Source: Paracidobacterium acidisoli (GTDB taxonomy: Bacteria; Acidobacteriota; Terriglobia; Terriglobales; Acidobacteriaceae). From it: a DNA stretch of 64,000 nt. The position numbers and the translations under genes were made by a program. The notes under the pieces are model-generated. The model did no database searches, had not been told where the DNA came from, and was given only the letters and a program-made list of their open reading frames with translations. Shown here one piece after another: positions 1 to 64,000 of this stretch (position 1 is the first letter of the stretch; each line of letters starts with the position of its first letter). The stretch lies in assembly GCF_003428625.2 (NCBI RefSeq), contig NZ_QVQT02000005.1, forward strand, positions 248,001 through 312,000. The letters are read 5' to 3'.

Positions 1-50
1 GAGCGCAGGCGGCAGCAGATACCGGACAGATTTGCAGGCGGAGTGTAGCG

Positions 51-2243
51 ATGGCATCTTCCTCAGAGGAGATACGCGCCACATCCCGTTTCGCAAGTGT
101 TGCCCAATTCGGGCCTGCCCTCGAAAATTCGATCATCGCGGTATCGGTCATTATCCTGCTGTGGAAAGGCGTAATCGCAGGATTTCGCAGCATTAATACG
201 GATTTCCCCAATTATTATGTGGTTGCCAGACTCATTCGCGAGCACTATCTGCTGGATCGCATTTATGACTGGGTATGGTTTCAGCGGGCCACAGATCATT
301 TTGGAATCACCCATCAGCTGACCGGATATGTCGGCCTTACTCCGTTCTCCGCTTTTCCATTGCTGCCTTTCGCAGAGCTGAGTCCCATGCATGCAAAGTA
401 TCTTTGGGTAGCATGCAACATTGTGCTGCTTGTACTTTCTGTATGCGCACTCGGGAAAATCAGCGGCATGGGCTCGCGCAGAGCATGGTTTATCGCATTA
501 TGCGCACTTGTTCCGTTGAGAAATGATTTGCTCTATGGCCAGATGCACCTGGTAATTCTGGCTTTGCTGGCAGCGGGCTATATCTTTCATATGCGGGGGA
601 AGCAGGTTGCCAGCGGATGCTGCATGGCCATCGCCGGTGCGTTAAAAATATATCCGCTGTTTTTCTGTTTGTACTTCCTTTTAAAGAGAAGGTGGAAAGC
701 TCTTACAGCAACGATTCTCTGTGCCGCGGCCTGTATTGCTCTTTCATATGTTGTGGCAGGACAGTCCGCTATGCATGCATATCTTACAGAGCAGTTGCCA
801 CGCTCACTTCGCGGAGAAAGTACAGATCCCTTCCTGCCGACGGTAACCTCCGCGACAGCGATGTTCCATCGGTTGTTTCTTTTCGAGCCAGAACTCAACC
901 CCCACCCCTTTCTGCAGTCGCCACTGCTTTATGCGATGCTTTATCCGCTTTGGCAGGCCATTCTGGCTGGTGTGCTGCTGTCACTCTTCCGGCCGGCATT
1001 TAATACTGATGCGCGCGAGGCGCTGGAATGGGCCTCGTTTACCACTCTGTTGCTGTTTCTCTCGTCCGCTCCGGCGACCTATCACTACGTCGTATTGATT
1101 TTGCCCGCGGTGATCACGCTTGCGGCATTGTTAGCGATCGGAAAGAAGAGGGCTGCGGTTGTATTCTTCCTCCTGTATCTTGCTGCATGCAATCTCACCA
1201 CGATTCGCACGGCACACAATGTGGTGAACATATTCACGCCGTTGCATTACGTAAAGCTCTGGGCCGGAGTCGGTCTGATTTGTTGCTATTGCATTTTTCT
1301 ATTGTCTGAAGATATCCCGGAGCCGACCGGGAAGAAATATCCCTTTGTTCCGGTCAGGACCGCGACATTTGTTCTGGGATTATGGCTTGCAGGAGCCATC
1401 ATCCCTCTGAGCCATCTCCGGCATTTTCGACAGGATGTAGCATCGCGCATCGCGCTCTCTGATTCGGCATATGTGAGAAGCGCACCAATACAAACAGATC
1501 GGGGGCTCATGTATGTCGCGATGCTTCGCAGTGGGTATCACATTATGCTTTCCGGGAAGCAGTTGCCCGGCGGAACCGGGGAAAGGCAGCCAGTCGAAGA
1601 TCAATTGAGTTTCACCACGGATGTATCAGGGAAAGAAGTCTGGATAGAGGAGGCTGGCTCATCGATCTCTCGTGTTGTGCGTATGGGCCCGTCTGGCGTG
1701 ACCTGTGAGATCGAGAATGCGGAATCTCCGGCTTTGTCGCGCGATGGCCGCAAGGTAGCCTTCCTGCGTGAGGATCACGGACATGGCAGCCTCTGGCTTT
1801 TCGACGCTGTAAGCTGTGAAAAAACAGGGAGCGTTGACCCGGTGAAGCTCACCTCTGCCGGCATGGATGTGCGTACGGTCGTATCAGCTTCCGGAGATGA
1901 GTGGATATTCAGTGCATTGGCCGGCGGTCGAGAGCGCATTTATGCCATTGTTCCAGGTCATGCCGCGCATCCGTTGATTGAGGAGCAATCCGATCTGGAT
2001 TCACCTTCCCCTGATCCCGAAGGCGGACGGATAGTAGCAAGGAAGAGAATTGGAGAGCATTGGCAGCTTATCGTGATAAATCCAGCCGCTGCTGCCCAGA
2101 CCTTCCTGGAAAAGCAGCTCACATCAGGAGACTGCGACGCATATACGCCTTCATGGGAAGGTGAAAACACCATACTTTACGCCACCGATTGTTCCCGCGG
2201 TCGCGGAATGAATGCTTTGGCCACGCTAAAGGTATACAGATAA
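51..2243 (+). CDS. GT87-like membrane protein with C-terminal propeller
   Basis: Predicted 730-residue integral membrane protein. The first half has many hydrophobic segments, and an early non-membrane stretch (about residues 48-75, containing DFPNYYVVARLI) resembles the GT87/DUF2029 polyprenyl-phosphate-sugar mannosyltransferase family. From about residue 490 the hydrophobic pattern stops. Repeats such as SRDGRKVAFLRED and SPDPEGGRIVARK look like TolB/WD40-type propeller blades. A plausible reading is a glycosyltransferase-like membrane domain carrying a periplasmic propeller. Such fusions lengthen the usual GT87 protein of about 400 residues. The ATG at 51 has a purine-rich stretch upstream, but the window edge prevents a full check of the start. 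No operon partner is visible on this strand. The acceptor substrate is unknown. Confidence 0.7.
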   Translation: MASSSEEIRATSRFASVAQFGPALENSIIAVSVIILLWKGVIAGFRSINTDFPNYYVVARLIREHYLLDRIYDWVWFQRATDHFGITHQLTGYVGLTPFSAFPLLPFAELSPMHAKYLWVACNIVLLVLSVCALGKISGMGSRRAWFIALCALVPLRNDLLYGQMHLVILALLAAGYIFHMRGKQVASGCCMAIAGALKIYPLFFCLYFLLKRRWKALTATILCAAACIALSYVVAGQSAMHAYLTEQLPRSLRGESTDPFLPTVTSATAMFHRLFLFEPELNPHPFLQSPLLYAMLYPLWQAILAGVLLSLFRPAFNTDAREALEWASFTTLLLFLSSAPATYHYVVLILPAVITLAALLAIGKKRAAVVFFLLYLAACNLTTIRTAHNVVNIFTPLHYVKLWAGVGLICCYCIFLLSEDIPEPTGKKYPFVPVRTATFVLGLWLAGAIIPLSHLRHFRQDVASRIALSDSAYVRSAPIQTDRGLMYVAMLRSGYHIMLSGKQLPGGTGERQPVEDQLSFTTDVSGKEVWIEEAGSSISRVVRMGPSGVTCEIENAESPALSRDGRKVAFLREDHGHGSLWLFDAVSCEKTGSVDPVKLTSAGMDVRTVVSASGDEWIFSALAGGRERIYAIVPGHAAHPLIEEQSDLDSPSPDPEGGRIVARKRIGEHWQLIVINPAAAAQTFLEKQLTSGDCDAYTPSWEGENTILYATDCSRGRGMNALATLKVYR

Positions 2244-2289
2244 GCGGGACTCTTTGCGTCGAAGGCAGCCCGAGACAGCCGCCTCTCTG

Positions 2290-3012
2290 TCAGTACGATG
2301 AGGGCTGTGAGACGTCGTAGTCTTCGCCAAATTTATTTTTGTGTGGTCCCGGAATCGACGCTTCAACGGAAATCGTGCCCAGCTCCCGTGTGCGGCCGGA
2401 GACAGAGATGCGGCGTCCGAGTGCGGCGAGGCTCGCATCTGAGCTGCCCATCGCCCACACGTGCAGATCATAGGTTCCGGGCGCAACATCCGGAATGGTT
2501 ACCGCCCCCGTCGCAGAGGACACGGCAAACCAGCGCGTCGGTACGGTAATGATGATGGCGCTCATTTCGGGATGAATGTTACAGAAGATATACGACACCC
2601 CTGAGCGGTCGAAATGAACGCTGCGGGTCGTTCCGCTTTCATACAATCCAAGATCGAATCGCCTGCCGTTGAAGAGCGAAAACACATTGTGGAAGAAGGG
2701 ATCCTCATTTGGAAAATCAACCACGCCGCCGGTCGGTATGACGAGGAGGTGTGGGATAAACTGCTTATTTTTTTGCGCAAGCTGATAATGGGTTTTCCCG
2801 ATATCGCGTGGAACCACACTGGATTCGCCCGGGTCTGCAGGCGTGAGCCAAAGAACTACATCTGCATTGGAGTGGTGCCGGCTGCTGCGATCGGCCCCCA
2901 ACATCTTTACCTTTATCTGCGCAGTAATCTCCGTGCCGTCAGCATAGGCCGCAGTGGTCAGCAGGATGCTTCCGGCAACGCAGATTAAAAGAGGACGCAG
3001 AAGTCTCATCAT
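2290..3012 (-). CDS. exported cupredoxin-like protein (type 1 copper ligands)
   Basis: About 240 residues with an N-terminal Sec signal peptide ending near AAYA. The central domain has a plausible type 1 copper ligand set: His108 in FFHNVF, then Cys144, His147 and Met150 in FCNIHPEM. Residues from about 160 onward look like a small carboxypeptidase-regulatory/transthyretin-type beta domain (VTIPDVAPGTYDLHVWA). The fold matches plastocyanin/methylamine-utilisation-like proteins of Acidobacteria, and periplasmic electron transfer or copper binding is the likely role. The gene follows the porin-like gene at 3019-4566 by only a few bases, so the two are one transcript. Starts at 3015 (GTG), 3012 or 3009 are all possible; 3012 is chosen because ATG is preferred. 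Confidence 0.75.
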   Translation of the reverse strand: MMRLLRPLLICVAGSILLTTAAYADGTEITAQIKVKMLGADRSSRHHSNADVVLWLTPADPGESSVVPRDIGKTHYQLAQKNKQFIPHLLVIPTGGVVDFPNEDPFFHNVFSLFNGRRFDLGLYESGTTRSVHFDRSGVSYIFCNIHPEMSAIIITVPTRWFAVSSATGAVTIPDVAPGTYDLHVWAMGSSDASLAALGRRISVSGRTRELGTISVEASIPGPHKNKFGEDYDVSQPSSY

Positions 3013-3018
3013 CACTCG

Positions 3019-4566
3019 TCAGAAGAGGTAGCCCATCGTCAGCGTCATGTCGCCGGCCGATTGCGCTGGGCCGTAAATATACCAGGAGCGAAGGTTTCGG
3101 TATTCGCCCGAAAATACAAGGTAGCTTTTCGGGCGAAAAATAAGGTTGGCGCCCACACCGCGATTCCTTGTCAGATAGAAATATGCTGAGGTGACCGACA
3201 TCGGATTGCCGTCCCGCAACTCACCGGCGTCCGCATCGTCCTCACCCCAGAAAACATTGGCTTCTGTCACCGGGTTGAACCGCGCTTTAAGCTGTGTCCA
3301 GCCGCCAGTCGCATCAAGGGCATGAGCATATTTTCCTTCATAACCGATGACGATGTTCTTGAACGCTCCTCCGCCAAGATCACCGATTCCGCTGCCCCGG
3401 TAAAATTCTCCGGATAGCTCTGCAATCCGGGAGAGGGGAATGCGCCAGTCTGCCGTTCCGGCCCAGAAGTTCAGAGAGTCGTCACCATAATAGAGCTGAC
3501 GAGTGAAGTAGCCGTTGAATCCTATCTGCCATGGACGCTGCGAGTCTCCCCACTGATAAGAGGCCCTGGCCTCATAGCCGGGCTGCAGACTTCTTCTCGT
3601 GATGCCGTAGGATTGCTCGCTGGTGATGTCATCCGTAGTGGGATCGAGAAGGCCAAAACCCAGCACCGCTCGTGACGTGCCGGACATGGGAATCTTTTGT
3701 TCTACCGTCACCTGCGGAAGCCATGTCCACAGATTGCCTGACCACGCCAGCGAAGGCTCACCGACGGTGGCAAACGACGTGGGCGAGAGCAGCGAGATCA
3801 TCGGTGTCTCATATCCCGCGGAGACCTGAGTATTTGTCCAGTCGAGAGTCACATCGGCGGTCCGCAGGTGGAGATTGCTCTGAGGAGCCGTCGTCGTGAC
3901 AGTGGACGTGTAGCCTGGCTGGTCGAAAAAATCTGTCATCACATCTGCGGATGTACGAGCATTCCACACTCGAGGTCCGGTTGCATGCAGCCCGATCTCG
4001 GTTTGCCGGACACTGGCGCCCAGCGAATGGTGCGTGTAATCGTTGTTCTGGGGGAGTGCGATCAGTGGGAGGGTCGGATTGTCCACACTGCCATCGACCA
4101 CAAACGAATTAAAAAGAAGCATCCCCGTGATGCTGAGAGGGTATTTTGACTCAGTCGTCACCTTGGTCTGATCGAAGGTCCTGAGCTGAGAATGAACGAC
4201 CGCCTGATCCTCCCGCAGCTGATCGACATCAGCCTTCAGAGCATCTGCCCCAGTCGCGCGCTGCTGAGCTGCTCCTACTTCGCTTTGCAGCTCGGTTACC
4301 TGTTTCTTCAGCTCTTCCACCTGCTGATGCGAATCATGAAGCTCCCGCTTCATTTCATCGAGCGCGTGCAGAATGTCTGTAAGCTGTGGCTGCGATGAGG
4401 CCGCCGGGTTAGCTGCTCCTGCCGAAACCGGTGGTGAATCATTTTCAGGTGCTGATGAAACCTGCTGTGCCTGAAGCGGCAGAGCAAGCGAAAGTATTGT
4501 CAAAAATGCACAAAGGGAGGGTATCGCGATCAGAAGACACGGTGTTCTCCTCAATGGCATGTTCAT
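3019..4566 (-). CDS. porin-like outer-membrane protein with coiled-coil N-terminus
   Basis: About 515 residues. A signal peptide (LSLALPLQAQ) is followed by a low-complexity segment and a heptad-rich coiled coil (about residues 55-125, many Glu/Gln/Leu). The rest is a long alternating beta-strand region ending in an aromatic-rich strand with terminal Phe (MTLTMGYLF), as in outer-membrane barrels. Acidobacterial porins of this type have a coiled coil thought to cross the periplasm. Substrate specificity cannot be inferred. It is first in a two-gene unit with the cupredoxin at 2290-3012. The ATG at 4566 is preferred over the GTG at 4575, as no strong ribosome binding site separates them. Confidence 0.65.
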   Translation of the reverse strand: MNMPLRRTPCLLIAIPSLCAFLTILSLALPLQAQQVSSAPENDSPPVSAGAANPAASSQPQLTDILHALDEMKRELHDSHQQVEELKKQVTELQSEVGAAQQRATGADALKADVDQLREDQAVVHSQLRTFDQTKVTTESKYPLSITGMLLFNSFVVDGSVDNPTLPLIALPQNNDYTHHSLGASVRQTEIGLHATGPRVWNARTSADVMTDFFDQPGYTSTVTTTAPQSNLHLRTADVTLDWTNTQVSAGYETPMISLLSPTSFATVGEPSLAWSGNLWTWLPQVTVEQKIPMSGTSRAVLGFGLLDPTTDDITSEQSYGITRRSLQPGYEARASYQWGDSQRPWQIGFNGYFTRQLYYGDDSLNFWAGTADWRIPLSRIAELSGEFYRGSGIGDLGGGAFKNIVIGYEGKYAHALDATGGWTQLKARFNPVTEANVFWGEDDADAGELRDGNPMSVTSAYFYLTRNRGVGANLIFRPKSYLVFSGEYRNLRSWYIYGPAQSAGDMTLTMGYLF

Positions 4567-4736
4567 AATCGTCACCGCGCCGACCTGTTAGGCGCAAACA
4601 ACTGAAAGCAATTCCCAGCTTTACACAAGCATGATCAGATCGAAAGATCGTCGTCGATGCTTCCGTATTCTGTTGGCAGATATCCCGCTTCAGCCTGTAC
4701 AGGCGATTTTTGATTTCGTCTCAGGATTAGGGTCTA

Positions 4737-5233
4737 TCAACATGCTCCGCTTCTGTCCCACACGATATGAAGGGTCTTTGTCAGCACCCGAATATCCCGT
4801 GTGAGAGACCAGTTGCTTACGTATTCTACGTCGAGAGCAACGCGGCGTTCATACGGAACATCGCCACGTCCATTTACCGGCCACATGCCTGTAATTTCCG
4901 GCAATACAGCTCTGTACAGCGAGATACCGCCCGTATTGTGCCATCTCCTCGAGTACGACGGGGGGCGGAACCGGCCAGGCTCATCTGCCCGGGAAGAGCA
5001 TTGAGGATTTGTGATAATTCGTCGAGATCGGTCCGGCGAAGGAAGCGTCCGATACCTGAGACGCGAGGATACTTCCGCAGTTTGCGATAACAGTTCCACC
5101 CATTCTGGGCATCGAAATCCACCACCCCTCCTGGTGAAGACTGAATCCACAGGCTCTGCTTCCATTCCCGGCAGATCGTGTGGCGGTTCAGCTTTATCGA
5201 TATCTTCGTTGAATGCCGCAGGAGAGCTGGCAA
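4737..5233 (-). pseudogene. decayed bacterial sugar transferase (WbaP/WcaJ type), C-terminal part
   Basis: Three reading frames on the minus strand must be joined to give one recognisable polyprenyl-phosphate sugar-1-phosphate transferase C-terminus. One frame (5233 to about 4960) encodes [20 protein letters not shown] and LPGQMSLAG, the family's RxGxFLRxTxxDELPQ and GxMSLVGPRP motifs. A short second frame gives [13 protein letters not shown]. The third gives [18 protein letters not shown] and a C-terminus ending DRSGAC with a stop at 4737. At least two small indels, near 4950 and 4920, separate them. The N-terminal membrane part is missing. Intact homologues start exopolysaccharide repeat-unit assembly. 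A sequencing error cannot be excluded, but two shifts plus a missing N-terminus favour true decay. Confidence 0.8.
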
Positions 5234-5305
5234 TGCAGCGTCACTTGTTTGTCACTATTTTGTCAGTGCCGCATGAAGATTCGGAACGAGGGTATCGCTT
5301 CGTCG

Positions 5306-5806
5306 TCATCTTCCGCTCTCGTTATCTGTATTGCCGCTGTAAACCTGCGGCTCCCCCAGACTCCCTGCGGGAGGAAGGTGGCGAATATAGTCCACTGCCT
5401 GCCACATCTCGTCATCACTCAGCGTCCCTTTGGCCGCAGGCATGCCGGAGGGGGCAATGCCATGCTCGATGATCCACTTCAGTTGCCCATCGGAGTAGCT
5501 CTGCACCTCACGCGATGCCAGTGACGGAATGGGAGGAGAAAGACTTGCGGCAAATGGAACTCCCGTGTTCTGCCCGTCCCGCCCGTGACATACAACGCAG
5601 TAATAGCCAAAGACCTGCTTGCCGGCATCGACGTTCATACTGGTATCCGGTACAGGGTTATGAACATCTCTGTCGCCGACCGTGACGTGATGCTTTGTCC
5701 ACTGCACCGTCCGGGTCTCCAGATCGCCAGGAGGCTTCACGCTGCATCCGCAACTCCAGAGGAGCGCTGCGCCTCCCAGTGCCATAACTGCAATTCGTCT
5801 TTGCAT
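5306..5806 (-). CDS. monohaem cytochrome c, probable lipoprotein
   Basis: 166 residues. The N-terminus has a hydrophobic segment followed by LLWSCGC, which fits a lipobox with Cys19 or Cys21 lipidated. One haem c site, CVVCH, is at residues 70-74, and the likely distal methionine is Met122 in APSGMPAAKG. This is a class I cytochrome c similar to those beside alternative oxidases and periplasmic dehydrogenases. It starts one base after the stop of the CuA-like gene (TGA-C-ATG), so translation is probably coupled. It is last in the operon that starts at 7607. The role is presumably electron transfer between the outer-membrane or periplasmic components of that operon and the membrane. Confidence 0.8.
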   Translation of the reverse strand: MQRRIAVMALGGAALLWSCGCSVKPPGDLETRTVQWTKHHVTVGDRDVHNPVPDTSMNVDAGKQVFGYYCVVCHGRDGQNTGVPFAASLSPPIPSLASREVQSYSDGQLKWIIEHGIAPSGMPAAKGTLSDDEMWQAVDYIRHLPPAGSLGEPQVYSGNTDNESGR

Positions 5807-5807
5807 G

Positions 5808-6179
5808 TCACTTATCTGTTACGTGAATCACAAACGTCATCGAGCCATGTCCGGAGCCGCAAAACCGCCCGCAGCGCCCCGGAAAATCACCGGCAGCCTC
5901 AGGCGTAAACGTAACCTCCGCAACATGGCCCTTTGTGATCGTCTGGTTGATATGGAGTCCCGGCACGAACAGGCTGTGCGTGACATCTTCTGACGTCAGC
6001 GCCAGGGTCACCGGTTCGCCCTTCACCACCGTGATCTCGGCGGGTGTAAATGAAAACCGTTTAGCATGAATCTCGATGCGGTGCGTGCCTGCATCAGGGG
6101 CTGCCGCCTGAGCCGCAGCGCTGGTTCCGGACAAAGTCAGCATAGGTAACAGCAGGAACATCCAGAAAAGATGTTTCAT
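5808..6179 (-). CDS. exported CuA-type cupredoxin
   Basis: 123 residues with a Sec signal peptide (cleavage near SAAAQA) and one cupredoxin domain. The ligand pattern is the binuclear CuA set of cytochrome oxidase subunit II and nitrous oxide reductase: His68 in THSLF, then Cys103, Cys107, His111 and Met114 in CGRFCGSGHGSM. The residue whose backbone carbonyl serves as ligand, Glu in oxidases and Trp in NosZ, is Arg105 here. There is no transmembrane anchor after the signal peptide and no oxidase subunit I nearby. It is therefore a free-standing periplasmic CuA carrier rather than a CoxB. It lies between two cytochrome c genes in the operon from 7607 to 5306, which suggests a soluble electron relay. 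Confidence 0.85.
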   Translation of the reverse strand: MKHLFWMFLLLPMLTLSGTSAAAQAAAPDAGTHRIEIHAKRFSFTPAEITVVKGEPVTLALTSEDVTHSLFVPGLHINQTITKGHVAEVTFTPEAAGDFPGRCGRFCGSGHGSMTFVIHVTDK

Positions 6180-6249
6180 CTAAAAATCCTCATAGTCAGG
6201 GGCTGAAGGACACATCGGAACCTCTGGCGAAGAGCATCCAGAAGAAGAA

Positions 6250-6561
6250 TTATGGAGCGAGGTAACGCAAAAGGTCCTGCTGATCTTTGCTGGACAATCT
6301 TGCCCGTGTGCGCATGTGCATCACAATGGTGCCCGTGATCTGCGGAGGAATCGTCATCGGAGGTTTATGGCAGCGCGAGCAGTTGTTCATAAAAACGCGC
6401 TCCCCGCGTGGCTGTTCAGTCTTCTGCGTACTCTGTGATGTTTTGGTCCCTGCACTGCCTGTCTGCGCGCGTGCGGTAAACGGTACTGTGCCGCTCGCGG
6501 CAAGAAGAACGATGCCGGCCAGTAAGAAGATTGTTGGGTAACGACGAAGCATCGTTTTCAT
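6250..6561 (-). CDS. small monohaem cytochrome c
   Basis: 103 residues with a signal peptide (MKTMLRRYPT then a hydrophobic core, cleavage near ARA-QT) and a single CSRCH haem site at about residues 61-65. Met69, or a later methionine in VMHMRTR, may be the distal ligand. The start at 6561 overlaps the stop of the porin-like gene by four bases (ATGA), a strong sign of translational coupling. A start ten codons upstream is possible but would put charged residues before the signal peptide. The CuA-like protein and a second cytochrome follow, so this is part of a periplasmic electron-transfer chain. Confidence 0.8.
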   Translation of the reverse strand: MKTMLRRYPTIFLLAGIVLLAASGTVPFTARAQTGSAGTKTSQSTQKTEQPRGERVFMNNCSRCHKPPMTIPPQITGTIVMHMRTRARLSSKDQQDLLRYLAP

Positions 6562-7607
6562 CTCACTTTCTTTTCCGGCCAAAGCGGCCATGTAAAGCGA
6601 TAGGTAAAGCCCGTGTTCCAGATATTGGCATCCTGTTTTGAAGTGAATTGCCGCCCATAACTCGAGATAATTCTCCAGTTGCTCTTGAGGTAGTAATTCA
6701 CTCCAAAATCCACCCGTTGTGTCTCGATGTTCGGTACTCCGGAGCCGCCTCCATGAAGCGGATGGAAGTCCTGGACGCGCATCGCGAGCTGAACATTTTT
6801 CATAAAGGCATTCGCCACAGGAACCTGAGAAAGCATGTACGCTCCATCAATCCAGAATCCCTGCCCCGTAAAGGAGCGGTCGTATTGTGCCTTCAGATCG
6901 AATGGCGCCTGTAGCGGCTGCCATGAGAGATAAGCGGTTTCATTATTGCTGTGGTGTCCCTCGCGAAATCGCTGATAAGAGGTGCCCAGCTCAATATGCC
7001 GATTGGGAAAATAGACACTCACGTCCTCACCAAGCGTTCGCGATGCTTGAAGCTGATTCACGCCGCTGTGAGCCGAGTAATATGCGGAGTACTGCACGCT
7101 GGCACTGTTGGTCTGCGCAATAACACCGCGCAGCATGCCGCCTTCGCCTGCTCCGCTGGTGCGTGTGCCAATCGAATAGTCAATAGGAAGATCCTGAAAG
7201 TTACGTATCCATACCGGCTCAAGACGCTCCGATACCAGCCCGAAGGGAAGAATGTACTTGCCGGCCACAACAGTCGCATGCGTATTCGCCAGCCAGTCGA
7301 GCTGCGCATAGTCAACGGTTTTGAATATCTCTCCGGTGTAATCTCCTGAAGTTCCGTTACGGCGCTCAAAGAAGCCGGTAAATTCCGTACGGCTTTCCAC
7401 GAGGAGATGGCTTCCCAGCGGAAGCAGTAAAAGCGGATTGATCTGCGGCAGGAGCGTGGGAATGCCGCCATTCACGTTGTAGATGTAATCGACATCTCCG
7501 CTCAGGACCGGCGCATAGCCGGCATGAGTCGTATCGGTATCGGCGTCCTGTGCATGGAGCTGGAGAGCGCACAACAGCAATAAGCCTGCAAGTATCCAGA
7601 CTCTCAT
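6558..7607 (-). CDS. porin-like beta-barrel protein, first gene of cytochrome/CuA operon
   Basis: About 349 residues from the ATG at 7607. A clean signal peptide (MRVWILAGLLLLCALQLHAQ) is followed by beta-strand-rich sequence with alternating aromatic residues to the C-terminus (FTYRFTWPLWPEKKVR). The pattern fits an outer-membrane barrel, although the last residue is not Phe. The family is not recognised with certainty. It begins an operon with cytochrome c, CuA-like cupredoxin and cytochrome c. It parallels the other porin-cupredoxin pair at 4566-2290, so porin and copper protein occur together twice. A longer start at 7661 would add a charged 18-residue extension before the signal peptide and is disfavoured. 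Confidence 0.65.
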   Translation of the reverse strand: MRVWILAGLLLLCALQLHAQDADTDTTHAGYAPVLSGDVDYIYNVNGGIPTLLPQINPLLLLPLGSHLLVESRTEFTGFFERRNGTSGDYTGEIFKTVDYAQLDWLANTHATVVAGKYILPFGLVSERLEPVWIRNFQDLPIDYSIGTRTSGAGEGGMLRGVIAQTNSASVQYSAYYSAHSGVNQLQASRTLGEDVSVYFPNRHIELGTSYQRFREGHHSNNETAYLSWQPLQAPFDLKAQYDRSFTGQGFWIDGAYMLSQVPVANAFMKNVQLAMRVQDFHPLHGGGSGVPNIETQRVDFGVNYYLKSNWRIISSYGRQFTSKQDANIWNTGFTYRFTWPLWPEKKVR

Positions 7608-7999
7608 CTCGTTCCCATCTTTCCAGTGGTTGCGTTTTGCTCTTCGTGACTCAACGGCCACCTCTTTGATTCGGACTCACAGCTGCGTGAACAGCCGTGG
7701 CAACTGTCAATGAGGCGAGTGTAGGAAATGCCTGTCTGCTGCTTGCCTGCGTGATGTCATTCCTTTGTCACGTATTCGGGTCTGCAATTTAAGAGGGTTT
7801 GCCGGGATATAAATCACTCGTGATGCACGGAAACAGATGCGTTCAGGTGGATGAAAAAATGCCCTGTGAGAGCAATGCGATAAGTGAGGCCGAATCGTCG
7901 TCGCCATCGGTTGCCTACGGAGTGGGGCGCCAAAAATTTGGAGGCACGCTTCGTAAAAATCACAGAGTTCCGGTGATTTGTTGCAGGGCAACTGAAAAG
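7608..7999 (+). other. intergenic spacer, no intact gene
   Basis: About 390 bases between the porin-like gene (minus) and the export-protein remnant (plus). It must contain the promoter of the minus-strand operon. A TTGACA hexamer on the minus strand at 7710..7705 is a possible -35, but no convincing -10 was found at the right spacing. Open frames here have no recognisable similarity. The last bases (about 7965-7999) may belong to the decayed export protein, since the frame reads ATEKLFPAFG, which resembles the start of that domain. Confidence 0.4.
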
Positions 8000-8128
8000 T
8001 TGTTCCCGGCATTTGGCAGCAGCCTATTCCTGAATGCTCCGTCGACCTTTGCTCCGCCGGACAGGGGACCTGTTACGCCTGACTATATCGTCGGTCCAGG
8101 AGATGAACTCCTTCTCCGAGCATGGGGT
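8000..8128 (+). pseudogene. remnant of Wza-type polysaccharide export protein
   Basis: A 43-codon stretch reads LFPAFGSSLFLNAP, then TFAPPDRGPVTPDYIVGPGD, then ELLLRAWG. This closely resembles the opening of the polysaccharide biosynthesis/export (Poly_export, Wza/Gfc) domain, where DYxxGPGDEL is the signature. Upstream and downstream sequence in the same frame is unrelated, and no second half of the domain or SLBB domains follows, so only a fragment remains. Intact homologues form the outer-membrane exopolysaccharide export channel. Together with the sugar-transferase pseudogene at 4737-5233 it marks an old exopolysaccharide locus. Confidence 0.7.
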
Positions 8129-8260
8129 ACAGCAGTGCCACCGTTTTGGCGGAATAAGGAACGGCCGTATGCCCGGGAAAGGCCAAAAATCTTTAGCGCG
8201 AACAGCTGCCATTCAGGAGTTGCATTCCGATGGTACGCTGGTTCAGTATTTGTATGAGTA

Positions 8261-8298
8261 AGCGTTTTCCCCGGACAGCCTTCGCCTAGGAAAACGCT
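8261..8298 (+). promoter_or_regulatory. inverted repeat upstream of GH127 gene
   Basis: AGCGTTTTCC at 8261-8270 and its exact complement GGAAAACGCT at 8289-8298 form ten-base arms with an 18-base loop, ending 32 bases before the start codon at 8331. There is no T-run, so it is not a typical terminator. It may be a repressor operator (the AAACG half-site recalls LacI-family operators) or a stable leader hairpin. Function is inferred only from position. Confidence 0.45.
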
Positions 8299-8330
8299 CG
8301 ACCGACAGCCGCCGAAACGGGGAGCCCGTA

Positions 8331-10385
8331 ATGAAAAAAACAGAGACAATGAGCCGCAGAACGTTTCTATCGGCCGCAGCAGGCACAGCCGCGGCATCAC
8401 TGTTCACTACCGCACATGCCGGCGCTCTGTACTCTTCAATGGCCCAGGCGGGCAACGCAGATCCGCAGTATCCGTGGAAAGACAAAGGCGTCATCGATCT
8501 TTCTCATTCGCCGTATGCAAAACTCAAAGGCGTGCCGGTGGCCGCCGTCACCATCCAGGAAGGATTCTGGTCGAAAAGACGGCAGACGAATGTGCAGGAC
8601 AGTATCCCAAGCATGTATGACGAGCTGATCGCCCACGGCCGCATGGATAATTTTCTCCGGCTTGAAGGCAGATCGGATGCGCCGCAAAAGGGTCCCGTCT
8701 ACTCCGATTCCGACATGTATAAGTGGACCGAAGCCGTTGGATTTGCCCTGCAGACCCAAAATCTGCCGGCGCTTCGGGAAAAAGCCGACACAGTCATTCA
8801 TGAAATCGTGGCCGCGCAGGAGCCGGGCGGCTATCTGAACACCTATTATGTGCAGGATCGGTCGAAACTACGCATGCTTCCGGATACGCAGACCACCGGG
8901 CATGAGCTGTACAACATCGGTCATCTCATCCAGGGTTCCATTGCGTACTATCGGGCCACCGGCGATCCTACGCTGCTCGATGCAGGCATAAAGTTTGTCG
9001 ACGGCTTTCTTCTGCCAAACTACGGCCCCGGCCCCAATCAGAAGCCGATCGTGGCAGGGCATCCTGAAATCGAGATGTCGCTGATCGAGCTGTATCGCAC
9101 CACCGGGAATCATAAGTATCTTGAGCTCGCAGGATATATCCTGCACGGCGACACGCGCATTCCGCTGAAAGAGCGGCAGATCGTGTATATGTTCTGCGGC
9201 ATTCCTTTCACGTCGCGCACAAAGCTCGAAGGACATGCTGTGCGTGCCATGTATGCGTGTTGCGGCGCGACAGATTACTACCTCGAAACCGGAGATGCGT
9301 CTTATCTCAATACGCTGACGCATCTGTGGGAAGACCTGATCGAGCATCAGCTCTACATCACCGGGGGAGTCGGTGCGCGCAGCGAAGGAGAAGCCTTCGG
9401 CGATGCCTACGAGCTTCCGAACGCGCGGGCTTATGGAGAAAGCTGCGCGGCAATCGGAAACATGATGTGGAATTACCGCATGCTCTCGGCAACTGCCGAC
9501 GCAAGGCATGCAGATGTGATGGAGCGCGCGCTCTATAACGGAATCAATTCCGGTATGTCGCTGAATGGCAGGCTGTATTGTTATCGCAATCCGCTGGCCT
9601 TCGACCCCTCGACTGGCGATCGTATCCGCAATCCGTGGTACGACACCACCTGCTGCCCCCCGAATCTGGAGCGCACCCTGGCATCGCTGCCGGGATATTT
9701 TTACAGCACCTCATCAGAAGGGATCTACATTCATCTCTATGACAATTCTGAGCTGAACTGGCGCCTGGAGAGCGGGAATGCGATTCGCATCACGCAGACC
9801 ACAAAATATCCCTGGGAAGGCCGCGTCAATCTGCGCGTAATGCCTGGCCAGCCGGAAGAGTTCACCATATTCCTGCGCATTCCCTCCTGGTCCCGAGCGT
9901 CATCGGTGAGTGTGGGGGGTAGGCAAATGGGAAATATTGCCCCCGGACGATATCTGGCCATTCGGCGCCGCTGGAGCGGAGAAGAAAATATCGAGCTTAA
10001 TCTCGATATGCAGCCGAAGCTCGTACGGGCCAATCCGGCCGTCGCCGAAGACACAGGCCGGATCGCAGTACAGCGCGGGCCGGTGGTCTTCTGTATGGAG
10101 CAGCTCGACCAGGCCGACGCAAAGCCGGACAACTTCGCGTTATTCGCCGCACGCCTGTCAGGAGAAACGACGGCGCAGTACAACGCCGACCTTCTGGATG
10201 GCGTTGTTGAGTTGACGCACGCAGGGGTGGTCAACGAGCAGGCCGCTTCCGCTGCACTTTATCAAGCTGCGCAGACCGCAGGCTCCGGAGGACAGAGCAT
10301 GCCGCTCCGTCTCATTCCGTATTACGCATGGGCAAATCGGGAGCCGTCAAATATGCAGGTCTGGATACCGTATTCACGCGCATAG
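8331..10385 (+). CDS. Tat-exported GH127 beta-L-arabinofuranosidase-type hydrolase
   Basis: 684 residues. The N-terminus has a twin-arginine signal (SRRTFLSAAAGTAAASLF). The domain belongs to DUF1680/GH127, retaining beta-L-arabinofuranosidases with a cysteine nucleophile and a zinc site. The residues equivalent to Bifidobacterium HypBA1 are visible: acid/base Glu354 in EGEAFG, zinc ligands Glu370 and Cys372 in YGESCA, and the Cys441-Cys442 pair in TTCCPPN, one of which is the nucleophile. The sixteen-residue spacing between the two glutamates matches HypBA1. It is therefore probably catalytically competent and acts in the periplasm on arabinofuranosides or related sugars. A GGAG ribosome binding site precedes the ATG. 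The second GH127-type gene starts 43 bases downstream, so the two are one operon. Confidence 0.9.
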   Translation: MKKTETMSRRTFLSAAAGTAAASLFTTAHAGALYSSMAQAGNADPQYPWKDKGVIDLSHSPYAKLKGVPVAAVTIQEGFWSKRRQTNVQDSIPSMYDELIAHGRMDNFLRLEGRSDAPQKGPVYSDSDMYKWTEAVGFALQTQNLPALREKADTVIHEIVAAQEPGGYLNTYYVQDRSKLRMLPDTQTTGHELYNIGHLIQGSIAYYRATGDPTLLDAGIKFVDGFLLPNYGPGPNQKPIVAGHPEIEMSLIELYRTTGNHKYLELAGYILHGDTRIPLKERQIVYMFCGIPFTSRTKLEGHAVRAMYACCGATDYYLETGDASYLNTLTHLWEDLIEHQLYITGGVGARSEGEAFGDAYELPNARAYGESCAAIGNMMWNYRMLSATADARHADVMERALYNGINSGMSLNGRLYCYRNPLAFDPSTGDRIRNPWYDTTCCPPNLERTLASLPGYFYSTSSEGIYIHLYDNSELNWRLESGNAIRITQTTKYPWEGRVNLRVMPGQPEEFTIFLRIPSWSRASSVSVGGRQMGNIAPGRYLAIRRRWSGEENIELNLDMQPKLVRANPAVAEDTGRIAVQRGPVVFCMEQLDQADAKPDNFALFAARLSGETTAQYNADLLDGVVELTHAGVVNEQAASAALYQAAQTAGSGGQSMPLRLIPYYAWANREPSNMQVWIPYSRA

Positions 10386-10428
10386 TCGAATTCGTTTTCA
10401 CGCTTGCCTGTCCTGCTTTGGAGAGAAT

Positions 10429-12270
10429 ATGCAGAAAATATCACGGAGAAGTTTTCTGAAGACGAGCGCGGCCGCAGCGGGAGGTGCTGTCCTGCTGCGG
10501 TCCGCTCGCAGTGCGAATGCCCTTGCCGGAAATGCGGTAACGCCGCGGCTTTCTCAGTTTGGCTATGCGGATGTTCAGTTGCTCGATGGTCCAATGCTCG
10601 AACAGTTTCGAGCCAATCATGCATTCTTTCTCTCCCTCGACGATGACCGCCTGTTGAAACCCTTTCGCCAGAAAGCAGGTTTGCCTGCGCCTGGAGAAGA
10701 TATGGGCGGCTGGTACAGCTTCTCGGCCGAATTCGATCCGCCGCGCAATATGACCGGTTACATTGCAGGCCACTCGTTCGGGCAATATCTGTCCGGGTTG
10801 GCGCGTGCCTCTGCTGTTACAGGGTCAAAGCCCACACAGCAGAAGGTTCAGCGGCTCGTGCGGGGCTTCGCGGCAACGGTATCGAAGAAGTTCTATATGG
10901 ACTATCCGTTGCCGGCGTACACATTCGATAAAACGAACTGTGGTCTGATCGATGCACATCAGTTTGCTGCTGATCCTGAAGCGCTTGCCGTGCTGAATCA
11001 CGCCACCGATGCGGTGCTTCCTTTCTTGCCGGAGAAGGCGCTTACTCGTGCCGAGCAGGAGGCGCGCCCCCACAAAAACATCGCTTTTACCTGGGACGAA
11101 ACCTATACGCTGCCTGAAAACTTTTATCTTGCCTGGCAGCGCGGTGCAGGCCCTCGATACAGGCATCTCGCAGAGCGCTTTTTGCAGGACAAGGACTATT
11201 TCGATCCTCTGGCCGAAGGGGAGAACGTTCTTCCCGGGCAGCATGCTTACAGTCATCTCAATGCGTTGTGCTCCGCGTTTCAGTGCTATCTGGTAAGTGG
11301 CAGCGATGCCCACCTGCGCGCAGCGCGCAACGGCTTCGATTTCGTCAGAACAACGCAGAGCTTCGCTACCGGAGGATGGGGGCCGGATGAAACCTTCCGT
11401 GCTCCTGGGAGTGGTGAAATTGGCGAAAGCCTTGAAAAAACACATGCGAGCTTTGAAACTCCATGTGGCGCTTACGGACATTTTAAGATCGCACGCTACC
11501 TGCTCAGCGTCTCCGGAGACAGCCGCTACGGAGACAGCATGGAAAGAGTGCTCTACAACACAATCCTCGGGGCGAAGCCATTACTGGAAGATGGAAGCAG
11601 TTTCTACTACTCGGACTATAACGATTCAGCTTCAAAGTTCTATCACCAGGACAAATGGCCGTGCTGCTCGGGAACATTCCCGCAGATTACAGCCGACTAC
11701 GGAATCAGCTCGTATTTTCGAAGCGCACGGGGCGTGTACGTCAATTTATATGTCCCTTCGAAAGTGACATGGCGGCAGAACGGAACACTTTGCTCGCTGA
11801 CGCAGAGAACGAATTATCCTCTGCTGGCGCAGTCGAGCCTGGATCTTCAGCTTGATCAGCCGGAAGAGTTCGAGATAGCTTTGCGCATCCCCGCATGGGC
11901 CGGGTCCGGCACACAAGTATCCATAAATGGAAGAAAAGTGGATCAGGATATAAGCCCTGGAGCATTCTTTTTAGTTCGGCGTACGTGGAAAAGCAGAGAT
12001 CGGGTGGAGATTGAGTTCGATATGCCAATGCGTCTCGAAGCCGTGGACCCTCAGCATCCGAATACCCTGGCTCTTACCCATGGTCCTCTGGCGCTCTTCG
12101 CAATAGGCGAATCCTTCGGACAGTTCGATCGGAGCCAGTTGATGCATGCGGCGCAGACGTCTTCCGGATCTTCCGACTGGCAGGTCGAAAGCAGCACCGG
12201 AAAAGTTCGATTTACATCCTTTGCATCCATCCGCAGCGAAAAGTACCGCCTCTATCAGAAAGTCCTCTGA
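10429..12270 (+). CDS. Tat-exported GH127-like glycoside hydrolase
   Basis: 613 residues with a twin-arginine signal (KISRRSFLKTSAAAAGGAVLL) and a GH127/DUF1680-type catalytic domain. The catalytic signature is shifted relative to its neighbour: Glu343 and Cys346 are in FETPCG (Glu-x-x-Cys instead of Glu-x-Cys). The vicinal cysteines are Cys412-Cys413 in WPCCSGTF. Glu321 in GPDETF lies where the acid/base is expected. It therefore probably keeps a thiolate-zinc active site but belongs to another subfamily, perhaps with different specificity. It has a good ribosome binding site (GGAG) and follows the first hydrolase. A stem-loop at 12299-12330 may end the transcript. Confidence 0.85.
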   Translation: MQKISRRSFLKTSAAAAGGAVLLRSARSANALAGNAVTPRLSQFGYADVQLLDGPMLEQFRANHAFFLSLDDDRLLKPFRQKAGLPAPGEDMGGWYSFSAEFDPPRNMTGYIAGHSFGQYLSGLARASAVTGSKPTQQKVQRLVRGFAATVSKKFYMDYPLPAYTFDKTNCGLIDAHQFAADPEALAVLNHATDAVLPFLPEKALTRAEQEARPHKNIAFTWDETYTLPENFYLAWQRGAGPRYRHLAERFLQDKDYFDPLAEGENVLPGQHAYSHLNALCSAFQCYLVSGSDAHLRAARNGFDFVRTTQSFATGGWGPDETFRAPGSGEIGESLEKTHASFETPCGAYGHFKIARYLLSVSGDSRYGDSMERVLYNTILGAKPLLEDGSSFYYSDYNDSASKFYHQDKWPCCSGTFPQITADYGISSYFRSARGVYVNLYVPSKVTWRQNGTLCSLTQRTNYPLLAQSSLDLQLDQPEEFEIALRIPAWAGSGTQVSINGRKVDQDISPGAFFLVRRTWKSRDRVEIEFDMPMRLEAVDPQHPNTLALTHGPLALFAIGESFGQFDRSQLMHAAQTSSGSSDWQVESSTGKVRFTSFASIRSEKYRLYQKVL

Positions 12271-12298
12271 CGGAATCGTTGTAAGGCGCATAGTCTGC

Positions 12299-12330
12299 AT
12301 CGCCCTAAGGTGCATCGAACACCTGGCGAT
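12299..12330 (+). terminator. stem-loop after the GH127 pair
   Basis: ATCGCC (12299-12304) pairs with GGCGAT (12325-12330), and inside it AGGTG (12308-12312) pairs with CACCT (12320-12324), leaving a three-base bulge. Only two T residues follow. It is a weak candidate for an intrinsic terminator about 30 bases after the stop codon. Confidence 0.4.
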
Positions 12331-12542
12331 TTGGCCTGTATACCGAACAAATATTGGCACAGAATGTTTACTCGCGGGAGACGCCGACACACCATGCGTC
12401 TCCTGCCGCATTTTGGTCTATTGAAATACCTTCCTGAAGAGAAATCCCTAATAAAAGCGATTTAACTATCTTCACTGACCGGACACGTCTGGTTATTGAT
12501 GGATAGTTCAATGTGTCACTGCAGAGGTCTTAATCGGCCGTG

Positions 12543-12558
12543 CATTCATTACGGAACT
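12543..12558 (+). promoter_or_regulatory. upstream degenerate copy of the AGTTC-N6-GAACT operator
   Basis: CATTCATTACGGAACT matches eight of the ten defined bases of the operator, with a complete right half. It lies just upstream of the receptor promoter. Its centre is 91 bp from the centre of the perfect site at 12634-12649, so the two sites flank the promoter, as also seen before the alcohol dehydrogenase. Confidence 0.5.
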
Positions 12559-12575
12559 TCCTTTCAAAAAACTCC

Positions 12576-12605
12576 TTGACACCTCTTGCAGCCCAAAGCT
12601 AAGAA
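12576..12605 (+). promoter_or_regulatory. candidate sigma70 promoter of the Oar-like receptor gene
   Basis: A perfect -35 TTGACA (12576-12581) is followed after 18 bases by TAAGAA (12600-12605), a weak -10. The -10 lies in the inverted repeat GCTAAG-AA-CTTAGC (12598-12611). The promoter is flanked by operator copies at 12543 and 12634. The leader to the GTG at 12915 is about 300 bases. Confidence 0.5.
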
Positions 12606-12633
12606 CTTAGCTGCAATTGAGCGATTGGTAGGC

Positions 12634-12649
12634 AGTTCGCTATGGAACT
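12634..12649 (+). promoter_or_regulatory. perfect operator AGTTC-N6-GAACT before receptor gene
   Basis: AGTTCGCTATGGAACT is one of six perfect copies of this palindrome in the window. It starts 29 bases after the proposed -10, a position suited to repression. No gene was found in the rest of 12271-12914; the stretch from 12650 to 12900 shows no other clear signal. Confidence 0.75.
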
Positions 12650-12914
12650 ATAACGAATTGCAGGACTAAGGAGATATACCGTGGGCCAGCTCATTAAAAA
12701 AGCTGAGTTCCAGTCAACCTCCTGGCAACTCCTGAGCGCAGTTGCGAGAACAAAGATTGTGGATTCGCTCCGAGCCCGGATACCACCCCTCAATCCGGAA
12801 TGATCGGGCAGGCAGGAAGCAGACAAATCGGTGTTGAGTTCAGAGAACTATGGATTGCTTCATTTGTCAGACTCGTGAAGATAGAACCACGGTGATATTT
12901 CAAGGAGACTATCA

Positions 12915-15900
12915 GTGGCCAACAGCTATAAATTCAGAAAATATACATTTCTGTACTGCGTGTTGCCGGCGCTAATCATATTATTGGCATCTGCAACAGG
13001 AGTTTGGGCCCAGGCCGGAGGAGGTTCTCTGACCGGAACGGTAACAGATCCTGGCGGTGCCGTAATCCCCAACGCCACCGTTACCCTGACGAACGCCGAA
13101 ATGGGCACCAACTATTCATCGATATCGAACAGTGATGGACGATATGTGTTCCCTCAGGTCGCCGTAGGCACCTATACGCTGAAAGTCGCCGCTACGGGCT
13201 TCAGCCAGCAGATCCAGCAAGGCGTAGGCATCTCGGTTGGCAATACTACGACAGCCAATGTCTCGATGCAGATCGGCCAGGCGACGCAGCAGGTCGTAGT
13301 GAATGGAAACGTGCAGCAGATTCAGACGGAAAGCTCCGACGTTGGTACTACTGTTTCTCCGAAGCTGATTCAGCAGCTGCCTCTGAGTTTCAGTGGCCTG
13401 GTTCGCAGCCCCCTGCAGTTCATGACGCTGACGCCGGGCTTTGAGGGAGATGCCTCCGGCAATCCGCAGTCGCAGGCCAGCTTCAAACTAAACGGCGGTG
13501 GAAGCGGCAGCGCGGATGTTCTCCTGGATGGCGCATCGGTCTCTCTCGCCTCGCCGAACTATCAATGGAACTTTGGGATCAGTGTCGAGGCAGTCAACGA
13601 GTTCAAAGTGCAGACCAGTACCTTCCCTGCGGAGTATGGTCGCACGGGCGGTGGGTTTGTCAACGTTGCTACCAGATCGGGCGGGGATCAGTTCCATGGC
13701 GGTGTCTATGATCTGTTGAAGAACAAGGTATTCGACGCGAACAGCTGGCAGAACAATCATCTGGGAAATGCCAAGCCCACGGATACTCAGAACGACTTCG
13801 GCGGTTTTGGCGGCGGCCCGGTCTTTATTCCAAAACTGTATGACGGCAGAGGTAAGACATTCTGGTTCTTCTCGTATGAAGGTTTCCGTTACATCTCCGT
13901 CTCGCATAACACGCAGTCCTATCCGACGCCCGCCATGTGGCAGAATGGAGACTTTTCCGCACTGCTGCCCACGCAGTCGGTGAATGGAGTGGTTTATCCA
14001 GGAAGACAGCTCTATGACTACACAACGTGCTCGGGAGCGAATCTTGGAAAGACCTGCCAGCCATTCGTAAACAATCAGATTCCGACGGATCGGCTGGATC
14101 CGCTCGCTAAAAACTACATGGCTCTGCTGCCAACTCCTCAGATAACGACACGGCCATGGTTGAACCTGAATTATTCGCTTTCAGCTCCGGTGAACAACGA
14201 CCTGTATTCTATCCGCATTGATCAGAATATCGGCCAGAGGAACAAGCTGTATGGAAGCTTCGCTCAGGCAGATATGCCGGTAGTGGATAACTATTCCATC
14301 GGCCCTCTTTTCACAAATAACTTCGGCAGCACCATGACGCACTATGTGCGTTTGGCAGAAGACTGGACAATCACGCCGAATCTTCTGAATCATCTGAACT
14401 TTGGCTTTACGCGCCGGGATCGTACGGAAGACGGACCGAACGGGATCGGTCAGTGGGAAGACAAACTTGGATGGCACGGAGATTTCGTCGATATTCTGAT
14501 CCCCAACATGGGGATTCAGTATGACCCCCATGGCGGAAACATCAGCACTCCTCCTGGTGATAATGGCAGCTTTGTAGATAACAGCTATGAGATGGATGAA
14601 TCTCTTTCTTGGATTCATGGTAATCACACGTTTCAGTTTGGCATTGGACATCGTAGACAGGAATTCAATGTGTACTACGGCAGTAATGCGGCCGCCGATT
14701 TCAGCTTCGAGAACACACTCACCTCTGCTGGAAATAATGCTTCGGGGAATCCGATCGATCCAAATTCCGGATCGGGTGTAGCCTCATTCTTTCTCGGTGC
14801 GGCGACGACAGGAACAGTTGGCGGACCACAGTCTGCAGGTATGCGAGCCCGGTATTGGGACTTCTATGGCCAGGATGACTGGAAGGCAACTCGCAAGCTG
14901 ACGGTGAATTACGGTTTGAGATATGAAATTCCGGAACCGGTACAGGAATCTCAGTGCAGAACCTCGCAGGTAAATCCGACACTGCCGAACCCGGGCGCGG
15001 ATAACCTTCCCGGTGCTATGGAATTCCAGGGTAAGGGCACAGGTCGTGATGGCAGGTGCAGTCCGATGAATCAATACTGGGGTTCATGGGGACCTCGCCT
15101 CGGAGCGGTATATCAGTTGAACAATAATACTGTCGTCCGCGCTGCGTATGGAATCTACTACACCGCGCTGAAAGTATCTAACTTTGCGAACACGGACAGC
15201 GCAGGGTTCTTCGCTCCCGGGTATAAGTGGCCTGCAAATGTAAATCAGCAGACGCCTGCCGTGATACCCAGCCAGGTAACGAGTTATCCAGGCGTTCCTC
15301 CACCGGTTATCTCGCCGACTGCCCTGAATGGCCTGAATGGTGGTGGTGGTGCCGCAACGGGTGGTCCGGTAATGCTTCCGGGAAGACTTGCCAGAGCCGG
15401 CGCGGTCCAGAACTGGACACTGGATATACAGCGTCAGCTTCCTGGACAATGGCTGCTGGATGCGGCGTATGTCGGCAACCACGGATCTCATCTGCAGGCC
15501 CTGCTGAAAGACCCGAACGTAGGTCCTGTCTCTGCGCTCTCCTATGGAAATTGCCTTTCGGTGCTGGTTACGAATCAGACCACCAGCCCGGAATGCGCCG
15601 GTATGCCGGTGGTTCCCATCCCCTATACGAACTTCCTCAACGATTTCGGTTCTGCGGCAACCGTCGCTCAGGCACTGCGTCCCTTCCCGCAGTATCAGAC
15701 GGAGGACCTGGACACATCATTCAGCGCGAACCCCTGGGGAAATTACACATACAACGCTTTGCAGGTACAGCTCACCAAGCGCTACGGTGCCGGGCTGACT
15801 GTCCTGGCAAACTATACCTGGTCAAAGAACCTCACCGATGCAGACGCGGATTATGCTCCGCAGGAAGCGTGGAATGGAGGCTCTCCGGCTGGTCTCTATA

Positions 15901-16568
15901 ACCCGGCGAATCCAAAAGATGTGAAGTCTTACAGTGAGTTCGATCAGCCGCAGAATGCCAAGATAGCCTATACCTATGAATTACCGGTTGGAAAAGGTAA
16001 AAAGGTTCTCGGCAGCACCAACAAGGCAGTCGATCTGGCAGTAGGAGGATGGACGATTGGAGGACTGGTAGCCTACTCCACTGGCTTCCCACTCTCTGTC
16101 ACGGAAAGTAACTGGACTTCGGGCATCTTCGCCGGTCAGGCGACGGGAGCTCAGAACAGACCGAACATGGTCGCTGGTGCCGATGTATCAGGCTTCCGTG
16201 GCGGTAAGTATGTCTTTGGTCAGAGTCGAAAGGTCAATCCGGCGGCATTTACCCAGTCGCCGAACTATACCTTTGGAAATGCGCCAAGACTCCTGGGAGG
16301 GGCTCGAAACTTTGCACACAAAGACGAAGATCTTCAGATCGGAAAGAGGTTCCCACTCTTCACGGAACGCGTTGGGCTGAACTTCAGATTCGATGCCTTC
16401 AATATCTTTAACCGTCACTCTTATGGATGCCTCGATAACACTGTCGGAGATCCTGGATTCGGAGAATTTACCTGCGGTACCGGACCGAATGCGGAGGTAA
16501 ATAACAATATCTCCACCTCGGTTCCATCGAGCAGAACCCTGCAGGCAAACTTCCGAATAACCTTTTAA
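12915..16568 (+). CDS. Oar-like TonB-dependent receptor with carboxypeptidase-regulatory domain
   Basis: 1217 residues starting at GTG, with AAGGAG about eight bases upstream. After the signal peptide (ATGVWAQA) comes a carboxypeptidase-regulatory-like beta domain (SLTGTVTDPGGAVIPNATVT, residues about 35-120). A plug region follows (LLDGASVS, EYGRTGGGFVNVATRSGG), then a long barrel ending FRITF with terminal Phe. This is the architecture of the Acidobacteria-expanded Oar/TonB receptor family, thought to import oligosaccharides or large ligands through the outer membrane. Two operator copies flank its promoter, so it is probably co-regulated with the catabolic genes at 21598-37587. Exported TPR genes follow. 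Specificity is unknown. Confidence 0.9.
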   Translation: MANSYKFRKYTFLYCVLPALIILLASATGVWAQAGGGSLTGTVTDPGGAVIPNATVTLTNAEMGTNYSSISNSDGRYVFPQVAVGTYTLKVAATGFSQQIQQGVGISVGNTTTANVSMQIGQATQQVVVNGNVQQIQTESSDVGTTVSPKLIQQLPLSFSGLVRSPLQFMTLTPGFEGDASGNPQSQASFKLNGGGSGSADVLLDGASVSLASPNYQWNFGISVEAVNEFKVQTSTFPAEYGRTGGGFVNVATRSGGDQFHGGVYDLLKNKVFDANSWQNNHLGNAKPTDTQNDFGGFGGGPVFIPKLYDGRGKTFWFFSYEGFRYISVSHNTQSYPTPAMWQNGDFSALLPTQSVNGVVYPGRQLYDYTTCSGANLGKTCQPFVNNQIPTDRLDPLAKNYMALLPTPQITTRPWLNLNYSLSAPVNNDLYSIRIDQNIGQRNKLYGSFAQADMPVVDNYSIGPLFTNNFGSTMTHYVRLAEDWTITPNLLNHLNFGFTRRDRTEDGPNGIGQWEDKLGWHGDFVDILIPNMGIQYDPHGGNISTPPGDNGSFVDNSYEMDESLSWIHGNHTFQFGIGHRRQEFNVYYGSNAAADFSFENTLTSAGNNASGNPIDPNSGSGVASFFLGAATTGTVGGPQSAGMRARYWDFYGQDDWKATRKLTVNYGLRYEIPEPVQESQCRTSQVNPTLPNPGADNLPGAMEFQGKGTGRDGRCSPMNQYWGSWGPRLGAVYQLNNNTVVRAAYGIYYTALKVSNFANTDSAGFFAPGYKWPANVNQQTPAVIPSQVTSYPGVPPPVISPTALNGLNGGGGAATGGPVMLPGRLARAGAVQNWTLDIQRQLPGQWLLDAAYVGNHGSHLQALLKDPNVGPVSALSYGNCLSVLVTNQTTSPECAGMPVVPIPYTNFLNDFGSAATVAQALRPFPQYQTEDLDTSFSANPWGNYTYNALQVQLTKRYGAGLTVLANYTWSKNLTDADADYAPQEAWNGGSPAGLYNPANPKDVKSYSEFDQPQNAKIAYTYELPVGKGKKVLGSTNKAVDLAVGGWTIGGLVAYSTGFPLSVTESNWTSGIFAGQATGAQNRPNMVAGADVSGFRGGKYVFGQSRKVNPAAFTQSPNYTFGNAPRLLGGARNFAHKDEDLQIGKRFPLFTERVGLNFRFDAFNIFNRHSYGCLDNTVGDPGFGEFTCGTGPNAEVNNNISTSVPSSRTLQANFRITF

Positions 16569-16766
16569 CTGGCTTACAAACGTGCTGGGATGCGGCGTCA
16601 TCTTTTGGTAGTGCAACGAACAGATGGCGCTGCTCTGGCATCAACAGAAACCGTTCCCGGATTTGTAGCAAGACAGCAAAAGCTGTTCGGCTCATTTGCC
16701 CATATAGCTTTCCGTACTCTCAGGAAAGTGCTGTATAGTGTAGCCATGCTAAAGGGAGCTCGACGA

Positions 16767-16799
16767 ATGAATCATCGGGCTCTGCTTTGCTGTTTATAG
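16767..16799 (+). CDS. possible ten-codon leader peptide before TPR gene
   Basis: An ATG at 16767 has AGGGAG about eight bases upstream and encodes MNHRALLCCL before a TAG at 16797-16799. The downstream TPR gene has an in-frame ATG at 16802, two bases after this stop, in a different frame and without its own ribosome binding site. This layout suits termination-reinitiation coupling. Alternatively the leader and TPR gene were once one signal peptide and a frameshift separates them. A TATAGT -10-like hexamer is at 16734-16739, but no good -35 was seen. Confidence 0.35.
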   Translation: MNHRALLCCL

Positions 16800-16801
16800 T
16801 C

Positions 16802-18682
16802 ATGCTGGTTCTTGGCCGCTGCCGAAGGGGCTTCAAAGGGATAGTTACCCTTGCCTGTCTCTTTCTGGTTTTTCTTCCCTTCGCGCTGGCTCGTGATTCC
16901 GACGATGAAGCATTGCGTCACTTTGCTGCTGCACAGCGTGCGCAAAATGCAGGCCAGTTGGATGAAGCTGCCAGTGAGTATCTGAAGGTCGTCCAGCTCC
17001 TGCCAAACGCCGCGGAAGCATACGCGAGCCTTGGGCTCGTTTACAACGCGCAGGGAAAGTATGCAGACTCGGCGCAGGCTCTTGCCAAAGCTGAGAAGTT
17101 GAAGCCTGGATTGCCGGGAGTCAGCCTCTATCTGGGAATAGATGATCTCCGCATGCATCAGCCGGCGTCTGCCGTCCTTCATCTCAGAGCGGCGATACGT
17201 TCAGAGCCCAAAAATGAACAAGCGCATACGTGGCTCAGTGAGGCGCTCAGCGACAGCGGCCAGCATGACGCCGCATTGGCGGAATTGCAGAAAGCCAGTC
17301 TGCTCTTCCCCTCGGACCCTGCGCTTTTGCTGGACCTTTCAAGGCTCTGTCGCAGAGCCGCCGATCAAAAAATAGATCGCATATTTATGACGGCGAAAGG
17401 TAGTCCCCTGCAGCATCAGATCTATGGAGACATATATAAGGACCAGCATGCGTGGTCGAACGCAAAGGCGCACTATTATCGTGCGCTGGAGCTGGATACT
17501 CAGTGGCATGGCGCGCATTTCGGTCTGGGTGAAATAGCATTGCAGAATCAGGAGCTTGATCTGGCCAGTCATGAATATCATCTGGAGCTGCAGACAAACC
17601 CCCGTTCCGGGGCAGCGATGGCGAGGCTAGCCGAAATTGCGCTGTTGGAGAATAAGCCCGGAGATGCGCTGACTCAGTTTGAATCAGCGATTAAAGCTGC
17701 GCCGGAGGAGGCCGCACACGCAGTCGGTTTGCCGCCTGATCCCGTTGCCGGCAAATCGGACGAGCTTGCGAAAGACGCGCAGTCGTCGCTTCGCAGCGCT
17801 CTTTCTCAACTAGAAGCTGCACCGCCAGCACCTGCGCGAAGTCTCGCCATTGCAGTTGTTGATCTGCGTCTGGGGCAGACAGATGCATCGCTCGCGGCTT
17901 GGAAGCAATTCCAGCAAAGTGCGCCGCACTCTAATCCATCGACGACTTATCAGCGAGCCCTTATACAGTTCGACCAGCAGAACCTGAACGCTGCTGATGT
18001 CTCCGTGCGGTCATGGCTGAGTACGCACCCTGTCGATTTGCAGGCAGTATATCTCTCGGCCAAAATCGATCAGGCTCTCTCCTTCTCTGCACTTCAGAAG
18101 TTATTGGAACTGGCTCCCGATTCTTATCCGGCCCATCAGGCCTTGGGCGATATATATGAGGAGTCCCAGAATGACAACAAGGCACTGAGTGAATACAAGC
18201 TCGCCGAATCGATGGCTCCGAATCTGCCAGGTATACATTTTTCTATCGGGAATCTGTTCGTGAAGCTGCATCGTGAAGACGATGCCCTTACAGAGTTACA
18301 GACAGCTCTTGGCATGGATCAGGATAATCCGGAAGCGAATGCTGAGGTTGGCGCGATTTATCTGAATCGGCTTGACCCCGCGAAGGCAATCCCTTACCTC
18401 GAGCATGCAGTTCAGCAGGAGAATGATCTGTGGTCGGCCCATCAGCAGCTTGGAAAGGCCTACTACACGCAGAAAGAGTATACGAGGGCCACAGCGGAGT
18501 TACTGCTCGCCGTACAGCATGATCCTGATGGCGCGGCGCGTTACCAGCTCGGCCTGGTTTACCGGGCCCTTGGGAAAAACAAGGAAGCCGGCGAGCAATT
18601 TGAAATAAGCCGAAAGATCAAGCTTGAAAATCTGTCTCATGCCAAAACAGAGATGACAACCTTTCAGAAGCAGCTGCAATGA
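16802..18682 (+). CDS. exported TPR protein
   Basis: About 626 residues from the ATG at 16802 (a TTG at 16787 is an alternative). The signal peptide hydrophobic core (IVTLACLFLVFLPFALA) is followed by at least ten tetratricopeptide repeats, for example AAEAYASLGLVYNAQGKYAD and AHQALGDIYEESQNDNKALS. No enzymatic domain is seen. TPR proteins beside Oar-like receptors are common in Acidobacteria and probably act as periplasmic scaffolds, but the partner is unknown. Its stop overlaps the start of the next TPR gene by four bases (ATGA), so both are co-translated. A conventional ribosome binding site is missing just upstream, which fits coupling to the short leader frame at 16767. Confidence 0.8.
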   Translation: MLVLGRCRRGFKGIVTLACLFLVFLPFALARDSDDEALRHFAAAQRAQNAGQLDEAASEYLKVVQLLPNAAEAYASLGLVYNAQGKYADSAQALAKAEKLKPGLPGVSLYLGIDDLRMHQPASAVLHLRAAIRSEPKNEQAHTWLSEALSDSGQHDAALAELQKASLLFPSDPALLLDLSRLCRRAADQKIDRIFMTAKGSPLQHQIYGDIYKDQHAWSNAKAHYYRALELDTQWHGAHFGLGEIALQNQELDLASHEYHLELQTNPRSGAAMARLAEIALLENKPGDALTQFESAIKAAPEEAAHAVGLPPDPVAGKSDELAKDAQSSLRSALSQLEAAPPAPARSLAIAVVDLRLGQTDASLAAWKQFQQSAPHSNPSTTYQRALIQFDQQNLNAADVSVRSWLSTHPVDLQAVYLSAKIDQALSFSALQKLLELAPDSYPAHQALGDIYEESQNDNKALSEYKLAESMAPNLPGIHFSIGNLFVKLHREDDALTELQTALGMDQDNPEANAEVGAIYLNRLDPAKAIPYLEHAVQQENDLWSAHQQLGKAYYTQKEYTRATAELLLAVQHDPDGAARYQLGLVYRALGKNKEAGEQFEISRKIKLENLSHAKTEMTTFQKQLQ

Positions 18683-20241
18683 TCGTGTTCACCCGTCAGG
18701 CCGGTTATTTCCTGCTCATTTCCGTGCTGCTCTGCTCAGCTTCGCCATCGTTTGCTCAGGCCGATCCGGTGCAGCAAGGCGTTCAGTTATTTCGTCAGGG
18801 AGATTATGAGGATGCGTTGCACGCATTCCAGGCGGCAAAGCGCGCGCAGCCGAACAATGCATCCCTTGAGAACCTCATCGGCATCACCGAAACCCAGTTG
18901 GGCCATATTGAGAACGCGAATAAGGCATACGAAGCGGCATCCCGGCTGAACCCAAAACTTGCAGATCCACATAAAAATCTCGCATTCAACTACCTGCGTG
19001 CCGGGCAATACCTGCCGGCCGAGCAGCAGTTGAAATCAGCTCTGGCCCTCGATCGCAATGATCCGGCGATTCACTACTATTTTGTTCTTGTCTATCTCTC
19101 GACCGAGCAGGATCGCGGCGTTGTCTCGCACCTCCTGGCAGCAGAGCCATTCCTGAAAAACGATCCTCAGGCAGCCGCTTCGGCAGCTAAGGCATGTTTG
19201 CGTTCCGGCGTGCCCGATCAGGCAAAGCAGTTGATTGATCTGCTGGAAAACGGTTCGGGGTTTTCGATTGAGCAGGAATACGATCTTGCGAAAGCATTCA
19301 GTGACAAAGGCATGTATCTGGATTCAGCCCAGCGCTTCCGCTCCGTCCTGAAAGCTCACCCCGAATCATGGGAGAGCCGGTATAACCTCGCAATTAGCCT
19401 TTCAAAAGCAAATCAGACAGAGGAAGCAATTCATATCCTCGCATCTCTGGAAGCAGAACATACAAAAGATGTGAATGTCCTTTCCATGGTAGCGTCGGCC
19501 GCAGAGTCGGCCGGAAATTCTGCACTTGCTCTGAAGGCTCTTGAAGACGCTATTGTCGTCGAGCCTCACAGTCCCGACCGCTATCTGGACTGCACGCATC
19601 TGTTGATGGACCTCAACCGTTACGATGAAGCAGCCGAGTGGACGCAGCGCGGCATCGCGCAGCTTTCCGATCCCTACCCACTGACAATTCGCCTGGGTGC
19701 GATTGAGATGATGCGAGGCAATCACGACAAAGCTGCAGCTGATTATCAGGTGGCCATCCAAAGGCATCCGGAAATTGCGCTCGGTTACGTGGCTCTGGCG
19801 CAGGCGTATATGAAGGATGGAAAAGACCAGGAAGCACTGGTAGTGCTGACTGACGGACGCGGAAAAGTTCCCCCTGACTTCGCGCTCGAATATGTGTTCG
19901 GGCTTGTTTCTGCGAGAGTAGGAAAGCAAGCGCAGGCAATCGACGCACTGGTGCGCGCGGCACAACTCAATCCGCAGATAGTTGAGCCGCATTACCAGCT
20001 GGGGGTCATTTTCCTCCAGCAGGAACAGCTAAAGAAAGCGCAGGAAGAGTTCGAAAGCGCTATACGAATTGATCCAACTCACGCGGAAGCATATTTTCAG
20101 CTGAGCCGCGTCTATGCCCGCCTTGGCGATAGGCAGAAGGCGCAGGCCATGGGCGTGAGAGCTCACGAACTTGCTCAGACACAGCAGGAAGAAGCGATCA
20201 AAGAAGAAAAATCACGGCTAAGCACGCTCCCACCGCAGTGA
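18679..20241 (+). CDS. exported TPR protein, translationally coupled
   Basis: 520 residues with a signal peptide (FLLISVLLCSASPSFAQA) and tetratricopeptide repeats along the whole length, e.g. NASLENLIGITETQLGHIEN and HAEAYFQLSRVYARLGDRQK. It ends in a charged segment rich in Glu, Lys and Gln. There is no catalytic motif. The ATG overlaps the preceding TGA. It is probably a periplasmic scaffold working with the preceding paralogue and the Oar-like receptor. A convergent ThuA-domain gene lies downstream, and the 78 bases between hold only a weak CGGCGC/GCGCCG hairpin. Confidence 0.8.
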   Translation: MIVFTRQAGYFLLISVLLCSASPSFAQADPVQQGVQLFRQGDYEDALHAFQAAKRAQPNNASLENLIGITETQLGHIENANKAYEAASRLNPKLADPHKNLAFNYLRAGQYLPAEQQLKSALALDRNDPAIHYYFVLVYLSTEQDRGVVSHLLAAEPFLKNDPQAAASAAKACLRSGVPDQAKQLIDLLENGSGFSIEQEYDLAKAFSDKGMYLDSAQRFRSVLKAHPESWESRYNLAISLSKANQTEEAIHILASLEAEHTKDVNVLSMVASAAESAGNSALALKALEDAIVVEPHSPDRYLDCTHLLMDLNRYDEAAEWTQRGIAQLSDPYPLTIRLGAIEMMRGNHDKAAADYQVAIQRHPEIALGYVALAQAYMKDGKDQEALVVLTDGRGKVPPDFALEYVFGLVSARVGKQAQAIDALVRAAQLNPQIVEPHYQLGVIFLQQEQLKKAQEEFESAIRIDPTHAEAYFQLSRVYARLGDRQKAQAMGVRAHELAQTQQEEAIKEEKSRLSTLPPQ

Positions 20242-20319
20242 AAAGCTAAACCGGATCTCGCATCGAGGAGAATGGAACGGCGCAAAAGTAAAGGCTCTCG
20301 CGCCGCATGCTTCACCTTC

Positions 20320-21204
20320 CTAGTGTTTCGCCCCTGGAGCCTGAAGGCTGGTGGAAGGAGCCAGTGAGGATGCTCCCGGTGCAACACTGCCGGTAGCCGC
20401 CCATTCAGTTCCGCGCGCCAGCAGATCCATGAAGCCAGGCTGAGTCATCGCCAGCAGATCATGGCCCAGTACAGTGACCATTACTCGCCCCTGGCCATAG
20501 TTAACCGTCCACACGGCTGGTTCGGTCTTGCCTGTGCCGCCTGGATTGTTCGGGTCGTCAAAGGCTGACGCCAGCACATGGGCAGTCGGTTTGAGGTCTA
20601 TCTTGTGATAAAGCTCATCATTCGCCACAAAGGTCGGAGGAAGCCCCTTGTCGACAGGGCTGTCGCGGTCGACCCACTGAACCACAAAAACGTGACGCTT
20701 TGCGTGACCAATATTATTGATGTCCCAGGTCATGCCGACCATATCCGTGAAAGCCTGCCATGGCTCTCCTTCCAGTCTGCGGGGTTCTGTTGGAGTTCCG
20801 CCAGCCTGTCCAAAAAACGGACCATAGAGCACGCCGTGTATCGCAACCATGCCCTTACCGGAGCGGATAAAGTCTTCGACTGCTTTTTCGGTGCCGTCGC
20901 CCCACCGCGGACCATAGTAATAGTCAACCAGTACGTCGTAGTGAGATAGAGTTTCTGCGGTGATCCCGCGTACTTCCTCTTCGAGCTTCACATCAAAGCG
21001 TCCGGTATTGTTGAGAATGCCCTGCAGAAAGGGTGCCGTTCCCTGCCAGGGATGAGACCAGTCTGAGTTTCCTGTCAGTATCAGAACTCTGATCTTTTGA
21101 TCGGCTGTTCTTTGCGATGGCGATGTAGTTTGGGCGATGGCCGCACTCGATCCGAGCAGGCAAAGAGTAAGACAGCATCCAATAACGGTATTCCTCAGGG
21201 ACAT
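20320..21204 (-). CDS. exported ThuA-domain protein
   Basis: 294 residues with a signal peptide (MSLRNTVIGCCLTLCLLGSSAAIAQ) and a ThuA-like, glutamine-amidotransferase-fold domain. Features are RVLILTGNSDWSHPWQ, the middle GKGMVAIHGVLYGPF and late VNYGQGRVMVTVLGHD. ThuA proteins take part in trehalose and 3-keto-sugar metabolism in rhizobia, and related exported domains are widespread in Acidobacteria and Planctomycetes. The exact reaction here is unknown. A strong ribosome binding site (AAGGAGG) precedes the ATG. It is divergent from the mutarotase-like gene at 21598. Whether the operators at 21360-21400 also control it is unclear. A second ThuA protein occurs at 39333. Confidence 0.8.
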   Translation of the reverse strand: MSLRNTVIGCCLTLCLLGSSAAIAQTTSPSQRTADQKIRVLILTGNSDWSHPWQGTAPFLQGILNNTGRFDVKLEEEVRGITAETLSHYDVLVDYYYGPRWGDGTEKAVEDFIRSGKGMVAIHGVLYGPFFGQAGGTPTEPRRLEGEPWQAFTDMVGMTWDINNIGHAKRHVFVVQWVDRDSPVDKGLPPTFVANDELYHKIDLKPTAHVLASAFDDPNNPGGTGKTEPAVWTVNYGQGRVMVTVLGHDLLAMTQPGFMDLLARGTEWAATGSVAPGASSLAPSTSLQAPGAKH

Positions 21205-21307
21205 TCCGCCTCCTTCTTAATTCATGAAGCCTGATAACAGGTAATGCACATGTATTTCCTGCGGTTGCGGCCTCACTTATCAATCAGGAGCAGCGTATGG
21301 AAACCCT

Positions 21308-21335
21308 TTGACAGGAGCCGACGGCACAGTATAGT
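21308..21335 (+). promoter_or_regulatory. sigma70 promoter of the mutarotase/cytochrome/Gfo operon
   Basis: TTGACA (21308-21313), 16-base spacer, TATAGT (21330-21335). The perfect operator at 21360 begins 25 bases after the -10. The same arrangement is found before the other operator-linked genes. Confidence 0.75.
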
Positions 21336-21359
21336 ACTATTCCAGTCGAATTAGAAATT

Positions 21360-21375
21360 AGTTCATTTCGGAACT
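21360..21375 (+). promoter_or_regulatory. perfect operator AGTTC-N6-GAACT
   Basis: AGTTCATTTCGGAACT, with the symmetry extending outward (TTAGTTC and GAACTAG). It lies between the promoter at 21308-21335 and the genes starting at 21598. Confidence 0.75.
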
Positions 21376-21384
21376 AGAACTGAA

Positions 21385-21400
21385 GATTCTAACTGGAAAT
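21385..21400 (+). promoter_or_regulatory. second, degenerate operator copy
   Basis: GATTCTAACTGGAAAT keeps the TTC-N6-GAA core and seven of ten arm bases. Its centre is 25 bp from the perfect site at 21360-21375, so it may bind a second dimer. Confidence 0.4.
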
Positions 21401-21424
21401 TTGGCAAGCTCGAAGAGAAGTGTT

Positions 21425-21556
21425 ATGTCGGATACCGTGGTCATGATAAGTCTGATTGAGCCATCGAAGCTCCGTCTGTCAGCCGCGGCAGTAGCAAACT
21501 ACCGGGACACGCCGGAGACCGTATTGATCGATAGTAAGTCGGAAGTGCATCTGTAA
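21425..21556 (+). CDS. possible small protein of 43 residues
   Basis: ATG at 21425 to TAA at 21554-21556, with the purine-rich GAAGAGAAG just upstream. The product begins MSDTVVMISLIEPSKLRL and ends in a charged stretch (SKSEVHL). It sits in the leader between the operators and the mutarotase-like gene, 41 bases before that start codon. It has no recognisable domain. It could be a leader peptide, a real small protein or chance. Confidence 0.3.
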   Translation: MSDTVVMISLIEPSKLRLSAAAVANYRDTPETVLIDSKSEVHL

Positions 21557-21597
21557 AGTGGCTCACGAAAGAGCGAAGCGAGAGGACATCTGGAACT

Positions 21598-22638
21598 ATG
21601 TTGTTTATCAAGCCGGCTGCTTATACGTTAATGTCGTCACTGGCTGTCTTTGGCGCATCGGCGCAGGTGAGAAATGTTGCGCCACAGGAAGAGCTTTCGA
21701 GCGGAACGACCAGGATAAAAGTGTACCTTCCGGATGCGGCTAAAGGCTTTTATCGCGGAACCCGGTTCGACTGGTCGGGTGTTATTGGAGAACTGGACAC
21801 ACTGGGGCACACCTGGTTTGATCAATGGTTTACTCGCGGCGACGCCACAGTGCATGACTTCAGCTACGACGGATCGGATATTGTGGCCGGTCCCTGCACC
21901 GCGGCAACCGGACCCGTTGAAGAATTTACAACCCCACTGGGCTACGATGAAGCAAAGCCGGGCGGAACATTCGTCAAAATTGGCGTGGGTGTTCTTCGCA
22001 GGCCTGACGATGCGAAGTACGATTCATTCCGCCTGTACGAGGTCGTAGACAATGGACACTGGCAAACGCGAAAAAAAGGGAACTCGATCGAGTTCGGCCA
22101 GGATATTCAGGACCCATCCAGCGGATATTCGTACAGCTACGAGAAGACGATAACGGTTCTGCAGGACAAGTCGGGAATTGTGATCGATCACAGACTAACG
22201 AACACCGGGAAGCGGTCGATTAAGACCGATGTCTACGACCATAATTTTCTGGTACTCGATAAACAGCCGCCAGGGCCGGACTTTACCATTACATTCCCTT
22301 TTCAGATCAGTCCGGTTCACCCGCCTGAAGCAGGCCTGGCGGAATTGCGGGGAAATCAGATCGTTTATCTGAAAAAACTCACCGGAGAAGATCGCGTTTT
22401 TACGACAATCCATGGATTTGGAGACGATGCGAAAGACTATGATGTGCGCATCGACAATGCTCGCCTCGGTGTTGGACTCACTATCACCGGTGACAGACCG
22501 CTGAAGAATGTGGCCATGTGGTCGATTCGCCCCGTTATGGCGGTCGAGCCGTTCATCGAGATATCGGTCAATCCAGGGCAGTCATTTACCTGGCGATATG
22601 AATATGCCTTTCACAAGCTGGGATCTTCTGGAAAATAA
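21598..22638 (+). CDS. exported aldose-1-epimerase-like (galactose mutarotase fold) protein
   Basis: 346 residues with a short signal peptide (SSLAVFGASAQ). The sequence after it resembles galactose-mutarotase-like beta-sandwich proteins: FYRGTRFDWSGVIGEL at the start, ATGPVEEFTT, then VYDHNFLVLDKQPPGPDFTI and WSIRPVMAVEPFIEI. A paralogue with the same motif order is at 54516-55571. It may bind or epimerise a sugar in the periplasm; the catalytic residues of classical GalM are not clearly placed. The start has AGAGGA upstream. It is first in an operator-controlled transcript that probably continues into the seven-haem cytochrome and the Gfo/Idh/MocA gene. Confidence 0.7.
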   Translation: MLFIKPAAYTLMSSLAVFGASAQVRNVAPQEELSSGTTRIKVYLPDAAKGFYRGTRFDWSGVIGELDTLGHTWFDQWFTRGDATVHDFSYDGSDIVAGPCTAATGPVEEFTTPLGYDEAKPGGTFVKIGVGVLRRPDDAKYDSFRLYEVVDNGHWQTRKKGNSIEFGQDIQDPSSGYSYSYEKTITVLQDKSGIVIDHRLTNTGKRSIKTDVYDHNFLVLDKQPPGPDFTITFPFQISPVHPPEAGLAELRGNQIVYLKKLTGEDRVFTTIHGFGDDAKDYDVRIDNARLGVGLTITGDRPLKNVAMWSIRPVMAVEPFIEISVNPGQSFTWRYEYAFHKLGSSGK

Positions 22639-22682
22639 CAAAGCATCGATCTTGTGAAAGATAGACTGTTCAGTCGTCGTAT

Positions 22683-23939
22683 ATGAAAAGTAAGATGCAG
22701 TTGCTGAAAAATATGCGGCACATGCATCGAGCGGGAATGGCGATAGCCGTTATTATTCTGGGCTCTCTCCAGTGGGCACCTGATATAGCCGTCGGAAAGG
22801 CGCTCCATGCGGAGAAGAAGGCACCGGTAGATGCCGCCTGGCGCGATGGCTATGCAGGGGATGCAGCATGTGCCGGGTGTCACAAGGATCAGGTGGCTTC
22901 ATACTCGCATACGGCCCACTACAGCACCTCTGCGATTGCTGGCAGCAATTCGATCGCGGGCTCACTTCGGAACGAATCAAATGTGCTGATGATCGTAAGG
23001 CCGGAAACCACCTCTGAGAATCCAGGTCTGTTCTTCAAAATGGAAGCTCGCAACGACGGCGCGTATCAAACTGCGGTAGCAGGCTGGCCCGGCCAATATC
23101 AAACGAAAACAGCTCGTATGGATATCGTGGTCGGGTCCGGAGTTCGAGGTCAGAGCTACCTGTCCTGGCAGGGAGACGAACTGTATGAGCTGCCGGTGAG
23201 CTACTGGACAGACGGCCATCAATGGATCAACAGTCCTGGCTACAAAGATGGCTCGATGGATTTCTCCAGAGCGGTGGTGCCGCGTTGTCTTGAATGCCAT
23301 AGCACCTATATCCACCAGTTATCCGCTAATCCGTTAAGCAATCGTTACGACAAGGCAAGTCTGGTCGTCGGCATTACCTGCGAAAAATGTCACGGTCCGG
23401 GCAAAGCTCACATCGCGCTGGAATCGGCAGCAAAGCCAAGTGCCGCACCGGCAGCCGGCGTCGGCATTCTGAATCCGGCAAAGTTCCCGCGAGACCGGCA
23501 GGTCGACCTTTGTGCCCTTTGTCATAACGGATTGCGCGGCGAAGAACTCGCTCCGGCGTTTTCGTTCGTTGCCGGTCAGTCTCTCGATAAATATCTGCAG
23601 CCAAACTCCGGGGAGATAGCAGAGAAGCCGAGTGTCCATGGAAACCAGGTCGGCTTGCTCAAAAAGAGTCGCTGCTATTTGTCTTCCCCCGGCATGAGTT
23701 GTTCGACCTGCCACGATATCCATGCGCCGGAAAAAGAAGCGGCTTCTTATTCTAGCCGCTGCCTTACCTGTCACCTCGCATCGAGCTGCGGCATGTTCAA
23801 AACCGGGGGAGTGAAAATCGCGGAGAATTGCGTTGATTGCCACATGCCTGTTGAGCAGACAGATGCTGTTGTGTCAGAAACCGTCGGTCGCGCAATACAG
23901 CCGAAGATGCGTAGTCACTGGATCAGGGTGTATCGCTGA
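22683..23939 (+). CDS. seven-haem periplasmic cytochrome c
   Basis: 418 residues with an N-terminal hydrophobic segment and seven CxxCH haem-binding motifs in order: CAGCH, CLECH, CEKCH, CALCH, CSTCH, CLTCH and CVDCH. The first and third through fifth resemble cytochrome c-554/doubled-CXXCH multihaem proteins. The unmatched region between haems one and two (about residues 70-200) is beta-rich and probably folds as a separate domain. It is expected to carry electrons in the periplasm and may accept them from oxidations in this region. It starts 44 bases after the mutarotase-like gene. The start is uncertain because several in-frame ATGs are near and no clear ribosome binding site is visible. 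Confidence 0.85.
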   Translation: MKSKMQLLKNMRHMHRAGMAIAVIILGSLQWAPDIAVGKALHAEKKAPVDAAWRDGYAGDAACAGCHKDQVASYSHTAHYSTSAIAGSNSIAGSLRNESNVLMIVRPETTSENPGLFFKMEARNDGAYQTAVAGWPGQYQTKTARMDIVVGSGVRGQSYLSWQGDELYELPVSYWTDGHQWINSPGYKDGSMDFSRAVVPRCLECHSTYIHQLSANPLSNRYDKASLVVGITCEKCHGPGKAHIALESAAKPSAAPAAGVGILNPAKFPRDRQVDLCALCHNGLRGEELAPAFSFVAGQSLDKYLQPNSGEIAEKPSVHGNQVGLLKKSRCYLSSPGMSCSTCHDIHAPEKEAASYSSRCLTCHLASSCGMFKTGGVKIAENCVDCHMPVEQTDAVVSETVGRAIQPKMRSHWIRVYR

Positions 23940-23990
23940 GTTGCAGTAAAGAAGAAGAAACACTGTGCGGAAGATTCGTTGGAGAGATCA

Positions 23991-25139
23991 ATGAAAAAAA
24001 TCAGGACCGCTATCTTTGGAACTGGCTTTATGGGACGTGTTCACACGGAGGCAGTTCGACGTCTGGGCAATGTCGAGGTTGCGGCCATCGCAGCCAGAAC
24101 AGCCGATCAGGCGAGAAAATTTGCAGATACCCTTGGCATTGAAAGCGCGACAGGCGACTATACAACGATTCTGAACGATCCGGAGATCGAAGCAGTGCAC
24201 GTCTGCGCTCCGAATGCACTTCACTTCGAAATGACAAAGTCTGCGTTGCAGGCCGGTAAGCACGTCGTATGCGAAAAGCCGCTGGCATCCACAATTTCTG
24301 AAGCGCAGGAAATGGTCGATCTTGCCAAAGCGCGCAATCTCGCCAACTGCACCCTGTACAACATTCGCTTCTATCCGCAGATACAGAACATGCTTCACAT
24401 GCGTGAAGCCGGTGAATTCGGCGAGATTCAGATCGTGCAGGGAACGTATTCGCAGGATTGGCTTCTCTATGACACCGACTGGAACTGGCGCATCGAATCC
24501 GGACCCTCCCGTGCCTTCGCCGATATCGGAACACACTGGTGCGATCTGGCCGAATATCTCACGGGGCTGAAAATCACTTCCGTCTGCGCCGAGCTGGAGA
24601 CATTTCGTAAAGCCCGTAAAAGGCCGAAGCATTCTATTGAGACATTCGCCGGAAAGAAACTGCAGCCTTCTGATTACGATGAGGTCCCTGTGAAAACGGA
24701 AGATTTCTGCTCCATGATGTTCCATATGGGCGAAGGTGTCAGAGGATCGATGACGGCAAGTCAGGTTTCAGCCGGGCGCAAAAATTTTCTTTCGATAGAA
24801 CTTTATGGCACAAAAGCATCCGCCGCATGGAATGCGGAGCGACCGGACGAGCTGTGGGTGGGCAATCGAAACTCGGCGAATGAGCTCTATATCAAAGATC
24901 CGTCTTTGATGAGAGCGGGAGCGAGTCAGTATGCGGACCTGCCGGGTGGTCACAGCGAAGGCTACGACGATACCTTCAAACAGATACTTCGGCAGTTCTA
25001 CAAGAAAGTTGCCGATAGTGAGCAACAGGCCGAATTTCCTACCTTTGTCGACGGTATCCGTCAGTTGTACGTCCTGAACGCCGTCCTTGAGAGCGCCGCA
25101 AAGCGTGCATGGGTCGATGTAGCTGGCGGCGACTGGTAA
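23991..25139 (+). CDS. Gfo/Idh/MocA-family NAD(P)-dependent sugar oxidoreductase
   Basis: 382 residues from the ATG at 23991 with GGAGAG four bases upstream; an in-frame TTG at 23979 is disfavoured. The N-terminal Rossmann fold has IFGTGFMGRVH (GxGxxG). The family's EKP motif is in VVCEKPLAS, and the C-terminal substrate domain contains DIGTHWCDLAEYL with a likely catalytic His/Asp. There is no signal peptide, so it acts in the cytoplasm. Known relatives oxidise inositols, glucosides or 3-position hydroxyls of sugars. It is third in the operator-controlled transcript, after the exported mutarotase-like protein and the multihaem cytochrome, and converges on the regulator at 25163. Confidence 0.85.
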   Translation: MKKIRTAIFGTGFMGRVHTEAVRRLGNVEVAAIAARTADQARKFADTLGIESATGDYTTILNDPEIEAVHVCAPNALHFEMTKSALQAGKHVVCEKPLASTISEAQEMVDLAKARNLANCTLYNIRFYPQIQNMLHMREAGEFGEIQIVQGTYSQDWLLYDTDWNWRIESGPSRAFADIGTHWCDLAEYLTGLKITSVCAELETFRKARKRPKHSIETFAGKKLQPSDYDEVPVKTEDFCSMMFHMGEGVRGSMTASQVSAGRKNFLSIELYGTKASAAWNAERPDELWVGNRNSANELYIKDPSLMRAGASQYADLPGGHSEGYDDTFKQILRQFYKKVADSEQQAEFPTFVDGIRQLYVLNAVLESAAKRAWVDVAGGDW

Positions 25140-25162
25140 ATCCTGGCAGAACAGGCTCACTC

Positions 25163-26314
25163 CTAAGTGGAGCGAGCCGTTGCCGGAGCATGACCGCGGC
25201 GAATAAGCGCTTCTTTCCCCATAAATTCGTGCGGCACATAGTGAACGACCGGAGCAGATCTTCCTCGTACGATAGGCAGAGCAAAGTTCAGCAGATCGGG
25301 ACCATAGCGTTCCGGATGAAAACAGACAGTCCCGATGCATGGGCTGTCAGGGTCTGCAGCGATATCGAGAATCTCCATGCTCCCGCCATGCCCCACAACG
25401 GCAAGCTCTGTGCCATACCGTGCCTGATCGGCCGCTTCGATCGCTCCAATCGCGCTTTCGTCGTTAATTCCTACAATCAGAATTCTCTTTTTACCTTTTG
25501 ATTTCATAAAGCCTGCTACTGCACTTTTCGAAGTAGCCCTGTCACCGCCTCCGTCAAGATGATGTACATCCTTTTCCGGCAGCGGTCCTAGCCTCTCCTG
25601 AATGCCTTGTATGGCCCCGACCAGTCTGCTCTGAATGGTTCTTCCTGCGCGCGGAGACTCAAGCAGCAAAAGGGCGTCAATCTGGGACTTCCAGTGCCTC
25701 AGCGCAAAATCAGCCAGAGCGGTTCCGGCCGCAAATCCAGCGCGGTAGTTATTCACGCCGAAGTACACAGTTCCATGATGCGGATTGACGAGAGAGATGA
25801 GCGGAATCTCTGATCTCGAAAAGATATCGGAGATGACAGGAGCCACGTTCTCGAACAGCTGAAATTCGATCGCCAGGTCGACCTTACTTACGGCCATTTC
25901 GCGCGCATTCTGAATTGCCTTATCGGCGCTTCGATCGTTATCCCAAACCACAAGATCAATCCCGGCAGCCGAAGTAGCTGCTTTCAGGCTCTCTTCGATT
26001 TCAACGGCGAGCGAAACATGTTTGGAGAGATTTGCAAAGCCAAACTTGAGTCTGCGCCGTAGCTGGTTAAGACGATACTGGCGCCCGGATCGATTGAGGT
26101 AATCCCTCAGCACCAGTGTGTGCAGAATCCGATAGGCGGTTGTATGGGGAATCCCCGTTGACTTTACCACTTCTTCAAGCGTCAGCGGTTTGGTGGCAGC
26201 TCCGAAACAATCGAGAAGATCGATTGTTCTCGCAACAATGGGAATCCAGTACTTATCCACTCTTCTGGAGTTATCCTGGTTCATCGCATCCGGCTTATTC
26301 TTTATAGCTGTCAT
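25163..26314 (-). CDS. chimeric regulator: IclR-type HTH plus LacI-type sugar-binding domain
   Basis: 383 residues. Residues about 25-85 are an IclR-type winged helix (LTLEEVVKSTGIPHTTAYRI, LHTLVLRDYLNRS). Instead of the IclR effector domain, residues about 105-370 form a periplasmic-binding-protein/LacI-like sugar sensor (DLVVWDNDRS, YFGVNNYRAGFAAGTALADF, ILIVGINDESAIGAIEAADQ, CFHPERYG). It probably binds a sugar effector and represses or activates genes nearby. An operator half-copy at 26371-26386 lies before its start and a perfect copy precedes the divergent aldehyde dehydrogenase gene, so it is a strong candidate to bind AGTTC-N6-GAACT. The start codon is uncertain (26314 or 26284). Confidence 0.85.
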   Translation of the reverse strand: MTAIKNKPDAMNQDNSRRVDKYWIPIVARTIDLLDCFGAATKPLTLEEVVKSTGIPHTTAYRILHTLVLRDYLNRSGRQYRLNQLRRRLKFGFANLSKHVSLAVEIEESLKAATSAAGIDLVVWDNDRSADKAIQNAREMAVSKVDLAIEFQLFENVAPVISDIFSRSEIPLISLVNPHHGTVYFGVNNYRAGFAAGTALADFALRHWKSQIDALLLLESPRAGRTIQSRLVGAIQGIQERLGPLPEKDVHHLDGGGDRATSKSAVAGFMKSKGKKRILIVGINDESAIGAIEAADQARYGTELAVVGHGGSMEILDIAADPDSPCIGTVCFHPERYGPDLLNFALPIVRGRSAPVVHYVPHEFMGKEALIRRGHAPATARST

Positions 26315-26370
26315 AGGTGCAATATCTTTCGCGAGACCAAATACTACACAATCAGCTCAATGTTGAAAAG

Positions 26371-26386
26371 AGTTCTGTCCGGAAAT
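26371..26386 (-). promoter_or_regulatory. operator copy before the chimeric regulator
   Basis: AGTTCTGTCCGGAAAT matches nine of ten defined bases. It lies 57 bases upstream of the regulator start. A -10-like TATTTA on the minus strand (26415..26410) lies 24 bases upstream of it, matching the usual spacing, but no -35 was found. It suggests autoregulation. Confidence 0.55.
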
Positions 26387-26468
26387 TCGAAGGCAATGGA
26401 TACCGCCGGTAAATACTCTGAATGCATGTCCATCTGAGGCAGAACGCCTCACAAAGTTCAATGAAGCC

Positions 26469-26497
26469 TTGCCAATTGATGCATGCCTGGCTATAGT
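26469..26497 (+). promoter_or_regulatory. sigma70 promoter of the mmsA-like operon
   Basis: TTGCCA (26469-26474), 17-base spacer, TATAGT (26492-26497). The perfect operator begins 28 bases downstream. The promoter's position rules out the in-frame ATG at 26469 as a translation start. Confidence 0.75.
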
Positions 26498-26525
26498 CTC
26501 CGACAGAATTAACGAATCAGAAAAG

Positions 26526-26541
26526 AGTTCTAATTGGAACT
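26526..26541 (+). promoter_or_regulatory. perfect operator AGTTC-N6-GAACT
   Basis: AGTTCTAATTGGAACT lies between the promoter at 26469-26497 and the aldehyde dehydrogenase start at 26658. Confidence 0.75.
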
Positions 26542-26657
26542 TATGCACTGATTCTCTTTACTCAGCAATGACGCGATTGTGTGCTCTGGGCACGAAGATA
26601 CACCCCGTGGCTGTCGGACGCAGGTCGCACTCGCCGTCTAAATCGCAGGGAGACAAA

Positions 26658-28133
26658 ATGGGGGTATGTGAGTTGCACGACCTGAACTTTATTGCTGGTA
26701 AGTGGCATGCCGGACAACTGGACAGACACTTCGAGGTCTTTAATCCCGCTACGGCCGAGATACTTTCCAGCTATCCGCTGGCCGGCGAAGAGGATGTCCG
26801 ACTCGCTGTCGCTGCTGCTTCAAAGGCATTTCCAGGATGGCGCCGCACTCCGCCTCAGGATCGAATTCAGTACCTCTTCAAATTCAGAGATCTCTTGATA
26901 AAGAACTCTGACGGGATTGCCAGGCTCACGACACAGGAAAATGGTAAGACCCTTGCTGAGGCTCGTGCCGAGCTGCAGCGTGGAATCGAAAATGTCGAAG
27001 TAGCCTGCGGCATTCCCACGCTCATGCAGGGTTATAACCTGGAGGACATCGCCTCCGGCATCGACGAAATCATGATTCGTCAGCCGATTGGTGTCACGGC
27101 CGCGATTACGCCTTTCAATTTTCCCTCGATGATTCCGCTCTGGTTCATGCCATATGCTCTGGCATGCGGCAATGCATTTATCCTCAAGCCTTCAGAGCGG
27201 GTTCCGCTTACTGCGCATCTGCTGATCGAGCTGCTTCACGAAACGGGCATTCCTGAAGGTGTAGTCGGAATGCTGACCGGCGGCAAAGAAACAGTGGACG
27301 GCCTGTTGCATCATCCTGACGTGCGGGCCATCAGCTTTGTCGGTTCCACTCCGGTTGCGCGTTATGTATATGCAGAGGGATCTGCGCAGGGCAAGCGTGT
27401 ACAGTGCCAGGGCGGGGCGAAAAACCATGTTGTGGTCATGCCTGATGCCGATCTCGATATGACGGCAAAGATCGTAAGTGACAGCGCCTTCGGGTGCGCC
27501 GGTCAGCGCTGTCTCGCAGTATCGGTTGCGATCACTGTAGGCGAAACGTCAAAAACCTTCACCGACCGCCTCGTTGATCTTGCTTCAGGCCTTCGTGTTG
27601 GTAACGGTCTCGATGAAGGAGTCCAGATGGGACCGGTCATATCTCCTGCGAGCAAAAGTCGAATAGAGAAGCTGATCGATGGTGGGCTGCATCATGGAGC
27701 AAAAGCAATTCTCGATGGACGCAACGGTGTCGCCGATCATGCCGGCGCGTTTCTCCGGCCTACAGTACTGACGGATATTGGTTCCGACGATGAATTAAGA
27801 GATACAGAGATATTTGGTCCTGTGCTTTCGATTCAGCAGGCGTCGAACTTTGATGAGGCGCTGGCGATTCTCTCGCAGAGCAGGTTTGGCAACGCGGCTT
27901 CTATCTTTACCACCAGCGGCAACCATGCCCGCAGATTCCGATATGAGGCGCCCACTGGAAACGTCGGCGTAAATATTGGCGTCGCTGCTCCGATGGCCTA
28001 CTTTCCATTCAGCGGATGGCGCGACAGCTTCCTGGGTGTCCTGCACGGCCAGGGCCGTGATGCCGTCGAGTTCTATACGGACAAGAAGGTAGTCATCGAG
28101 CGATGGCCGAAGAAATGGTCGCGGAAGTTTTAA
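26658..28133 (+). CDS. mmsA: CoA-acylating methylmalonate-semialdehyde dehydrogenase family (MmsA/IolA)
   Basis: 491 residues from the ATG at 26658 (AGGGAG upstream). It is an aldehyde dehydrogenase of the MmsA/IolA type, which converts malonate or methylmalonate semialdehyde to acetyl- or propionyl-CoA. Typical motifs are ITPFNFPSMIPLWFMPYALA, FVGSTPVARYVYAEG, GGAKNHVVVMPDADLD and FGCAGQRCLA with catalytic Cys285. It follows the operator-controlled promoter and precedes the transaldolase-like gene. The context shows no iolBCDE genes, so classical inositol breakdown cannot be claimed; a different sugar-derived semialdehyde is possible. Alternative substrates of related aldehyde dehydrogenases cannot be excluded. 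Confidence 0.85.
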   Translation: MGVCELHDLNFIAGKWHAGQLDRHFEVFNPATAEILSSYPLAGEEDVRLAVAAASKAFPGWRRTPPQDRIQYLFKFRDLLIKNSDGIARLTTQENGKTLAEARAELQRGIENVEVACGIPTLMQGYNLEDIASGIDEIMIRQPIGVTAAITPFNFPSMIPLWFMPYALACGNAFILKPSERVPLTAHLLIELLHETGIPEGVVGMLTGGKETVDGLLHHPDVRAISFVGSTPVARYVYAEGSAQGKRVQCQGGAKNHVVVMPDADLDMTAKIVSDSAFGCAGQRCLAVSVAITVGETSKTFTDRLVDLASGLRVGNGLDEGVQMGPVISPASKSRIEKLIDGGLHHGAKAILDGRNGVADHAGAFLRPTVLTDIGSDDELRDTEIFGPVLSIQQASNFDEALAILSQSRFGNAASIFTTSGNHARRFRYEAPTGNVGVNIGVAAPMAYFPFSGWRDSFLGVLHGQGRDAVEFYTDKKVVIERWPKKWSRKF

Positions 28134-28189
28134 AACTCAATATTCCTCAGTCGATCAAAACCGGCCACCGTTTAAAGGGAGAAAAGACA

Positions 28190-29296
28190 ATGAGCCAGGA
28201 TGTACAAACGAGCGTCGCGTATAAAAGCCCTCTCTATGAGATGACCCACACTACGCCTACATGCCTGTGGAATGATTCTGCGGCAGAATCCGAGCTGGCC
28301 TATTCCATGGAACACGGCGGAGTGGGAGCTACATGTAATCCGGTGATCGTTCTGGATGTACTGAAAAAAGAGTCACAGGTCTGGAATCAGCGCATTCGCG
28401 ATCTCGCAATAGAAATGCCTCATGCAACCGAGGATGAGATTGGCTGGAAGCTGGTGGAGGAGATATCTGCAACCAGAGCGAAAATGCTTCTGCCTGTATT
28501 CGAGGCCCACAAGGGAAAGAATGGCAGACTGTCTATCCAGACCGATCCTCACAATTATCGAAATGCAAAAGCTCTGTTGGAGCAGGCACTGCGCTTTCAT
28601 GCTCTCGCGCCAAACATGATCGTAAAAATTCCGGCAACCGCTGCCGGCATTGAAGCAATAGAGGAAGTCACATATCACGGCATCAGCATCAACGCGACCG
28701 TCAGCTTCACCGTCGCTCAAAGCATTGCTGTAGCCGAAGCTGTGGAGCGCGGTTTGAAAAGGCGGGAGAGTGAGGGAAAAGATATCTCGCAGATGGGATC
28801 AGTCTGCACAATCATGGTAGGCAGGCTCGATGACTGGCTCAAGGTAACGGCCGAGAAAAAAGGCATTATCCTCGATCCCGGCTATCTTGAATGGGCCGGC
28901 GTAGCTGCATTCAAAAGGGCCTGGCAGTTATATCGCGAGCGTGGATATCGCATCAGGCTTCTCTCGGCCGCATTTCGCAATCATATGCACTGGAGCGAGC
29001 TGATCGGCGGAGATGTGGTCATTTCTCCTCCGTACAAGTGGCAGGTACGCTTGAATGCGAGTGACATCGACGTTCAGAAGCGAATCGACAAGCCGGTCGA
29101 TGCTCATATTGTTAACGAACTATTGGATAAGTTTGTCGATTTCCGGCGAGCATATGATGAGAAGCTGTTGCCTGTCGATGAGTTTGATGCCTTTGGGCCA
29201 ACAGTAAGAACACTTCGCCAGTTTCTGGAAGCGACCCACGAGCTGGCTTCCCGGGTCAGAGACATCATTCTCCCGAATCCCGACTCTCTGCTCTGA
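28190..29296 (+). CDS. transaldolase-family protein, long form
   Basis: 368 residues from the ATG at 28190, with AAAGGGAG upstream; an earlier in-frame start at 28103 overlaps the previous gene and is disfavoured. The transaldolase TIM barrel is seen in LWNDSAAESEL (early Asp), MIVKIPATAAG with Schiff-base Lys146, and GISINATVSFTVAQSIAVAE. It is longer than the 220- and 320-residue classical groups and appears to be a distinct clade. It probably transfers or cleaves a dihydroxyacetone unit from a ketose phosphate or related sugar. It follows the MmsA-like gene by 56 bases and shares its promoter. A strong terminator follows. Confidence 0.8.
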   Translation: MSQDVQTSVAYKSPLYEMTHTTPTCLWNDSAAESELAYSMEHGGVGATCNPVIVLDVLKKESQVWNQRIRDLAIEMPHATEDEIGWKLVEEISATRAKMLLPVFEAHKGKNGRLSIQTDPHNYRNAKALLEQALRFHALAPNMIVKIPATAAGIEAIEEVTYHGISINATVSFTVAQSIAVAEAVERGLKRRESEGKDISQMGSVCTIMVGRLDDWLKVTAEKKGIILDPGYLEWAGVAAFKRAWQLYRERGYRIRLLSAAFRNHMHWSELIGGDVVISPPYKWQVRLNASDIDVQKRIDKPVDAHIVNELLDKFVDFRRAYDEKLLPVDEFDAFGPTVRTLRQFLEATHELASRVRDIILPNPDSLL

Positions 29297-29298
29297 GT

Positions 29299-29389
29299 TG
29301 CACAGAGAATGCGGTCGTATTGCTAGACCTGCAGCACTACTGAAGCCTTCTTCATCAGTGCTGCACGCATTAGCTGTGCAGATTTTTTT
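29299..29389 (+). terminator. strong bidirectional-looking terminator
   Basis: TGCAGCACT (29330-29338) pairs with AGTGCTGCA (29357-29365). An outer stem pairs GCACAG and AATGCG (29300-29313) with CGCATT and CTGTGC (29366-29379), mismatched only at the two central bases. A run of seven T (29383-29389) follows. It ends the mmsA-transaldolase transcript and lies between convergent genes. Confidence 0.85.
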
Positions 29390-29410
29390 CCTGTTGCATC
29401 CGGGCAACGA

Positions 29411-30589
29411 TCAGCAGAGCGTTTTAGGGTAAACGCCGAGTATTTCAGAGCCCGTTTTCGTAACGAGCACATCATCTTCAATGCGAAAGCCGCCAACGGA
29501 TTCCGAATAGATTCCCGGTTCTACCGTAACCAGTGCGCCCTCTTCCAGAACCTCTTCTGACGATGGAGAGAGAAGATAGATAGACTCGTGGTAACGAAAG
29601 CCTAATCCATGCCCGGTCACATGTGGGAACAGCGATTCATAACCGGCATTGCGAATGACTTTGCGTGCGGCCTCGTCAACGTCAGCTCCCGTTACACCCG
29701 GTCGAATGGCAGAGATAGCAGCTTCCTGAGCCTCGCGAACGATATCAAATATCTTCCTCTGTTCCGGAGTTGGCCTGCCCGCAACACGAACGCGCGTTCT
29801 GTCAGCCCAGTATCCATCCGCAACAACGCCTAGTTCCAGCAATGCAATCTCGCCGTCTTCCAGCCTGCGCGTAGTTGAAATTTCATTTGGTCGGTAGCCA
29901 CTGGCAGACTCCTTCGCGCCGGTGGCAACCTGAGCAAAGGCTCTGACCCGAACAGCGTCGTCAAAGCCGGAACCCTGGACCATCACTGCATGTTCTACTG
30001 CAGCTGCGAGTTCCACGCCGGAGATACCAACCTCCACGAGCTCCTCAAAAGCCCTAAGGCCAAATGAGGAGATCTCGCTGGCTCGCCGAAGTTTGTCTGC
30101 TTCAAAGGAAGTCTTCAGTGCACGCTCTGACTGAAGAAGGCGCGACGCGTCGATCAGCTCGCTGTCAGGAAATACGCTCTGAAGGAAGGCAGGGGTATTC
30201 ACCGGAAGAAGGAGAAACTCAGCACAGTTCCAGGACGGTGCCGTGGTGTGGAAGCTTCCTTCGTAGCCGATTCGCTTCCATGACAAACCAGAGGAGGCTT
30301 CCTGCAGGAGACTCTTCACTGCAGACAGACATTCCGGCGCCTCCAGTATGCCGTATGGGTATCGCAGCGTCTGGACAGTTTCAAAGAGTTGCTTCGCATC
30401 TCCCTCATAGCACTCCGGAAGAATGCAGACAGGAGCACCATGCAAAGGGAAGACCAGAACAGAAGCTCCAATCATCGGCCAAAATCCGCTGAGAAGGAGA
30501 ACGTTCTCGGGAAGGCTTACTACAAGAGCATCCAGCCCCTGGGCTTCCATAGCCAGACGCATCCTGTTCAGCCGTTCCATTACCGACAT
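29411..30589 (-). CDS. M24-family metallopeptidase (Xaa-Pro peptidase/creatinase fold)
   Basis: 392 residues: an N-terminal creatinase/prolidase domain (about 1-155) and a pita-bread M24 domain (about 165-385). The metal ligands can be read as Glu252 (LLELGVVADGY), Asp263 (WADRTR), His327 (TGHGLG), Glu357 (VEPGIY) and Glu371 (RIEDDV). The first ligand is normally Asp in DxG, so Glu252 is a conservative substitution. The enzyme may be a proline dipeptidase-like or an amidohydrolase-like M24 member acting on a small metabolite. It ends a minus-strand run of four genes starting at 33082, all oxidation-type enzymes, which argues for a metabolic rather than general peptidase role. Confidence 0.85.
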   Translation of the reverse strand: MSVMERLNRMRLAMEAQGLDALVVSLPENVLLLSGFWPMIGASVLVFPLHGAPVCILPECYEGDAKQLFETVQTLRYPYGILEAPECLSAVKSLLQEASSGLSWKRIGYEGSFHTTAPSWNCAEFLLLPVNTPAFLQSVFPDSELIDASRLLQSERALKTSFEADKLRRASEISSFGLRAFEELVEVGISGVELAAAVEHAVMVQGSGFDDAVRVRAFAQVATGAKESASGYRPNEISTTRRLEDGEIALLELGVVADGYWADRTRVRVAGRPTPEQRKIFDIVREAQEAAISAIRPGVTGADVDEAARKVIRNAGYESLFPHVTGHGLGFRYHESIYLLSPSSEEVLEEGALVTVEPGIYSESVGGFRIEDDVLVTKTGSEILGVYPKTLC

Positions 30590-30636
30590 TGAATTACCTT
30601 TCTCCGCGCCTTATATGCGCCAATGCAGAAAGAATA

Positions 30637-31494
30637 TCAGCCTGCATCGATAAATCCGGGGTACAGCGTCATGCCGCCATCAATATATAAGGTCGTGCCA
30701 TGAACATAATCCGATTCATCAGAAACAAGCCAGACAACGGCTCTGCTCACATCCTCGGGCTCGCCAATTCTTTTGCTTGGAATAAGCTTTAAAAGTGCAC
30801 TCTCGAATACTTCAGGCGAGGTGAGCTTCTCCACGTTCATTGGGGTTCTTATTGCCCCGGGGGATATGGCGTTTACCCGAATCCGCAGATGCGCAACCTC
30901 CTGTGCCAGGCTCTTCATAAACAGCATCAGTCCGCCTTTGGCTGCCGCATAGTTTGAGTGACCTGCCCATGGAATGATGTCATGTACGGAGCTGACCAGA
31001 AGCAGCTTTCCGCACGCATAAGAGATGGAGCGATCAATACCCTGTCGCTTGAATATTCGTACTGCTTCGCGGCAGCAGAGAAATACCCCGGTAAGGTTCA
31101 CACCGATAACCCGCTCCCACTGTGCCAGCGTCATTTCATCCACGTGAGCGTTGAGTTGTAAGGCCGAGTTGGGAATGCAGATGTCCAGGCGGCCGAAGGT
31201 CTCCATCATAGCGCTGAACATCGCCAGGACTTCGTCTTCTTTGGACACATCCGCTCGGAACGCAATCGCTTTGGCGCCCAGTGCGTGAATTTCAGCAACT
31301 GTAAGACGAGCACCTTCTTCATCGCTGTTGTAGTTCACCAGAACGTCTGCACCAGCTTTGGCCAGGCCGATCGCAATATCCTTGCCCAGCCCCTTACTCC
31401 CGCCGGTCACCAGCGCCTTTTGTCCAGTCAGAACTCTGTGAATAGATGCAGGGGGCATCTCATTCGGAGGGGTATAGTTCTCACTCGATGACAT
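30637..31494 (-). CDS. short-chain dehydrogenase/reductase
   Basis: 285 residues of classical SDR type. The cofactor motif is TGGSKGLG (residues 30-37), with NSALQ in place of the usual NAG. The catalytic Ser169-Tyr182-Lys186 triad has the standard spacing, and SPGAIRTPMN is the C-terminal signature. It resembles glucose-1-dehydrogenase-like cytoplasmic enzymes that oxidise sugar or sugar-acid hydroxyls. The N-terminal 25 residues are an extension. GGAGGG lies before the ATG. It sits between the ABM gene (119 bases upstream) and the M24 gene (47 bases downstream), so it probably belongs to the adh transcript. The substrate is unknown. Confidence 0.85.
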   Translation of the reverse strand: MSSSENYTPPNEMPPASIHRVLTGQKALVTGGSKGLGKDIAIGLAKAGADVLVNYNSDEEGARLTVAEIHALGAKAIAFRADVSKEDEVLAMFSAMMETFGRLDICIPNSALQLNAHVDEMTLAQWERVIGVNLTGVFLCCREAVRIFKRQGIDRSISYACGKLLLVSSVHDIIPWAGHSNYAAAKGGLMLFMKSLAQEVAHLRIRVNAISPGAIRTPMNVEKLTSPEVFESALLKLIPSKRIGEPEDVSRAVVWLVSDESDYVHGTTLYIDGGMTLYPGFIDAG

Positions 31495-31613
31495 TTGCAG
31501 TCCCTCCGGTCTTCATAGCGTACATCTCTCCGGCATGCAGCTCCGAAGTCTGAATAAATCGACGCCGCCAATCTGTCTGATCCAATAGCGCAAAGACTTA
31601 TCAGGGGCAGTTG

Positions 31614-31916
31614 CTACTCGACAACATTCCATTTTGTCACTGTAACGACGGCAACAGGATCATTTCCTGCAGCTCTGAGCGCTGCAAACTTCTGAAAGTG
31701 AGATGTTGCCAGATGTGCTTCCAGCGCAGCCTGGTCCCTGAATTTTTCATAAAACAGAAACCTGCCGGAATGTTCCTGATTGCGATGGAGCAGATACGTC
31801 AGACAGCCCGGTTCTTCGCGTGTTGGAGCAACCAGTGCCAGCAGGGCTTTCTCAAGCTCCAGTTCACGGCCTGGAACTGCTTCCATATGTACATCCAGAA
31901 CAACAGCATGATCCAT
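31614..31916 (-). CDS. ABM-superfamily monooxygenase-like protein
   Basis: 100 residues from ATG 31916, with AGGAG nine bases upstream; earlier in-frame starts would abut or precede that site. It is an antibiotic-biosynthesis-monooxygenase/YgiN dimeric alpha-beta barrel: EPGCLTYLLHRNQ, FLFYEKFRDQAALEAHLAT, SHFQKF. Characterised relatives are quinol monooxygenases, haem-degrading enzymes or isomerase-like auxiliaries. The reaction here is unknown. The gene lies 128 bases downstream of the alcohol dehydrogenase and precedes the SDR gene, all on the minus strand. Confidence 0.8.
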   Translation of the reverse strand: MDHAVVLDVHMEAVPGRELELEKALLALVAPTREEPGCLTYLLHRNQEHSGRFLFYEKFRDQAALEAHLATSHFQKFAALRAAGNDPVAVVTVTKWNVVE

Positions 31917-32044
31917 GGGCATCATCTCCTGCTTATGCAAAAAAAAGTCCTGACACATCAGGGAAATTGTGTACGATTCGGCTGTCTGTATTCATGATTC
32001 GTGCTCGGACAAACAGCCTCATAGAGAAAGCACGTTGCTTCTGG

Positions 32045-33082
32045 CTATCCTTCCGGATACATCAGGACCTTAAGCGCTTTCCTGTCTCTGCAGAGCTCAA
32101 ATGCTTTTCGCCATTCGGAGATAGGGAGCTTGTCTGAAATCAGATCGTTCAGCCTGATTCGCCCTTCCGCGTAGATCTTCATCATCCGTTCCCACGTCCG
32201 CGCCGTATAGCAGACGGAGCCGTTCAGTTTGAGCTGCTTATAGAAAATCTGATCGATCGGAAACTGAATATCCTGTCCGCAGATCGCGACCTGCATATAG
32301 CGCCCCATCGGGCGAAGCGATTCGAGGCAGCCGCGAACGGAATCAGGATGACCCGCGCACTCGAAGGCGACATCGATGCCTTCTCCTTTGGTTAGTTCCT
32401 GAACGGCATCACTCAGCTTTTGTTCCCCTACATTCACAACCGCTGCTGCGCCAAAGCGAAGGGCGGCATCCAGACGCTCACCGTCGCCGGCGGCTCCGGC
32501 AACAATTGTCTTGACGCCTTCGGCTGCTAATAACTTCAGACATAGAAGCCCGATAGGTCCAGGGCCCGAAATGAGTGCCGTGTCGCCGATTCTGACATCG
32601 GAAATTTCCGTCACTGCCTGAACAGCAGCAGCAAACGGTTCACTCATCGCCGCCTCTTCCAGAGTGAAATTGTCAGGAATCCGGTACAGTTGATCGGGGC
32701 GCATAACAACATAACGGGCAAATGCGCCATTCACGCCGTGTCCCATGCCTCTGCGGTTAGAGCAGAAAATAAAATAGCCCGATCGGCAGTAGTGGCACTC
32801 ACCGCAGGTAACAGCGGTCGCGCCCAGGCCTGCCACGCGCTCACCCGGCGTGACGGCACCATTTACATTCCTGCCTACCTCAACAACGGTTCCCGAGAAT
32901 TCATGACCAAGAATGACTGGCGGATAGTTGCGGAAGGTATCGTGAAGTACATGAATATCCGTGCCGCATAACCCGCAATATGCGATCTCAAGCTTTACCT
33001 GCGAATCGCTGCATTTGGGTTCGTCAACGTCGCGGATATCGACATTTCCATCGCCACTTGCGTATTTAACAAGAGCCTTCAT
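32045..33082 (-). CDS. zinc-dependent MDR alcohol/polyol dehydrogenase
   Basis: 345 residues of the zinc-type medium-chain dehydrogenase family (threonine/sorbitol dehydrogenase-like). The catalytic zinc region has Cys39 (CGLCGTD) and His60-Glu61 (LGHEF). The structural zinc has Cys93, Cys96, Cys99 and Cys107. The NAD site is LISGPGPIGLL. It probably oxidises a sugar alcohol or sugar in the cytoplasm. AGAAGGA precedes the ATG. It heads a minus-strand set with ABM, SDR and M24 genes. Its promoter at 33306-33334 is flanked by operator copies at 33267 and 33361, like that of the Oar-like receptor. Confidence 0.9.
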   Translation of the reverse strand: MKALVKYASGDGNVDIRDVDEPKCSDSQVKLEIAYCGLCGTDIHVLHDTFRNYPPVILGHEFSGTVVEVGRNVNGAVTPGERVAGLGATAVTCGECHYCRSGYFIFCSNRRGMGHGVNGAFARYVVMRPDQLYRIPDNFTLEEAAMSEPFAAAVQAVTEISDVRIGDTALISGPGPIGLLCLKLLAAEGVKTIVAGAAGDGERLDAALRFGAAAVVNVGEQKLSDAVQELTKGEGIDVAFECAGHPDSVRGCLESLRPMGRYMQVAICGQDIQFPIDQIFYKQLKLNGSVCYTARTWERMMKIYAEGRIRLNDLISDKLPISEWRKAFELCRDRKALKVLMYPEG

Positions 33083-33266
33083 TCGTTGATCCTTCTAATG
33101 CCTTCTCCATTCGGTTGCTGACAGCCTTCCGTATTCATTTGCCGGTATGGAAACGGCATTCCGATCCGCATAAGCTCTCCCGCGGTTGCACCGCTTTACC
33201 TTTCGGTCCGAATGAAGATTGATCCATGCGGTGAAGTCCATGCAGTTTCAGAAGAGCTATCCGTTA

Positions 33267-33282
33267 AGTTCCTGATAGAACT
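33267..33282 (-). promoter_or_regulatory. perfect operator AGTTC-N6-GAACT before the adh operon
   Basis: AGTTCCTGATAGAACT lies 23 bases downstream of the -10 on the minus strand and 184 bases before the adh start. Confidence 0.75.
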
Positions 33283-33305
33283 ATTTTCCAGTCCATGACT
33301 TAGCT

Positions 33306-33334
33306 ACTATAAGTCCGATTCAGCATGTTAGCAA
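33306..33334 (-). promoter_or_regulatory. sigma70 promoter of the adh operon
   Basis: On the minus strand: TTGCTA (33334..33329), 17-base spacer, TATAGT (33311..33306). It is one of three operator-linked promoters with a TATAGT -10. The rest of the 447-base gap (33083-33529) holds no gene that could be supported. Confidence 0.7.
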
Positions 33335-33360
33335 TATGCTTCGCAGACAGGGCAAATACT

Positions 33361-33376
33361 TGTTCATACTGGAACC
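33361..33376 (-). promoter_or_regulatory. upstream degenerate operator copy
   Basis: TGTTCATACTGGAACC matches eight of ten defined bases. Its centre is 94 bp from the perfect site at 33267-33282, with the promoter between them, paralleling the 91-bp arrangement before the receptor gene. This allows DNA looping. Confidence 0.5.
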
Positions 33377-33529
33377 GCTTGCATGGGAACTGCTCAGAAT
33401 CCGTCATAAAGTGGCAGACAGAAATCATGGTTTTGAACTCATTTGTCGGTGTTATTTATGAAGTCGTTACTATACTGAGCATCTACTGAGCGAAGCACTT
33501 CCTGTGCCTGGATCGGGGATGTACAAAGC

Positions 33530-34504
33530 TCAGGTCGGTTGTATCCACGCCTTTCTGATAGAAGGATTTCCGGCTGTATCCAGGCGTTGCATCTGATCCT
33601 CGGTGAGAGTTACCTCAAGTGCCGCAATGTTTTCCTGGAGTTGTTCCGTCCTGCTGCCGGCGATGATGGGCAGTACGGATGGTTTGCTCTGTCGCATCCA
33701 CGCAATGATCGTCTGAGTGGGGTCACAGCCGGCTTCATTCGATACTGCCCGAAGTACTTCCAGTCGCTCGACTGAATCAGGCCCCGCGAACTGAGCCGGA
33801 ATTTCGCGATCGGCGCGCGTATAAGCTCCCTGAAGAAGAATCGAATATCCGACAAGTGTGATTTCATGATGCGTGGCATAGTCCTTGAGGTCATCGTCGA
33901 TAAAAATCTGGGGCCCAAAGTCCGCACCGTGGCGTGGGCGCAGATAGGTATACCTTTGCTCAACTACCGAATAGGGCGTCCAGCCGTGCATGCCGGCCGT
34001 CAGATTCGCTTCTGCAATACGCCAGAGGGCAAGATTACTGGCGCCCAGCGCGCGAACCTTCCCGGCCTGAATCAGGCGATCAAAGGCCTCCATCGTTTCT
34101 TCCAGAGGAGTGTCACGATCGTCTCGATGGGCCTGATACAGATCCACTCTGTCAGTCTGCAGCCGCTTCAGGCTCATCTCGCATTCGCGCTGGATTTCAG
34201 TGGCTCGTAAACCGCCAGGAGAGCCGGGGTAATCGAAGGCCAGCTTGGTAGATACGACCACCTCGTCACGATTACGGCGCTCTTTCATCCATTGGCCAAT
34301 CGTCGTCTCGCTTTCTCCACCTTTACATCCGGGATACCAGCTCGCATAGAAGTTCGCAGTATCCAGGAAATTACCGCCCCGCTCCCGATAAAAATCAAAG
34401 AGAGCAAAGGATTGATCGCGATCGATCTTGCTTCCAATCAGATCTGTTCCCAGCGCGAGAGAGCTCACTGTTACATTTGATTGCCCGAGCCGAACCCTTT
34501 TCAC
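33530..34504 (-). CDS. aldo/keto reductase
   Basis: 324 residues starting at GTG (34504), with GGAG upstream. The AKR TIM barrel has the catalytic tetrad Asp48 and Tyr53 (FLDTANFYA), Lys87 (VVVSTKLAF) and His126 (LYQAHRDD), plus a C-terminal NADP-binding region (IIAGSRTEQLQENIAAL). It is similar to sugar/aldehyde reductases of the YdjG/GlcDH-like group. It is the second gene after the small transporter at 34568-35011, 63 bases away, and likely shares the operator-controlled promoter at 35213-35240. It could reduce or, in the reverse direction, oxidise a sugar intermediate. Confidence 0.85.
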   Translation of the reverse strand: MKRVRLGQSNVTVSSLALGTDLIGSKIDRDQSFALFDFYRERGGNFLDTANFYASWYPGCKGGESETTIGQWMKERRNRDEVVVSTKLAFDYPGSPGGLRATEIQRECEMSLKRLQTDRVDLYQAHRDDRDTPLEETMEAFDRLIQAGKVRALGASNLALWRIAEANLTAGMHGWTPYSVVEQRYTYLRPRHGADFGPQIFIDDDLKDYATHHEITLVGYSILLQGAYTRADREIPAQFAGPDSVERLEVLRAVSNEAGCDPTQTIIAWMRQSKPSVLPIIAGSRTEQLQENIAALEVTLTEDQMQRLDTAGNPSIRKAWIQPT

Positions 34505-34567
34505 ACGCGATCTCCAAATGCACGGAAGTGATATACGTCTGCGGTAGAAAAAGCAGAGAGCCGAAAG

Positions 34568-35011
34568 CTATCTGCTGTATGTGGAAAGGTAAACACCCCC
34601 CACCATAACAATCGCGCCAATAATGTTCAGCGGCCCGACTTTTTGGATCGGAGAATCGAGCCATCCGAAATGAGAAAGAGCCATTCCGCCCAGAACCTGG
34701 CCTGCGATAAGCGTGATGAAAACTCCGCGAGCTCCCACATGAGGAAGCATCCAGGCAATGGCGAATACAAGGCATGCGCCCAGTGCTCCAGCCGTCAAAA
34801 GCAAAGGGTGCACCTGCTTAAAGCCGCTCAGAACGCCGCTCTGCCATCCTGTCAGGCCGATCAGAACTGCAGCACATGCGCCGATGCACCAGAAAACTGC
34901 ATTCCCGACACGTGCATTATTGATGACGCTTCCTACCTTCCCATTCATGGCTAAATGCACGGCCAAAACGATTCCAAGCAGGACAGTGAAGAGGTAAAAC
35001 TGAAGTTTCAT
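34568..35011 (-). CDS. YdcZ-type small DMT-superfamily transporter
   Basis: 147 residues from the ATG at 35011 (AGGAG and AAGG upstream). Five hydrophobic segments are visible, including FYLFTVLLGIVLAVHLAMNG and VFITLIAGQVLGGMAL. Both resemble the YdcZ/DUF606 family of the drug/metabolite transporter superfamily, whose members are about 150 residues and may act as dimers. The substrate is unknown; being under the sugar operator suggests transport of a catabolic intermediate. The aldo/keto reductase gene follows in the same direction. Confidence 0.75.
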   Translation of the reverse strand: MKLQFYLFTVLLGIVLAVHLAMNGKVGSVINNARVGNAVFWCIGACAAVLIGLTGWQSGVLSGFKQVHPLLLTAGALGACLVFAIAWMLPHVGARGVFITLIAGQVLGGMALSHFGWLDSPIQKVGPLNIIGAIVMVGGVYLSTYSR

Positions 35012-35164
35012 CCTTTTGCTCCTGGCGCGATAACCGATCAAAAAAGCTGTTCAGCAGGTCTTTACCCGCATTCACTCCGTGAAGCGGAAAGTTATCACTC
35101 ATATATAGCAGCAATAACTATCCTGTAGGCCACTGGTAACTTTGCTAAAGCAGGAATCCGGTTA

Positions 35165-35180
35165 AGTTCCCATATGAACA
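35165..35180 (-). promoter_or_regulatory. operator copy before the transporter/AKR operon
   Basis: AGTTCCCATATGAACA matches nine of ten defined bases and lies 32 bases downstream of the -10 of the minus-strand promoter at 35213-35240. Confidence 0.65.
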
Positions 35181-35212
35181 AAATACCAAGTGACGTATAA
35201 ACTGAAGCTGAC

Positions 35213-35240
35213 GGTATACCCGGATTTCTTTTCGTGTCAA
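35213..35240 (-). promoter_or_regulatory. sigma70 promoter of the transporter/AKR operon
   Basis: On the minus strand: TTGACA (35240..35235), 16-base spacer, TATACC (35218..35213). The 345-base region 35012-35356 has no supportable gene besides these regulatory signals. Confidence 0.65.
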
Positions 35241-35356
35241 GGTGGTTTTTGGACGCCGAAGAATAATCATTTCCTGAGCCGCTTTTATGATTCGGAAAAT
35301 GGGGATCCAGCCTGCGATGTTGGGCTTACGTTCTGCCGCTGTGCCCTCTGTCTGCG

Positions 35357-36394
35357 TCAGAAAGTAATCGCAGCGACCACCTTCACAGGGAATGTGGCCT
35401 GACCTTCAACCGGGATCGATGGAGCCGTCGAGGTCAGCTCTCCACCAGAAGAAGAGGACGCGTGCATCGTGAAAGACCGCGGAACGGCGGCGCCTTCATA
35501 AAAGCGCGCAGTTGCGGAAATACTCATCGTGCCTATACTTCCGGCGGGATAAGTGCTCAAAAATGCATCATTTGCAGGGCTTGTTGTGATTGCTCCGGGT
35601 GCAACATGCCATGCTACCCAATAGGTTGCGTGAAGCGGGGTGATCGGTGTTTGATTCGGAGGTATGGTCCCCACCACAGTTCGCGTAATGCTCTCGATTA
35701 CGCAGCCTCCACGAGGAGAGGGCTTTGAAAGATGCCACTGTCTCACCCAGGAGCTCGCGTTCGGCCCGCCGGAAATCGTTTTATAGCTCAGTATCTGGCC
35801 CTGCAGGTTGAGGCCGTTCACCGTGATCTGAGTTGGAATCAGGCTGCCTGTTGCTGAGACGGTGCCATTATCCAGAGAGAACTGGCTCACTTTTGATGGA
35901 AGGGCCTCTGCACGGAAGCTCTGCCGCCAGTCGCCGGTTGCCACCCAGGCAGCAGCCTTCGACGGACGGATATCGGAAGAAATCCAGTTATCGGAATTGG
36001 CCGTGGAAAAGCGGACGAAGTATCTCATTGCGCTCGATGCAGTATTGAGATCCACTTCGGAATCAGCAGACTCGCCGAAATCCCAGATAGCACCGCCAAC
36101 CTGAAGAACCGCGTTCATACCAGGGGAAGCAGATCTCTGCCCATGCTGGCCGGAACGAACAATATCGCCTGCGGTCCCCAGTTGAACTGTAGTTTCGCCT
36201 CTGCTGTCATCGAACAGATAAACCAGTGTGAACGGTGTGCCATCCGGAATGCGGTCTCTCGAGTAATATCCGAACACCGGTCCCTCATGGACGTGAATCC
36301 CCTTTACATGGCCGGTGATAGTCACCCTGACTGTAGCTGCCCGCGCGGTTGCCATCAGGCAGATCGCGGCAAGTAAAACAAAGCCTCTCTTCAT
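35357..36394 (-). CDS. exported protein of unknown function
   Basis: 345 residues with a signal peptide (LLAAICLMATARA). The mature part is beta-rich with many Ser/Thr and no cysteine-rich or enzymatic motif that I recognise. An N-terminal segment (ITGHVKGIHVHEGPVFGYYS, then FTLVYLFDDSRGE) recalls secreted beta-sandwich proteins annotated in PEP-CTERM-type organisms. There is no C-terminal sorting motif or membrane anchor. GAGGA precedes the ATG. It stands alone between the transporter/AKR and the cytochrome/PQQ transcripts. Function is unknown. Confidence 0.6.
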   Translation of the reverse strand: MKRGFVLLAAICLMATARAATVRVTITGHVKGIHVHEGPVFGYYSRDRIPDGTPFTLVYLFDDSRGETTVQLGTAGDIVRSGQHGQRSASPGMNAVLQVGGAIWDFGESADSEVDLNTASSAMRYFVRFSTANSDNWISSDIRPSKAAAWVATGDWRQSFRAEALPSKVSQFSLDNGTVSATGSLIPTQITVNGLNLQGQILSYKTISGGPNASSWVRQWHLSKPSPRGGCVIESITRTVVGTIPPNQTPITPLHATYWVAWHVAPGAITTSPANDAFLSTYPAGSIGTMSISATARFYEGAAVPRSFTMHASSSSGGELTSTAPSIPVEGQATFPVKVVAAITF

Positions 36395-36643
36395 ATGTCC
36401 TCAGTGAGTGGATGCTTCCGGATACGGAAAATGTCAGATACTCCCGGCGGCTGACAGATTAAACGAGACTATGACAACAAATAAACGGAGCTGTCCAATT
36501 CCGCGCTCGAATAATAGTTCAGAATGCGGCATTGCAGCAGCGACAGAATCCATGCCCTCTTGTACGCAACACAGCATTGGCATTGAGTAAACTCAGTTGC
36601 GATTGCGCGGCTTCCGTTCTTTGTTCTTCGGAGGGGAAACTGC

Positions 36644-36671
36644 TTGACAGTCCGGAAAGTGCAGGTATAAC
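36644..36671 (+). promoter_or_regulatory. sigma70 promoter of the cytochrome/PQQ operon
   Basis: TTGACA (36644-36649), 16-base spacer, TATAAC (36666-36671). The perfect operator begins 30 bases downstream. The gap 36395-36643 shows no gene or other signal I could support. Confidence 0.75.
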
Positions 36672-36700
36672 GTCGCGTACAGTTTAAGACCATTGAAACT

Positions 36701-36716
36701 AGTTCATACCGGAACT
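36701..36716 (+). promoter_or_regulatory. perfect operator AGTTC-N6-GAACT
   Basis: AGTTCATACCGGAACT sits 92 bases before the cytochrome c start at 36808. Confidence 0.75.
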
Positions 36717-36807
36717 GAAGCGAGAATCGGTAAGGTAGCCGCCGCAGTTCAGTGTGCTGTGCCAACAAATAATTCAGATGTGTAACTGAGGGATAGGCAA
36801 TACGCTT

Positions 36808-37587
36808 ATGAACCTTCCATCGAAGATTGTCGTTTTGCTCAGAGCCACTGGAGTAGCTATGGTTCTCCTGGTATCGACAGTCACAGCAGTAAGGGCGCAG
36901 GCGCCGGCAGTCGATCCCGCCGCGGCTGCAAGAGGCAAGGGAATCTTCGGTGCGAATTGTTCCTTTTGCCATGGCGCGCAGGCGACAGGCACGGAACAGG
37001 CGCCGAATCTTCTGAGAAGCCCGCTGGTGTTTCAGGATAAAGGCGGCGATGTTCTGGGGCCATTTCTCAAAACGGGCCGTCCAACGCTTGGCATGCCATC
37101 GTTCGCCTCCCTGGCCCCCGCTCAGGTATCGGATATCGCTGCCTTCCTTCATCAGCGCCTTACAGAAGTTCGGGGCAAACGTCTCCCGGAGGCCGCACTG
37201 CTGGTAGGCAATGCAGATGCGGGCCGCGCGTACTTCAATGGACCAGGAAAGTGCAGCACCTGTCACTCTCCCACCGGAGATTTAGCCGGCATCGGTACAA
37301 AGCTGCAGCCCCTCGCCCTGACAACTGCGTTTCTTACGCCGCAGGCAAAGCCGGAGCAGGTTCGTGTCACCCTCCCCTCGGGAGAGGCGGTATCCGGAAC
37401 GCTGAAGTTCATGGACGAATTTACCGTCGCTCTGATCGATTCATCCGGCACGTATCACTCATGGGTACGATCCTCCGTGAAGTCCGTGGATGTGACCGAT
37501 CCGCTCGCGGCTCACAAGGAAATGCTTCCGCACTATACCGATACAGAGATTCATAACCTGCTGGCATATCTGGTGACACTGAAATGA
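36808..37587 (+). CDS. dihaem cytochrome c, electron acceptor of PQQ dehydrogenase
   Basis: 259 residues with a signal peptide (VAMVLLVSTVTAVRAQ). Two haem c sites are seen: CSFCH at residues 51-55 with distal Met96 (LGMPSF), and CSTCH at 149-153. A beta-rich segment (about 170-215, VRVTLPSGEAVSGTLKFMDEF) follows the second haem. Its stop overlaps the start of the PQQ dehydrogenase by four bases (ATGA). The dehydrogenase lacks its own haem, so this cytochrome is its likely acceptor in the periplasm. Its promoter carries the AGTTC-N6-GAACT operator. Confidence 0.85.
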   Translation: MNLPSKIVVLLRATGVAMVLLVSTVTAVRAQAPAVDPAAAARGKGIFGANCSFCHGAQATGTEQAPNLLRSPLVFQDKGGDVLGPFLKTGRPTLGMPSFASLAPAQVSDIAAFLHQRLTEVRGKRLPEAALLVGNADAGRAYFNGPGKCSTCHSPTGDLAGIGTKLQPLALTTAFLTPQAKPEQVRVTLPSGEAVSGTLKFMDEFTVALIDSSGTYHSWVRSSVKSVDVTDPLAAHKEMLPHYTDTEIHNLLAYLVTLK

Positions 37588-39212
37588 AACGTCTGCTTCT
37601 GTTCTCGTCGCTGATCTTTGCCCTGTTCCCCCCGACCCTGCCCGCGCAAAACGTGGATTCGGCGACCCTGCTTCATCCCCCTGCCGATTCATGGCCGACA
37701 TACAACGGAGAGTATTCCGGCCAGCGCTTCAGCAAGCTCGATCAGATCAACTCTTCCAACGTCAATTCGCTTGCTCTGGCGTGGGCAAGCCATTTCGACT
37801 TTGGCGCACAGTCTTTTGCCCAGCAGGCGAACGAAGGCCGTCGTATCAAAGCCAGCCCGCTCCTCGTCGACGGAGTGCTTTACTTCACGATCACAGACAA
37901 TGTGTGGGCCATTGATGCCCGCTCCGGGCGCGAGATATGGCACTATGCGTGGCCAAACAACAATGCGATCCATGTCGCCAACCGCGGCCTTGGAATCTAC
38001 GGCAGCTGGCTCTACTTCATGACCCCGGATGACTATCTGGTCTCGCTCAATGCAAAAGACGGCACGGAGCGCTGGAGAGTACAGATCGCTGACGTCAAGC
38101 AGGACTTCTTCTCCGCTTCAGCCCCTCTCATCATTGGAAACCACGTCCTCGTGGGGCCTGGAAACAACGACGACATCCGCGCCTTTCTGGAGTCGAGAGA
38201 CCCTGCTACGGGAGCACTGCAGTGGCGCTGGTGGGTTGATCCCGATCCCGGCGCTCCCGGCTCCCAGACGTGGAGCGATAACGCGACCATGATGAAGGGT
38301 GGTGGATTTCCCTGGTTGAATGGTACCTATGATTCTGAGCTGAACCTCTACTACCTGGGAACCGGCAATGGCGTCCCTATGGACCGCCCTCCGCATCCCA
38401 CACCCGACGGAGACAGTCTCTACACCGCATCGATCGTAGCGCTGAACCCCGATACTGGGAAGCTGGTCTGGGCCTATCAGGTTACCCCGCATGATACGCA
38501 CGATTACGATGCGGCGCAGATGCCGATCCTTTTCGACGCCGAGTTCAACGGGAAACCCCGCAAGCTTGTCGCTCAGATATCCAGAAACGGATACTTCTTT
38601 CTGCTCGACCGTGTCACCGGTGAACATCTCCTGACGACGAAATTCATGCCCCAGACCAACTGGGCCAAAGGAATCGATGCTCAGGGACGTCCGATTCCGG
38701 ACTACACGAAGGATGCCAATCCTCCCGGTGCTCTGGTCTCGCCCTATCCCATCGGTGCGACAAACTGGTGGGCGCCAAGTTACGATCCTAAGCTTGGTCT
38801 TCTCTATGCGAACGCCGCGCGGACATGGGCTTACTTCACGACTGCGGGCTATGGCCGCTTCCGCTTTCCGCCGCAGTATGTCACCGTGGCCATCGACTAT
38901 AAGACGGGAAAGGTCGTCTGGTCGCACGAACTGGGCGATCAAAGCGCTGTGCTGATCGCTGGGCTCATCACCACAGCCGGCAACCTTCTCTTTACCGGCG
39001 ACTCGACCGGAAATTTCATGGCTCTGGACCCCTCCACGGGCAAAACTCTGTGGCACGTCGGTCTCGGTCAATATGTCACAAACGCCCCCATCACTTACAT
39101 GCTTGACGGGCGCCAGTATGTTCTGGTGGCCGCCAACGACACATTTTTCGCATTTGCTCTGCCGGAGCCACCGGCAGGGGCAGGGCAGAGCGCATCGGCG
39201 AAACACCGCTGA
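37584..39212 (+). CDS. PQQ-dependent (quinoprotein) alcohol/sugar dehydrogenase
   Basis: 542 residues with a signal peptide (FALFPPTLPAQ). It is an eight-bladed quinoprotein propeller with the family's typical opening (WPTYNGEYSGQRFSKLDQIN). Tryptophan-docking type repeats follow: GVLYFTITDNVWAIDARSG, NAKDGTERWRVQI, ALDPSTGKTLWHVG. The adjacent-cysteine disulfide of methanol dehydrogenases is absent and there is no haem domain, so it resembles soluble or cytochrome-coupled acidobacterial PQQ enzymes. It probably oxidises an alcohol or aldose in the periplasm and passes electrons to the preceding dihaem cytochrome, to which it is translationally coupled. The substrate is not predictable. Confidence 0.85.
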   Translation: MKRLLLFSSLIFALFPPTLPAQNVDSATLLHPPADSWPTYNGEYSGQRFSKLDQINSSNVNSLALAWASHFDFGAQSFAQQANEGRRIKASPLLVDGVLYFTITDNVWAIDARSGREIWHYAWPNNNAIHVANRGLGIYGSWLYFMTPDDYLVSLNAKDGTERWRVQIADVKQDFFSASAPLIIGNHVLVGPGNNDDIRAFLESRDPATGALQWRWWVDPDPGAPGSQTWSDNATMMKGGGFPWLNGTYDSELNLYYLGTGNGVPMDRPPHPTPDGDSLYTASIVALNPDTGKLVWAYQVTPHDTHDYDAAQMPILFDAEFNGKPRKLVAQISRNGYFFLLDRVTGEHLLTTKFMPQTNWAKGIDAQGRPIPDYTKDANPPGALVSPYPIGATNWWAPSYDPKLGLLYANAARTWAYFTTAGYGRFRFPPQYVTVAIDYKTGKVVWSHELGDQSAVLIAGLITTAGNLLFTGDSTGNFMALDPSTGKTLWHVGLGQYVTNAPITYMLDGRQYVLVAANDTFFAFALPEPPAGAGQSASAKHR

Positions 39213-39332
39213 GGGAACAGAGGATTTCGAGTCGTCTGAAAGAACAAACGACCAAACGATGCAGACGGCATCCACACGGGCAGGGAAGAAGCTGATATCC
39301 GGCTCGGGCAAATATCGGGAAGGAGCGTAGGG

Positions 39333-40319
39333 ATGGATCGGCGGAATTTTTTTAAAGGAGCGATAGCGGCTGCTTCTGCTACCGCGATTGGCGGGACAGC
39401 TCTGTATGGTCAGCAGAAACCTGCGCCTGATCTGTTGGCACACGACAACGCGGCCTCTCGTCCCCCGGATGATCCATGGCCGGGAAAGAAAAAGATTCTC
39501 GCTATCGCAGATCCTGAGGAATGGTACTCCTCTCCGGGATATCACCACGATGCCGCTTCGCACACGCTGGCAACTGTAGAACGCCTTGGCCGCGAATCAG
39601 GAGCCTGGGTGACGATCATTCGGACTGATATGCGTTTGCTCACAAAGCAGCCCATCCCCGGCTTCAATGTGAGAAACCTCAATAATTTTGACGCGGTCTT
39701 CTATATGGGAGAAGGTCCGTGGAACATTACCGATCAGCAGAAAGCAGATCTGCTCTCCTTCGTGCATGACGACGGCAAGGGCTTCATCGCAGGCCATGCA
39801 GGAAACGGCGGCCATCTTCTTCTGTGGCCGGAATACGCGCAGATGATCGGTGGCAATCTCATCGGCGAATTTCCAACCGCCTCGATGCCGATCATTCTGG
39901 AAGATCCATCTTTCCCCGGCGTCCAGGGATTCCCTCGCGAATTCAACTTCAAAGATCAGTTCACGATCGTCGGGCCAAACTATTCGCGTGACGTGGATCA
40001 CGTCATTATGCGAATGGACGCTACGAAATTTCCCCAGGTCTTTTCCCAGTTGCGCCCTGAAGGGGATTTCAACCGGCCAGTAAGCCTCGAGAAATACAGA
40101 GCCAACTTTGAGAGGCTGGCCGCGCTCCGCACCGATGGTGACTTCCCCATCGTGTGGGCCAGAAATTACGGAAAAGGCAGAGTCTGGTACTCAACCATCG
40201 GCCATCTGGAGGAATCTCTCGACGACCATCGCGTACAGGAAATGTATATCGGCGCCATTAAATGGGCGCTTGGTCTCGAAAACGCCGATATTACGCCGCG
40301 GCCCTTCCCCGGAAAATGA
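39333..40319 (+). CDS. Tat-type exported ThuA-domain protein
   Basis: 328 residues. The N-terminus MDRRNFFKGAIAAASATA is a twin-arginine-like signal. A ThuA-like domain follows: KKKILAIADPEEWYSSPGYHH, DDGKGFIAGHAGNGG, WARNYGKGRVWYSTIGHLEE. It is a second ThuA-family protein of this window and is more divergent. Its function is unknown, though ThuA relatives act on keto- or disaccharide derivatives. GGAAGGAGCGTAGGG precedes the ATG. It lies 120 bases after the PQQ dehydrogenase and may be in the same transcript. A hairpin at 40321-40341 follows immediately. Confidence 0.75.
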   Translation: MDRRNFFKGAIAAASATAIGGTALYGQQKPAPDLLAHDNAASRPPDDPWPGKKKILAIADPEEWYSSPGYHHDAASHTLATVERLGRESGAWVTIIRTDMRLLTKQPIPGFNVRNLNNFDAVFYMGEGPWNITDQQKADLLSFVHDDGKGFIAGHAGNGGHLLLWPEYAQMIGGNLIGEFPTASMPIILEDPSFPGVQGFPREFNFKDQFTIVGPNYSRDVDHVIMRMDATKFPQVFSQLRPEGDFNRPVSLEKYRANFERLAALRTDGDFPIVWARNYGKGRVWYSTIGHLEESLDDHRVQEMYIGAIKWALGLENADITPRPFPGK

Positions 40320-40320
40320 A

Positions 40321-40341
40321 GGCAGGGTCGCACACCCTGCC
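40321..40341 (+). terminator. hairpin after ThuA gene
   Basis: GGCAGGGT (40321-40328) pairs perfectly with ACCCTGCC (40334-40341) around a five-base loop, one base after the stop codon. No T-run follows, so intrinsic termination is uncertain. Confidence 0.5.
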
Positions 40342-40406
40342 TCCTCCGCAAAAGAGCTGCCTGCCTTCGTCCATATATATAGATATGGACGGTGCCCTTT
40401 CCGCTC

Positions 40407-42026
40407 TTACGCCGTTCGCTGAATAGTCAGAATCGTCTGATCATCCTGTTGTCCGGTTCCCTGGCAGAACGTGTCAAGTGCTGCGAACAGTGCGGCAACG
40501 GCGTTCTGTTCGTGCAGGTAATCTTCAAGCTGTGCCGGACCAAACTGCGCGCCGTCGCAGTTTTCCGCTTCCGTAATGCCGTCGCTGAGCAAAATCATAC
40601 GGTCCCCGACCTCAAGATTTACGGGCACGGAATGGAAGTGTGCGAAATCCATCAGTCCAACGGGAAGATCTCCCTCCCGGACGATTTCAACGACTCCGTT
40701 TGCGCGGACAACGAATGGGCAGATATGTCCGCCATTGATCAGCTCGATCTGCGCTTCTCCCGAACCCGAATGGATATAGCGAAGCGCAACCAGCGTCAGA
40801 TATTTTTCCCCAGGAGTTCGGGAGCAGACAAAAGTATTGATGGACTGCACCATGTCCACCAGCGAGAAGTCTGTCGTCGCCTGCATGCCGACCTGAGCAT
40901 GAAACATCCCCTGCACCATGGAGGCAAGAAGCGCCGCCGGCACTCCCTTGCCGCAGACATCCGCGATCACGGCGACAAAGCCATCCGCGGTGGTGATCAC
41001 GTCATAGAAATCCCCGCCGACGCTGGTACACGGAACAGTCCGGGCTGAAAGATGCGCAAACGAGAATTCAGGCAGCGCCTGGGGAATGATCTGCCGCTGA
41101 ATGGCAGCGGCAATATCGAGTTCCCTGCGCAGCAGGGCAGCCTCGCGTTCTGTTTCCAGCATGCGCAGATTTTCAACCAGCGTTGCCGCCTGATGTGCAA
41201 TGGCATGCAGAATGTCATTGCCCGTTCGTGTGAAATCGCCGCTGCCTGAATGGCTGTCGAGATAAAGCACGCCGAGAAGCCGCCCTGAGTTCTGACCATG
41301 CAGAGGGATCGCGACAACACTGCGAATCGCATTCAGAATGATGCTGTCGCGCCCCTCGACAATCTTTCCCGTCAGATCGGAAAGAATGAATTCAAGCTGG
41401 GAAGAAACCGCATCGCGCACAATCGAATAAGAGATGGCTGGATGCCCCGGAATGTCTGTGCCCTCGCGGTCCTGCCCGCACTCGAGGCGGAGACTGTCGG
41501 CACTATCTCCAAGAAAGACAAAGCCGCGCTCTGCTCCAGTCAGGCGAAGCGTGTATTCAAGCATGCTGCGGAGCACGTCATGCACAGCGCCATAGGTGTT
41601 CAGGCTTTGCGCTGCCTTCAGAAAAAGGGAAAGCTTTTCAAGATCATTCTGGTCTCCGGTGCTCGCGCCGCTCTGCGAAAGCTGGCTGAGCAGGGTGCGC
41701 GCCGTGCTTTCTTCCTCGCCTTCCTCAAAACGCAGTGTGTCATGGCTGGTTCCCAGCGTAATGAAGTCGCCCGAGCGAAGGCGCGTTATGGTGACCGCAA
41801 TTCCATTCACGAAGGTGCCGTGGCGGCTGCCCATGTCGCGCAGCAGGTAGCCATCGGCATCGCGCTCGATGCGGGCATGCTCGCGTGAGATCTGAGGATG
41901 ATGAAGGATGAGATCGCGGCCCACACCTCGCCCAATCGTAAACGGGAGGGCATCGATTGAAACCGTGCTCCGGCTTCCGTCGACAGAAAGAACGAGCCGG
42001 GCATTAGCCTTTTGAACAGGATGCAT
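40407..42026 (-). CDS. FHA-GAF-PP2C (SpoIIE-type) phosphatase
   Basis: 539 residues, cytoplasmic. An N-terminal FHA domain (about 10-100) keeps Gly32-Arg33, Ser47, His50 and Asn74 of the phosphothreonine pocket. A GAF domain (about 125-290) follows. The C-terminal PP2C/SpoIIE domain (about 310-537) has SVGGDFYDVI, IADVCGKGVPAALLASM and DGITEAENCDGAQFG with metal-binding aspartates, and late QQDDQTILTI. Such proteins dephosphorylate Ser/Thr-phosphorylated partners or anti-sigma antagonists, with FHA reading phosphothreonine. It is divergent from a Ser/Thr kinase-TPR gene 208 bases away, so kinase and phosphatase probably act on shared targets. AAGGAG precedes the ATG. Confidence 0.9.
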   Translation of the reverse strand: MHPVQKANARLVLSVDGSRSTVSIDALPFTIGRGVGRDLILHHPQISREHARIERDADGYLLRDMGSRHGTFVNGIAVTITRLRSGDFITLGTSHDTLRFEEGEEESTARTLLSQLSQSGASTGDQNDLEKLSLFLKAAQSLNTYGAVHDVLRSMLEYTLRLTGAERGFVFLGDSADSLRLECGQDREGTDIPGHPAISYSIVRDAVSSQLEFILSDLTGKIVEGRDSIILNAIRSVVAIPLHGQNSGRLLGVLYLDSHSGSGDFTRTGNDILHAIAHQAATLVENLRMLETEREAALLRRELDIAAAIQRQIIPQALPEFSFAHLSARTVPCTSVGGDFYDVITTADGFVAVIADVCGKGVPAALLASMVQGMFHAQVGMQATTDFSLVDMVQSINTFVCSRTPGEKYLTLVALRYIHSGSGEAQIELINGGHICPFVVRANGVVEIVREGDLPVGLMDFAHFHSVPVNLEVGDRMILLSDGITEAENCDGAQFGPAQLEDYLHEQNAVAALFAALDTFCQGTGQQDDQTILTIQRTA

Positions 42027-42110
42027 ACTGGCCAGCTCCTTCCCCCGAACTTAACCGGATAGTATCACCAGGAGAAGGCAATTCTGCGTCTTACGCCGCT
42101 CAGTACGGAC

Positions 42111-42116
42111 TATAAT
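42111..42116 (+). promoter_or_regulatory. candidate -10 of the kinase operon
   Basis: A perfect TATAAT lies 119 bases before the proposed kinase start. No convincing -35 was found at 16-18 bases upstream. Confidence 0.4.
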
Positions 42117-42234
42117 CCAGTTTCGATGACTCGTGATCCTGTGGTGCCCGCACACCCCCAAAGGCCCCTGCACCTGAGGATTCAACTCCCCTCCGGTTAT
42201 CCCATGGATCTTGTTCTTCACGGTCGCAGCCCGT

Positions 42235-44502
42235 ATGCACGACGATCCAACGCGTTCCTTTGACGGCCCCGTAACCGCGCCCGCCGGCCTGCCTCCAGGC
42301 CGCGATACATGGGGAGATTTTCGCCTGCTGGCGCGCGTCGGACACGGCGGGTTCGGCGAGGTCTACCGTGCCTGGGACCCCCATCTGGAGCGCGAAGTGG
42401 CCCTGAAGCTCCTGCTGCCCGGTTCGGTAAATGGTGAAGCGGAATACAGCGCCATATTGCGCGAGGCGCGAGCACTGGCCGCTGTCCAGCATGCGAATAT
42501 CGTGCACGTCTACGGCATCGACCGGCACGACGGGAGAGTCGGCTTCTGGACTGATTTCGTGCATGGAAAGACGCTCTCCGTGCTGCTGGAAGCCCAGGGG
42601 CCCTTCGGTTACCGTGAGGCAGCGCTGATCGGGCTGGACGTGGCAAAGGCCCTGAGCGCAGTGCATCGCACCGGCATTCTGCACCGGGATATCAAGACGG
42701 AAAACGTGATGCGCGAAGAAGGCGGACGCATCCTTCTGATGGACTTCGGACTCAGTGCTCTGCCGCAGCGCCTGACAGGCATTGCCGGAACGCCGAACTA
42801 TATGGCTCCCGAGCTCTTCACAGGTCATCCCGCAACCGTAGCCAGCGATATCTACGCCATGGGCGTGCTTCTCTATCACCTGGTAACAGGCGAATACCCC
42901 GCAAGGCTGAGCGGGATAACGCCCGCGGAGGCCGCGGACGCAATCGGCAAAAGAAAGCCGCTGCTTGATGTCAGGCCCGATATTCCGGAACCATTCCTGA
43001 AAGCCGTGAACATGGCCATGGAAGTTGATCCGGCGAAGCGGTTCGGCAGTGCCGGGCATCTGGCGGCAGCACTTACTGAGTCGCTCGGTGCCTCTGTATC
43101 CGACAATGCATCTGGTCCAAAGGCCGGACCAGCGCCGCGCAGAAAAATGTTGTTTCCGGCCGCTGGCGTGGCGGCCATTATTCTCGCGGTTGCGGCACTC
43201 GCCGGTATGCGAAGCGAATCTCTGCGGCGATGGCTTCATCTAGCCGGCAACCAGACCGCATCCGTAGTGCCTGCAAACGTCTCAGACGAATTTCTCAAAG
43301 CGCAGGACTTGCTGCAGCACTCCTACAAGGGTGCCAATCTCGCCGCTGCTGTGACGGGCTTTCAGCAGGTGCTTCAGAAAGATCCTTCCTTTGCCCTGGC
43401 CGAGGCCGGTCTGGGAAGCGCGTATTTCGGCCAGTTCAGGAACAGCCGGGATCCAAAGCTCCTCGATCAAGCGACAGAACATATCGACAAGGCTCTCCAG
43501 CTTGATCCAAATCTTGCCTCGCCCTACGTAACGCAGGCCAGAATCGCCGCGATGGAAGGGCACACGTCTCTCGCAATGCAGCAGATAGAGAAAGCTATCA
43601 GCCTCGACCCGCACAACGCCGAGGCCTACGGCTCTCTGGCGGAAATCTATAAGGCTAACGGACGGCTAAACGACTCCTTCACCGCCCTGCAGAAAGCAAT
43701 CGACCTCGCTCCGGATGACTCACGATGGCCTCTTCGGCTGGGCTCGTACCAGTTTGGTGCAGGCAATCTGCAGGAAGCGGTTCGTCAGCTTCAGAGCGCC
43801 ATCAGCCTCGCTCCCGATAATGCGACTGCATATTTTGATCTCGGGGTTGTCGATATGCAGCTGGACAAGCTGCCGGAAGCAAAAGCGAATCTCGAGAAGT
43901 CTCTTGCGCTCGATCCCTACTTTGACACGTATCAGACACTTGGAACCTTAGCCGAGCTCGAGGGCCGGTTCAGCGATGCTGTCGCGATGTACCGGAAGGC
44001 AATCGATCTCAACCCGAACAGCTATGAGACATGGGGAAATCTCGGAAGCGCATATCTATGGAGTGGCGCAGGAAAGGACAAGACTGGCCAGGCATATCGT
44101 AAAGCGATAGAGATCGCCGAGGCCGAGCGCAAAAAAACTCCGGAAGATGCTCGTCTTCTTGGAGAGCTTGCAAATTACTATGCCTCCATCGGCAACAAGA
44201 CGCAAAGCAGCATTTTTGTCCGCCAGAGCCTGGCATTTTCCAATGACGATCCAGCAATTACCTATCGCGCCGGGGAGACGTATGAGATTCTCGGGCAGCG
44301 CGAGAAAGCCATTCCACTGATAGCGGAAAGCGTAACCCGGGGCTATGATCTGAACGAATTCCAGCGCAGTCCGGAGCTTGCGTCCCTCCGCAGCGACCCG
44401 GCCTTCCAGGCAGCACTCGTTATGGCGAAAACCCCAAAAATGATCACCATGCAGACAGCAAAACAAAGTGAACCGAGGTCAATTACCAATGGCAAACACT
44501 GA
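42235..44502 (+). CDS. transmembrane Ser/Thr protein kinase with extracytoplasmic TPR domain
   Basis: 755 residues from the ATG at 42235 (a TTG at 42211 is unlikely). The Hanks-type kinase domain (about 28-285) is complete: glycine loop VGHGGFGEV, Lys58, HRDIKTEN with Asp152, DFG Asp170 and APE in the activation segment. A single transmembrane segment (about 305-324) separates it from a C-terminal region of TPR repeats (about 345-735), which should lie outside the membrane. It likely senses or scaffolds something in the periplasm through TPRs and phosphorylates partners inside. The divergent FHA-PP2C gene is a plausible counter-enzyme. The next gene overlaps its end by 14 bases. Confidence 0.9.
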   Translation: MHDDPTRSFDGPVTAPAGLPPGRDTWGDFRLLARVGHGGFGEVYRAWDPHLEREVALKLLLPGSVNGEAEYSAILREARALAAVQHANIVHVYGIDRHDGRVGFWTDFVHGKTLSVLLEAQGPFGYREAALIGLDVAKALSAVHRTGILHRDIKTENVMREEGGRILLMDFGLSALPQRLTGIAGTPNYMAPELFTGHPATVASDIYAMGVLLYHLVTGEYPARLSGITPAEAADAIGKRKPLLDVRPDIPEPFLKAVNMAMEVDPAKRFGSAGHLAAALTESLGASVSDNASGPKAGPAPRRKMLFPAAGVAAIILAVAALAGMRSESLRRWLHLAGNQTASVVPANVSDEFLKAQDLLQHSYKGANLAAAVTGFQQVLQKDPSFALAEAGLGSAYFGQFRNSRDPKLLDQATEHIDKALQLDPNLASPYVTQARIAAMEGHTSLAMQQIEKAISLDPHNAEAYGSLAEIYKANGRLNDSFTALQKAIDLAPDDSRWPLRLGSYQFGAGNLQEAVRQLQSAISLAPDNATAYFDLGVVDMQLDKLPEAKANLEKSLALDPYFDTYQTLGTLAELEGRFSDAVAMYRKAIDLNPNSYETWGNLGSAYLWSGAGKDKTGQAYRKAIEIAEAERKKTPEDARLLGELANYYASIGNKTQSSIFVRQSLAFSNDDPAITYRAGETYEILGQREKAIPLIAESVTRGYDLNEFQRSPELASLRSDPAFQAALVMAKTPKMITMQTAKQSEPRSITNGKH

Positions 44503-44911
44503 AATTACAATCTCAAACAGCGAAGGCACATTGCTTGGCAGTCAGCCTTCGGTTACTGTGACGGACGGCGATATAGTAACTTTCTCAATCGGCAGCGGTC
44601 AGGCCTTTCTCTTCTTCTCACCCGGTGCAGCCGCCGTTCTTTCTCCTTCACCCAGGGGCCCGGTTCCAGTCGGTCCCTCCGCTCAAGTCGCGTTTACATT
44701 CACTTCTTCTCAGCCGGGTGCATACAGCCTCTTTTTCGGAACGGATGCCTCTTTCGCACCACCAAATTTTCAGGTCGAGGAATCCAGGCAGCTTTGGTTC
44801 GGGATAAATGCTCCTGCGCCACCAGTGGAGGCGGTACCAGTACCACCGGATATCAATTTCGGCGGTCCCAGTACCGGGACAAGAGACATTACTTCAAAAA
44901 GTGGCTCTTAA
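44489..44911 (+). CDS. small beta-rich protein with Pro-rich tail, unknown
   Basis: 140 residues from the ATG at 44489, overlapping the kinase gene by 14 bases; GAGG lies about 11 bases upstream. The GTG at 44468 has no such signal. Residues 1-110 look like a beta-sandwich (VTVTDGDIVTFSIGSGQAF, QVAFTFTSSQPGAYSLFFG), recalling a cupredoxin-like fold, but no copper ligands are present. The tail (PAPPVEAVPVPPDINFGGP) is Pro-rich and ends in a Ser/Thr/Lys stretch that could be phosphorylated. There is no signal peptide, so it is probably cytoplasmic. The position suggests a substrate or adaptor of the kinase or the neighbouring proteases; this is inference. Confidence 0.6.
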   Translation: MANTEITISNSEGTLLGSQPSVTVTDGDIVTFSIGSGQAFLFFSPGAAAVLSPSPRGPVPVGPSAQVAFTFTSSQPGAYSLFFGTDASFAPPNFQVEESRQLWFGINAPAPPVEAVPVPPDINFGGPSTGTRDITSKSGS

Positions 44912-44944
44912 GCACCGTTACGGATTGATCAGCGCCACTGGCGT

Positions 44945-46393
44945 TCACTTCAGATCGGCGATCCGCAGCCTCGCTGCCGGGTCGCCGAGCACAATGTAGT
45001 TGCGGGCATCGTCGCGTGCAATGGTAAGAGCGCTGTGAGCAGCGGCACTCAGCGGCTGTGGTGCCTTTGGATCGCTGGACGCAGTGCGGTTTTCAGCTTC
45101 AATCAGCTGCGAACAGAGGTGGCTCCAGCGATCGCTCAGACAGTCAGCGGCATAACCGGCGCGGCGGCCCAGCATCAGATACGTCAGCGGGTCGCGGATA
45201 GCCTGCACCTGCGGCGTGCCGGTGACATCCTGAAACGCATAAGGGAAAGCCATGTCGATATGGGCAATCACAGCAAGCGCTCCGTGACTCAGAAGCGCCT
45301 GAGGTAAAGCCGCTACCAGCGGCGCAGGTGCAACTGGAATCTTCGAGCCATCGGGCTGAAAGTAATAGTTATTGTCCGCGGGGCAGCCGCCGCTGTAACA
45401 GGCAAACAGGAAGGCCATGGTTCCCTGCAGCCGCGCGTCCGCCGGAATATCCTCGGCAGAGAAGAGATTATCCGCTCCCGCCGGCGTTCCGCGAACCCAC
45501 TCCTGGGTAAAAAGTGAGCCCTGCATTCGCCGCTGCAGGGCCGGATCAGCGATCGGATACTCCGCACCGTGCGAGCCGGTAAAGAAGACCGCTGGCGGCC
45601 CGCCCGGAATATCTCCGCGCAGGATATCGATCAGCTGCTGTTTGGTAGCCTGTTTGGCGCTTGAACCGGTAAACGCATCGAGCGTGAACCGTGCAGCTCC
45701 CGAACCCAGCGGCCTGTGCACATCCAGAAAATTCGGGCAGAGCGCGCCCGAGAGCATGGCCGTGGCCACGTCGCCCTCATTGCGCGTAATCCACACGGCC
45801 GCATTCTTACGTTGCACAGGCTGAAAGGCCGGTGCCTCGTACTGAACGACCGCTTTTGCATAGCGCCCGTAATCCTCGATATCGTCGAAGGCCAGCCGCC
45901 CGACCGCCCACTGCATCTTGAGCAGATTCTGGAAGTCGAAAGGGATGCGATCGGGATGCCCTATCAGAAGCACGTAATAGGGAACACCGGCGAAGGGATC
46001 GACCTGCGCAGTGAGCGATACCCCCCGGTACTCCGCCCAGTTATCCGCAGTCTGTCCTGGCTGAACGCCGGTATTGCCCTCAAAGACTTTGAAAAGGTTG
46101 TCGTCGCCGACCTGGCTGCGTCGAAGATCGATAAGCGGCTGAAGCTGCGCCTTGATCGCTGGATCGGCATCCGAGGCGAAGAGGATGCACCAGCCTGTCT
46201 GGCTCAGATCATCGGGGTCGCCAACGCTGGAATCCGCAGCCAGATGGCTGGAATCGCGGCTGCGCTGGTCGGCTCCGGGAAGATCCCTGCCCACCGAAGG
46301 AATGCTCTCATGCGAGAGCGCCTGCGCCGGCGTCCCGGTCTGTGCATGAACCAGCAGTGGAATGGGAAGCGTATCCATCGGGGGCGTATTCAT
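44945..46393 (-). CDS. caspase-like (gingipain/C25-type) Cys-His protease candidate
   Basis: 482 residues from the ATG at 46393; an earlier in-frame start (46549) would overlap the divergent gene. The central domain (about 60-410) has a caspase/gingipain-like arrangement: strand VFFTGSHGAEYP with His275, then AFLFACYSGGCPAD with Cys332. Both are followed by the Gly-rich turn expected of clan CD dyads. Preceding Rossmann-like strands (YYVLLIGHPDRIPFDFQNLL) recall peptidase C25. The C-terminus ends in a possible processing or interaction segment (VLGDPAARLRIADLK). No signal peptide is visible, so action inside the cell is likely. It is divergent from the CHAT-domain gene with 65 bases between. 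Confidence 0.75.
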   Translation of the reverse strand: MNTPPMDTLPIPLLVHAQTGTPAQALSHESIPSVGRDLPGADQRSRDSSHLAADSSVGDPDDLSQTGWCILFASDADPAIKAQLQPLIDLRRSQVGDDNLFKVFEGNTGVQPGQTADNWAEYRGVSLTAQVDPFAGVPYYVLLIGHPDRIPFDFQNLLKMQWAVGRLAFDDIEDYGRYAKAVVQYEAPAFQPVQRKNAAVWITRNEGDVATAMLSGALCPNFLDVHRPLGSGAARFTLDAFTGSSAKQATKQQLIDILRGDIPGGPPAVFFTGSHGAEYPIADPALQRRMQGSLFTQEWVRGTPAGADNLFSAEDIPADARLQGTMAFLFACYSGGCPADNNYYFQPDGSKIPVAPAPLVAALPQALLSHGALAVIAHIDMAFPYAFQDVTGTPQVQAIRDPLTYLMLGRRAGYAADCLSDRWSHLCSQLIEAENRTASSDPKAPQPLSAAAHSALTIARDDARNYIVLGDPAARLRIADLK

Positions 46394-46458
46394 GAGTGAC
46401 CCTGCGGAGTCGCCGTTTGATCCTGAGTCTGCATCGCTGTATATGGTAGCGTGTCTGC

Positions 46459-48993
46459 ATGCCGTTTTACCGGAAGACTGCGATTGTTCAGTTTGAGCTC
46501 CCGAGCGGCGCAATGGAAAGCAGCCTGCCGCTGACCTGCGAGCGCGCATTCTCCGTCATTCTGCTCATTGAGGGAAGAACGCATCCGGCGCAGACCTTCC
46601 GGTCTCCGATCAACGATGAGCAGTGGCGCGAGTTCATACGCCAGCTCCGCGACTGCAATGTGAACCGCGATGTAAAGACGGGCTATCGCGGTGCGACGGC
46701 AATTCGCGCCCTGGCCCGCTCGCTCTATCAGGCGCTGGCGCAGATAAGCCCGGCCCTCCGCGAGTTCCTCGATCGCGCAGGTGTGCCGCGCCGGCTCGTG
46801 ATACAGACCACCCGTCCGGAGCTGCATCTGCTGCCCTGGGCCGCGATGTACGACGAGTCGGGTCATCCGCTCGCCGCGGGCGATCTGTCTGTCGTGCAGT
46901 CATGGCAGGATTTCGACGAGTTACCCGTATCGATGGGAAGCCGTCTGCAGTTGCTGAAGGTGCTCGGCGCGGATACAAACCAGCGAACCGCGGCGGCGCT
47001 CGATTCCCTGAAGCGCACGCCCGAGATCGTTCAGATCGATGCAACCAATGCCTTTGACGCAGGCCGCGCCGTCGATCAGATCGATATTCTGCATCTAGAA
47101 GAGCATGGCAATGCCGTTCGCGGCACAATCGGTGATGTGTCGGCTGCAGCGCTTGGAGCCGAGTTCGCAAAGGCGAAGATAGCTCTCTTGTGGAGCTGCT
47201 ATTCGGGCGCAGCCGATTCATGGGGAGAATCGCCGGCGCTCGCACTGCATCGAAGCGGTGCGGAGCTGGTCTTGTCCTTTCTCGCCGAGCTGCACAACGA
47301 AGATGCCGGGTCGATTTCAGAGGCATTCTATGGCGATGTCTTCGGCCCCGCTGCAAGCCGCGATCCTGAGTCGGCTCTTGTCCGCATCCGTACCGCGAAA
47401 ATGGCAACGGAGTTTGGCTTCGCCAACTGGGCCTCGATGACCGTCTGCCTCCGCAGATCTCTCGACCTGAGCGCACTGCCGCTGAATGGCCCGAGAGTCC
47501 CGGCACAGGCATGGGTCGAAGACACAATTCCGGAAGGCACCGCAGCCGCCGGTTTCTGGAAAGACGTCGCAGCACAGGTGAGCCGGCTGCAGCCCGGAAC
47601 GAAGAACGTAATCGACGCATCCTCGATCGCATACGCGAAGCTGCCGGTGACCGCATTCCAGGCATGGCGCGGGAATGTGATCCGCATAGACGAAGGTATG
47701 GACGTCATGCCCGATGACGCCACGCTGCGCGAACTGGGACTGGCCGCCGAAGCTGCGCCCAACGCCGATCCTGTCGACAGGCTGACATGGTTTTTCGCGC
47801 AGATCGCCCGCTTCGGTTCGCCCCTCATCGTATGGACCGGTGCCGAGCCGCGTCATCTGGAGTTCCTGAAAACGGTTGAGCCGGGAGCGCAGCTGACCTT
47901 CCTCCTGCTGTATGGGCTGAAGCCGAATCAGCCAGGCCTGATGGAGCTCGTGGACGAAAATCGTCTGGAAGAGGCGCTGACCCTTTGCGGCGGATTATCG
48001 CAGGACTGCGGCGATGAGCAGTTATACGCGGCATACTACGCCTGCGTGCGAGGCGAGCACCCGGAGCAGGCGCTGTCGTATCTTGCGCGCATTCAAAGCA
48101 GGCAGGAACGGCTGCTGCTGATGGGCAATTATCTAAGCCGTAATCCGGTAGTTCCGCTGAGCGAAAGCCTGCTTTCATCGTTTGGTGAATGGGCCCGGGG
48201 GGAGCGTCCCACGCGTCCGGAAGACTTCTATCGGCTGGCAATGAATGTGCCGGAAGGCGAATCGTCTCTGCGTGAGACAGGCCGGTCAAAACATGAGCTT
48301 GCCTGGATGATGCAGGCTACCGGACAGCCGGATACGGCTGAGCTGCTCTTCCGTCTTGCGCTTGCAGACATAGAGGCATCCGGGCAGGACCCGGATACAA
48401 GACGCGATTCGCGGTGGTATTTTGCCCTGTCATCCATACTGCGCGATTGGGCCGATCTGCTCGCGCAGACACCGGAACGGCTTGAAGAGGCTTCGCAGCT
48501 TCTTCATCGCGCGATGGCCGTCCAGTCATTTCACGGAATGCGTCTCGAGCTGGCATATTCCACGATGACGGCAGCGCGCATCGCACTTGCGGGGAGCCAT
48601 TACACCAAAGCGATCGATCTCGCCGTCGATGCAGCAAATCGTTTTGTGGAATGCAATAACGGACGTGGCTGGTGCGAAGCGCTCAGCATCCTGTTTGACA
48701 CCTTCGCAGAGACACGTCAGACGGCCCGTATGTTGAGCCTTGCGGCTCTGGCAGAAGAGAAATTAACGCTGTCGAATCTTCCCGGAAAAATACGTGAAGA
48801 ACAGATGCGGGATCTGGCATTTCAGCAGGCGCGAGCCTTCTGGATCGCAGGCGACCTTATCAATGCCCGCGAAAAGCTGCAGGCTCTGCGCAGCGCAGCG
48901 GATCTAAGACAGGTGAATCTCGATCCAAAGATTCTTCGATTGTATGACTTTCTCCGTCCTTTTCTTCATTCTGATCCGGCTCAGCAGCACTAA
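46459..48993 (+). CDS. CHAT-domain (caspase-like) protein with helical repeat C-terminus
   Basis: 844 residues. The N-terminal CHAT protease-like domain (about 80-310) shows ELHLLPWAAMYDESG, LHLEEHGN with His216 and ALLWSCYSGAADSWG with Cys247, the clan CD dyad. Then come LALHRSGAELVLSF and AFYGDVFGPAAS, which are CHAT hallmarks. A middle region (about 340-530) is unassigned. From about 540 to the end the sequence is alpha-helical and TPR-like (PDTAELLFRLALADIE, YTKAIDLAVDAANRFVE). CHAT-TPR proteins include the protease of type III-E CRISPR systems and many uncharacterised conflict proteins. No CRISPR genes are present here. It is divergent from the C25-like protease, and the two may be activated together. 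Confidence 0.8.
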   Translation: MPFYRKTAIVQFELPSGAMESSLPLTCERAFSVILLIEGRTHPAQTFRSPINDEQWREFIRQLRDCNVNRDVKTGYRGATAIRALARSLYQALAQISPALREFLDRAGVPRRLVIQTTRPELHLLPWAAMYDESGHPLAAGDLSVVQSWQDFDELPVSMGSRLQLLKVLGADTNQRTAAALDSLKRTPEIVQIDATNAFDAGRAVDQIDILHLEEHGNAVRGTIGDVSAAALGAEFAKAKIALLWSCYSGAADSWGESPALALHRSGAELVLSFLAELHNEDAGSISEAFYGDVFGPAASRDPESALVRIRTAKMATEFGFANWASMTVCLRRSLDLSALPLNGPRVPAQAWVEDTIPEGTAAAGFWKDVAAQVSRLQPGTKNVIDASSIAYAKLPVTAFQAWRGNVIRIDEGMDVMPDDATLRELGLAAEAAPNADPVDRLTWFFAQIARFGSPLIVWTGAEPRHLEFLKTVEPGAQLTFLLLYGLKPNQPGLMELVDENRLEEALTLCGGLSQDCGDEQLYAAYYACVRGEHPEQALSYLARIQSRQERLLLMGNYLSRNPVVPLSESLLSSFGEWARGERPTRPEDFYRLAMNVPEGESSLRETGRSKHELAWMMQATGQPDTAELLFRLALADIEASGQDPDTRRDSRWYFALSSILRDWADLLAQTPERLEEASQLLHRAMAVQSFHGMRLELAYSTMTAARIALAGSHYTKAIDLAVDAANRFVECNNGRGWCEALSILFDTFAETRQTARMLSLAALAEEKLTLSNLPGKIREEQMRDLAFQQARAFWIAGDLINAREKLQALRSAADLRQVNLDPKILRLYDFLRPFLHSDPAQQH

Positions 48994-49014
48994 GCGGACC
49001 TGGAAAGGAGCCGG

Positions 49015-50178
49015 CTAACGCGCATCGACCACCCCTGCATCCTTCAGGGCTCGTCGCTCTGCTTCCAGTGCTGTTGTATGCAGTTCGATAACGCGATGCA
49101 TCGCCGTCTCCGATTCCTGTGTCTTGCCTTCTGTCCGCAGTGCTCTGGACAGCAGATAAAAGACTTCCGACTCATCCGGATTCATCTCTGCCGCCTGGCG
49201 AAGCAGCCTGATCGCGGTAGATGTATCGTGCAGCTGGAACTCCGCCTTTCCCAGATAGAAGGGAATCGCCCAGGAATCAGGCGTCATCTCCTGAGCCTTT
49301 TTGAGGTAAGGGATGCCCTCCTGATAGCGATTCGTCTGAATCAGCAGCGCTCCCAGGTAATAACAGGCGCTTCCATCCTGTGCATCGGCATCGATTGCCT
49401 CATGCAGCTCCTTCTCTGCAGCTCCGTACTGCTGAAGACTGATATCCACCTTCCCCAGTTCGCGATGCGCACCAGGAAAGGTTGGGTCTGTCTGCAGAAC
49501 TGACTGGAAAGATCCTTCTGCATCGCGAAAGCGTGTCGCGTCGTAGTAGGCCTTTCCCAGCAGAAAATTAGACTGAGCCGGACTGACGGCATTCGAGAAA
49601 ATCTTTGCGAAGAGCTCCTTTGCCTGCTGTGCCTGTCCCGCGCGTGAATAGGAGACGCCGAGAAGATAGAGGGCCGCCGGATCGGGATGATCTTCCTGCT
49701 CAAGCGGCTCCAGAAGACGGATGCCCTCGTCAGCGTCCCCGCTGAAGGTGAGGCAGGTAGCCAGAAGCATCGTTGCCTGCGGGTCCGAGGGGTTCTGATG
49801 GTGCAGCTCGCGAAAGTAGGGCAGCGCCTGATCGTAATCATCCTGCTTCAGATAAGCCAGGCCCAGATCCAGCTCGATCGCTCTCTGATGAGGATCAATG
49901 CGCAGCGCATGCTCGTAGGCATCGATCGCTTTCGCATAACGATGCGTTCGCGAATAAAGAACGCCGAGATTGGCAAATGCGCTGATATTGTGCGGATCAA
50001 GCTGAAGCACTTTGCGAAGCCCTGCCTCCGCTGCCGGATAATCGCCGGCATTCAACGCCTGCATTGCCGCGTCAAAATTTTGCTTCGCTGTCTCGGTGCC
50101 CGCGCCAAAGCATGGCTCTGCGGCAGCGAAACTCAAAAGAAGAAACAGCGCGGTGATGGCGGCTGAGCGAACTCGCAT
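49015..50178 (-). CDS. exported TPR protein
   Basis: 387 residues with a signal peptide (MRVRSAAITALFLLLSFAAAEPCFGA). Consecutive tetratricopeptide repeats fill the mature protein (NISAFANLGVLYSRTHRYAK, SACYYLGALLIQTNRYQEG, SEVFYLLSRALRTEGKTQES). There is no enzymatic motif. It is convergent with the CHAT gene, only 21 bases apart, and precedes the Oar-like receptor gene on the same strand by position, though a separate promoter is needed. It may be part of the neighbouring receptor or signalling system. The ribosome binding site is weak. Confidence 0.8.
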   Translation of the reverse strand: MRVRSAAITALFLLLSFAAAEPCFGAGTETAKQNFDAAMQALNAGDYPAAEAGLRKVLQLDPHNISAFANLGVLYSRTHRYAKAIDAYEHALRIDPHQRAIELDLGLAYLKQDDYDQALPYFRELHHQNPSDPQATMLLATCLTFSGDADEGIRLLEPLEQEDHPDPAALYLLGVSYSRAGQAQQAKELFAKIFSNAVSPAQSNFLLGKAYYDATRFRDAEGSFQSVLQTDPTFPGAHRELGKVDISLQQYGAAEKELHEAIDADAQDGSACYYLGALLIQTNRYQEGIPYLKKAQEMTPDSWAIPFYLGKAEFQLHDTSTAIRLLRQAAEMNPDESEVFYLLSRALRTEGKTQESETAMHRVIELHTTALEAERRALKDAGVVDAR

Positions 50179-50261
50179 AACAAACTTTTGTCGTCCAGTT
50201 TAGATCACTCCCCCGTATGCAGGAGAGCGCTCTCCGTCGTCAGGAAAAAATCATATCTGCG

Positions 50262-50299
50262 CCAAAGAAAAAGACCGGGCTCTGTGAAGAACCCGGTCT
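50262..50299 (-). terminator. rho-independent terminator of the second Oar-like receptor
   Basis: AGACCGGG (50272-50279) pairs exactly with CCCGGTCT (50292-50299) around a 12-base loop. On the minus strand the stem is followed by TTTTTCTTT. It ends the receptor gene 16 bases after its stop. Confidence 0.9.
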
Positions 50300-50314
50300 G
50301 AAGATGAAGAGAGA

Positions 50315-53300
50315 TCAGAAGTAGAATTTTCCTCCAAGCTGAATCTCGCGAGGGTCGCGTGCAGCATTGATCTGACCCGCGTTCCCGGCATTGGCACCGG
50401 AGAACGGAGTGCCTGGATTTGGTGCGGACAGGCTGTTATTGACCGTCGCCCACTGTGTGTGATTGAAGACGTTGTAGAACTCAAACCGCAGCTGGAACCG
50501 CACGCCTTCGGTTACATTCAGGTTTTTGAAGAGCGACATATTCCAGTTATTGACGCCCGGACCATACATCGTATTGCGATGGTAGTTTCCGAAGCTGCCA
50601 TTAGCTGGCTGCGCAAAGACCGCAGGGTTGAACCACATCGGATTTGAGCCTTTGGGCACATTGTGAGTGTGACTGACCAGCGTGGGAGCGCCGCCGATGT
50701 AATCCGGACGAATATGACCGAATCCGCCGTTGCCCAGATTGCCCGTAGACTTCAGATCGCAGGAGTCGTTCGTCGGACTGGATGTGCTCAGGCAGGGGGT
50801 TCCGCCCCAGAACTGCGTAGTGCCTGAGAATTCCCATCCACCGGCCGTCAACTGTACAAATTTGTTCTGCCCCCGGAAGTCAGAAAAGTTATATACGTAC
50901 TGGAAGTTGAAGACGTTCCGGCGATCAAAACCGGCCGCCGAGTAGAACTTGTGTAGTTGCGTGTAATCAGGAAAGACATCGGCATCGTAATCGACGTCGT
51001 CAAGATCGATTGCCTTGGACCAGGTGTAGTCCGCTGTCATCGTAAACCTGCTGCTGAATCTGCGAGTAGCCGTAACCTGCAGACCGTTGTAGCTGCTGCT
51101 GGCGCCGAATTTGTTGTAGTGGATCGAGCTGTAGCCCTTATAAGGCAGAATCGCCTGCGTCACATTGTTGACCGTCGAAAGAATCGGGGTGCTCGTTGTC
51201 AGCCCGAGTGGCAGTTGCTCCAGCTCCTGATCGTACATCTGGTGCCGGCTGACATTCCCGATATAGTTGATATTCACGCCAATCTGATAAGGCAGCTCGC
51301 GCTGTATGCCAAGATTGTAACCGTATGTGGTCGGAATCTGGCCGTTTCTGTCCGACGACAGCACGCCCGATGCCGGGGTCAGAGGCGCACCGTTTACCAG
51401 CGACGGAGACAATGTGCCGATATTGCCGCCGTAGATAGTAGGCGTATACACCAGAGGTGGATTGCTGACGCCTCCGAAGTTAAAGACGTTTTGCTCATAG
51501 CGTTCGTAGAAGACGCCAAAGCCGCCGCGCAGAGCCGTTTTCCCATCGCCGAACACATCGTAGGCAAAGCCCACACGAGGCCCAATGTTGTTCCAGCGAT
51601 AGTTCAAACCACCCTTAGGCAGGCCATTGGAGCCTTCCCGGATCATGCCGTTATAAGGATTCCCCGATCCAGGAACAATCGATCCCTGAGTCGGCGCCTG
51701 TCCCGGTATGTTGGGGGCTGTGTTGATCGTCACCGCATCCGCCGGGTTATAGGAATTCGGCTCGAAGTAATACATGTGGTACGGAGACGTTGTATAAGTC
51801 GGCCCGATGAACTCGTAACGAACCCCATAGTCGAGAGTGAGTTTGGGCGTCGCCTTCCATGTGTCCTGAGCGTAGCCTTCATACTGGAAGAAGTGGAAGT
51901 GTCCGAAGGCGAACAGGTTCGTCTGATTGACCGTCGTGTAATTCCCCAGAACCATGTTGGCGATACCCGAGTTGCTGTTATTCGCATTCTGGTTGCTGGC
52001 GCCGAAGTTGAAGGCCGGTGCCTCCTGCCAGCTTCCTTCCTGGCCGTTCTCATTCAGATCGGCGAAGAGCCCGAACTTGATCACGTGGTTTCCCCAGACA
52101 TTGGTCACGTCATCCGTCGCCACGACTGTGTTGCCCGTCGATGTCCATCCCGAAGGAAACGGGCTGATGTTCACATACCCATCGCCGGAATTGAGATTCG
52201 GGGCCAGATTATGCGTATTCGTCGACGCGTAAAGATCCTGATAGGTGAAGCCCAGAGCGGTCTTGTCATACGTTGACGGTGATGTGCCCGGCACAATGTC
52301 GACAACCTGTGTCAGATGCAGCCATCCCACTGTGACCTCGTTCGTCAGCGTCGGAGAGATGACATTCACAAGACTCCACGCATAGCTCTTCCCAGGTTTT
52401 TTGCGGAACTGCGGAAGCACAGGGAAGCTGTTGCCCGAAAAGATGCCGTAACCATCGCTCTCCTGTTGCCGGTCATCCACGTAGCGGAAAAATGCGTTGG
52501 CCTTCGGACTGAAGGTATAGTCGACACGAGCGACGTACTGATTTTTGTGAAAGACATAGGTGTCCTGAAACGGAATACGCAACTCGTCGTTATATCCGTT
52601 TGGCTCAAACCCCCAGTTGTAGTTGCCGCGATAGCCAGGATTGATGTACTTGATCATCGCCGCATACTGGCTGCTGAACTGCGAGGCCGGAACAATATTG
52701 CCCTGGTAAACAGTGCCGGTCTGTACTTCACCGTAGGAATTGTACTGAATCGTCCCCGGAACAAAAACGGAGCCGTTCCGCACGGTGTTCCCGTTGGTGT
52801 CCGTGATGTATGCCTGGCATGTGCCTGTGCCTTCTGTCACGCACTCATTGCCTGTTCTGTAGAGCGGCGAGAAGTCTGCCTGGCCGTTGGGCGTATTGAT
52901 CCCAAGCATGACCGGGTTAGGCATGTCGTAATAGGTGCTGCCATTAGGACGGCTCGCACGCGTGCCCTCGTAGTTAAAGAAGAAGAAGGCTTTCTTGTTG
53001 TCGCGGGGAGAGATTTTGGGAATAGGAATGAATCCGCCGACGTTCCCGCCGAACTGGTTAAAGTGCAGCGTCCCTGTCGGCTGATCCTGATGCGCCCTGA
53101 ACCAGTCGTTCGCGTCGAAATCGGTATTGCGGTCGAACTCCCAGGCGCCGCCGTGAAAACGGCTGCCGCCTGACTTGGTATTCACCAGAATCATCACACC
53201 AGGGCTGCGGCCGTATTCGGCGTTGAAGTTGCCGGTGAGGGTTTTAAACTCGCCGACCGCATCAATGCTGAGGTTGGTGTATTCGCCGTCATTGGCACCC

Positions 53301-54061
53301 ACGTCGGTATTGATCACACCATCCAGAAAAAAGTTATTGGCCGTACCGCGCATTCCGTTGACATAGAAATCGTCGGTCTGATTGAAGACCAGGCGGAATT
53401 GAGAGCTGTTATTGGTGACGACGCCCGGCAATGTCGTCATGAGCGATTCGAAGTCGCGTCCGTTCAGCGGTTGTTCCGTAACCTGCCGCGACGAAACCAC
53501 AGCCGAATTGTTCGAGCTGGCTGTTTCAATCAGCGGAGTCTGCGCCGTGACCGTTACGGTGGCACTCGCCTGCCCGATGGTCATCTTGATCTGGCCAAGA
53601 CCGAGTGTCTGCTCCTGGTCCAGAACAATTCCACGGCGATCCAGCTTTTCCATGTCCTGGGCCGTGATGCTGATGCTGTACGTTGCAGGGGGCAGGTTCA
53701 GTGCGCGGAAGGTACCGCTGCCATCGGACTCGGCCTGGCGAACCAGAACACCCGTAGCCTGATCCGTCACACTCACCTGAGCGTCCGCTATGGCGGCGCC
53801 GGTGGGATCGGTCACAGTACCCGTGATCGATCCAGTCTGAGCGTGGAGCGGAACAGAGGCGAAGCACATCATCAGGCCGGCAAGCATAGCCAGATGGAAG
53901 GGGAAACCAAAAATGCGATGACTTGTTTTATCTGACCTTCGCCTGTCACACAGGCAGTTCACGTCTGCATCGGCAACCGGATGATTTGAATAAAGCCTGT
54001 TCAGTAAAGGTTTCCGCAGCATGCGGAACCTTCCGGAAAACCCTGTTGGTCTCCAGAGCAT
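50315..54061 (-). CDS. Oar-like TonB-dependent receptor with carboxypeptidase-regulatory domain
   Basis: 1248 residues. GGGAGG lies before the ATG at 54061. The N-terminus has an unusual cytoplasmic-type extension of about 55 residues before the hydrophobic segment (LAMLAGLMMCFASVPLHAQ). The regulatory domain (SITGTVTDPTGAAIADAQVS), plug (LDGVINTDVGAND, EYGRSPGVMILVNTKSGG) and barrel follow, ending IQLGGKFYF. It is a second acidobacterial receptor and is clearly different in sequence from that at 12915. It probably imports a related oligosaccharide. The upstream 45-bp element (54168-54213) is shared with the operon at 59071. It lacks the AGTTC-N6-GAACT operator, so it is under separate control. 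Confidence 0.9.
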   Translation of the reverse strand: MLWRPTGFSGRFRMLRKPLLNRLYSNHPVADADVNCLCDRRRSDKTSHRIFGFPFHLAMLAGLMMCFASVPLHAQTGSITGTVTDPTGAAIADAQVSVTDQATGVLVRQAESDGSGTFRALNLPPATYSISITAQDMEKLDRRGIVLDQEQTLGLGQIKMTIGQASATVTVTAQTPLIETASSNNSAVVSSRQVTEQPLNGRDFESLMTTLPGVVTNNSSQFRLVFNQTDDFYVNGMRGTANNFFLDGVINTDVGANDGEYTNLSIDAVGEFKTLTGNFNAEYGRSPGVMILVNTKSGGSRFHGGAWEFDRNTDFDANDWFRAHQDQPTGTLHFNQFGGNVGGFIPIPKISPRDNKKAFFFFNYEGTRASRPNGSTYYDMPNPVMLGINTPNGQADFSPLYRTGNECVTEGTGTCQAYITDTNGNTVRNGSVFVPGTIQYNSYGEVQTGTVYQGNIVPASQFSSQYAAMIKYINPGYRGNYNWGFEPNGYNDELRIPFQDTYVFHKNQYVARVDYTFSPKANAFFRYVDDRQQESDGYGIFSGNSFPVLPQFRKKPGKSYAWSLVNVISPTLTNEVTVGWLHLTQVVDIVPGTSPSTYDKTALGFTYQDLYASTNTHNLAPNLNSGDGYVNISPFPSGWTSTGNTVVATDDVTNVWGNHVIKFGLFADLNENGQEGSWQEAPAFNFGASNQNANNSNSGIANMVLGNYTTVNQTNLFAFGHFHFFQYEGYAQDTWKATPKLTLDYGVRYEFIGPTYTTSPYHMYYFEPNSYNPADAVTINTAPNIPGQAPTQGSIVPGSGNPYNGMIREGSNGLPKGGLNYRWNNIGPRVGFAYDVFGDGKTALRGGFGVFYERYEQNVFNFGGVSNPPLVYTPTIYGGNIGTLSPSLVNGAPLTPASGVLSSDRNGQIPTTYGYNLGIQRELPYQIGVNINYIGNVSRHQMYDQELEQLPLGLTTSTPILSTVNNVTQAILPYKGYSSIHYNKFGASSSYNGLQVTATRRFSSRFTMTADYTWSKAIDLDDVDYDADVFPDYTQLHKFYSAAGFDRRNVFNFQYVYNFSDFRGQNKFVQLTAGGWEFSGTTQFWGGTPCLSTSSPTNDSCDLKSTGNLGNGGFGHIRPDYIGGAPTLVSHTHNVPKGSNPMWFNPAVFAQPANGSFGNYHRNTMYGPGVNNWNMSLFKNLNVTEGVRFQLRFEFYNVFNHTQWATVNNSLSAPNPGTPFSGANAGNAGQINAARDPREIQLGGKFYF

Positions 54062-54167
54062 ATGACCTCCCTTAACAAGTGGCTAACTCAGCTAATGGCC
54101 AGCTGCATTGATGAAAGTCAGCAGCAGCTTCATACAGACGGGAAGAAAACTAGTCGCTCTGCGAGGG

Positions 54168-54213
54168 GAGTGTCAAGGGCAAATCAGCAGTATCTGGAAA
54201 GCCATACCACTAT
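54168..54213 (-). promoter_or_regulatory. shared 45-bp upstream element, copy 1
   Basis: On the plus strand this stretch is nearly identical to 59252-59296, with one gap and a few substitutions. On the minus strand it contains TTGACA (54176..54171), a -35, with CTAGTT at 17 bases as a possible -10. Upstream of that lies a conserved GTAT...ATAC imperfect dyad containing GGTATGGCTT. It lies 107 bases before the receptor start. The remainder of 54062-54515 shows no supportable gene. Confidence 0.65.
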
Positions 54214-54515
54214 ATGAGAATGTAGTGGATAAAACTCTTTATTTGGGCGTAAACGAGAAATGCGCGCTTGAAAAGGACGCCTGCCATTCGCATCCAAAAA
54301 CAATTCTGCCGGATCAAAAAGGCGGATTATGACGAGACGAGCATATCAATTTCCCGCACGCCGCCACCTCCGGTGAAAGGGAATGATGGCAGATGAATTA
54401 CTACAAATGACAAGCCCGCGATCTGCACGATCGATTCGAAGAAGTGGCGCAGACAGAGATGAAATCATTCTGCGCACTCCATCTGCGTAGCACAGCCATG
54501 CATCCCATCGTCTGT

Positions 54516-55571
54516 TTATTTGGTAAAGAAATGGTAATGAATATTCCAGCTCTGCGTATCTCCGGGAAGAATATTCAGATGGACATAAGCCTCCGGACAG
54601 ATTGTGGGGCGAATCGACCACAGATTGAAGCGGGACAATGGTCGATCGCCGGACTGCTCCACTCCAGCACCGCTGCTCGTATTCTCCAGCGTAAAGTCAT
54701 AATCGGATGAGCTGTCCGAGAACCCGGTGAGATAGCTCGTAACAGTCTGCTTCGTCTGAAGCTCCTGCCGGTATACGATGTCTTTCCCCACGACCTCCGC
54801 GCCTGGATCGAGTGGGCGATCGTTCTTTGGCGGAAAGTTGAAATGAATGACCATGCCCGGCCCGGTCGGTGCGTTATCGAGCATGAAGAAGTCGTGATCA
54901 TAGACCTCTGTGTCGATAGCGACTGAGCCTGTGTTTTTCAAATGGTGTTCAAGCGTAAGGATCGGCTTGTCTTTGTCCAGCTTCAGAATCTTTTCATACA
55001 CGTAGGCAATCCCCAGCGGCGAGCGCAGCGTCTGGGTAAAAATCACTTCATTCCGCTTTACCTTCACCTTCCACCTGCCCCCATCGACAAGTGGATAGTG
55101 GGTCATGAACTGATAGGGCTTATCGCTCATCTTTCGCAATGTGCCGACGCCGATCTTTACAAACAGCTCTCCAGGCTTTGCGTCCGCATAATGCATGCCT
55201 CCATCCACAGATCGAAATTCTTCGACCGGGCCCGTAATCGAATCCGCAATCATCGGATCGTAGTGCTGGAACCAGACTCCGAAATAGGTGTGTCCCTTAT
55301 AGGTAAGGCACGGAACCACCCCGGACCAGTCGAAGCGAGAGGCACGGTAATAACCATTCTGAGGATCAGGGAGATAAATCACTGCCTGAACCTGTCCATT
55401 TGTAATCACAGCTTTTGGAAATGAGCTGTGAATAGCGCTTTCGCAGGGTGATGCGCCCGCCGAGGGACTCGCCGTTGTTTCAGCAGTGGCGTCGTTCCCT
55501 GCAAAGTAAAAAGCTGCGAGTGTAAAACACGCAGCCCACGTAACGATCCGGCGGCAGAGCCGGGAAGTCAT
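54516..55571 (-). CDS. exported aldose-1-epimerase-like (galactose mutarotase fold) protein, second copy
   Basis: About 351 residues from the ATG at 55571, chosen for its AGGAAG ribosome binding site and signal peptide (TWAACFTLAAFYFAGNDATA). An earlier ATG at 55646 overlaps the stop of the PQQ dehydrogenase (ATGA) and could be used instead. Motifs match the protein at 21598: YYRASRFDWSGVVP, ITGPVEEFRS, VYDHDFFMLDNAPTGPGM, LWSIRPTICPEAYVHL. The paralogues probably bind or convert similar sugars. It is last in the transcript beginning at 59071, after the TIM-barrel and PQQ genes. Confidence 0.75.
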   Translation of the reverse strand: MTSRLCRRIVTWAACFTLAAFYFAGNDATAETTASPSAGASPCESAIHSSFPKAVITNGQVQAVIYLPDPQNGYYRASRFDWSGVVPCLTYKGHTYFGVWFQHYDPMIADSITGPVEEFRSVDGGMHYADAKPGELFVKIGVGTLRKMSDKPYQFMTHYPLVDGGRWKVKVKRNEVIFTQTLRSPLGIAYVYEKILKLDKDKPILTLEHHLKNTGSVAIDTEVYDHDFFMLDNAPTGPGMVIHFNFPPKNDRPLDPGAEVVGKDIVYRQELQTKQTVTSYLTGFSDSSSDYDFTLENTSSGAGVEQSGDRPLSRFNLWSIRPTICPEAYVHLNILPGDTQSWNIHYHFFTK

Positions 55572-55642
55572 CGTCTTCCTGTCCGAACGTTCTGAAAAAT
55601 GCGCTTTACCAGGAAAGGCTTTCACGCTCGTGATCTTATTTG

Positions 55643-57823
55643 TCATGGCAGCGAGAAAGCAATATAGACGCCCCCGGAAGGCTTTCTGCTCGACTGGCCA
55701 CCGCCCGCGGCAATCACGATGTACTGCTTTCCGTTGACCATATAGGTGGACGGAGTCGCCAGGCCTGAATAAGGCAGTTCCGTCTCCCAAAGCAGCTTTC
55801 CTGTCTTGGCGTCATAGACATGAAATTTCTGATCGAAAACGCTTGCGCCAATGAAGAGCAGACCGCTCGCAGTTACAACCGGGCCTCCATAATTATCAGA
55901 CCCGGTGTCCGCCATTCCCTTTGCAGCCAGCTCTGGATACTCTCCGAATGGAATCTTCCAGAGATACTTTCCCGTATTCATGTCGATGGCACTGAGAGTG
56001 CCCCAGGGGGGCGCGGTTGCCGGATAGCCATCGGGATCGAGAAAGCGGCGAAACCCGATCGTCTTATAAGGCATATCATTCTTTGCGCTTTCATCGCCTG
56101 CTTCCGCCGCGACAGGCTCAGAAGAAGAGGACGCCGCCGCCGCCTTCTGCGTTCTGGGCTGCTGTTGCTGCTGAGGCTCCCTCGTTAAATAGCGAACCAG
56201 CGACTGAATTTCTGTATCTCCCAGGCTGTTGAAGGGAGGCATTCGCCCTTTGCCCTGGCGAATCGTGTCAGCGATCTCCTGATCGGTAAGAATCCCTTCA
56301 ATGCCGCGCAAAGCCGGTATCGCCGGCGGCGAGCCTGCACGATTAATTCCATGACAGATCGCGCACTGATTCTGATAGATCCGTTCTCCCGGACTCCCCG
56401 GCGGCGGCGGAACAGTAAGCCCAACCAGCCACGCCGTATCGTTCGCATTCACGTAGAGAACACCGGTGTTTGGATCGACAGCAGGTCCGCCCCACTCTCC
56501 GCCGCCTGCGAATCCCGGCATATCAACGGTCAGCTTGTCCACACTCGGAGGAACAAACTGCCCTCCTCCGATGAAGGTGCTGAACTGCTTTTCGGCCCAT
56601 GCATGCGCTTCGGGCGTTCGATTGGTCAGCGTATCGGCCGTCACGCTCTGCTGGGTGTACGGTGCCGGAAGGGTAGGGAGTGATTGCGTAGGCGACGTCT
56701 TTTCTCCTGGCACACTGCTCGAAGGATAATGCTCTTCCTGAAGAGGAAAGAGCGATCTTCCATTCGTGCGGTCTAGCAGAAAAACATAGCCGGACTTGGT
56801 GGTCTGCGCAATCGCATCCACAGGCTTCCCATCGCGCATCACCGTCAGAAGCACAGGAGGAGCCGGAAAGTCGCGATCCCACAGGTCATGATGCACGCCC
56901 TGAAAGTGCCAGATACGTTTGCCCGTCTCCGCATCCAGGGCCACGAGTGAATCGGCGAAAAGATCGTCACCAATTCGATCCCCGCCATAAAAATCAAATA
57001 CGGCCGATCCGGTAGGCACATAAACAATGCCGCGCTTTGTGTCGACCGTCATTCCGGTCCAGTTATTCGCGGCGCCTGCATCTTTCCATGCATCCTTCGG
57101 CCAGGTGCCGTATCCAAACTCGCCCGGATGAGGAATGGTATGAAACGTCCAGTGCAAAGCGCCGGTGCGCACATCAAAGGCTCGAATATCTCCCGGAGGC
57201 GCAGGATGCGTCTCAGGAGCCTCACCGCCCACAATGATCAGGTCTTTATATATGGTGCCTGGAGAAGTCAGAGCAATGGACTGCTGCTCATAATCGCGTC
57301 CCAGCCCTTTGCGCAGATCGATTCTTCCATTTTCCCCGAAGGTTGAAATCGCCTTTCCGGTCTTCGCATCGAGTGCGTAGAGATAATTCCGGACACCGGC
57401 AAAGATGCGGCTTTCGCGGCCATCGGTCCAGTAGGCGACACCCCGCACCGGTCCTCTTGCCATCACACCGGAATCGAATTGCCAGATCAGCTTTCCGGTT
57501 GCGGCATTCAGTGCAATCACACCCTGGTTCGGTGTTCGTGCCCACATTACGCCGTCAACAATGATCGGGTTTGTCTCGAGACCGCCGCGCTGCCCCGTGT
57601 CATACTTCCACGCGACCACGAGCTTATTTACGTTGCTCCTGTTGATCTGCGTCAATGAGGAATAATGATTTTGTTCCGGGTTACCGTCATAGACCTGCCA
57701 GTCTTCGGTGGATGGCCGCGAAGCCCTGGCTTCATGAGATGTTTCCGATGTGGCAGCAGGACAACTGGCGATGCTCAGAACAAATCCGGAGAGGATGGCT
57801 ATCGCCGGCAATACTCTTCGCAT
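55643..57823 (-). CDS. PQQ-dependent dehydrogenase with cytochrome c domain inserted in the propeller
   Basis: 726 residues from the ATG at 57823 (GGAG ten bases upstream; a start at 57838 is also possible). After the signal peptide come quinoprotein blades (DWQVYDGNPEQNHYSSLTQI, GVMWARTPNQGVIALNAATG), then a haem c site CAICH at residues 487-491 within a small cytochrome domain (about 470-560). A low-complexity Gln/Ala/Ser linker follows, then further propeller blades (MNTGKYLWKIPFG, ASVFDQKFHVYDAKTGKLLW). The cytochrome is therefore inserted between blades rather than placed at the C-terminus. It probably oxidises a sugar in the periplasm and channels electrons internally. It lies between the TIM-barrel and mutarotase-like genes. 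Confidence 0.85.
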   Translation of the reverse strand: MRRVLPAIAILSGFVLSIASCPAATSETSHEARASRPSTEDWQVYDGNPEQNHYSSLTQINRSNVNKLVVAWKYDTGQRGGLETNPIIVDGVMWARTPNQGVIALNAATGKLIWQFDSGVMARGPVRGVAYWTDGRESRIFAGVRNYLYALDAKTGKAISTFGENGRIDLRKGLGRDYEQQSIALTSPGTIYKDLIIVGGEAPETHPAPPGDIRAFDVRTGALHWTFHTIPHPGEFGYGTWPKDAWKDAGAANNWTGMTVDTKRGIVYVPTGSAVFDFYGGDRIGDDLFADSLVALDAETGKRIWHFQGVHHDLWDRDFPAPPVLLTVMRDGKPVDAIAQTTKSGYVFLLDRTNGRSLFPLQEEHYPSSSVPGEKTSPTQSLPTLPAPYTQQSVTADTLTNRTPEAHAWAEKQFSTFIGGGQFVPPSVDKLTVDMPGFAGGGEWGGPAVDPNTGVLYVNANDTAWLVGLTVPPPPGSPGERIYQNQCAICHGINRAGSPPAIPALRGIEGILTDQEIADTIRQGKGRMPPFNSLGDTEIQSLVRYLTREPQQQQQPRTQKAAAASSSSEPVAAEAGDESAKNDMPYKTIGFRRFLDPDGYPATAPPWGTLSAIDMNTGKYLWKIPFGEYPELAAKGMADTGSDNYGGPVVTASGLLFIGASVFDQKFHVYDAKTGKLLWETELPYSGLATPSTYMVNGKQYIVIAAGGGQSSRKPSGGVYIAFSLP

Positions 57824-57925
57824 GTATCTATACTCCATCCTTCCGGGTATCGTGACACATTCAGTTTGGGCCTGTCTCGAAGCGCTATGAAAGATACGCA
57901 TCGGCAGATATCAGTGTATCCACGG

Positions 57926-59071
57926 CTATGCCAGCGCTTCTGCGTTGGCGCGATTCAGCAGAGCTTTCATATATGCGAAGCCGTAAGCCTGTTCCGGATA
58001 ATGCCCGCCGACAACCGACGGCGTATGATCCAGAATAATAATCCCGTCAAAGTTCACTTCGCGCGCTGCCTTCATGATTTTGTACATATCGTAATACCCG
58101 TTATCCATGAAGGTTTCAACAAAGTGCGGCAGCGGAGCGCTCACGTTGCGGAAGTGCAGCTTCCATATCTTTTCAGCGCCAAAGTACCGAATCATCTCTG
58201 CCGGATCTTTGTGCATCAGCTTCGGTCCGCCTTCATTCCAGCACCCGCAGCACAGACAGATGCCGACATTCGGGCTGTTCGCAATCTCCATCGCGCGTTT
58301 ATATCCTTCAAAATTTGCAAAAATGCACCGCGGTACTCCAGCCAGAACTGGTACCGGCGGATCATCGGGATGAATCCCGATCCGCACGCCATTCTCTTCG
58401 GCCACCGGGGTCACCTGTCGAATGAAATAGGTGTAGTTATCCCATATCTCTTCCTGTGAAAACACACGGCCGTGAGAAAGCGGTTCGTAAAACTTCTTCC
58501 CATCCCAGACGCCGACCTTGTTGGGGCTTGCCATATCGAACTCGCGCGCATTGGCCCCGCGGATCTCCGCTCTTCCGCTGCTCCAGATGCCGTTGCCCAT
58601 ATGCGCATACGTGGTGTAGCGAATGCCGGCCGCTCCAAGGTTGCGCAGATACTGTTTGTACTCTTCAATCTTTTCATCGCGTCCCGGAAGGTTGAGCGTA
58701 ACCTCAGGCATGTTATGCACGCTCGTGTTGCCAATATTCCATACGGTGATGCCTGCATCTGCATAACGCTTCTGAATCTGCCTGAACCCATCCGCCGTCC
58801 GCAGGTCCGGAGTCGACCCGACGCTGACATATTCAGCGCCCATTTGCTTCAGGAAGAGCAGCTCATCATCCGTTGGCTTGGCGGAGGCCTGCGCGCACAA
58901 TTTGATACCCGGTGCATTCTTATATCGAATCGCCACTGCTGTCTGCGCTGCCGGCAGCAGTGCAGTTGCAATCGCGCCGCCGAGAGCCAGCTTTACAAAC
59001 TCCCGTCGATCCGGCTGGAAAACAGGATCGGCCGATTCTGTCACTGGCTGCTCAGGGTTGCGGTCGTTCAT
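57926..59071 (-). CDS. Tat-exported mannonate-dehydratase-like (UxuA) TIM-barrel protein
   Basis: 381 residues. The N-terminus carries a twin-arginine-like motif and signal (DRREFVKLALGGAIATALL). The TIM barrel has UxuA-like motifs: RIGIHPDDPPVPVLAGVPRC, GICLCCGCWNEGG and IWKLHFRNVS. UxuA dehydrates D-mannonate in the cytoplasm; an exported form is unusual, and the catalytic set may be altered. Alternative functions within the sugar phosphate isomerase/epimerase superfamily are possible. GGAGGA precedes the ATG. It begins the transcript with the PQQ dehydrogenase and the mutarotase-like gene. Its promoter has the 45-bp element at 59252-59296. Confidence 0.75.
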   Translation of the reverse strand: MNDRNPEQPVTESADPVFQPDRREFVKLALGGAIATALLPAAQTAVAIRYKNAPGIKLCAQASAKPTDDELLFLKQMGAEYVSVGSTPDLRTADGFRQIQKRYADAGITVWNIGNTSVHNMPEVTLNLPGRDEKIEEYKQYLRNLGAAGIRYTTYAHMGNGIWSSGRAEIRGANAREFDMASPNKVGVWDGKKFYEPLSHGRVFSQEEIWDNYTYFIRQVTPVAEENGVRIGIHPDDPPVPVLAGVPRCIFANFEGYKRAMEIANSPNVGICLCCGCWNEGGPKLMHKDPAEMIRYFGAEKIWKLHFRNVSAPLPHFVETFMDNGYYDMYKIMKAAREVNFDGIIILDHTPSVVGGHYPEQAYGFAYMKALLNRANAEALA

Positions 59072-59251
59072 GACTCGTTCCTCCAGGAGATTTACGACGG
59101 CTGCGCGAAGAACGTCTCCCGGTCCTGCTTCTGGCAGAAATAAGAACGGGCAGAGAGTTCAGGTATGGAGCGTACCCTCTTCATGAGGAAGCATGGAAGT
59201 CGCTGTATACGCAGTGTTCCGTCGGAAGTCACGCTAGAGGCATAGTCGCGC

Positions 59252-59296
59252 GAGTGTCAATCGCAATCTGCAGTATCCGGTAAGCCATACCATTAT
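59252..59296 (-). promoter_or_regulatory. shared 45-bp upstream element, copy 2
   Basis: Almost identical to 54168-54213. On the minus strand it contains TTGACA (59260..59255) as the -35, with TCTAGC at 16 bases as a weak -10. The conserved GGTATGGCTT and GATACTGC blocks lie upstream of it. It is about 180 bases before the start of the UxuA-like gene. Confidence 0.65.
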
Positions 59297-59384
59297 CCAG
59301 GAAGACGCGAGCCCGAATCATGCAGGAAACCTGTGAAAAGCGAGAATTTCTGTTGATCGGCGCAGCTCCACGGAACTCAACGAG

Positions 59385-59400
59385 AGTTCCTGTTGGAAAA
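59385..59400 (-). promoter_or_regulatory. weak operator copy upstream of the UxuA-like operon
   Basis: AGTTCCTGTTGGAAAA matches eight of ten operator bases. It is about 310 bases from the start codon and upstream of the 45-bp element, so its role is doubtful. A neighbouring GGAACT...AGTTCC inverted pair (59372-59390) is in the opposite sense. Confidence 0.3.
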
Positions 59401-59437
59401 ATATCTGCGCCGATCGACAGAGCCTGAGAGGCTTTGG

Positions 59438-60814
59438 TTAACTGAACAGTGCATCATCCCAGGACTGCACGCTGTCCCACTGTGTCGTCGGTTCGAAGTA
59501 GCCGGTGCCCGCTCTCAGGTGTTTTCTTACAACATCTTCGTTCAGCGTAACTCCCAGCCCAGGACCTTCCGGAACAGTAATGAAGCCCTTGTTTATGATC
59601 GATTTCTCGATGCCTTCCACCAGATCCTGCCACCATGGAACATCCAGCGAATGGTTCTCCAGCGCCAGGAAGTTTTGTGTGGCCGCCGCACAATGAACGT
59701 TTGCCATACAGCTGACGGGTGTACCGGCAAAATGCATGGCCATGGGAACGCCGTATTTGAAGGCCATATCCCCGATCAGGTGCGTTTGCTTGATTCCGCC
59801 CGACGTGGCGAGGTCAGGGTGAATCTTGCTCACGGCATGATTCGCACAGAGTTTTTCAAAGTCTTCAATGTTGTAGATATCTTCACCGGTGATCGTTGGC
59901 GTCGGCATCGAATCGGTGATGTGTTTAAGCATGTCGGTGTAATACCAGGGAATCACATCTTCCATCCATGCAAGGTTGAATTTTTCATATGCCTTGCCCA
60001 GCCGGATAACCGAATTGACCCCGATGTGGCCAAGGTGGTCCATCGAGAGCGGAATCTCCATGCCGATCGCGTCGCGCACCGCGGCCACGTATTCGCAGAG
60101 CCTGTCAATTCCCTTGTCTGTCACCTCGGTCGCCACGAACGGATGCGGTAGTGAGTTTCGCTCCCATCTGCTCAGTCCGGCGGGTTGTGTCACGGCATTG
60201 GGAATGCCCTCCAGCACATTGATTCCCAGATCCATCTTGATCCAGGTTAGCCCCATGCCCTGCGCGCGCTCTTTGGCGCGCTGCCCATACTCCTTCGGGT
60301 CCATCGATTCGGTGGTATCTGCATACACGCGAACCTTATCCCGCCACTTACCGCCCAGCATCTGATAGACCGGGACGTTATAAACTTTGCCGGCAATATC
60401 CCAGAGCGCCATCTCGACAGCACAAACTCCACCCGCCTGGCGCGCTCCCCCGCCAAACTGCTGGATCTTCTGAAAGAGATAGCTGATGTTCAGCGGATTC
60501 TCCCCGAGCAGTCGGCTCTTCAGCACCATCGCGTAGTTCGGTCCGGCAACATCTCTGACCTCTCCCAGGCCATATACACCCTGATTGGTATCCATGCGGA
60601 TGATCACGCACGGACTGGGCCCCGGCTTCTCCACGACTGCATAACGAAGGTCGGTAATCTTCAGCTTCGACGGGCCTGAATTCGCATTCACGTTCTGGAT
60701 GAAGGGTGCCGAGGACGCCTCGGCAGTGCCGCTCAGCATGGCCCCTGCAAGCATGGCCGCTGAGCCTTTTAAAATACCGCGGCGATTGAATACGAAATCA
60801 TCTGAACTGGGCAT
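59438..60814 (-). CDS. Tat-type exported mandelate racemase/enolase-superfamily sugar-acid dehydratase
   Basis: 458 residues. The N-terminus FNRRGILKGSAAMLAGAML is a twin-arginine-like signal. The enolase-superfamily barrel has Lys193 (IKMDLG), metal ligands Asp259 (SMDHLGH), Glu285 (WMEDV) and Glu311 (TGED), and catalytic His361 (MHFAGTP). These features are those of the mannonate/galactonate-type sugar-acid dehydratases (RspA/ManD-like group). The export signal implies dehydration outside the cytoplasm, which is unusual. The promoter at 61110-61138 is strong. GGAGGA precedes the ATG. It sits between the exported UxuA-like gene and the IclR regulator, in agreement with a sugar-acid pathway. 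Confidence 0.85.
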   Translation of the reverse strand: MPSSDDFVFNRRGILKGSAAMLAGAMLSGTAEASSAPFIQNVNANSGPSKLKITDLRYAVVEKPGPSPCVIIRMDTNQGVYGLGEVRDVAGPNYAMVLKSRLLGENPLNISYLFQKIQQFGGGARQAGGVCAVEMALWDIAGKVYNVPVYQMLGGKWRDKVRVYADTTESMDPKEYGQRAKERAQGMGLTWIKMDLGINVLEGIPNAVTQPAGLSRWERNSLPHPFVATEVTDKGIDRLCEYVAAVRDAIGMEIPLSMDHLGHIGVNSVIRLGKAYEKFNLAWMEDVIPWYYTDMLKHITDSMPTPTITGEDIYNIEDFEKLCANHAVSKIHPDLATSGGIKQTHLIGDMAFKYGVPMAMHFAGTPVSCMANVHCAAATQNFLALENHSLDVPWWQDLVEGIEKSIINKGFITVPEGPGLGVTLNEDVVRKHLRAGTGYFEPTTQWDSVQSWDDALFS

Positions 60815-61109
60815 GATCTGAACTTCCTCCGTAGCATTTCAGCGTTTGGTTAAGTCTTTCCCGTCACATGAGACATTCAGTCAGCGACGAAATTCTTCGC
60901 CGCGGCACGTCTCTGACCGTTTCTGCTTCTGCGAGAGGCCGGCCAGGCTCGTGTACTCGTTTGCAGAACCTGACGGTTCCCGGAATACGGCAGTTGAAAT
61001 TAAGTTCTTTCCCGATAACAGTCCGTGTCATTCAGAGATATGGCTCGAAAATATCCCCGTCCGAAACCTTTCATGGCTGAGATATCAGGCCACGGAACGG
61101 CGGCAGCAT

Positions 61110-61138
61110 TTATAAGCCTGCTAAAAACGGGCTGTCAA
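61110..61138 (-). promoter_or_regulatory. sigma70 promoter of the enolase-superfamily gene
   Basis: On the minus strand: TTGACA (61138..61133), 17-base spacer, TTATAA (61115..61110). No AGTTC-N6-GAACT site lies between it and the start codon, about 295 bases away. No other gene was supported in 60815-61262. Confidence 0.65.
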
Positions 61139-61199
61139 CCTCCGTCTCAGACAATGGGACAGCCACGCAATATATGGGAAGTCTTTCATCAGCTTTATC

Positions 61200-61228
61200 T
61201 TGTCAAAGAGTGTCACTCCCTGTACCCT
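61200..61228 (+). promoter_or_regulatory. candidate promoter of the IclR regulator
   Basis: TTGTCA (61200-61205), 17-base spacer, TACCCT (61223-61228). The -10 is weak. The perfect operator begins 14 bases downstream, giving a layout like the other regulated promoters. Confidence 0.5.
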
Positions 61229-61241
61229 GGTAGGCGCTTTG

Positions 61242-61257
61242 AGTTCCGCAGGGAACT
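61242..61257 (+). promoter_or_regulatory. perfect operator overlapping the IclR ribosome binding site
   Basis: AGTTCCGCAGGGAACT ends five bases before the start codon at 61263 and includes the likely ribosome binding site (CAGGGA). Regulator binding would both block transcription and hide the site, so autoregulation is likely. Confidence 0.75.
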
Positions 61258-61262
61258 GAGTC

Positions 61263-62111
61263 ATGGAAATCCGGTCAGATGACACGGCGGGTGTGGCAAT
61301 GCATGAGCAGCCTCTTTACGCGCCTTATAAGTTGCAGGCTCTCGATCGCGCCTTTGCAATTCTCGATCTTCTCGGCGACAGCCCCGCACCTGTCGGGCTG
61401 GGAGAGGTCGCCGACAGCCTCGGTCTCCATAAAAGTACCGCTCATCGTTTTCTGATGGTGCTCGAACGGCATCGGATGGTGGACCGTACCGTCTCAGGAA
61501 AATTTCGCCTCGGGCTGCGCCTCTTCGATTACGGGAATCGTGCAATCGAACAGTACGATCTTCGCGAGTGCGCGCAGCGCCATATTCGCATGCTGGTGGA
61601 GGAGGTCGAAGAGACGGCGCATCTTTGCGTCCTTGAGAACATGCACATGGTCTACATCGATAAGCTGGAGCCCAAACGCAGCGTCCGCATGATCTCGCGT
61701 GTCGGGTCGAGCAGCCCCATACACTGCACAGCGGTAGGAAAGGCAATACTGGCCTCAATGCCACTGGAAAACGCGGCGGAGATAGTCAAACGGCTGCGGC
61801 TCGAAAAGATGACCAAAAAGACTCTGATCACTCGTGAAGCGCTCATGCAGGAAATCGCGCGAACCAGACGGCGCGGATACGCCGTCGATGACGAGGAAAG
61901 AGAAGAGGGTGTTCGCTGTGTAGCCGTGGCCATATCGGACGCCGCCGGCAATCCCGTCGCCGCCATCAGCATCTCGGGACCCGTCTTCCGCGTCACCGGG
62001 CGAAAACTTCCCTTTGTTGTGGAGAAGCTGATGGACTGCGTAAAGGGCATTCGCAAAGATATCGGATACAACATGCGCCACATGCGCGAAGCAAAATCAT
62101 CCTCCGGCTAG
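61263..62111 (+). CDS. IclR-family transcriptional regulator
   Basis: 282 residues with the standard IclR architecture: winged helix (about 22-85; VGLGEVADSLGLHKSTAHRF, VDRTVSGKFRLG) and an effector domain (about 100-270; MVYIDKLEPKRSVRMIS, IHCTAVGKAILA, VAVAISDAAGNPVAAISISG). IclR members such as KdgR sense keto-deoxy sugar acids. The neighbouring sugar-acid dehydratases fit such a role, though the effector is unknown. The perfect operator just before its start indicates autoregulation by this protein, by the chimeric regulator at 25163, or both, as their winged helices are similar. It converges on the UxuA-like gene at 62256. Confidence 0.9.
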   Translation: MEIRSDDTAGVAMHEQPLYAPYKLQALDRAFAILDLLGDSPAPVGLGEVADSLGLHKSTAHRFLMVLERHRMVDRTVSGKFRLGLRLFDYGNRAIEQYDLRECAQRHIRMLVEEVEETAHLCVLENMHMVYIDKLEPKRSVRMISRVGSSSPIHCTAVGKAILASMPLENAAEIVKRLRLEKMTKKTLITREALMQEIARTRRRGYAVDDEEREEGVRCVAVAISDAAGNPVAAISISGPVFRVTGRKLPFVVEKLMDCVKGIRKDIGYNMRHMREAKSSSG

Positions 62112-62188
62112 CGGAGATAACTCGTGTAGAAGAAGTTCTCGCACCCCCACCTTGCCAGCAGATCGTACCGTTGTAACTTCTCCGAAAG

Positions 62189-62237
62189 CAAAAGAGAAAA
62201 AGCCGTTGGTGCGATTCCACTGCTGGCCCCAACGGCT
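62189..62237 (-). terminator. rho-independent terminator of the second UxuA-like gene
   Basis: AGCCGTTGG (62201-62209) pairs perfectly with CCAACGGCT (62229-62237). On the minus strand the stem is followed by TTTTTCTCTTTT. It lies 19 bases after the stop of the gene at 62256-63392 and could also stop readthrough from the IclR gene. Confidence 0.85.
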
Positions 62238-62255
62238 GTCTCGCAAATACTGTGG

Positions 62256-63392
62256 CTAATGTCTCTCCAGCAGCAGAGCCGCCTGCAGCATGGCTTTTGC
62301 GTAGGCAATGTCATAGAGATTACCTGCATAACCGCCGCCGCCGGGATAGCCGGGTATGGGTCCCCGCTCACGATCGTAGTCAATGGCGCGTGGATGTTCC
62401 GGATACACCTCCCTCGTGTACTTCAGCTTCACGAGTTCGCGCATCACCGCCAGCATGTTCACGTCTCCCTCATCGATGAAACCCTCGTCATACTTTACGT
62501 ACGGCTTCATCACATGTGGATTGCGATAGTGCACGTGGTTGATTCGATCTCGGCTGCCGAAATACTGGCACACCGTCACCGGATCTTCGCCCATCTCTCG
62601 TGTAACACCGCAATCAAAGGTGATCCCGTTCGAAGGGCTGTCCACAATCGTGATCAGATGTTTCCATCCCGCGACAGTTCCCATAATCTGCTGCGATCCG
62701 CGGCTTAACGGATAGGGCGGATCATTCGGATGCAGAGCAAGTCGCACATTGGACTTTTCAGCGGCTGGAATGACAGCTTTCAGAAAGTAAGTGATATTAG
62801 CCCACATTTCGGAAAGCGTATGAGCGCCTTCCTCAGGCAGCGGTGGAAGGTTTTTCATGCGGTCATAATCTGATCCCGTTAATCCGGCACCGCCTCTGCC
62901 GGTCTCTCCAAAATAGCCTTCCATGGCGCGATGTGCATAGAAGTTATACTCGACGACCGGAACGCCGACTTTGCCAGCCGTCTCGATCGAATGCTTCACC
63001 TTTTCAATCTCTTCATCTCTGCCCGGACGCCCGTAAAGCGTATTGGTGAAGCCGGCAATCATCAGATTGCCAAGCTGCACCCCATTGGCTTTGAGCTTGT
63101 CGACAATGGGCTGCAGTTCATTTACTTCCCACGGTATCTTCGGGCCGCCGGAGAGCGCGTGATAGACGCCGATCTGTACAAGGCCGCGTATTTCCTTATC
63201 GGTGACGCCATCGCCAAGGCTGATGGCGCTCGCAATCTTCGGAGTGCCGCTACTTTCCTGAGGCATGCCGTCACCTAGCCACCAGGGCTTTTTCTCCGCC
63301 TGCGCCGCGGCGAGAACAGGTGAAAGCACAGGCGCTAACGCTGTCGCCGCCATCCCCTTAAAGAGACTTCTCCGTGAAAACCCGGATTTCAT
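62256..63392 (-). CDS. exported UxuA-like TIM-barrel protein, second copy
   Basis: 378 residues. The N-terminus SRRSLFKGMAATALAPVLSP is a twin-arginine signal. The TIM barrel shares UxuA-type motifs with the protein at 57926: LALHPNDPPYPLSRG, GITFDCGVTREMG and NHVHYRNPHVM. It ends with a Gly-rich loop (IPGYPGGGGYAGNLYD) not seen in the other copy. It is probably another exported sugar-acid dehydratase or sugar isomerase. GGGAG lies before the ATG. It is close to the IclR gene but convergent with it, with its own terminator at 62189-62237. Confidence 0.75.
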   Translation of the reverse strand: MKSGFSRRSLFKGMAATALAPVLSPVLAAAQAEKKPWWLGDGMPQESSGTPKIASAISLGDGVTDKEIRGLVQIGVYHALSGGPKIPWEVNELQPIVDKLKANGVQLGNLMIAGFTNTLYGRPGRDEEIEKVKHSIETAGKVGVPVVEYNFYAHRAMEGYFGETGRGGAGLTGSDYDRMKNLPPLPEEGAHTLSEMWANITYFLKAVIPAAEKSNVRLALHPNDPPYPLSRGSQQIMGTVAGWKHLITIVDSPSNGITFDCGVTREMGEDPVTVCQYFGSRDRINHVHYRNPHVMKPYVKYDEGFIDEGDVNMLAVMRELVKLKYTREVYPEHPRAIDYDRERGPIPGYPGGGGYAGNLYDIAYAKAMLQAALLLERH

Positions 63393-63811
63393 AATGAATC
63401 GCTCCCGAGATCAGTTGTGATCGTTGAAGTTATCAGGCTGCTTGTTACGCCATTCGGCTTTCATTCCCGGCTTCGGGTCACTTCCGCATGCAGATACTCT
63501 GCGGCTTCGGATTCTTCCACACAAAGTATCGTTTCGTCTAATGACCGCTTGTGGCGAACACGCATAGTTCAAATTCAGCAATTTTATTTCGAGTCCGAAA
63601 GTTCAGGGTTGATATTCCCATCAGGCTGTCTGGAAAGCGGATGATGCTTGCAGAAACATGCAATCAACCCCGCCCCACAGCGCATCGTCATCAATGAAAA
63701 AGGAAGGCAAACTCGCGCACGTTGTATCTCTCCGCTCTGCCGTGCGTGATAAGGCGCTGTGTATAATGGCCCCGCGCGTCATCCTGGATCGGAGCCGATC
63801 GTTCAAGAGTT
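63393..63811 (+). other. intergenic region, weak promoter signal
   Basis: About 420 bases between divergent genes. A perfect TATAAT lies at 63762-63767, 44 bases before the RraA-family start, but no good -35 is present. No AGTTC-N6-GAACT site and no clear promoter for the minus-strand gene were seen. Confidence 0.4.
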
Positions 63812-64000
63812 ATGAAAAGAATGATAGTTGCCGCAGTTATCGCCTCGACCTTTCTCGGAATGCATGTCCACGCTCAGGTCAGACAAACAAAAGAGCAGAT
63901 TATGTTCTATACCGCGGACTGGAAAGGGGACCGCTTTCCGGATGGACGCCCCAAAGTCCCGGATGATCTGCTTACTCGCGCCCTCGATGTTTCCATTGAG
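63812..64000 (+). CDS. RraA-family protein, exported, truncated by window end
   Basis: The ATG at 63812 opens a frame that runs to the last base, giving 63 residues. The N-terminus has a signal peptide (MKRMIVAAVIASTFLGMHVHA). The mature start, YTADWKGDRFPDGRPKVPDD, matches the usual opening of acidobacterial and planctomycete RraA-family (formerly annotated dimethylmenaquinone methyltransferase-like) proteins. Some RraA-family members are aldolases acting on 4-hydroxy-4-methyl-2-oxoglutarate or similar keto acids, which would suit a sugar-acid pathway, but an exported member is unusual. Only a weak purine stretch precedes the ATG. The rest lies outside the window, so domain completeness cannot be judged. 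Confidence 0.7.
   Translation, partial: MKRMIVAAVIASTFLGMHVHAQVRQTKEQIMFYTADWKGDRFPDGRPKVPDDLLTRALDVSIE

Follow-up and report, generated by a model that had tools for sequence, protein, structure and literature searches.

Do the genes of a short genomic segment that places a protein kinase and a phosphatase beside two caspase-like proteases form an undescribed signalling or conflict island, as a sequence-only reading proposed, and if so, what would such an island do? The segment occupies positions 40407-50178 of the window, which is the whole 64-kb stretch of DNA that was analysed and derives from a genome of 5.0 Mb (97% complete). All six of its genes are genuine ORFs (Table 1 lists those assigned to the system), and their relatives were sought in 396 genomes of the phylum and 398 genomes of the family.

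Architecture and conservation of the locus

The gene for an FHA-GAF-PP2C phosphatase and the gene for a kinase with TPRs are divergent, as had been read from the sequence, and the ORF positions, strands and Pfam domains bear this out; the C25-like and CHAT genes are likewise divergent and 65 bp apart. The right edge of the segment did not hold: it had been set by a TPR gene (49015-50178) that was rejected as a member of the system, having no counterpart at related loci and similarity at the level of repeats only. The ORF of the kinase (KIN) opens at TTG 42211, and the true start is probably ATG 42235 because MHDDPTRSFDG aligns with MDDDPTLSLDG of its relatives.

Table 1. Coordinates of the features of the locus and of the gasdermin genes at two related loci
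Feature	Sequence	Position	Strand	Evidence or context
FHA-GAF-PP2C (SpoIIE-type) phosphatase	Window	40407..42026	-	Pfam SpoIIE 2e-34, FHA 2e-18, GAF 8e-8
KIN, Ser/Thr kinase with C-terminal TPR array	Window	42235..44502	+	Pfam Pkinase 4e-43 plus TPRs
SMALL, 140-aa protein, probably cupredoxin-like	Window	44489..44911	+	Homologues after kinase in 10/10 family C25 loci
C25-like caspase-fold cysteine protease, dyad His275/Cys332	Window	44945..46393	-	Pfam Peptidase_C25 1.3e-5
Divergent intergenic region, 65 bp, C25/CHAT	Window	46394..46458	.	Gasdermin site in L027 and L069
CHAT protease, dyad His216/Cys247, long helical C-terminal region (TPR-like)	Window	46459..48993	+	Pfam CHAT 4.8e-6
Gasdermin	L027	10073-10936		Between C25 and CHAT
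Gasdermin	L069	8461-9315		Between C25 and CHAT

The C25 family was found in 13 of the 396 phylum genomes and 9 of the 398 family genomes, which is a sporadic, accessory pattern of distribution. Where the family occurs in these nine family genomes, the block of KIN, SMALL (the small protein encoded after the kinase) and C25 is fixed, being present in 10 of 10 loci. A first scan recovered three MAGs of the family (L003, L004, L005), with C25 proteins 80-82% identical to that of the window, and two Bryobacterales MAGs (L006, L007; 33-38%), and G092 (L002/L008; approximately 38%) was found among 100 relatives searched. The KIN-SMALL-C25 order is intact in L003, L004 and L005, as is CHAT where the contig extends far enough, and in Bryobacterales KIN and C25 stay paired at 33-48% identity. 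Of 29 distinct Acidobacteriota C25 loci, 22 have a CHAT gene nearby, identified in several outlying cases by weak profile scores alone. Thus, the genes keep a common neighbourhood in relatives and are not scattered, scattering being the first of two outcomes that the sequence-only reading had named as refuting it. Plasmids of Sinorhizobium, Nostoc and Planktothrix also carry relatives of C25 together with CHAT and NTPase genes.

All 11 kinases aligned retain the VALK, HRD and DFG motifs. Hydropathy predicts one transmembrane helix in the window KIN (approximately residues 313-331, numbered from TTG 42211) and a transmembrane segment after the kinase domain in most of the 11, which suggests an extracytoplasmic position for the TPR half. 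The top full-length relative of the window KIN is the C25-adjacent gene in six of six genomes, each of which has 41-85 kinase/TPR matches; these C25-adjacent genes are 41-56% identical to it over approximately 700 residues, whereas most paralogues in the same genomes align at the kinase domain only (approximately 34% identity). The genome of L007 is an exception with a second, slightly weaker full-length relative. KIN relatives without C25 also exist, for example L081.

The phosphatase retains its metal-site motifs (GGDFYD, ADVCGKG and SDGI). An orthologue adjoins the kinase in L027 and L069, and a PP2C gene adjoins kinase and SMALL in L095-L098, which belong to the C14-type loci described below. 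The phosphatase was found in only three C25-type loci, plus four of five C14-type loci; it was not found at C25 loci L005, L068, L070, L071 and L072.

The small protein and the two proteases

A small Pro-rich protein had been said to overlap the end of the kinase gene. The overlap (14 nt with the kinase stop, counted from a start at ATG 44489) stands; the description as Pro-rich does not, the product being predicted to combine a beta domain of cupredoxin-like type with a tail rich in Pro and Gly. SMALL is taken to be a real gene because homologues with 44-52% identity occupy the same place in relatives. The window protein lacks Cys and His altogether, and in the alignment its homologues are proteins of 120-140 aa, essentially Cys-free, with few His residues and no signal peptide, sharing an invariant LSPxP core and an F-T-F strand. 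Since the SMALL profile matches the cupredoxin domain of copper nitrite reductase (9e-5) and plastocyanin (0.015), the fold is probably that of a metal-free, cytosolic cupredoxin-like protein from which the copper ligands are absent. AlphaFold models of four SMALL sequences were of low confidence (pLDDT 47.5).

Over the 398 family genomes, the SMALL profile scored E<1e-43 in exactly the nine C25-bearing genomes, followed by a second tier of matches at 1e-12 to 1e-14; the window genome has a single SMALL gene. KIN and SMALL are on the same strand in 10 of 10 family loci, with a spacing of -35 to +39 nt. Bryobacterales loci have, in this position after the kinase, short ORFs that are unproven as genes and unrelated to SMALL; they would encode four copies of DDKPSFSDV (L006), an acidic peptide (L007) and a Pro-rich peptide (L008). 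Because SMALL appears to be co-translated with the kinase and lies beside two families of protease, it is the best candidate for a translationally coupled partner, substrate or switch of the kinase.

Both proteases are recognised above the Pfam cutoffs (C25, PF01364, 25.0 bits against 23; CHAT, PF12770, 26.7 bits against 24), and their catalytic residues lie where the sequence-only reading placed them and are conserved; the second refuting outcome that it had named, dyads not conserved in homologues, was thus not observed either. In the phylum alignment of 25 C25 proteins, 24 retain His275 and 23 retain Cys332; L034 and L042, which deviate, appear to be inactive by nature. All four CHAT orthologues (50-70% identity) have the His216/Cys247 dyad. 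The N-terminus of C25, MNTPPMDTLPIPL, contains no hydrophobic segment of a signal peptide by hydropathy scan, and the C-terminal region of CHAT gives only a marginal Pfam match to TPR_10 (0.033). Neither the C25 profile nor the CHAT profile had a credible match in the PDB, gingipains included in the case of C25, and AlphaFold models of six C25 sequences were of low confidence (pLDDT 39.5). The window genome encodes one C25-family protein and, in its 5.0 Mb, two CHAT proteins, of which the one at this locus is one.

Exchange of proteases and a gasdermin at related loci

The second-tier SMALL matches led to five SMALL-bearing loci (L095-L099) in a second genus of the same family, g9, all of which have KIN-TPR and SMALL together and four of which have FHA-PP2C. 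A C14 caspase is present at four of the five, followed by a CHAT-nSTAND protein in L095 and L097. The kinase-SMALL(-phosphatase) unit thus does not depend on C25, yet its association with caspase-fold proteases recurs: because the same kinase, SMALL and FHA-PP2C genes stand beside C14 in g9, the regulatory triad is the constant element and the caspase-fold protease the exchangeable one. Other C25 loci have further partners, namely CHAT/SIR2 and nSTAND1 at L006 (likewise, by similarity, at L070 and L071) and C14 at L031 and L040.

At five related loci (L006, L027, L030, L069, L072), a bacterial gasdermin gene adjoins C25, and three of these loci are complete counterparts from the family, KIN and SMALL included. 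Four of the gasdermins match the PADLOC bGSDM model at 2e-58 to 5e-72, and that of L072 was identified by profile or tblastn. The L006 protein matches PDB entries 7n51/8sl0 at 8e-41 by sequence comparison, and the C25-adjacent genes of L006, L027 and L030 (278-287 aa) match no Pfam family. Only three gasdermins were found in all 396 phylum genomes, which form a neutral sample, and two of them are C25-adjacent. Together with the CHAT/SIR2 and nSTAND partners and the exchange of C25 for C14, the gasdermins of these five relatives support the original designation of the segment as a signalling or conflict island.

The gasdermin genes of L027 and L069 lie at the position of the 65-bp gap in the window. 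No gasdermin was detected in the 64-kb window by tblastn (E 0.1), in the window genome by profile search, or in those genomes of close relatives that were also searched. In the C25 tree, the gasdermin-less group (window, L003-L005, L068) is nested among gasdermin-bearing loci of the family (key branches 94/87 and 87/85), and the outgroup, L006, is also gasdermin-bearing; a single loss of gasdermin in the window lineage is therefore favoured, though not proven, and is probable. The kinase tree mixes L003/L005 with L027/L069 at 88/88 and leaves the order within the family unresolved. Pairwise dN/dS in the gasdermin-less group (window, L003, L005, L068) is 0.06-0.20 for C25 and 0.11-0.15 for CHAT, rough figures in that synonymous sites are partly saturated, and shows that both proteases are still under purifying selection.

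A proposed phosphorylation-gated protease system and its alternatives

The locus looks like an undescribed phosphorylation-switched system of cell suicide or defence, and the reading that we hold, with moderate confidence, is one of caspase-fold proteases gated by phosphorylation in a conflict or programmed-cell-death system. For such a system we infer an order of signalling, from trigger through phosphorylation target to outcome, in which membrane-anchored KIN would sense stress or infection via its TPR domain and phosphorylate the co-translated SMALL, the proteases, or both; FHA-PP2C would reset the phospho-signal or read phosphothreonine; and the switch would release C25 and CHAT to cleave an effector. 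In the sister lineages, the effector would most simply be the adjacent gasdermin, which would form pores and kill the cell. Cleavage of the gasdermins of L027, L069, L072, L006 and L030 by C25 or CHAT is a natural expectation because neighbouring caspase-like proteases cleave gasdermin in other systems (PMC9612521). In the window, where the gasdermin has probably been lost but the proteases retained, they may act on another substrate, such as SMALL, the tail of CHAT or the product of a gene elsewhere; no executioner protein is recognisable in the window, and no phage-linked context was found there. The conflict role is suggested by association and by homology to the neighbourhoods of gasdermin, CHAT and nSTAND proteins.

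Four other explanations were weighed. That a housekeeping kinase/phosphatase pair lies by chance beside an unrelated C25-CHAT pair might seem natural given the abundance of STPK-TPR genes in these genomes and the inconstancy of PP2C, but this is refuted for KIN-SMALL-C25 by the constancy of the block across a long divergence, with KIN-C25 extending to Bryobacterales, and the triad is found again beside C14 in a different genus. The specific orthology of KIN among dozens of kinases and the mere two CHAT genes of the window genome also speak against chance; chance clustering is hardly credible. A decaying, functionless remnant of a gasdermin system would account for the presence of gasdermin in the outgroup and sister loci and its absence from the window lineage. 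Yet every ORF and catalytic residue is intact, dN/dS of C25 and CHAT is far below 1 among the window, L003, L005 and L068, and a second genus has retained the same arrangement in several of its genomes, so that decay, already disfavoured, is very improbable.

The remaining two concern function. When switched on by the kinase/PP2C/SMALL triad, C25 and CHAT might process cellular proteins, as regulated proteolysis that serves the stress response or development rather than defence and leaves the cell alive, gasdermin being an add-on in some lineages; the retention of constrained, conserved proteases in the gasdermin-less window lineage, the resemblance of KIN to sensor STPKs and the existence of KIN relatives without C25 are all in keeping with this. 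It is nevertheless somewhat unlikely, as the sporadic spread of the system, its gasdermin, CHAT/SIR2 and nSTAND neighbours, and the C25-CHAT-NTPase sets on plasmids are typical of conflict systems. Quite unlikely is the idea that SMALL is an antitoxin-like inhibitor of C25/CHAT or C14 whose inhibition is lifted upon phosphorylation by KIN: a small, all-beta, cytosolic protein, placed between kinase and protease and found with caspase-fold proteases of two families, would suit the part, but SMALL always adjoins the kinase and not the protease, its slot in Bryobacterales contains unrelated short acidic or Pro-rich peptides, and one specific inhibitor for both C14 and C25 would be unusual.

The phosphorylation-gated protease reading has its closest counterpart in the bacterial gasdermin (bGSDM) systems, reportedly treated by Johnson et al. 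2022. The likeness lies in the caspase-fold proteases, CHAT and C14 beside bGSDM and, in the window, C25 and CHAT with conserved dyads, and in the close relatives that carry bGSDM next to C25. However, the window has no gasdermin, and a kinase, a probable cupredoxin-like small protein and PP2C are added; its locus is a gasdermin-less relative of the bGSDM systems and not a member, resembling them upstream, in its proposed working. For known bacterial gasdermins, activity against phage and cleavage by caspase-like proteases encoded next to them are on record, and the neighbours listed are peptidase U49, C14, CHAT and trypsin, with neither a C25-type protease nor a kinase (PMC9612521). The C25 protein shares the Pfam match and the clan CD His...Cys dyad with peptidase family C25 (gingipains), but not the gingipain-type signal peptide. 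Type III-E CRISPR TPR-CHAT (Craspase; PMC9729208), a bacterial caspase-like protease gated within an RNA-guided complex, likewise joins CHAT to a helical region that is partly TPR-like and offers the idea of a gated protease; in the window, however, the CHAT domain is N-terminal and the proposed gating partner is the kinase or the small protein, and no protein of the locus (40407-50178) matched a Cas family in Pfam, NCBIfam or PADLOC.

The NTP-dependent conflict systems described by Kaur et al. 2020 (PMC7159879) combine caspase-superfamily peptidases with NTPases and alpha/beta hydrolases and include kinase and PP2C pairs in the actinobacterial GAP1-N2 theme; the paper mentions neither C25 nor gasdermin. 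Such peptidases and the kinase-PP2C pairing are shared with the window locus, which differs in that its kinase is catalytically intact; no vWA, MoxR or VMAP domain was found among its proteins (Pfam, NCBIfam, PADLOC). The KIN domain also matches the PADLOC models PD-T4-6, MAD6 and PglW (4e-60), as a generic kinase domain that many STPKs would match, but the TPR half, the small protein and the proteases are foreign to those systems. No description of kinase-gasdermin, C25-gasdermin or C25-CHAT combinations was found in the accessible literature, although earlier gasdermin surveys may include C25 or kinase.

More tentatively, with rather less confidence than doubt, a new class of immune or cell-death system may be proposed, phospho-switched and pyroptosis-like, in which kinase, FHA-PP2C and a cupredoxin-like adaptor would be the universal input, and proteases (C25 with CHAT, or C14) and effectors would be exchangeable, the latter being gasdermin, CHAT/SIR2-nSTAND, or possibly lysozyme-like or helical proteins. 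The window would then be a gasdermin-shedding variant with another substrate.

How bacterial gasdermins and most CHAT/C14 caspase-like proteases are activated has yet to be established (PMC9612521). A conserved regulatory triad wired to two families of caspase-fold protease, sometimes next to gasdermin, offers a concrete and directly testable route of activation, namely reversible phosphorylation, and suggests that the proteases associated with gasdermins include C25-like enzymes as one more class. As a natural experiment, the gasdermin-less lineage of the window should bring a second substrate to light.

Gasdermins and neighbouring genes

An early Cys, which is an acylation site in the bacterial gasdermins studied so far, is present in the gasdermins of L006 (N-terminus MALC) and L030, unlike that of L027, which begins MSPKQKDP and lacks it. 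L070 and L071 encode a conserved Ala-rich helical protein on the same side of C25, the caspase-fold protease, as the gasdermin in L006 and L030; its role could be that of an alternative membrane effector, and neither Pfam nor PADLOC gave a match for the L070 copy. The muramidase-like gene of L032 recalls the endolysin-like genes reported close to gasdermins. The gasdermin-bearing loci L027, L069 and L072 have in common a gene with the motif LFTGHMIDAPxR, of which the L027 copy had no match in Pfam or PADLOC and no counterpart was seen beside CHAT in the window.

Features of the window and of related loci in other genomes (L-numbers; coordinates within each locus)
Feature	Coordinates	Remarks
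Alpha/beta hydrolase, C25, U41-like peptidase, large ATPase, CHAT island	L078:7608-18966	Sinorhizobium terangae conjugative plasmid
PQQ-dehydrogenase-like gene	window 37584-39212; L098:4635-6254	N-terminal sequences alike
Gasdermin	L027:10073-10936	
Ala-rich helical protein	L070:10713-11228; L071:8608-9114	~170 aa; between C25 and CHAT/SIR2
Muramidase-like protein	L032:8656-9477	adjoins C25, CHAT and nSTAND; weak peptidoglycan-binding match
LFTGHMIDAPxR gene	L027:14002-14622; L069:4934-5560; L072:1075-1863	~206 aa, conserved; follows CHAT
Candidate ORF	L006 about 9513-9686	57 codons; DDKPSFSDV repeated four times; after kinase
Kinase-TPR and cupredoxin-like gene	L082:9685-12459	
C25-family proteins with replaced catalytic residues	L034:6597-8081; L042:8953-10650	

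Plasmid islands, flanks and altered C25 proteins

A C25 similar to that of the rhizobial plasmid island is found on Nostoc pNSMS101, together with two CHAT-NTPase proteins. A PQQ-dehydrogenase-like gene flanks both the window locus and L098, a locus of another genus with a C14 caspase in place of C25, and the two possibly share an insertion neighbourhood. The catalytic Cys is replaced in the C25-family proteins of both L034 and L042, and the His in L042 only; judged by these residues, both look like naturally inactive forms.

Small proteins encoded after the kinase

As in L006, the kinase genes of L007 and L008 are each followed by a short candidate ORF, acidic or Pro-rich in these two. In L082, a kinase-TPR gene independent of C25 is followed by one for a tandem cupredoxin-like small protein (weak profile match), which suggests that the pairing of kinase and cupredoxin-like protein is a wider theme.
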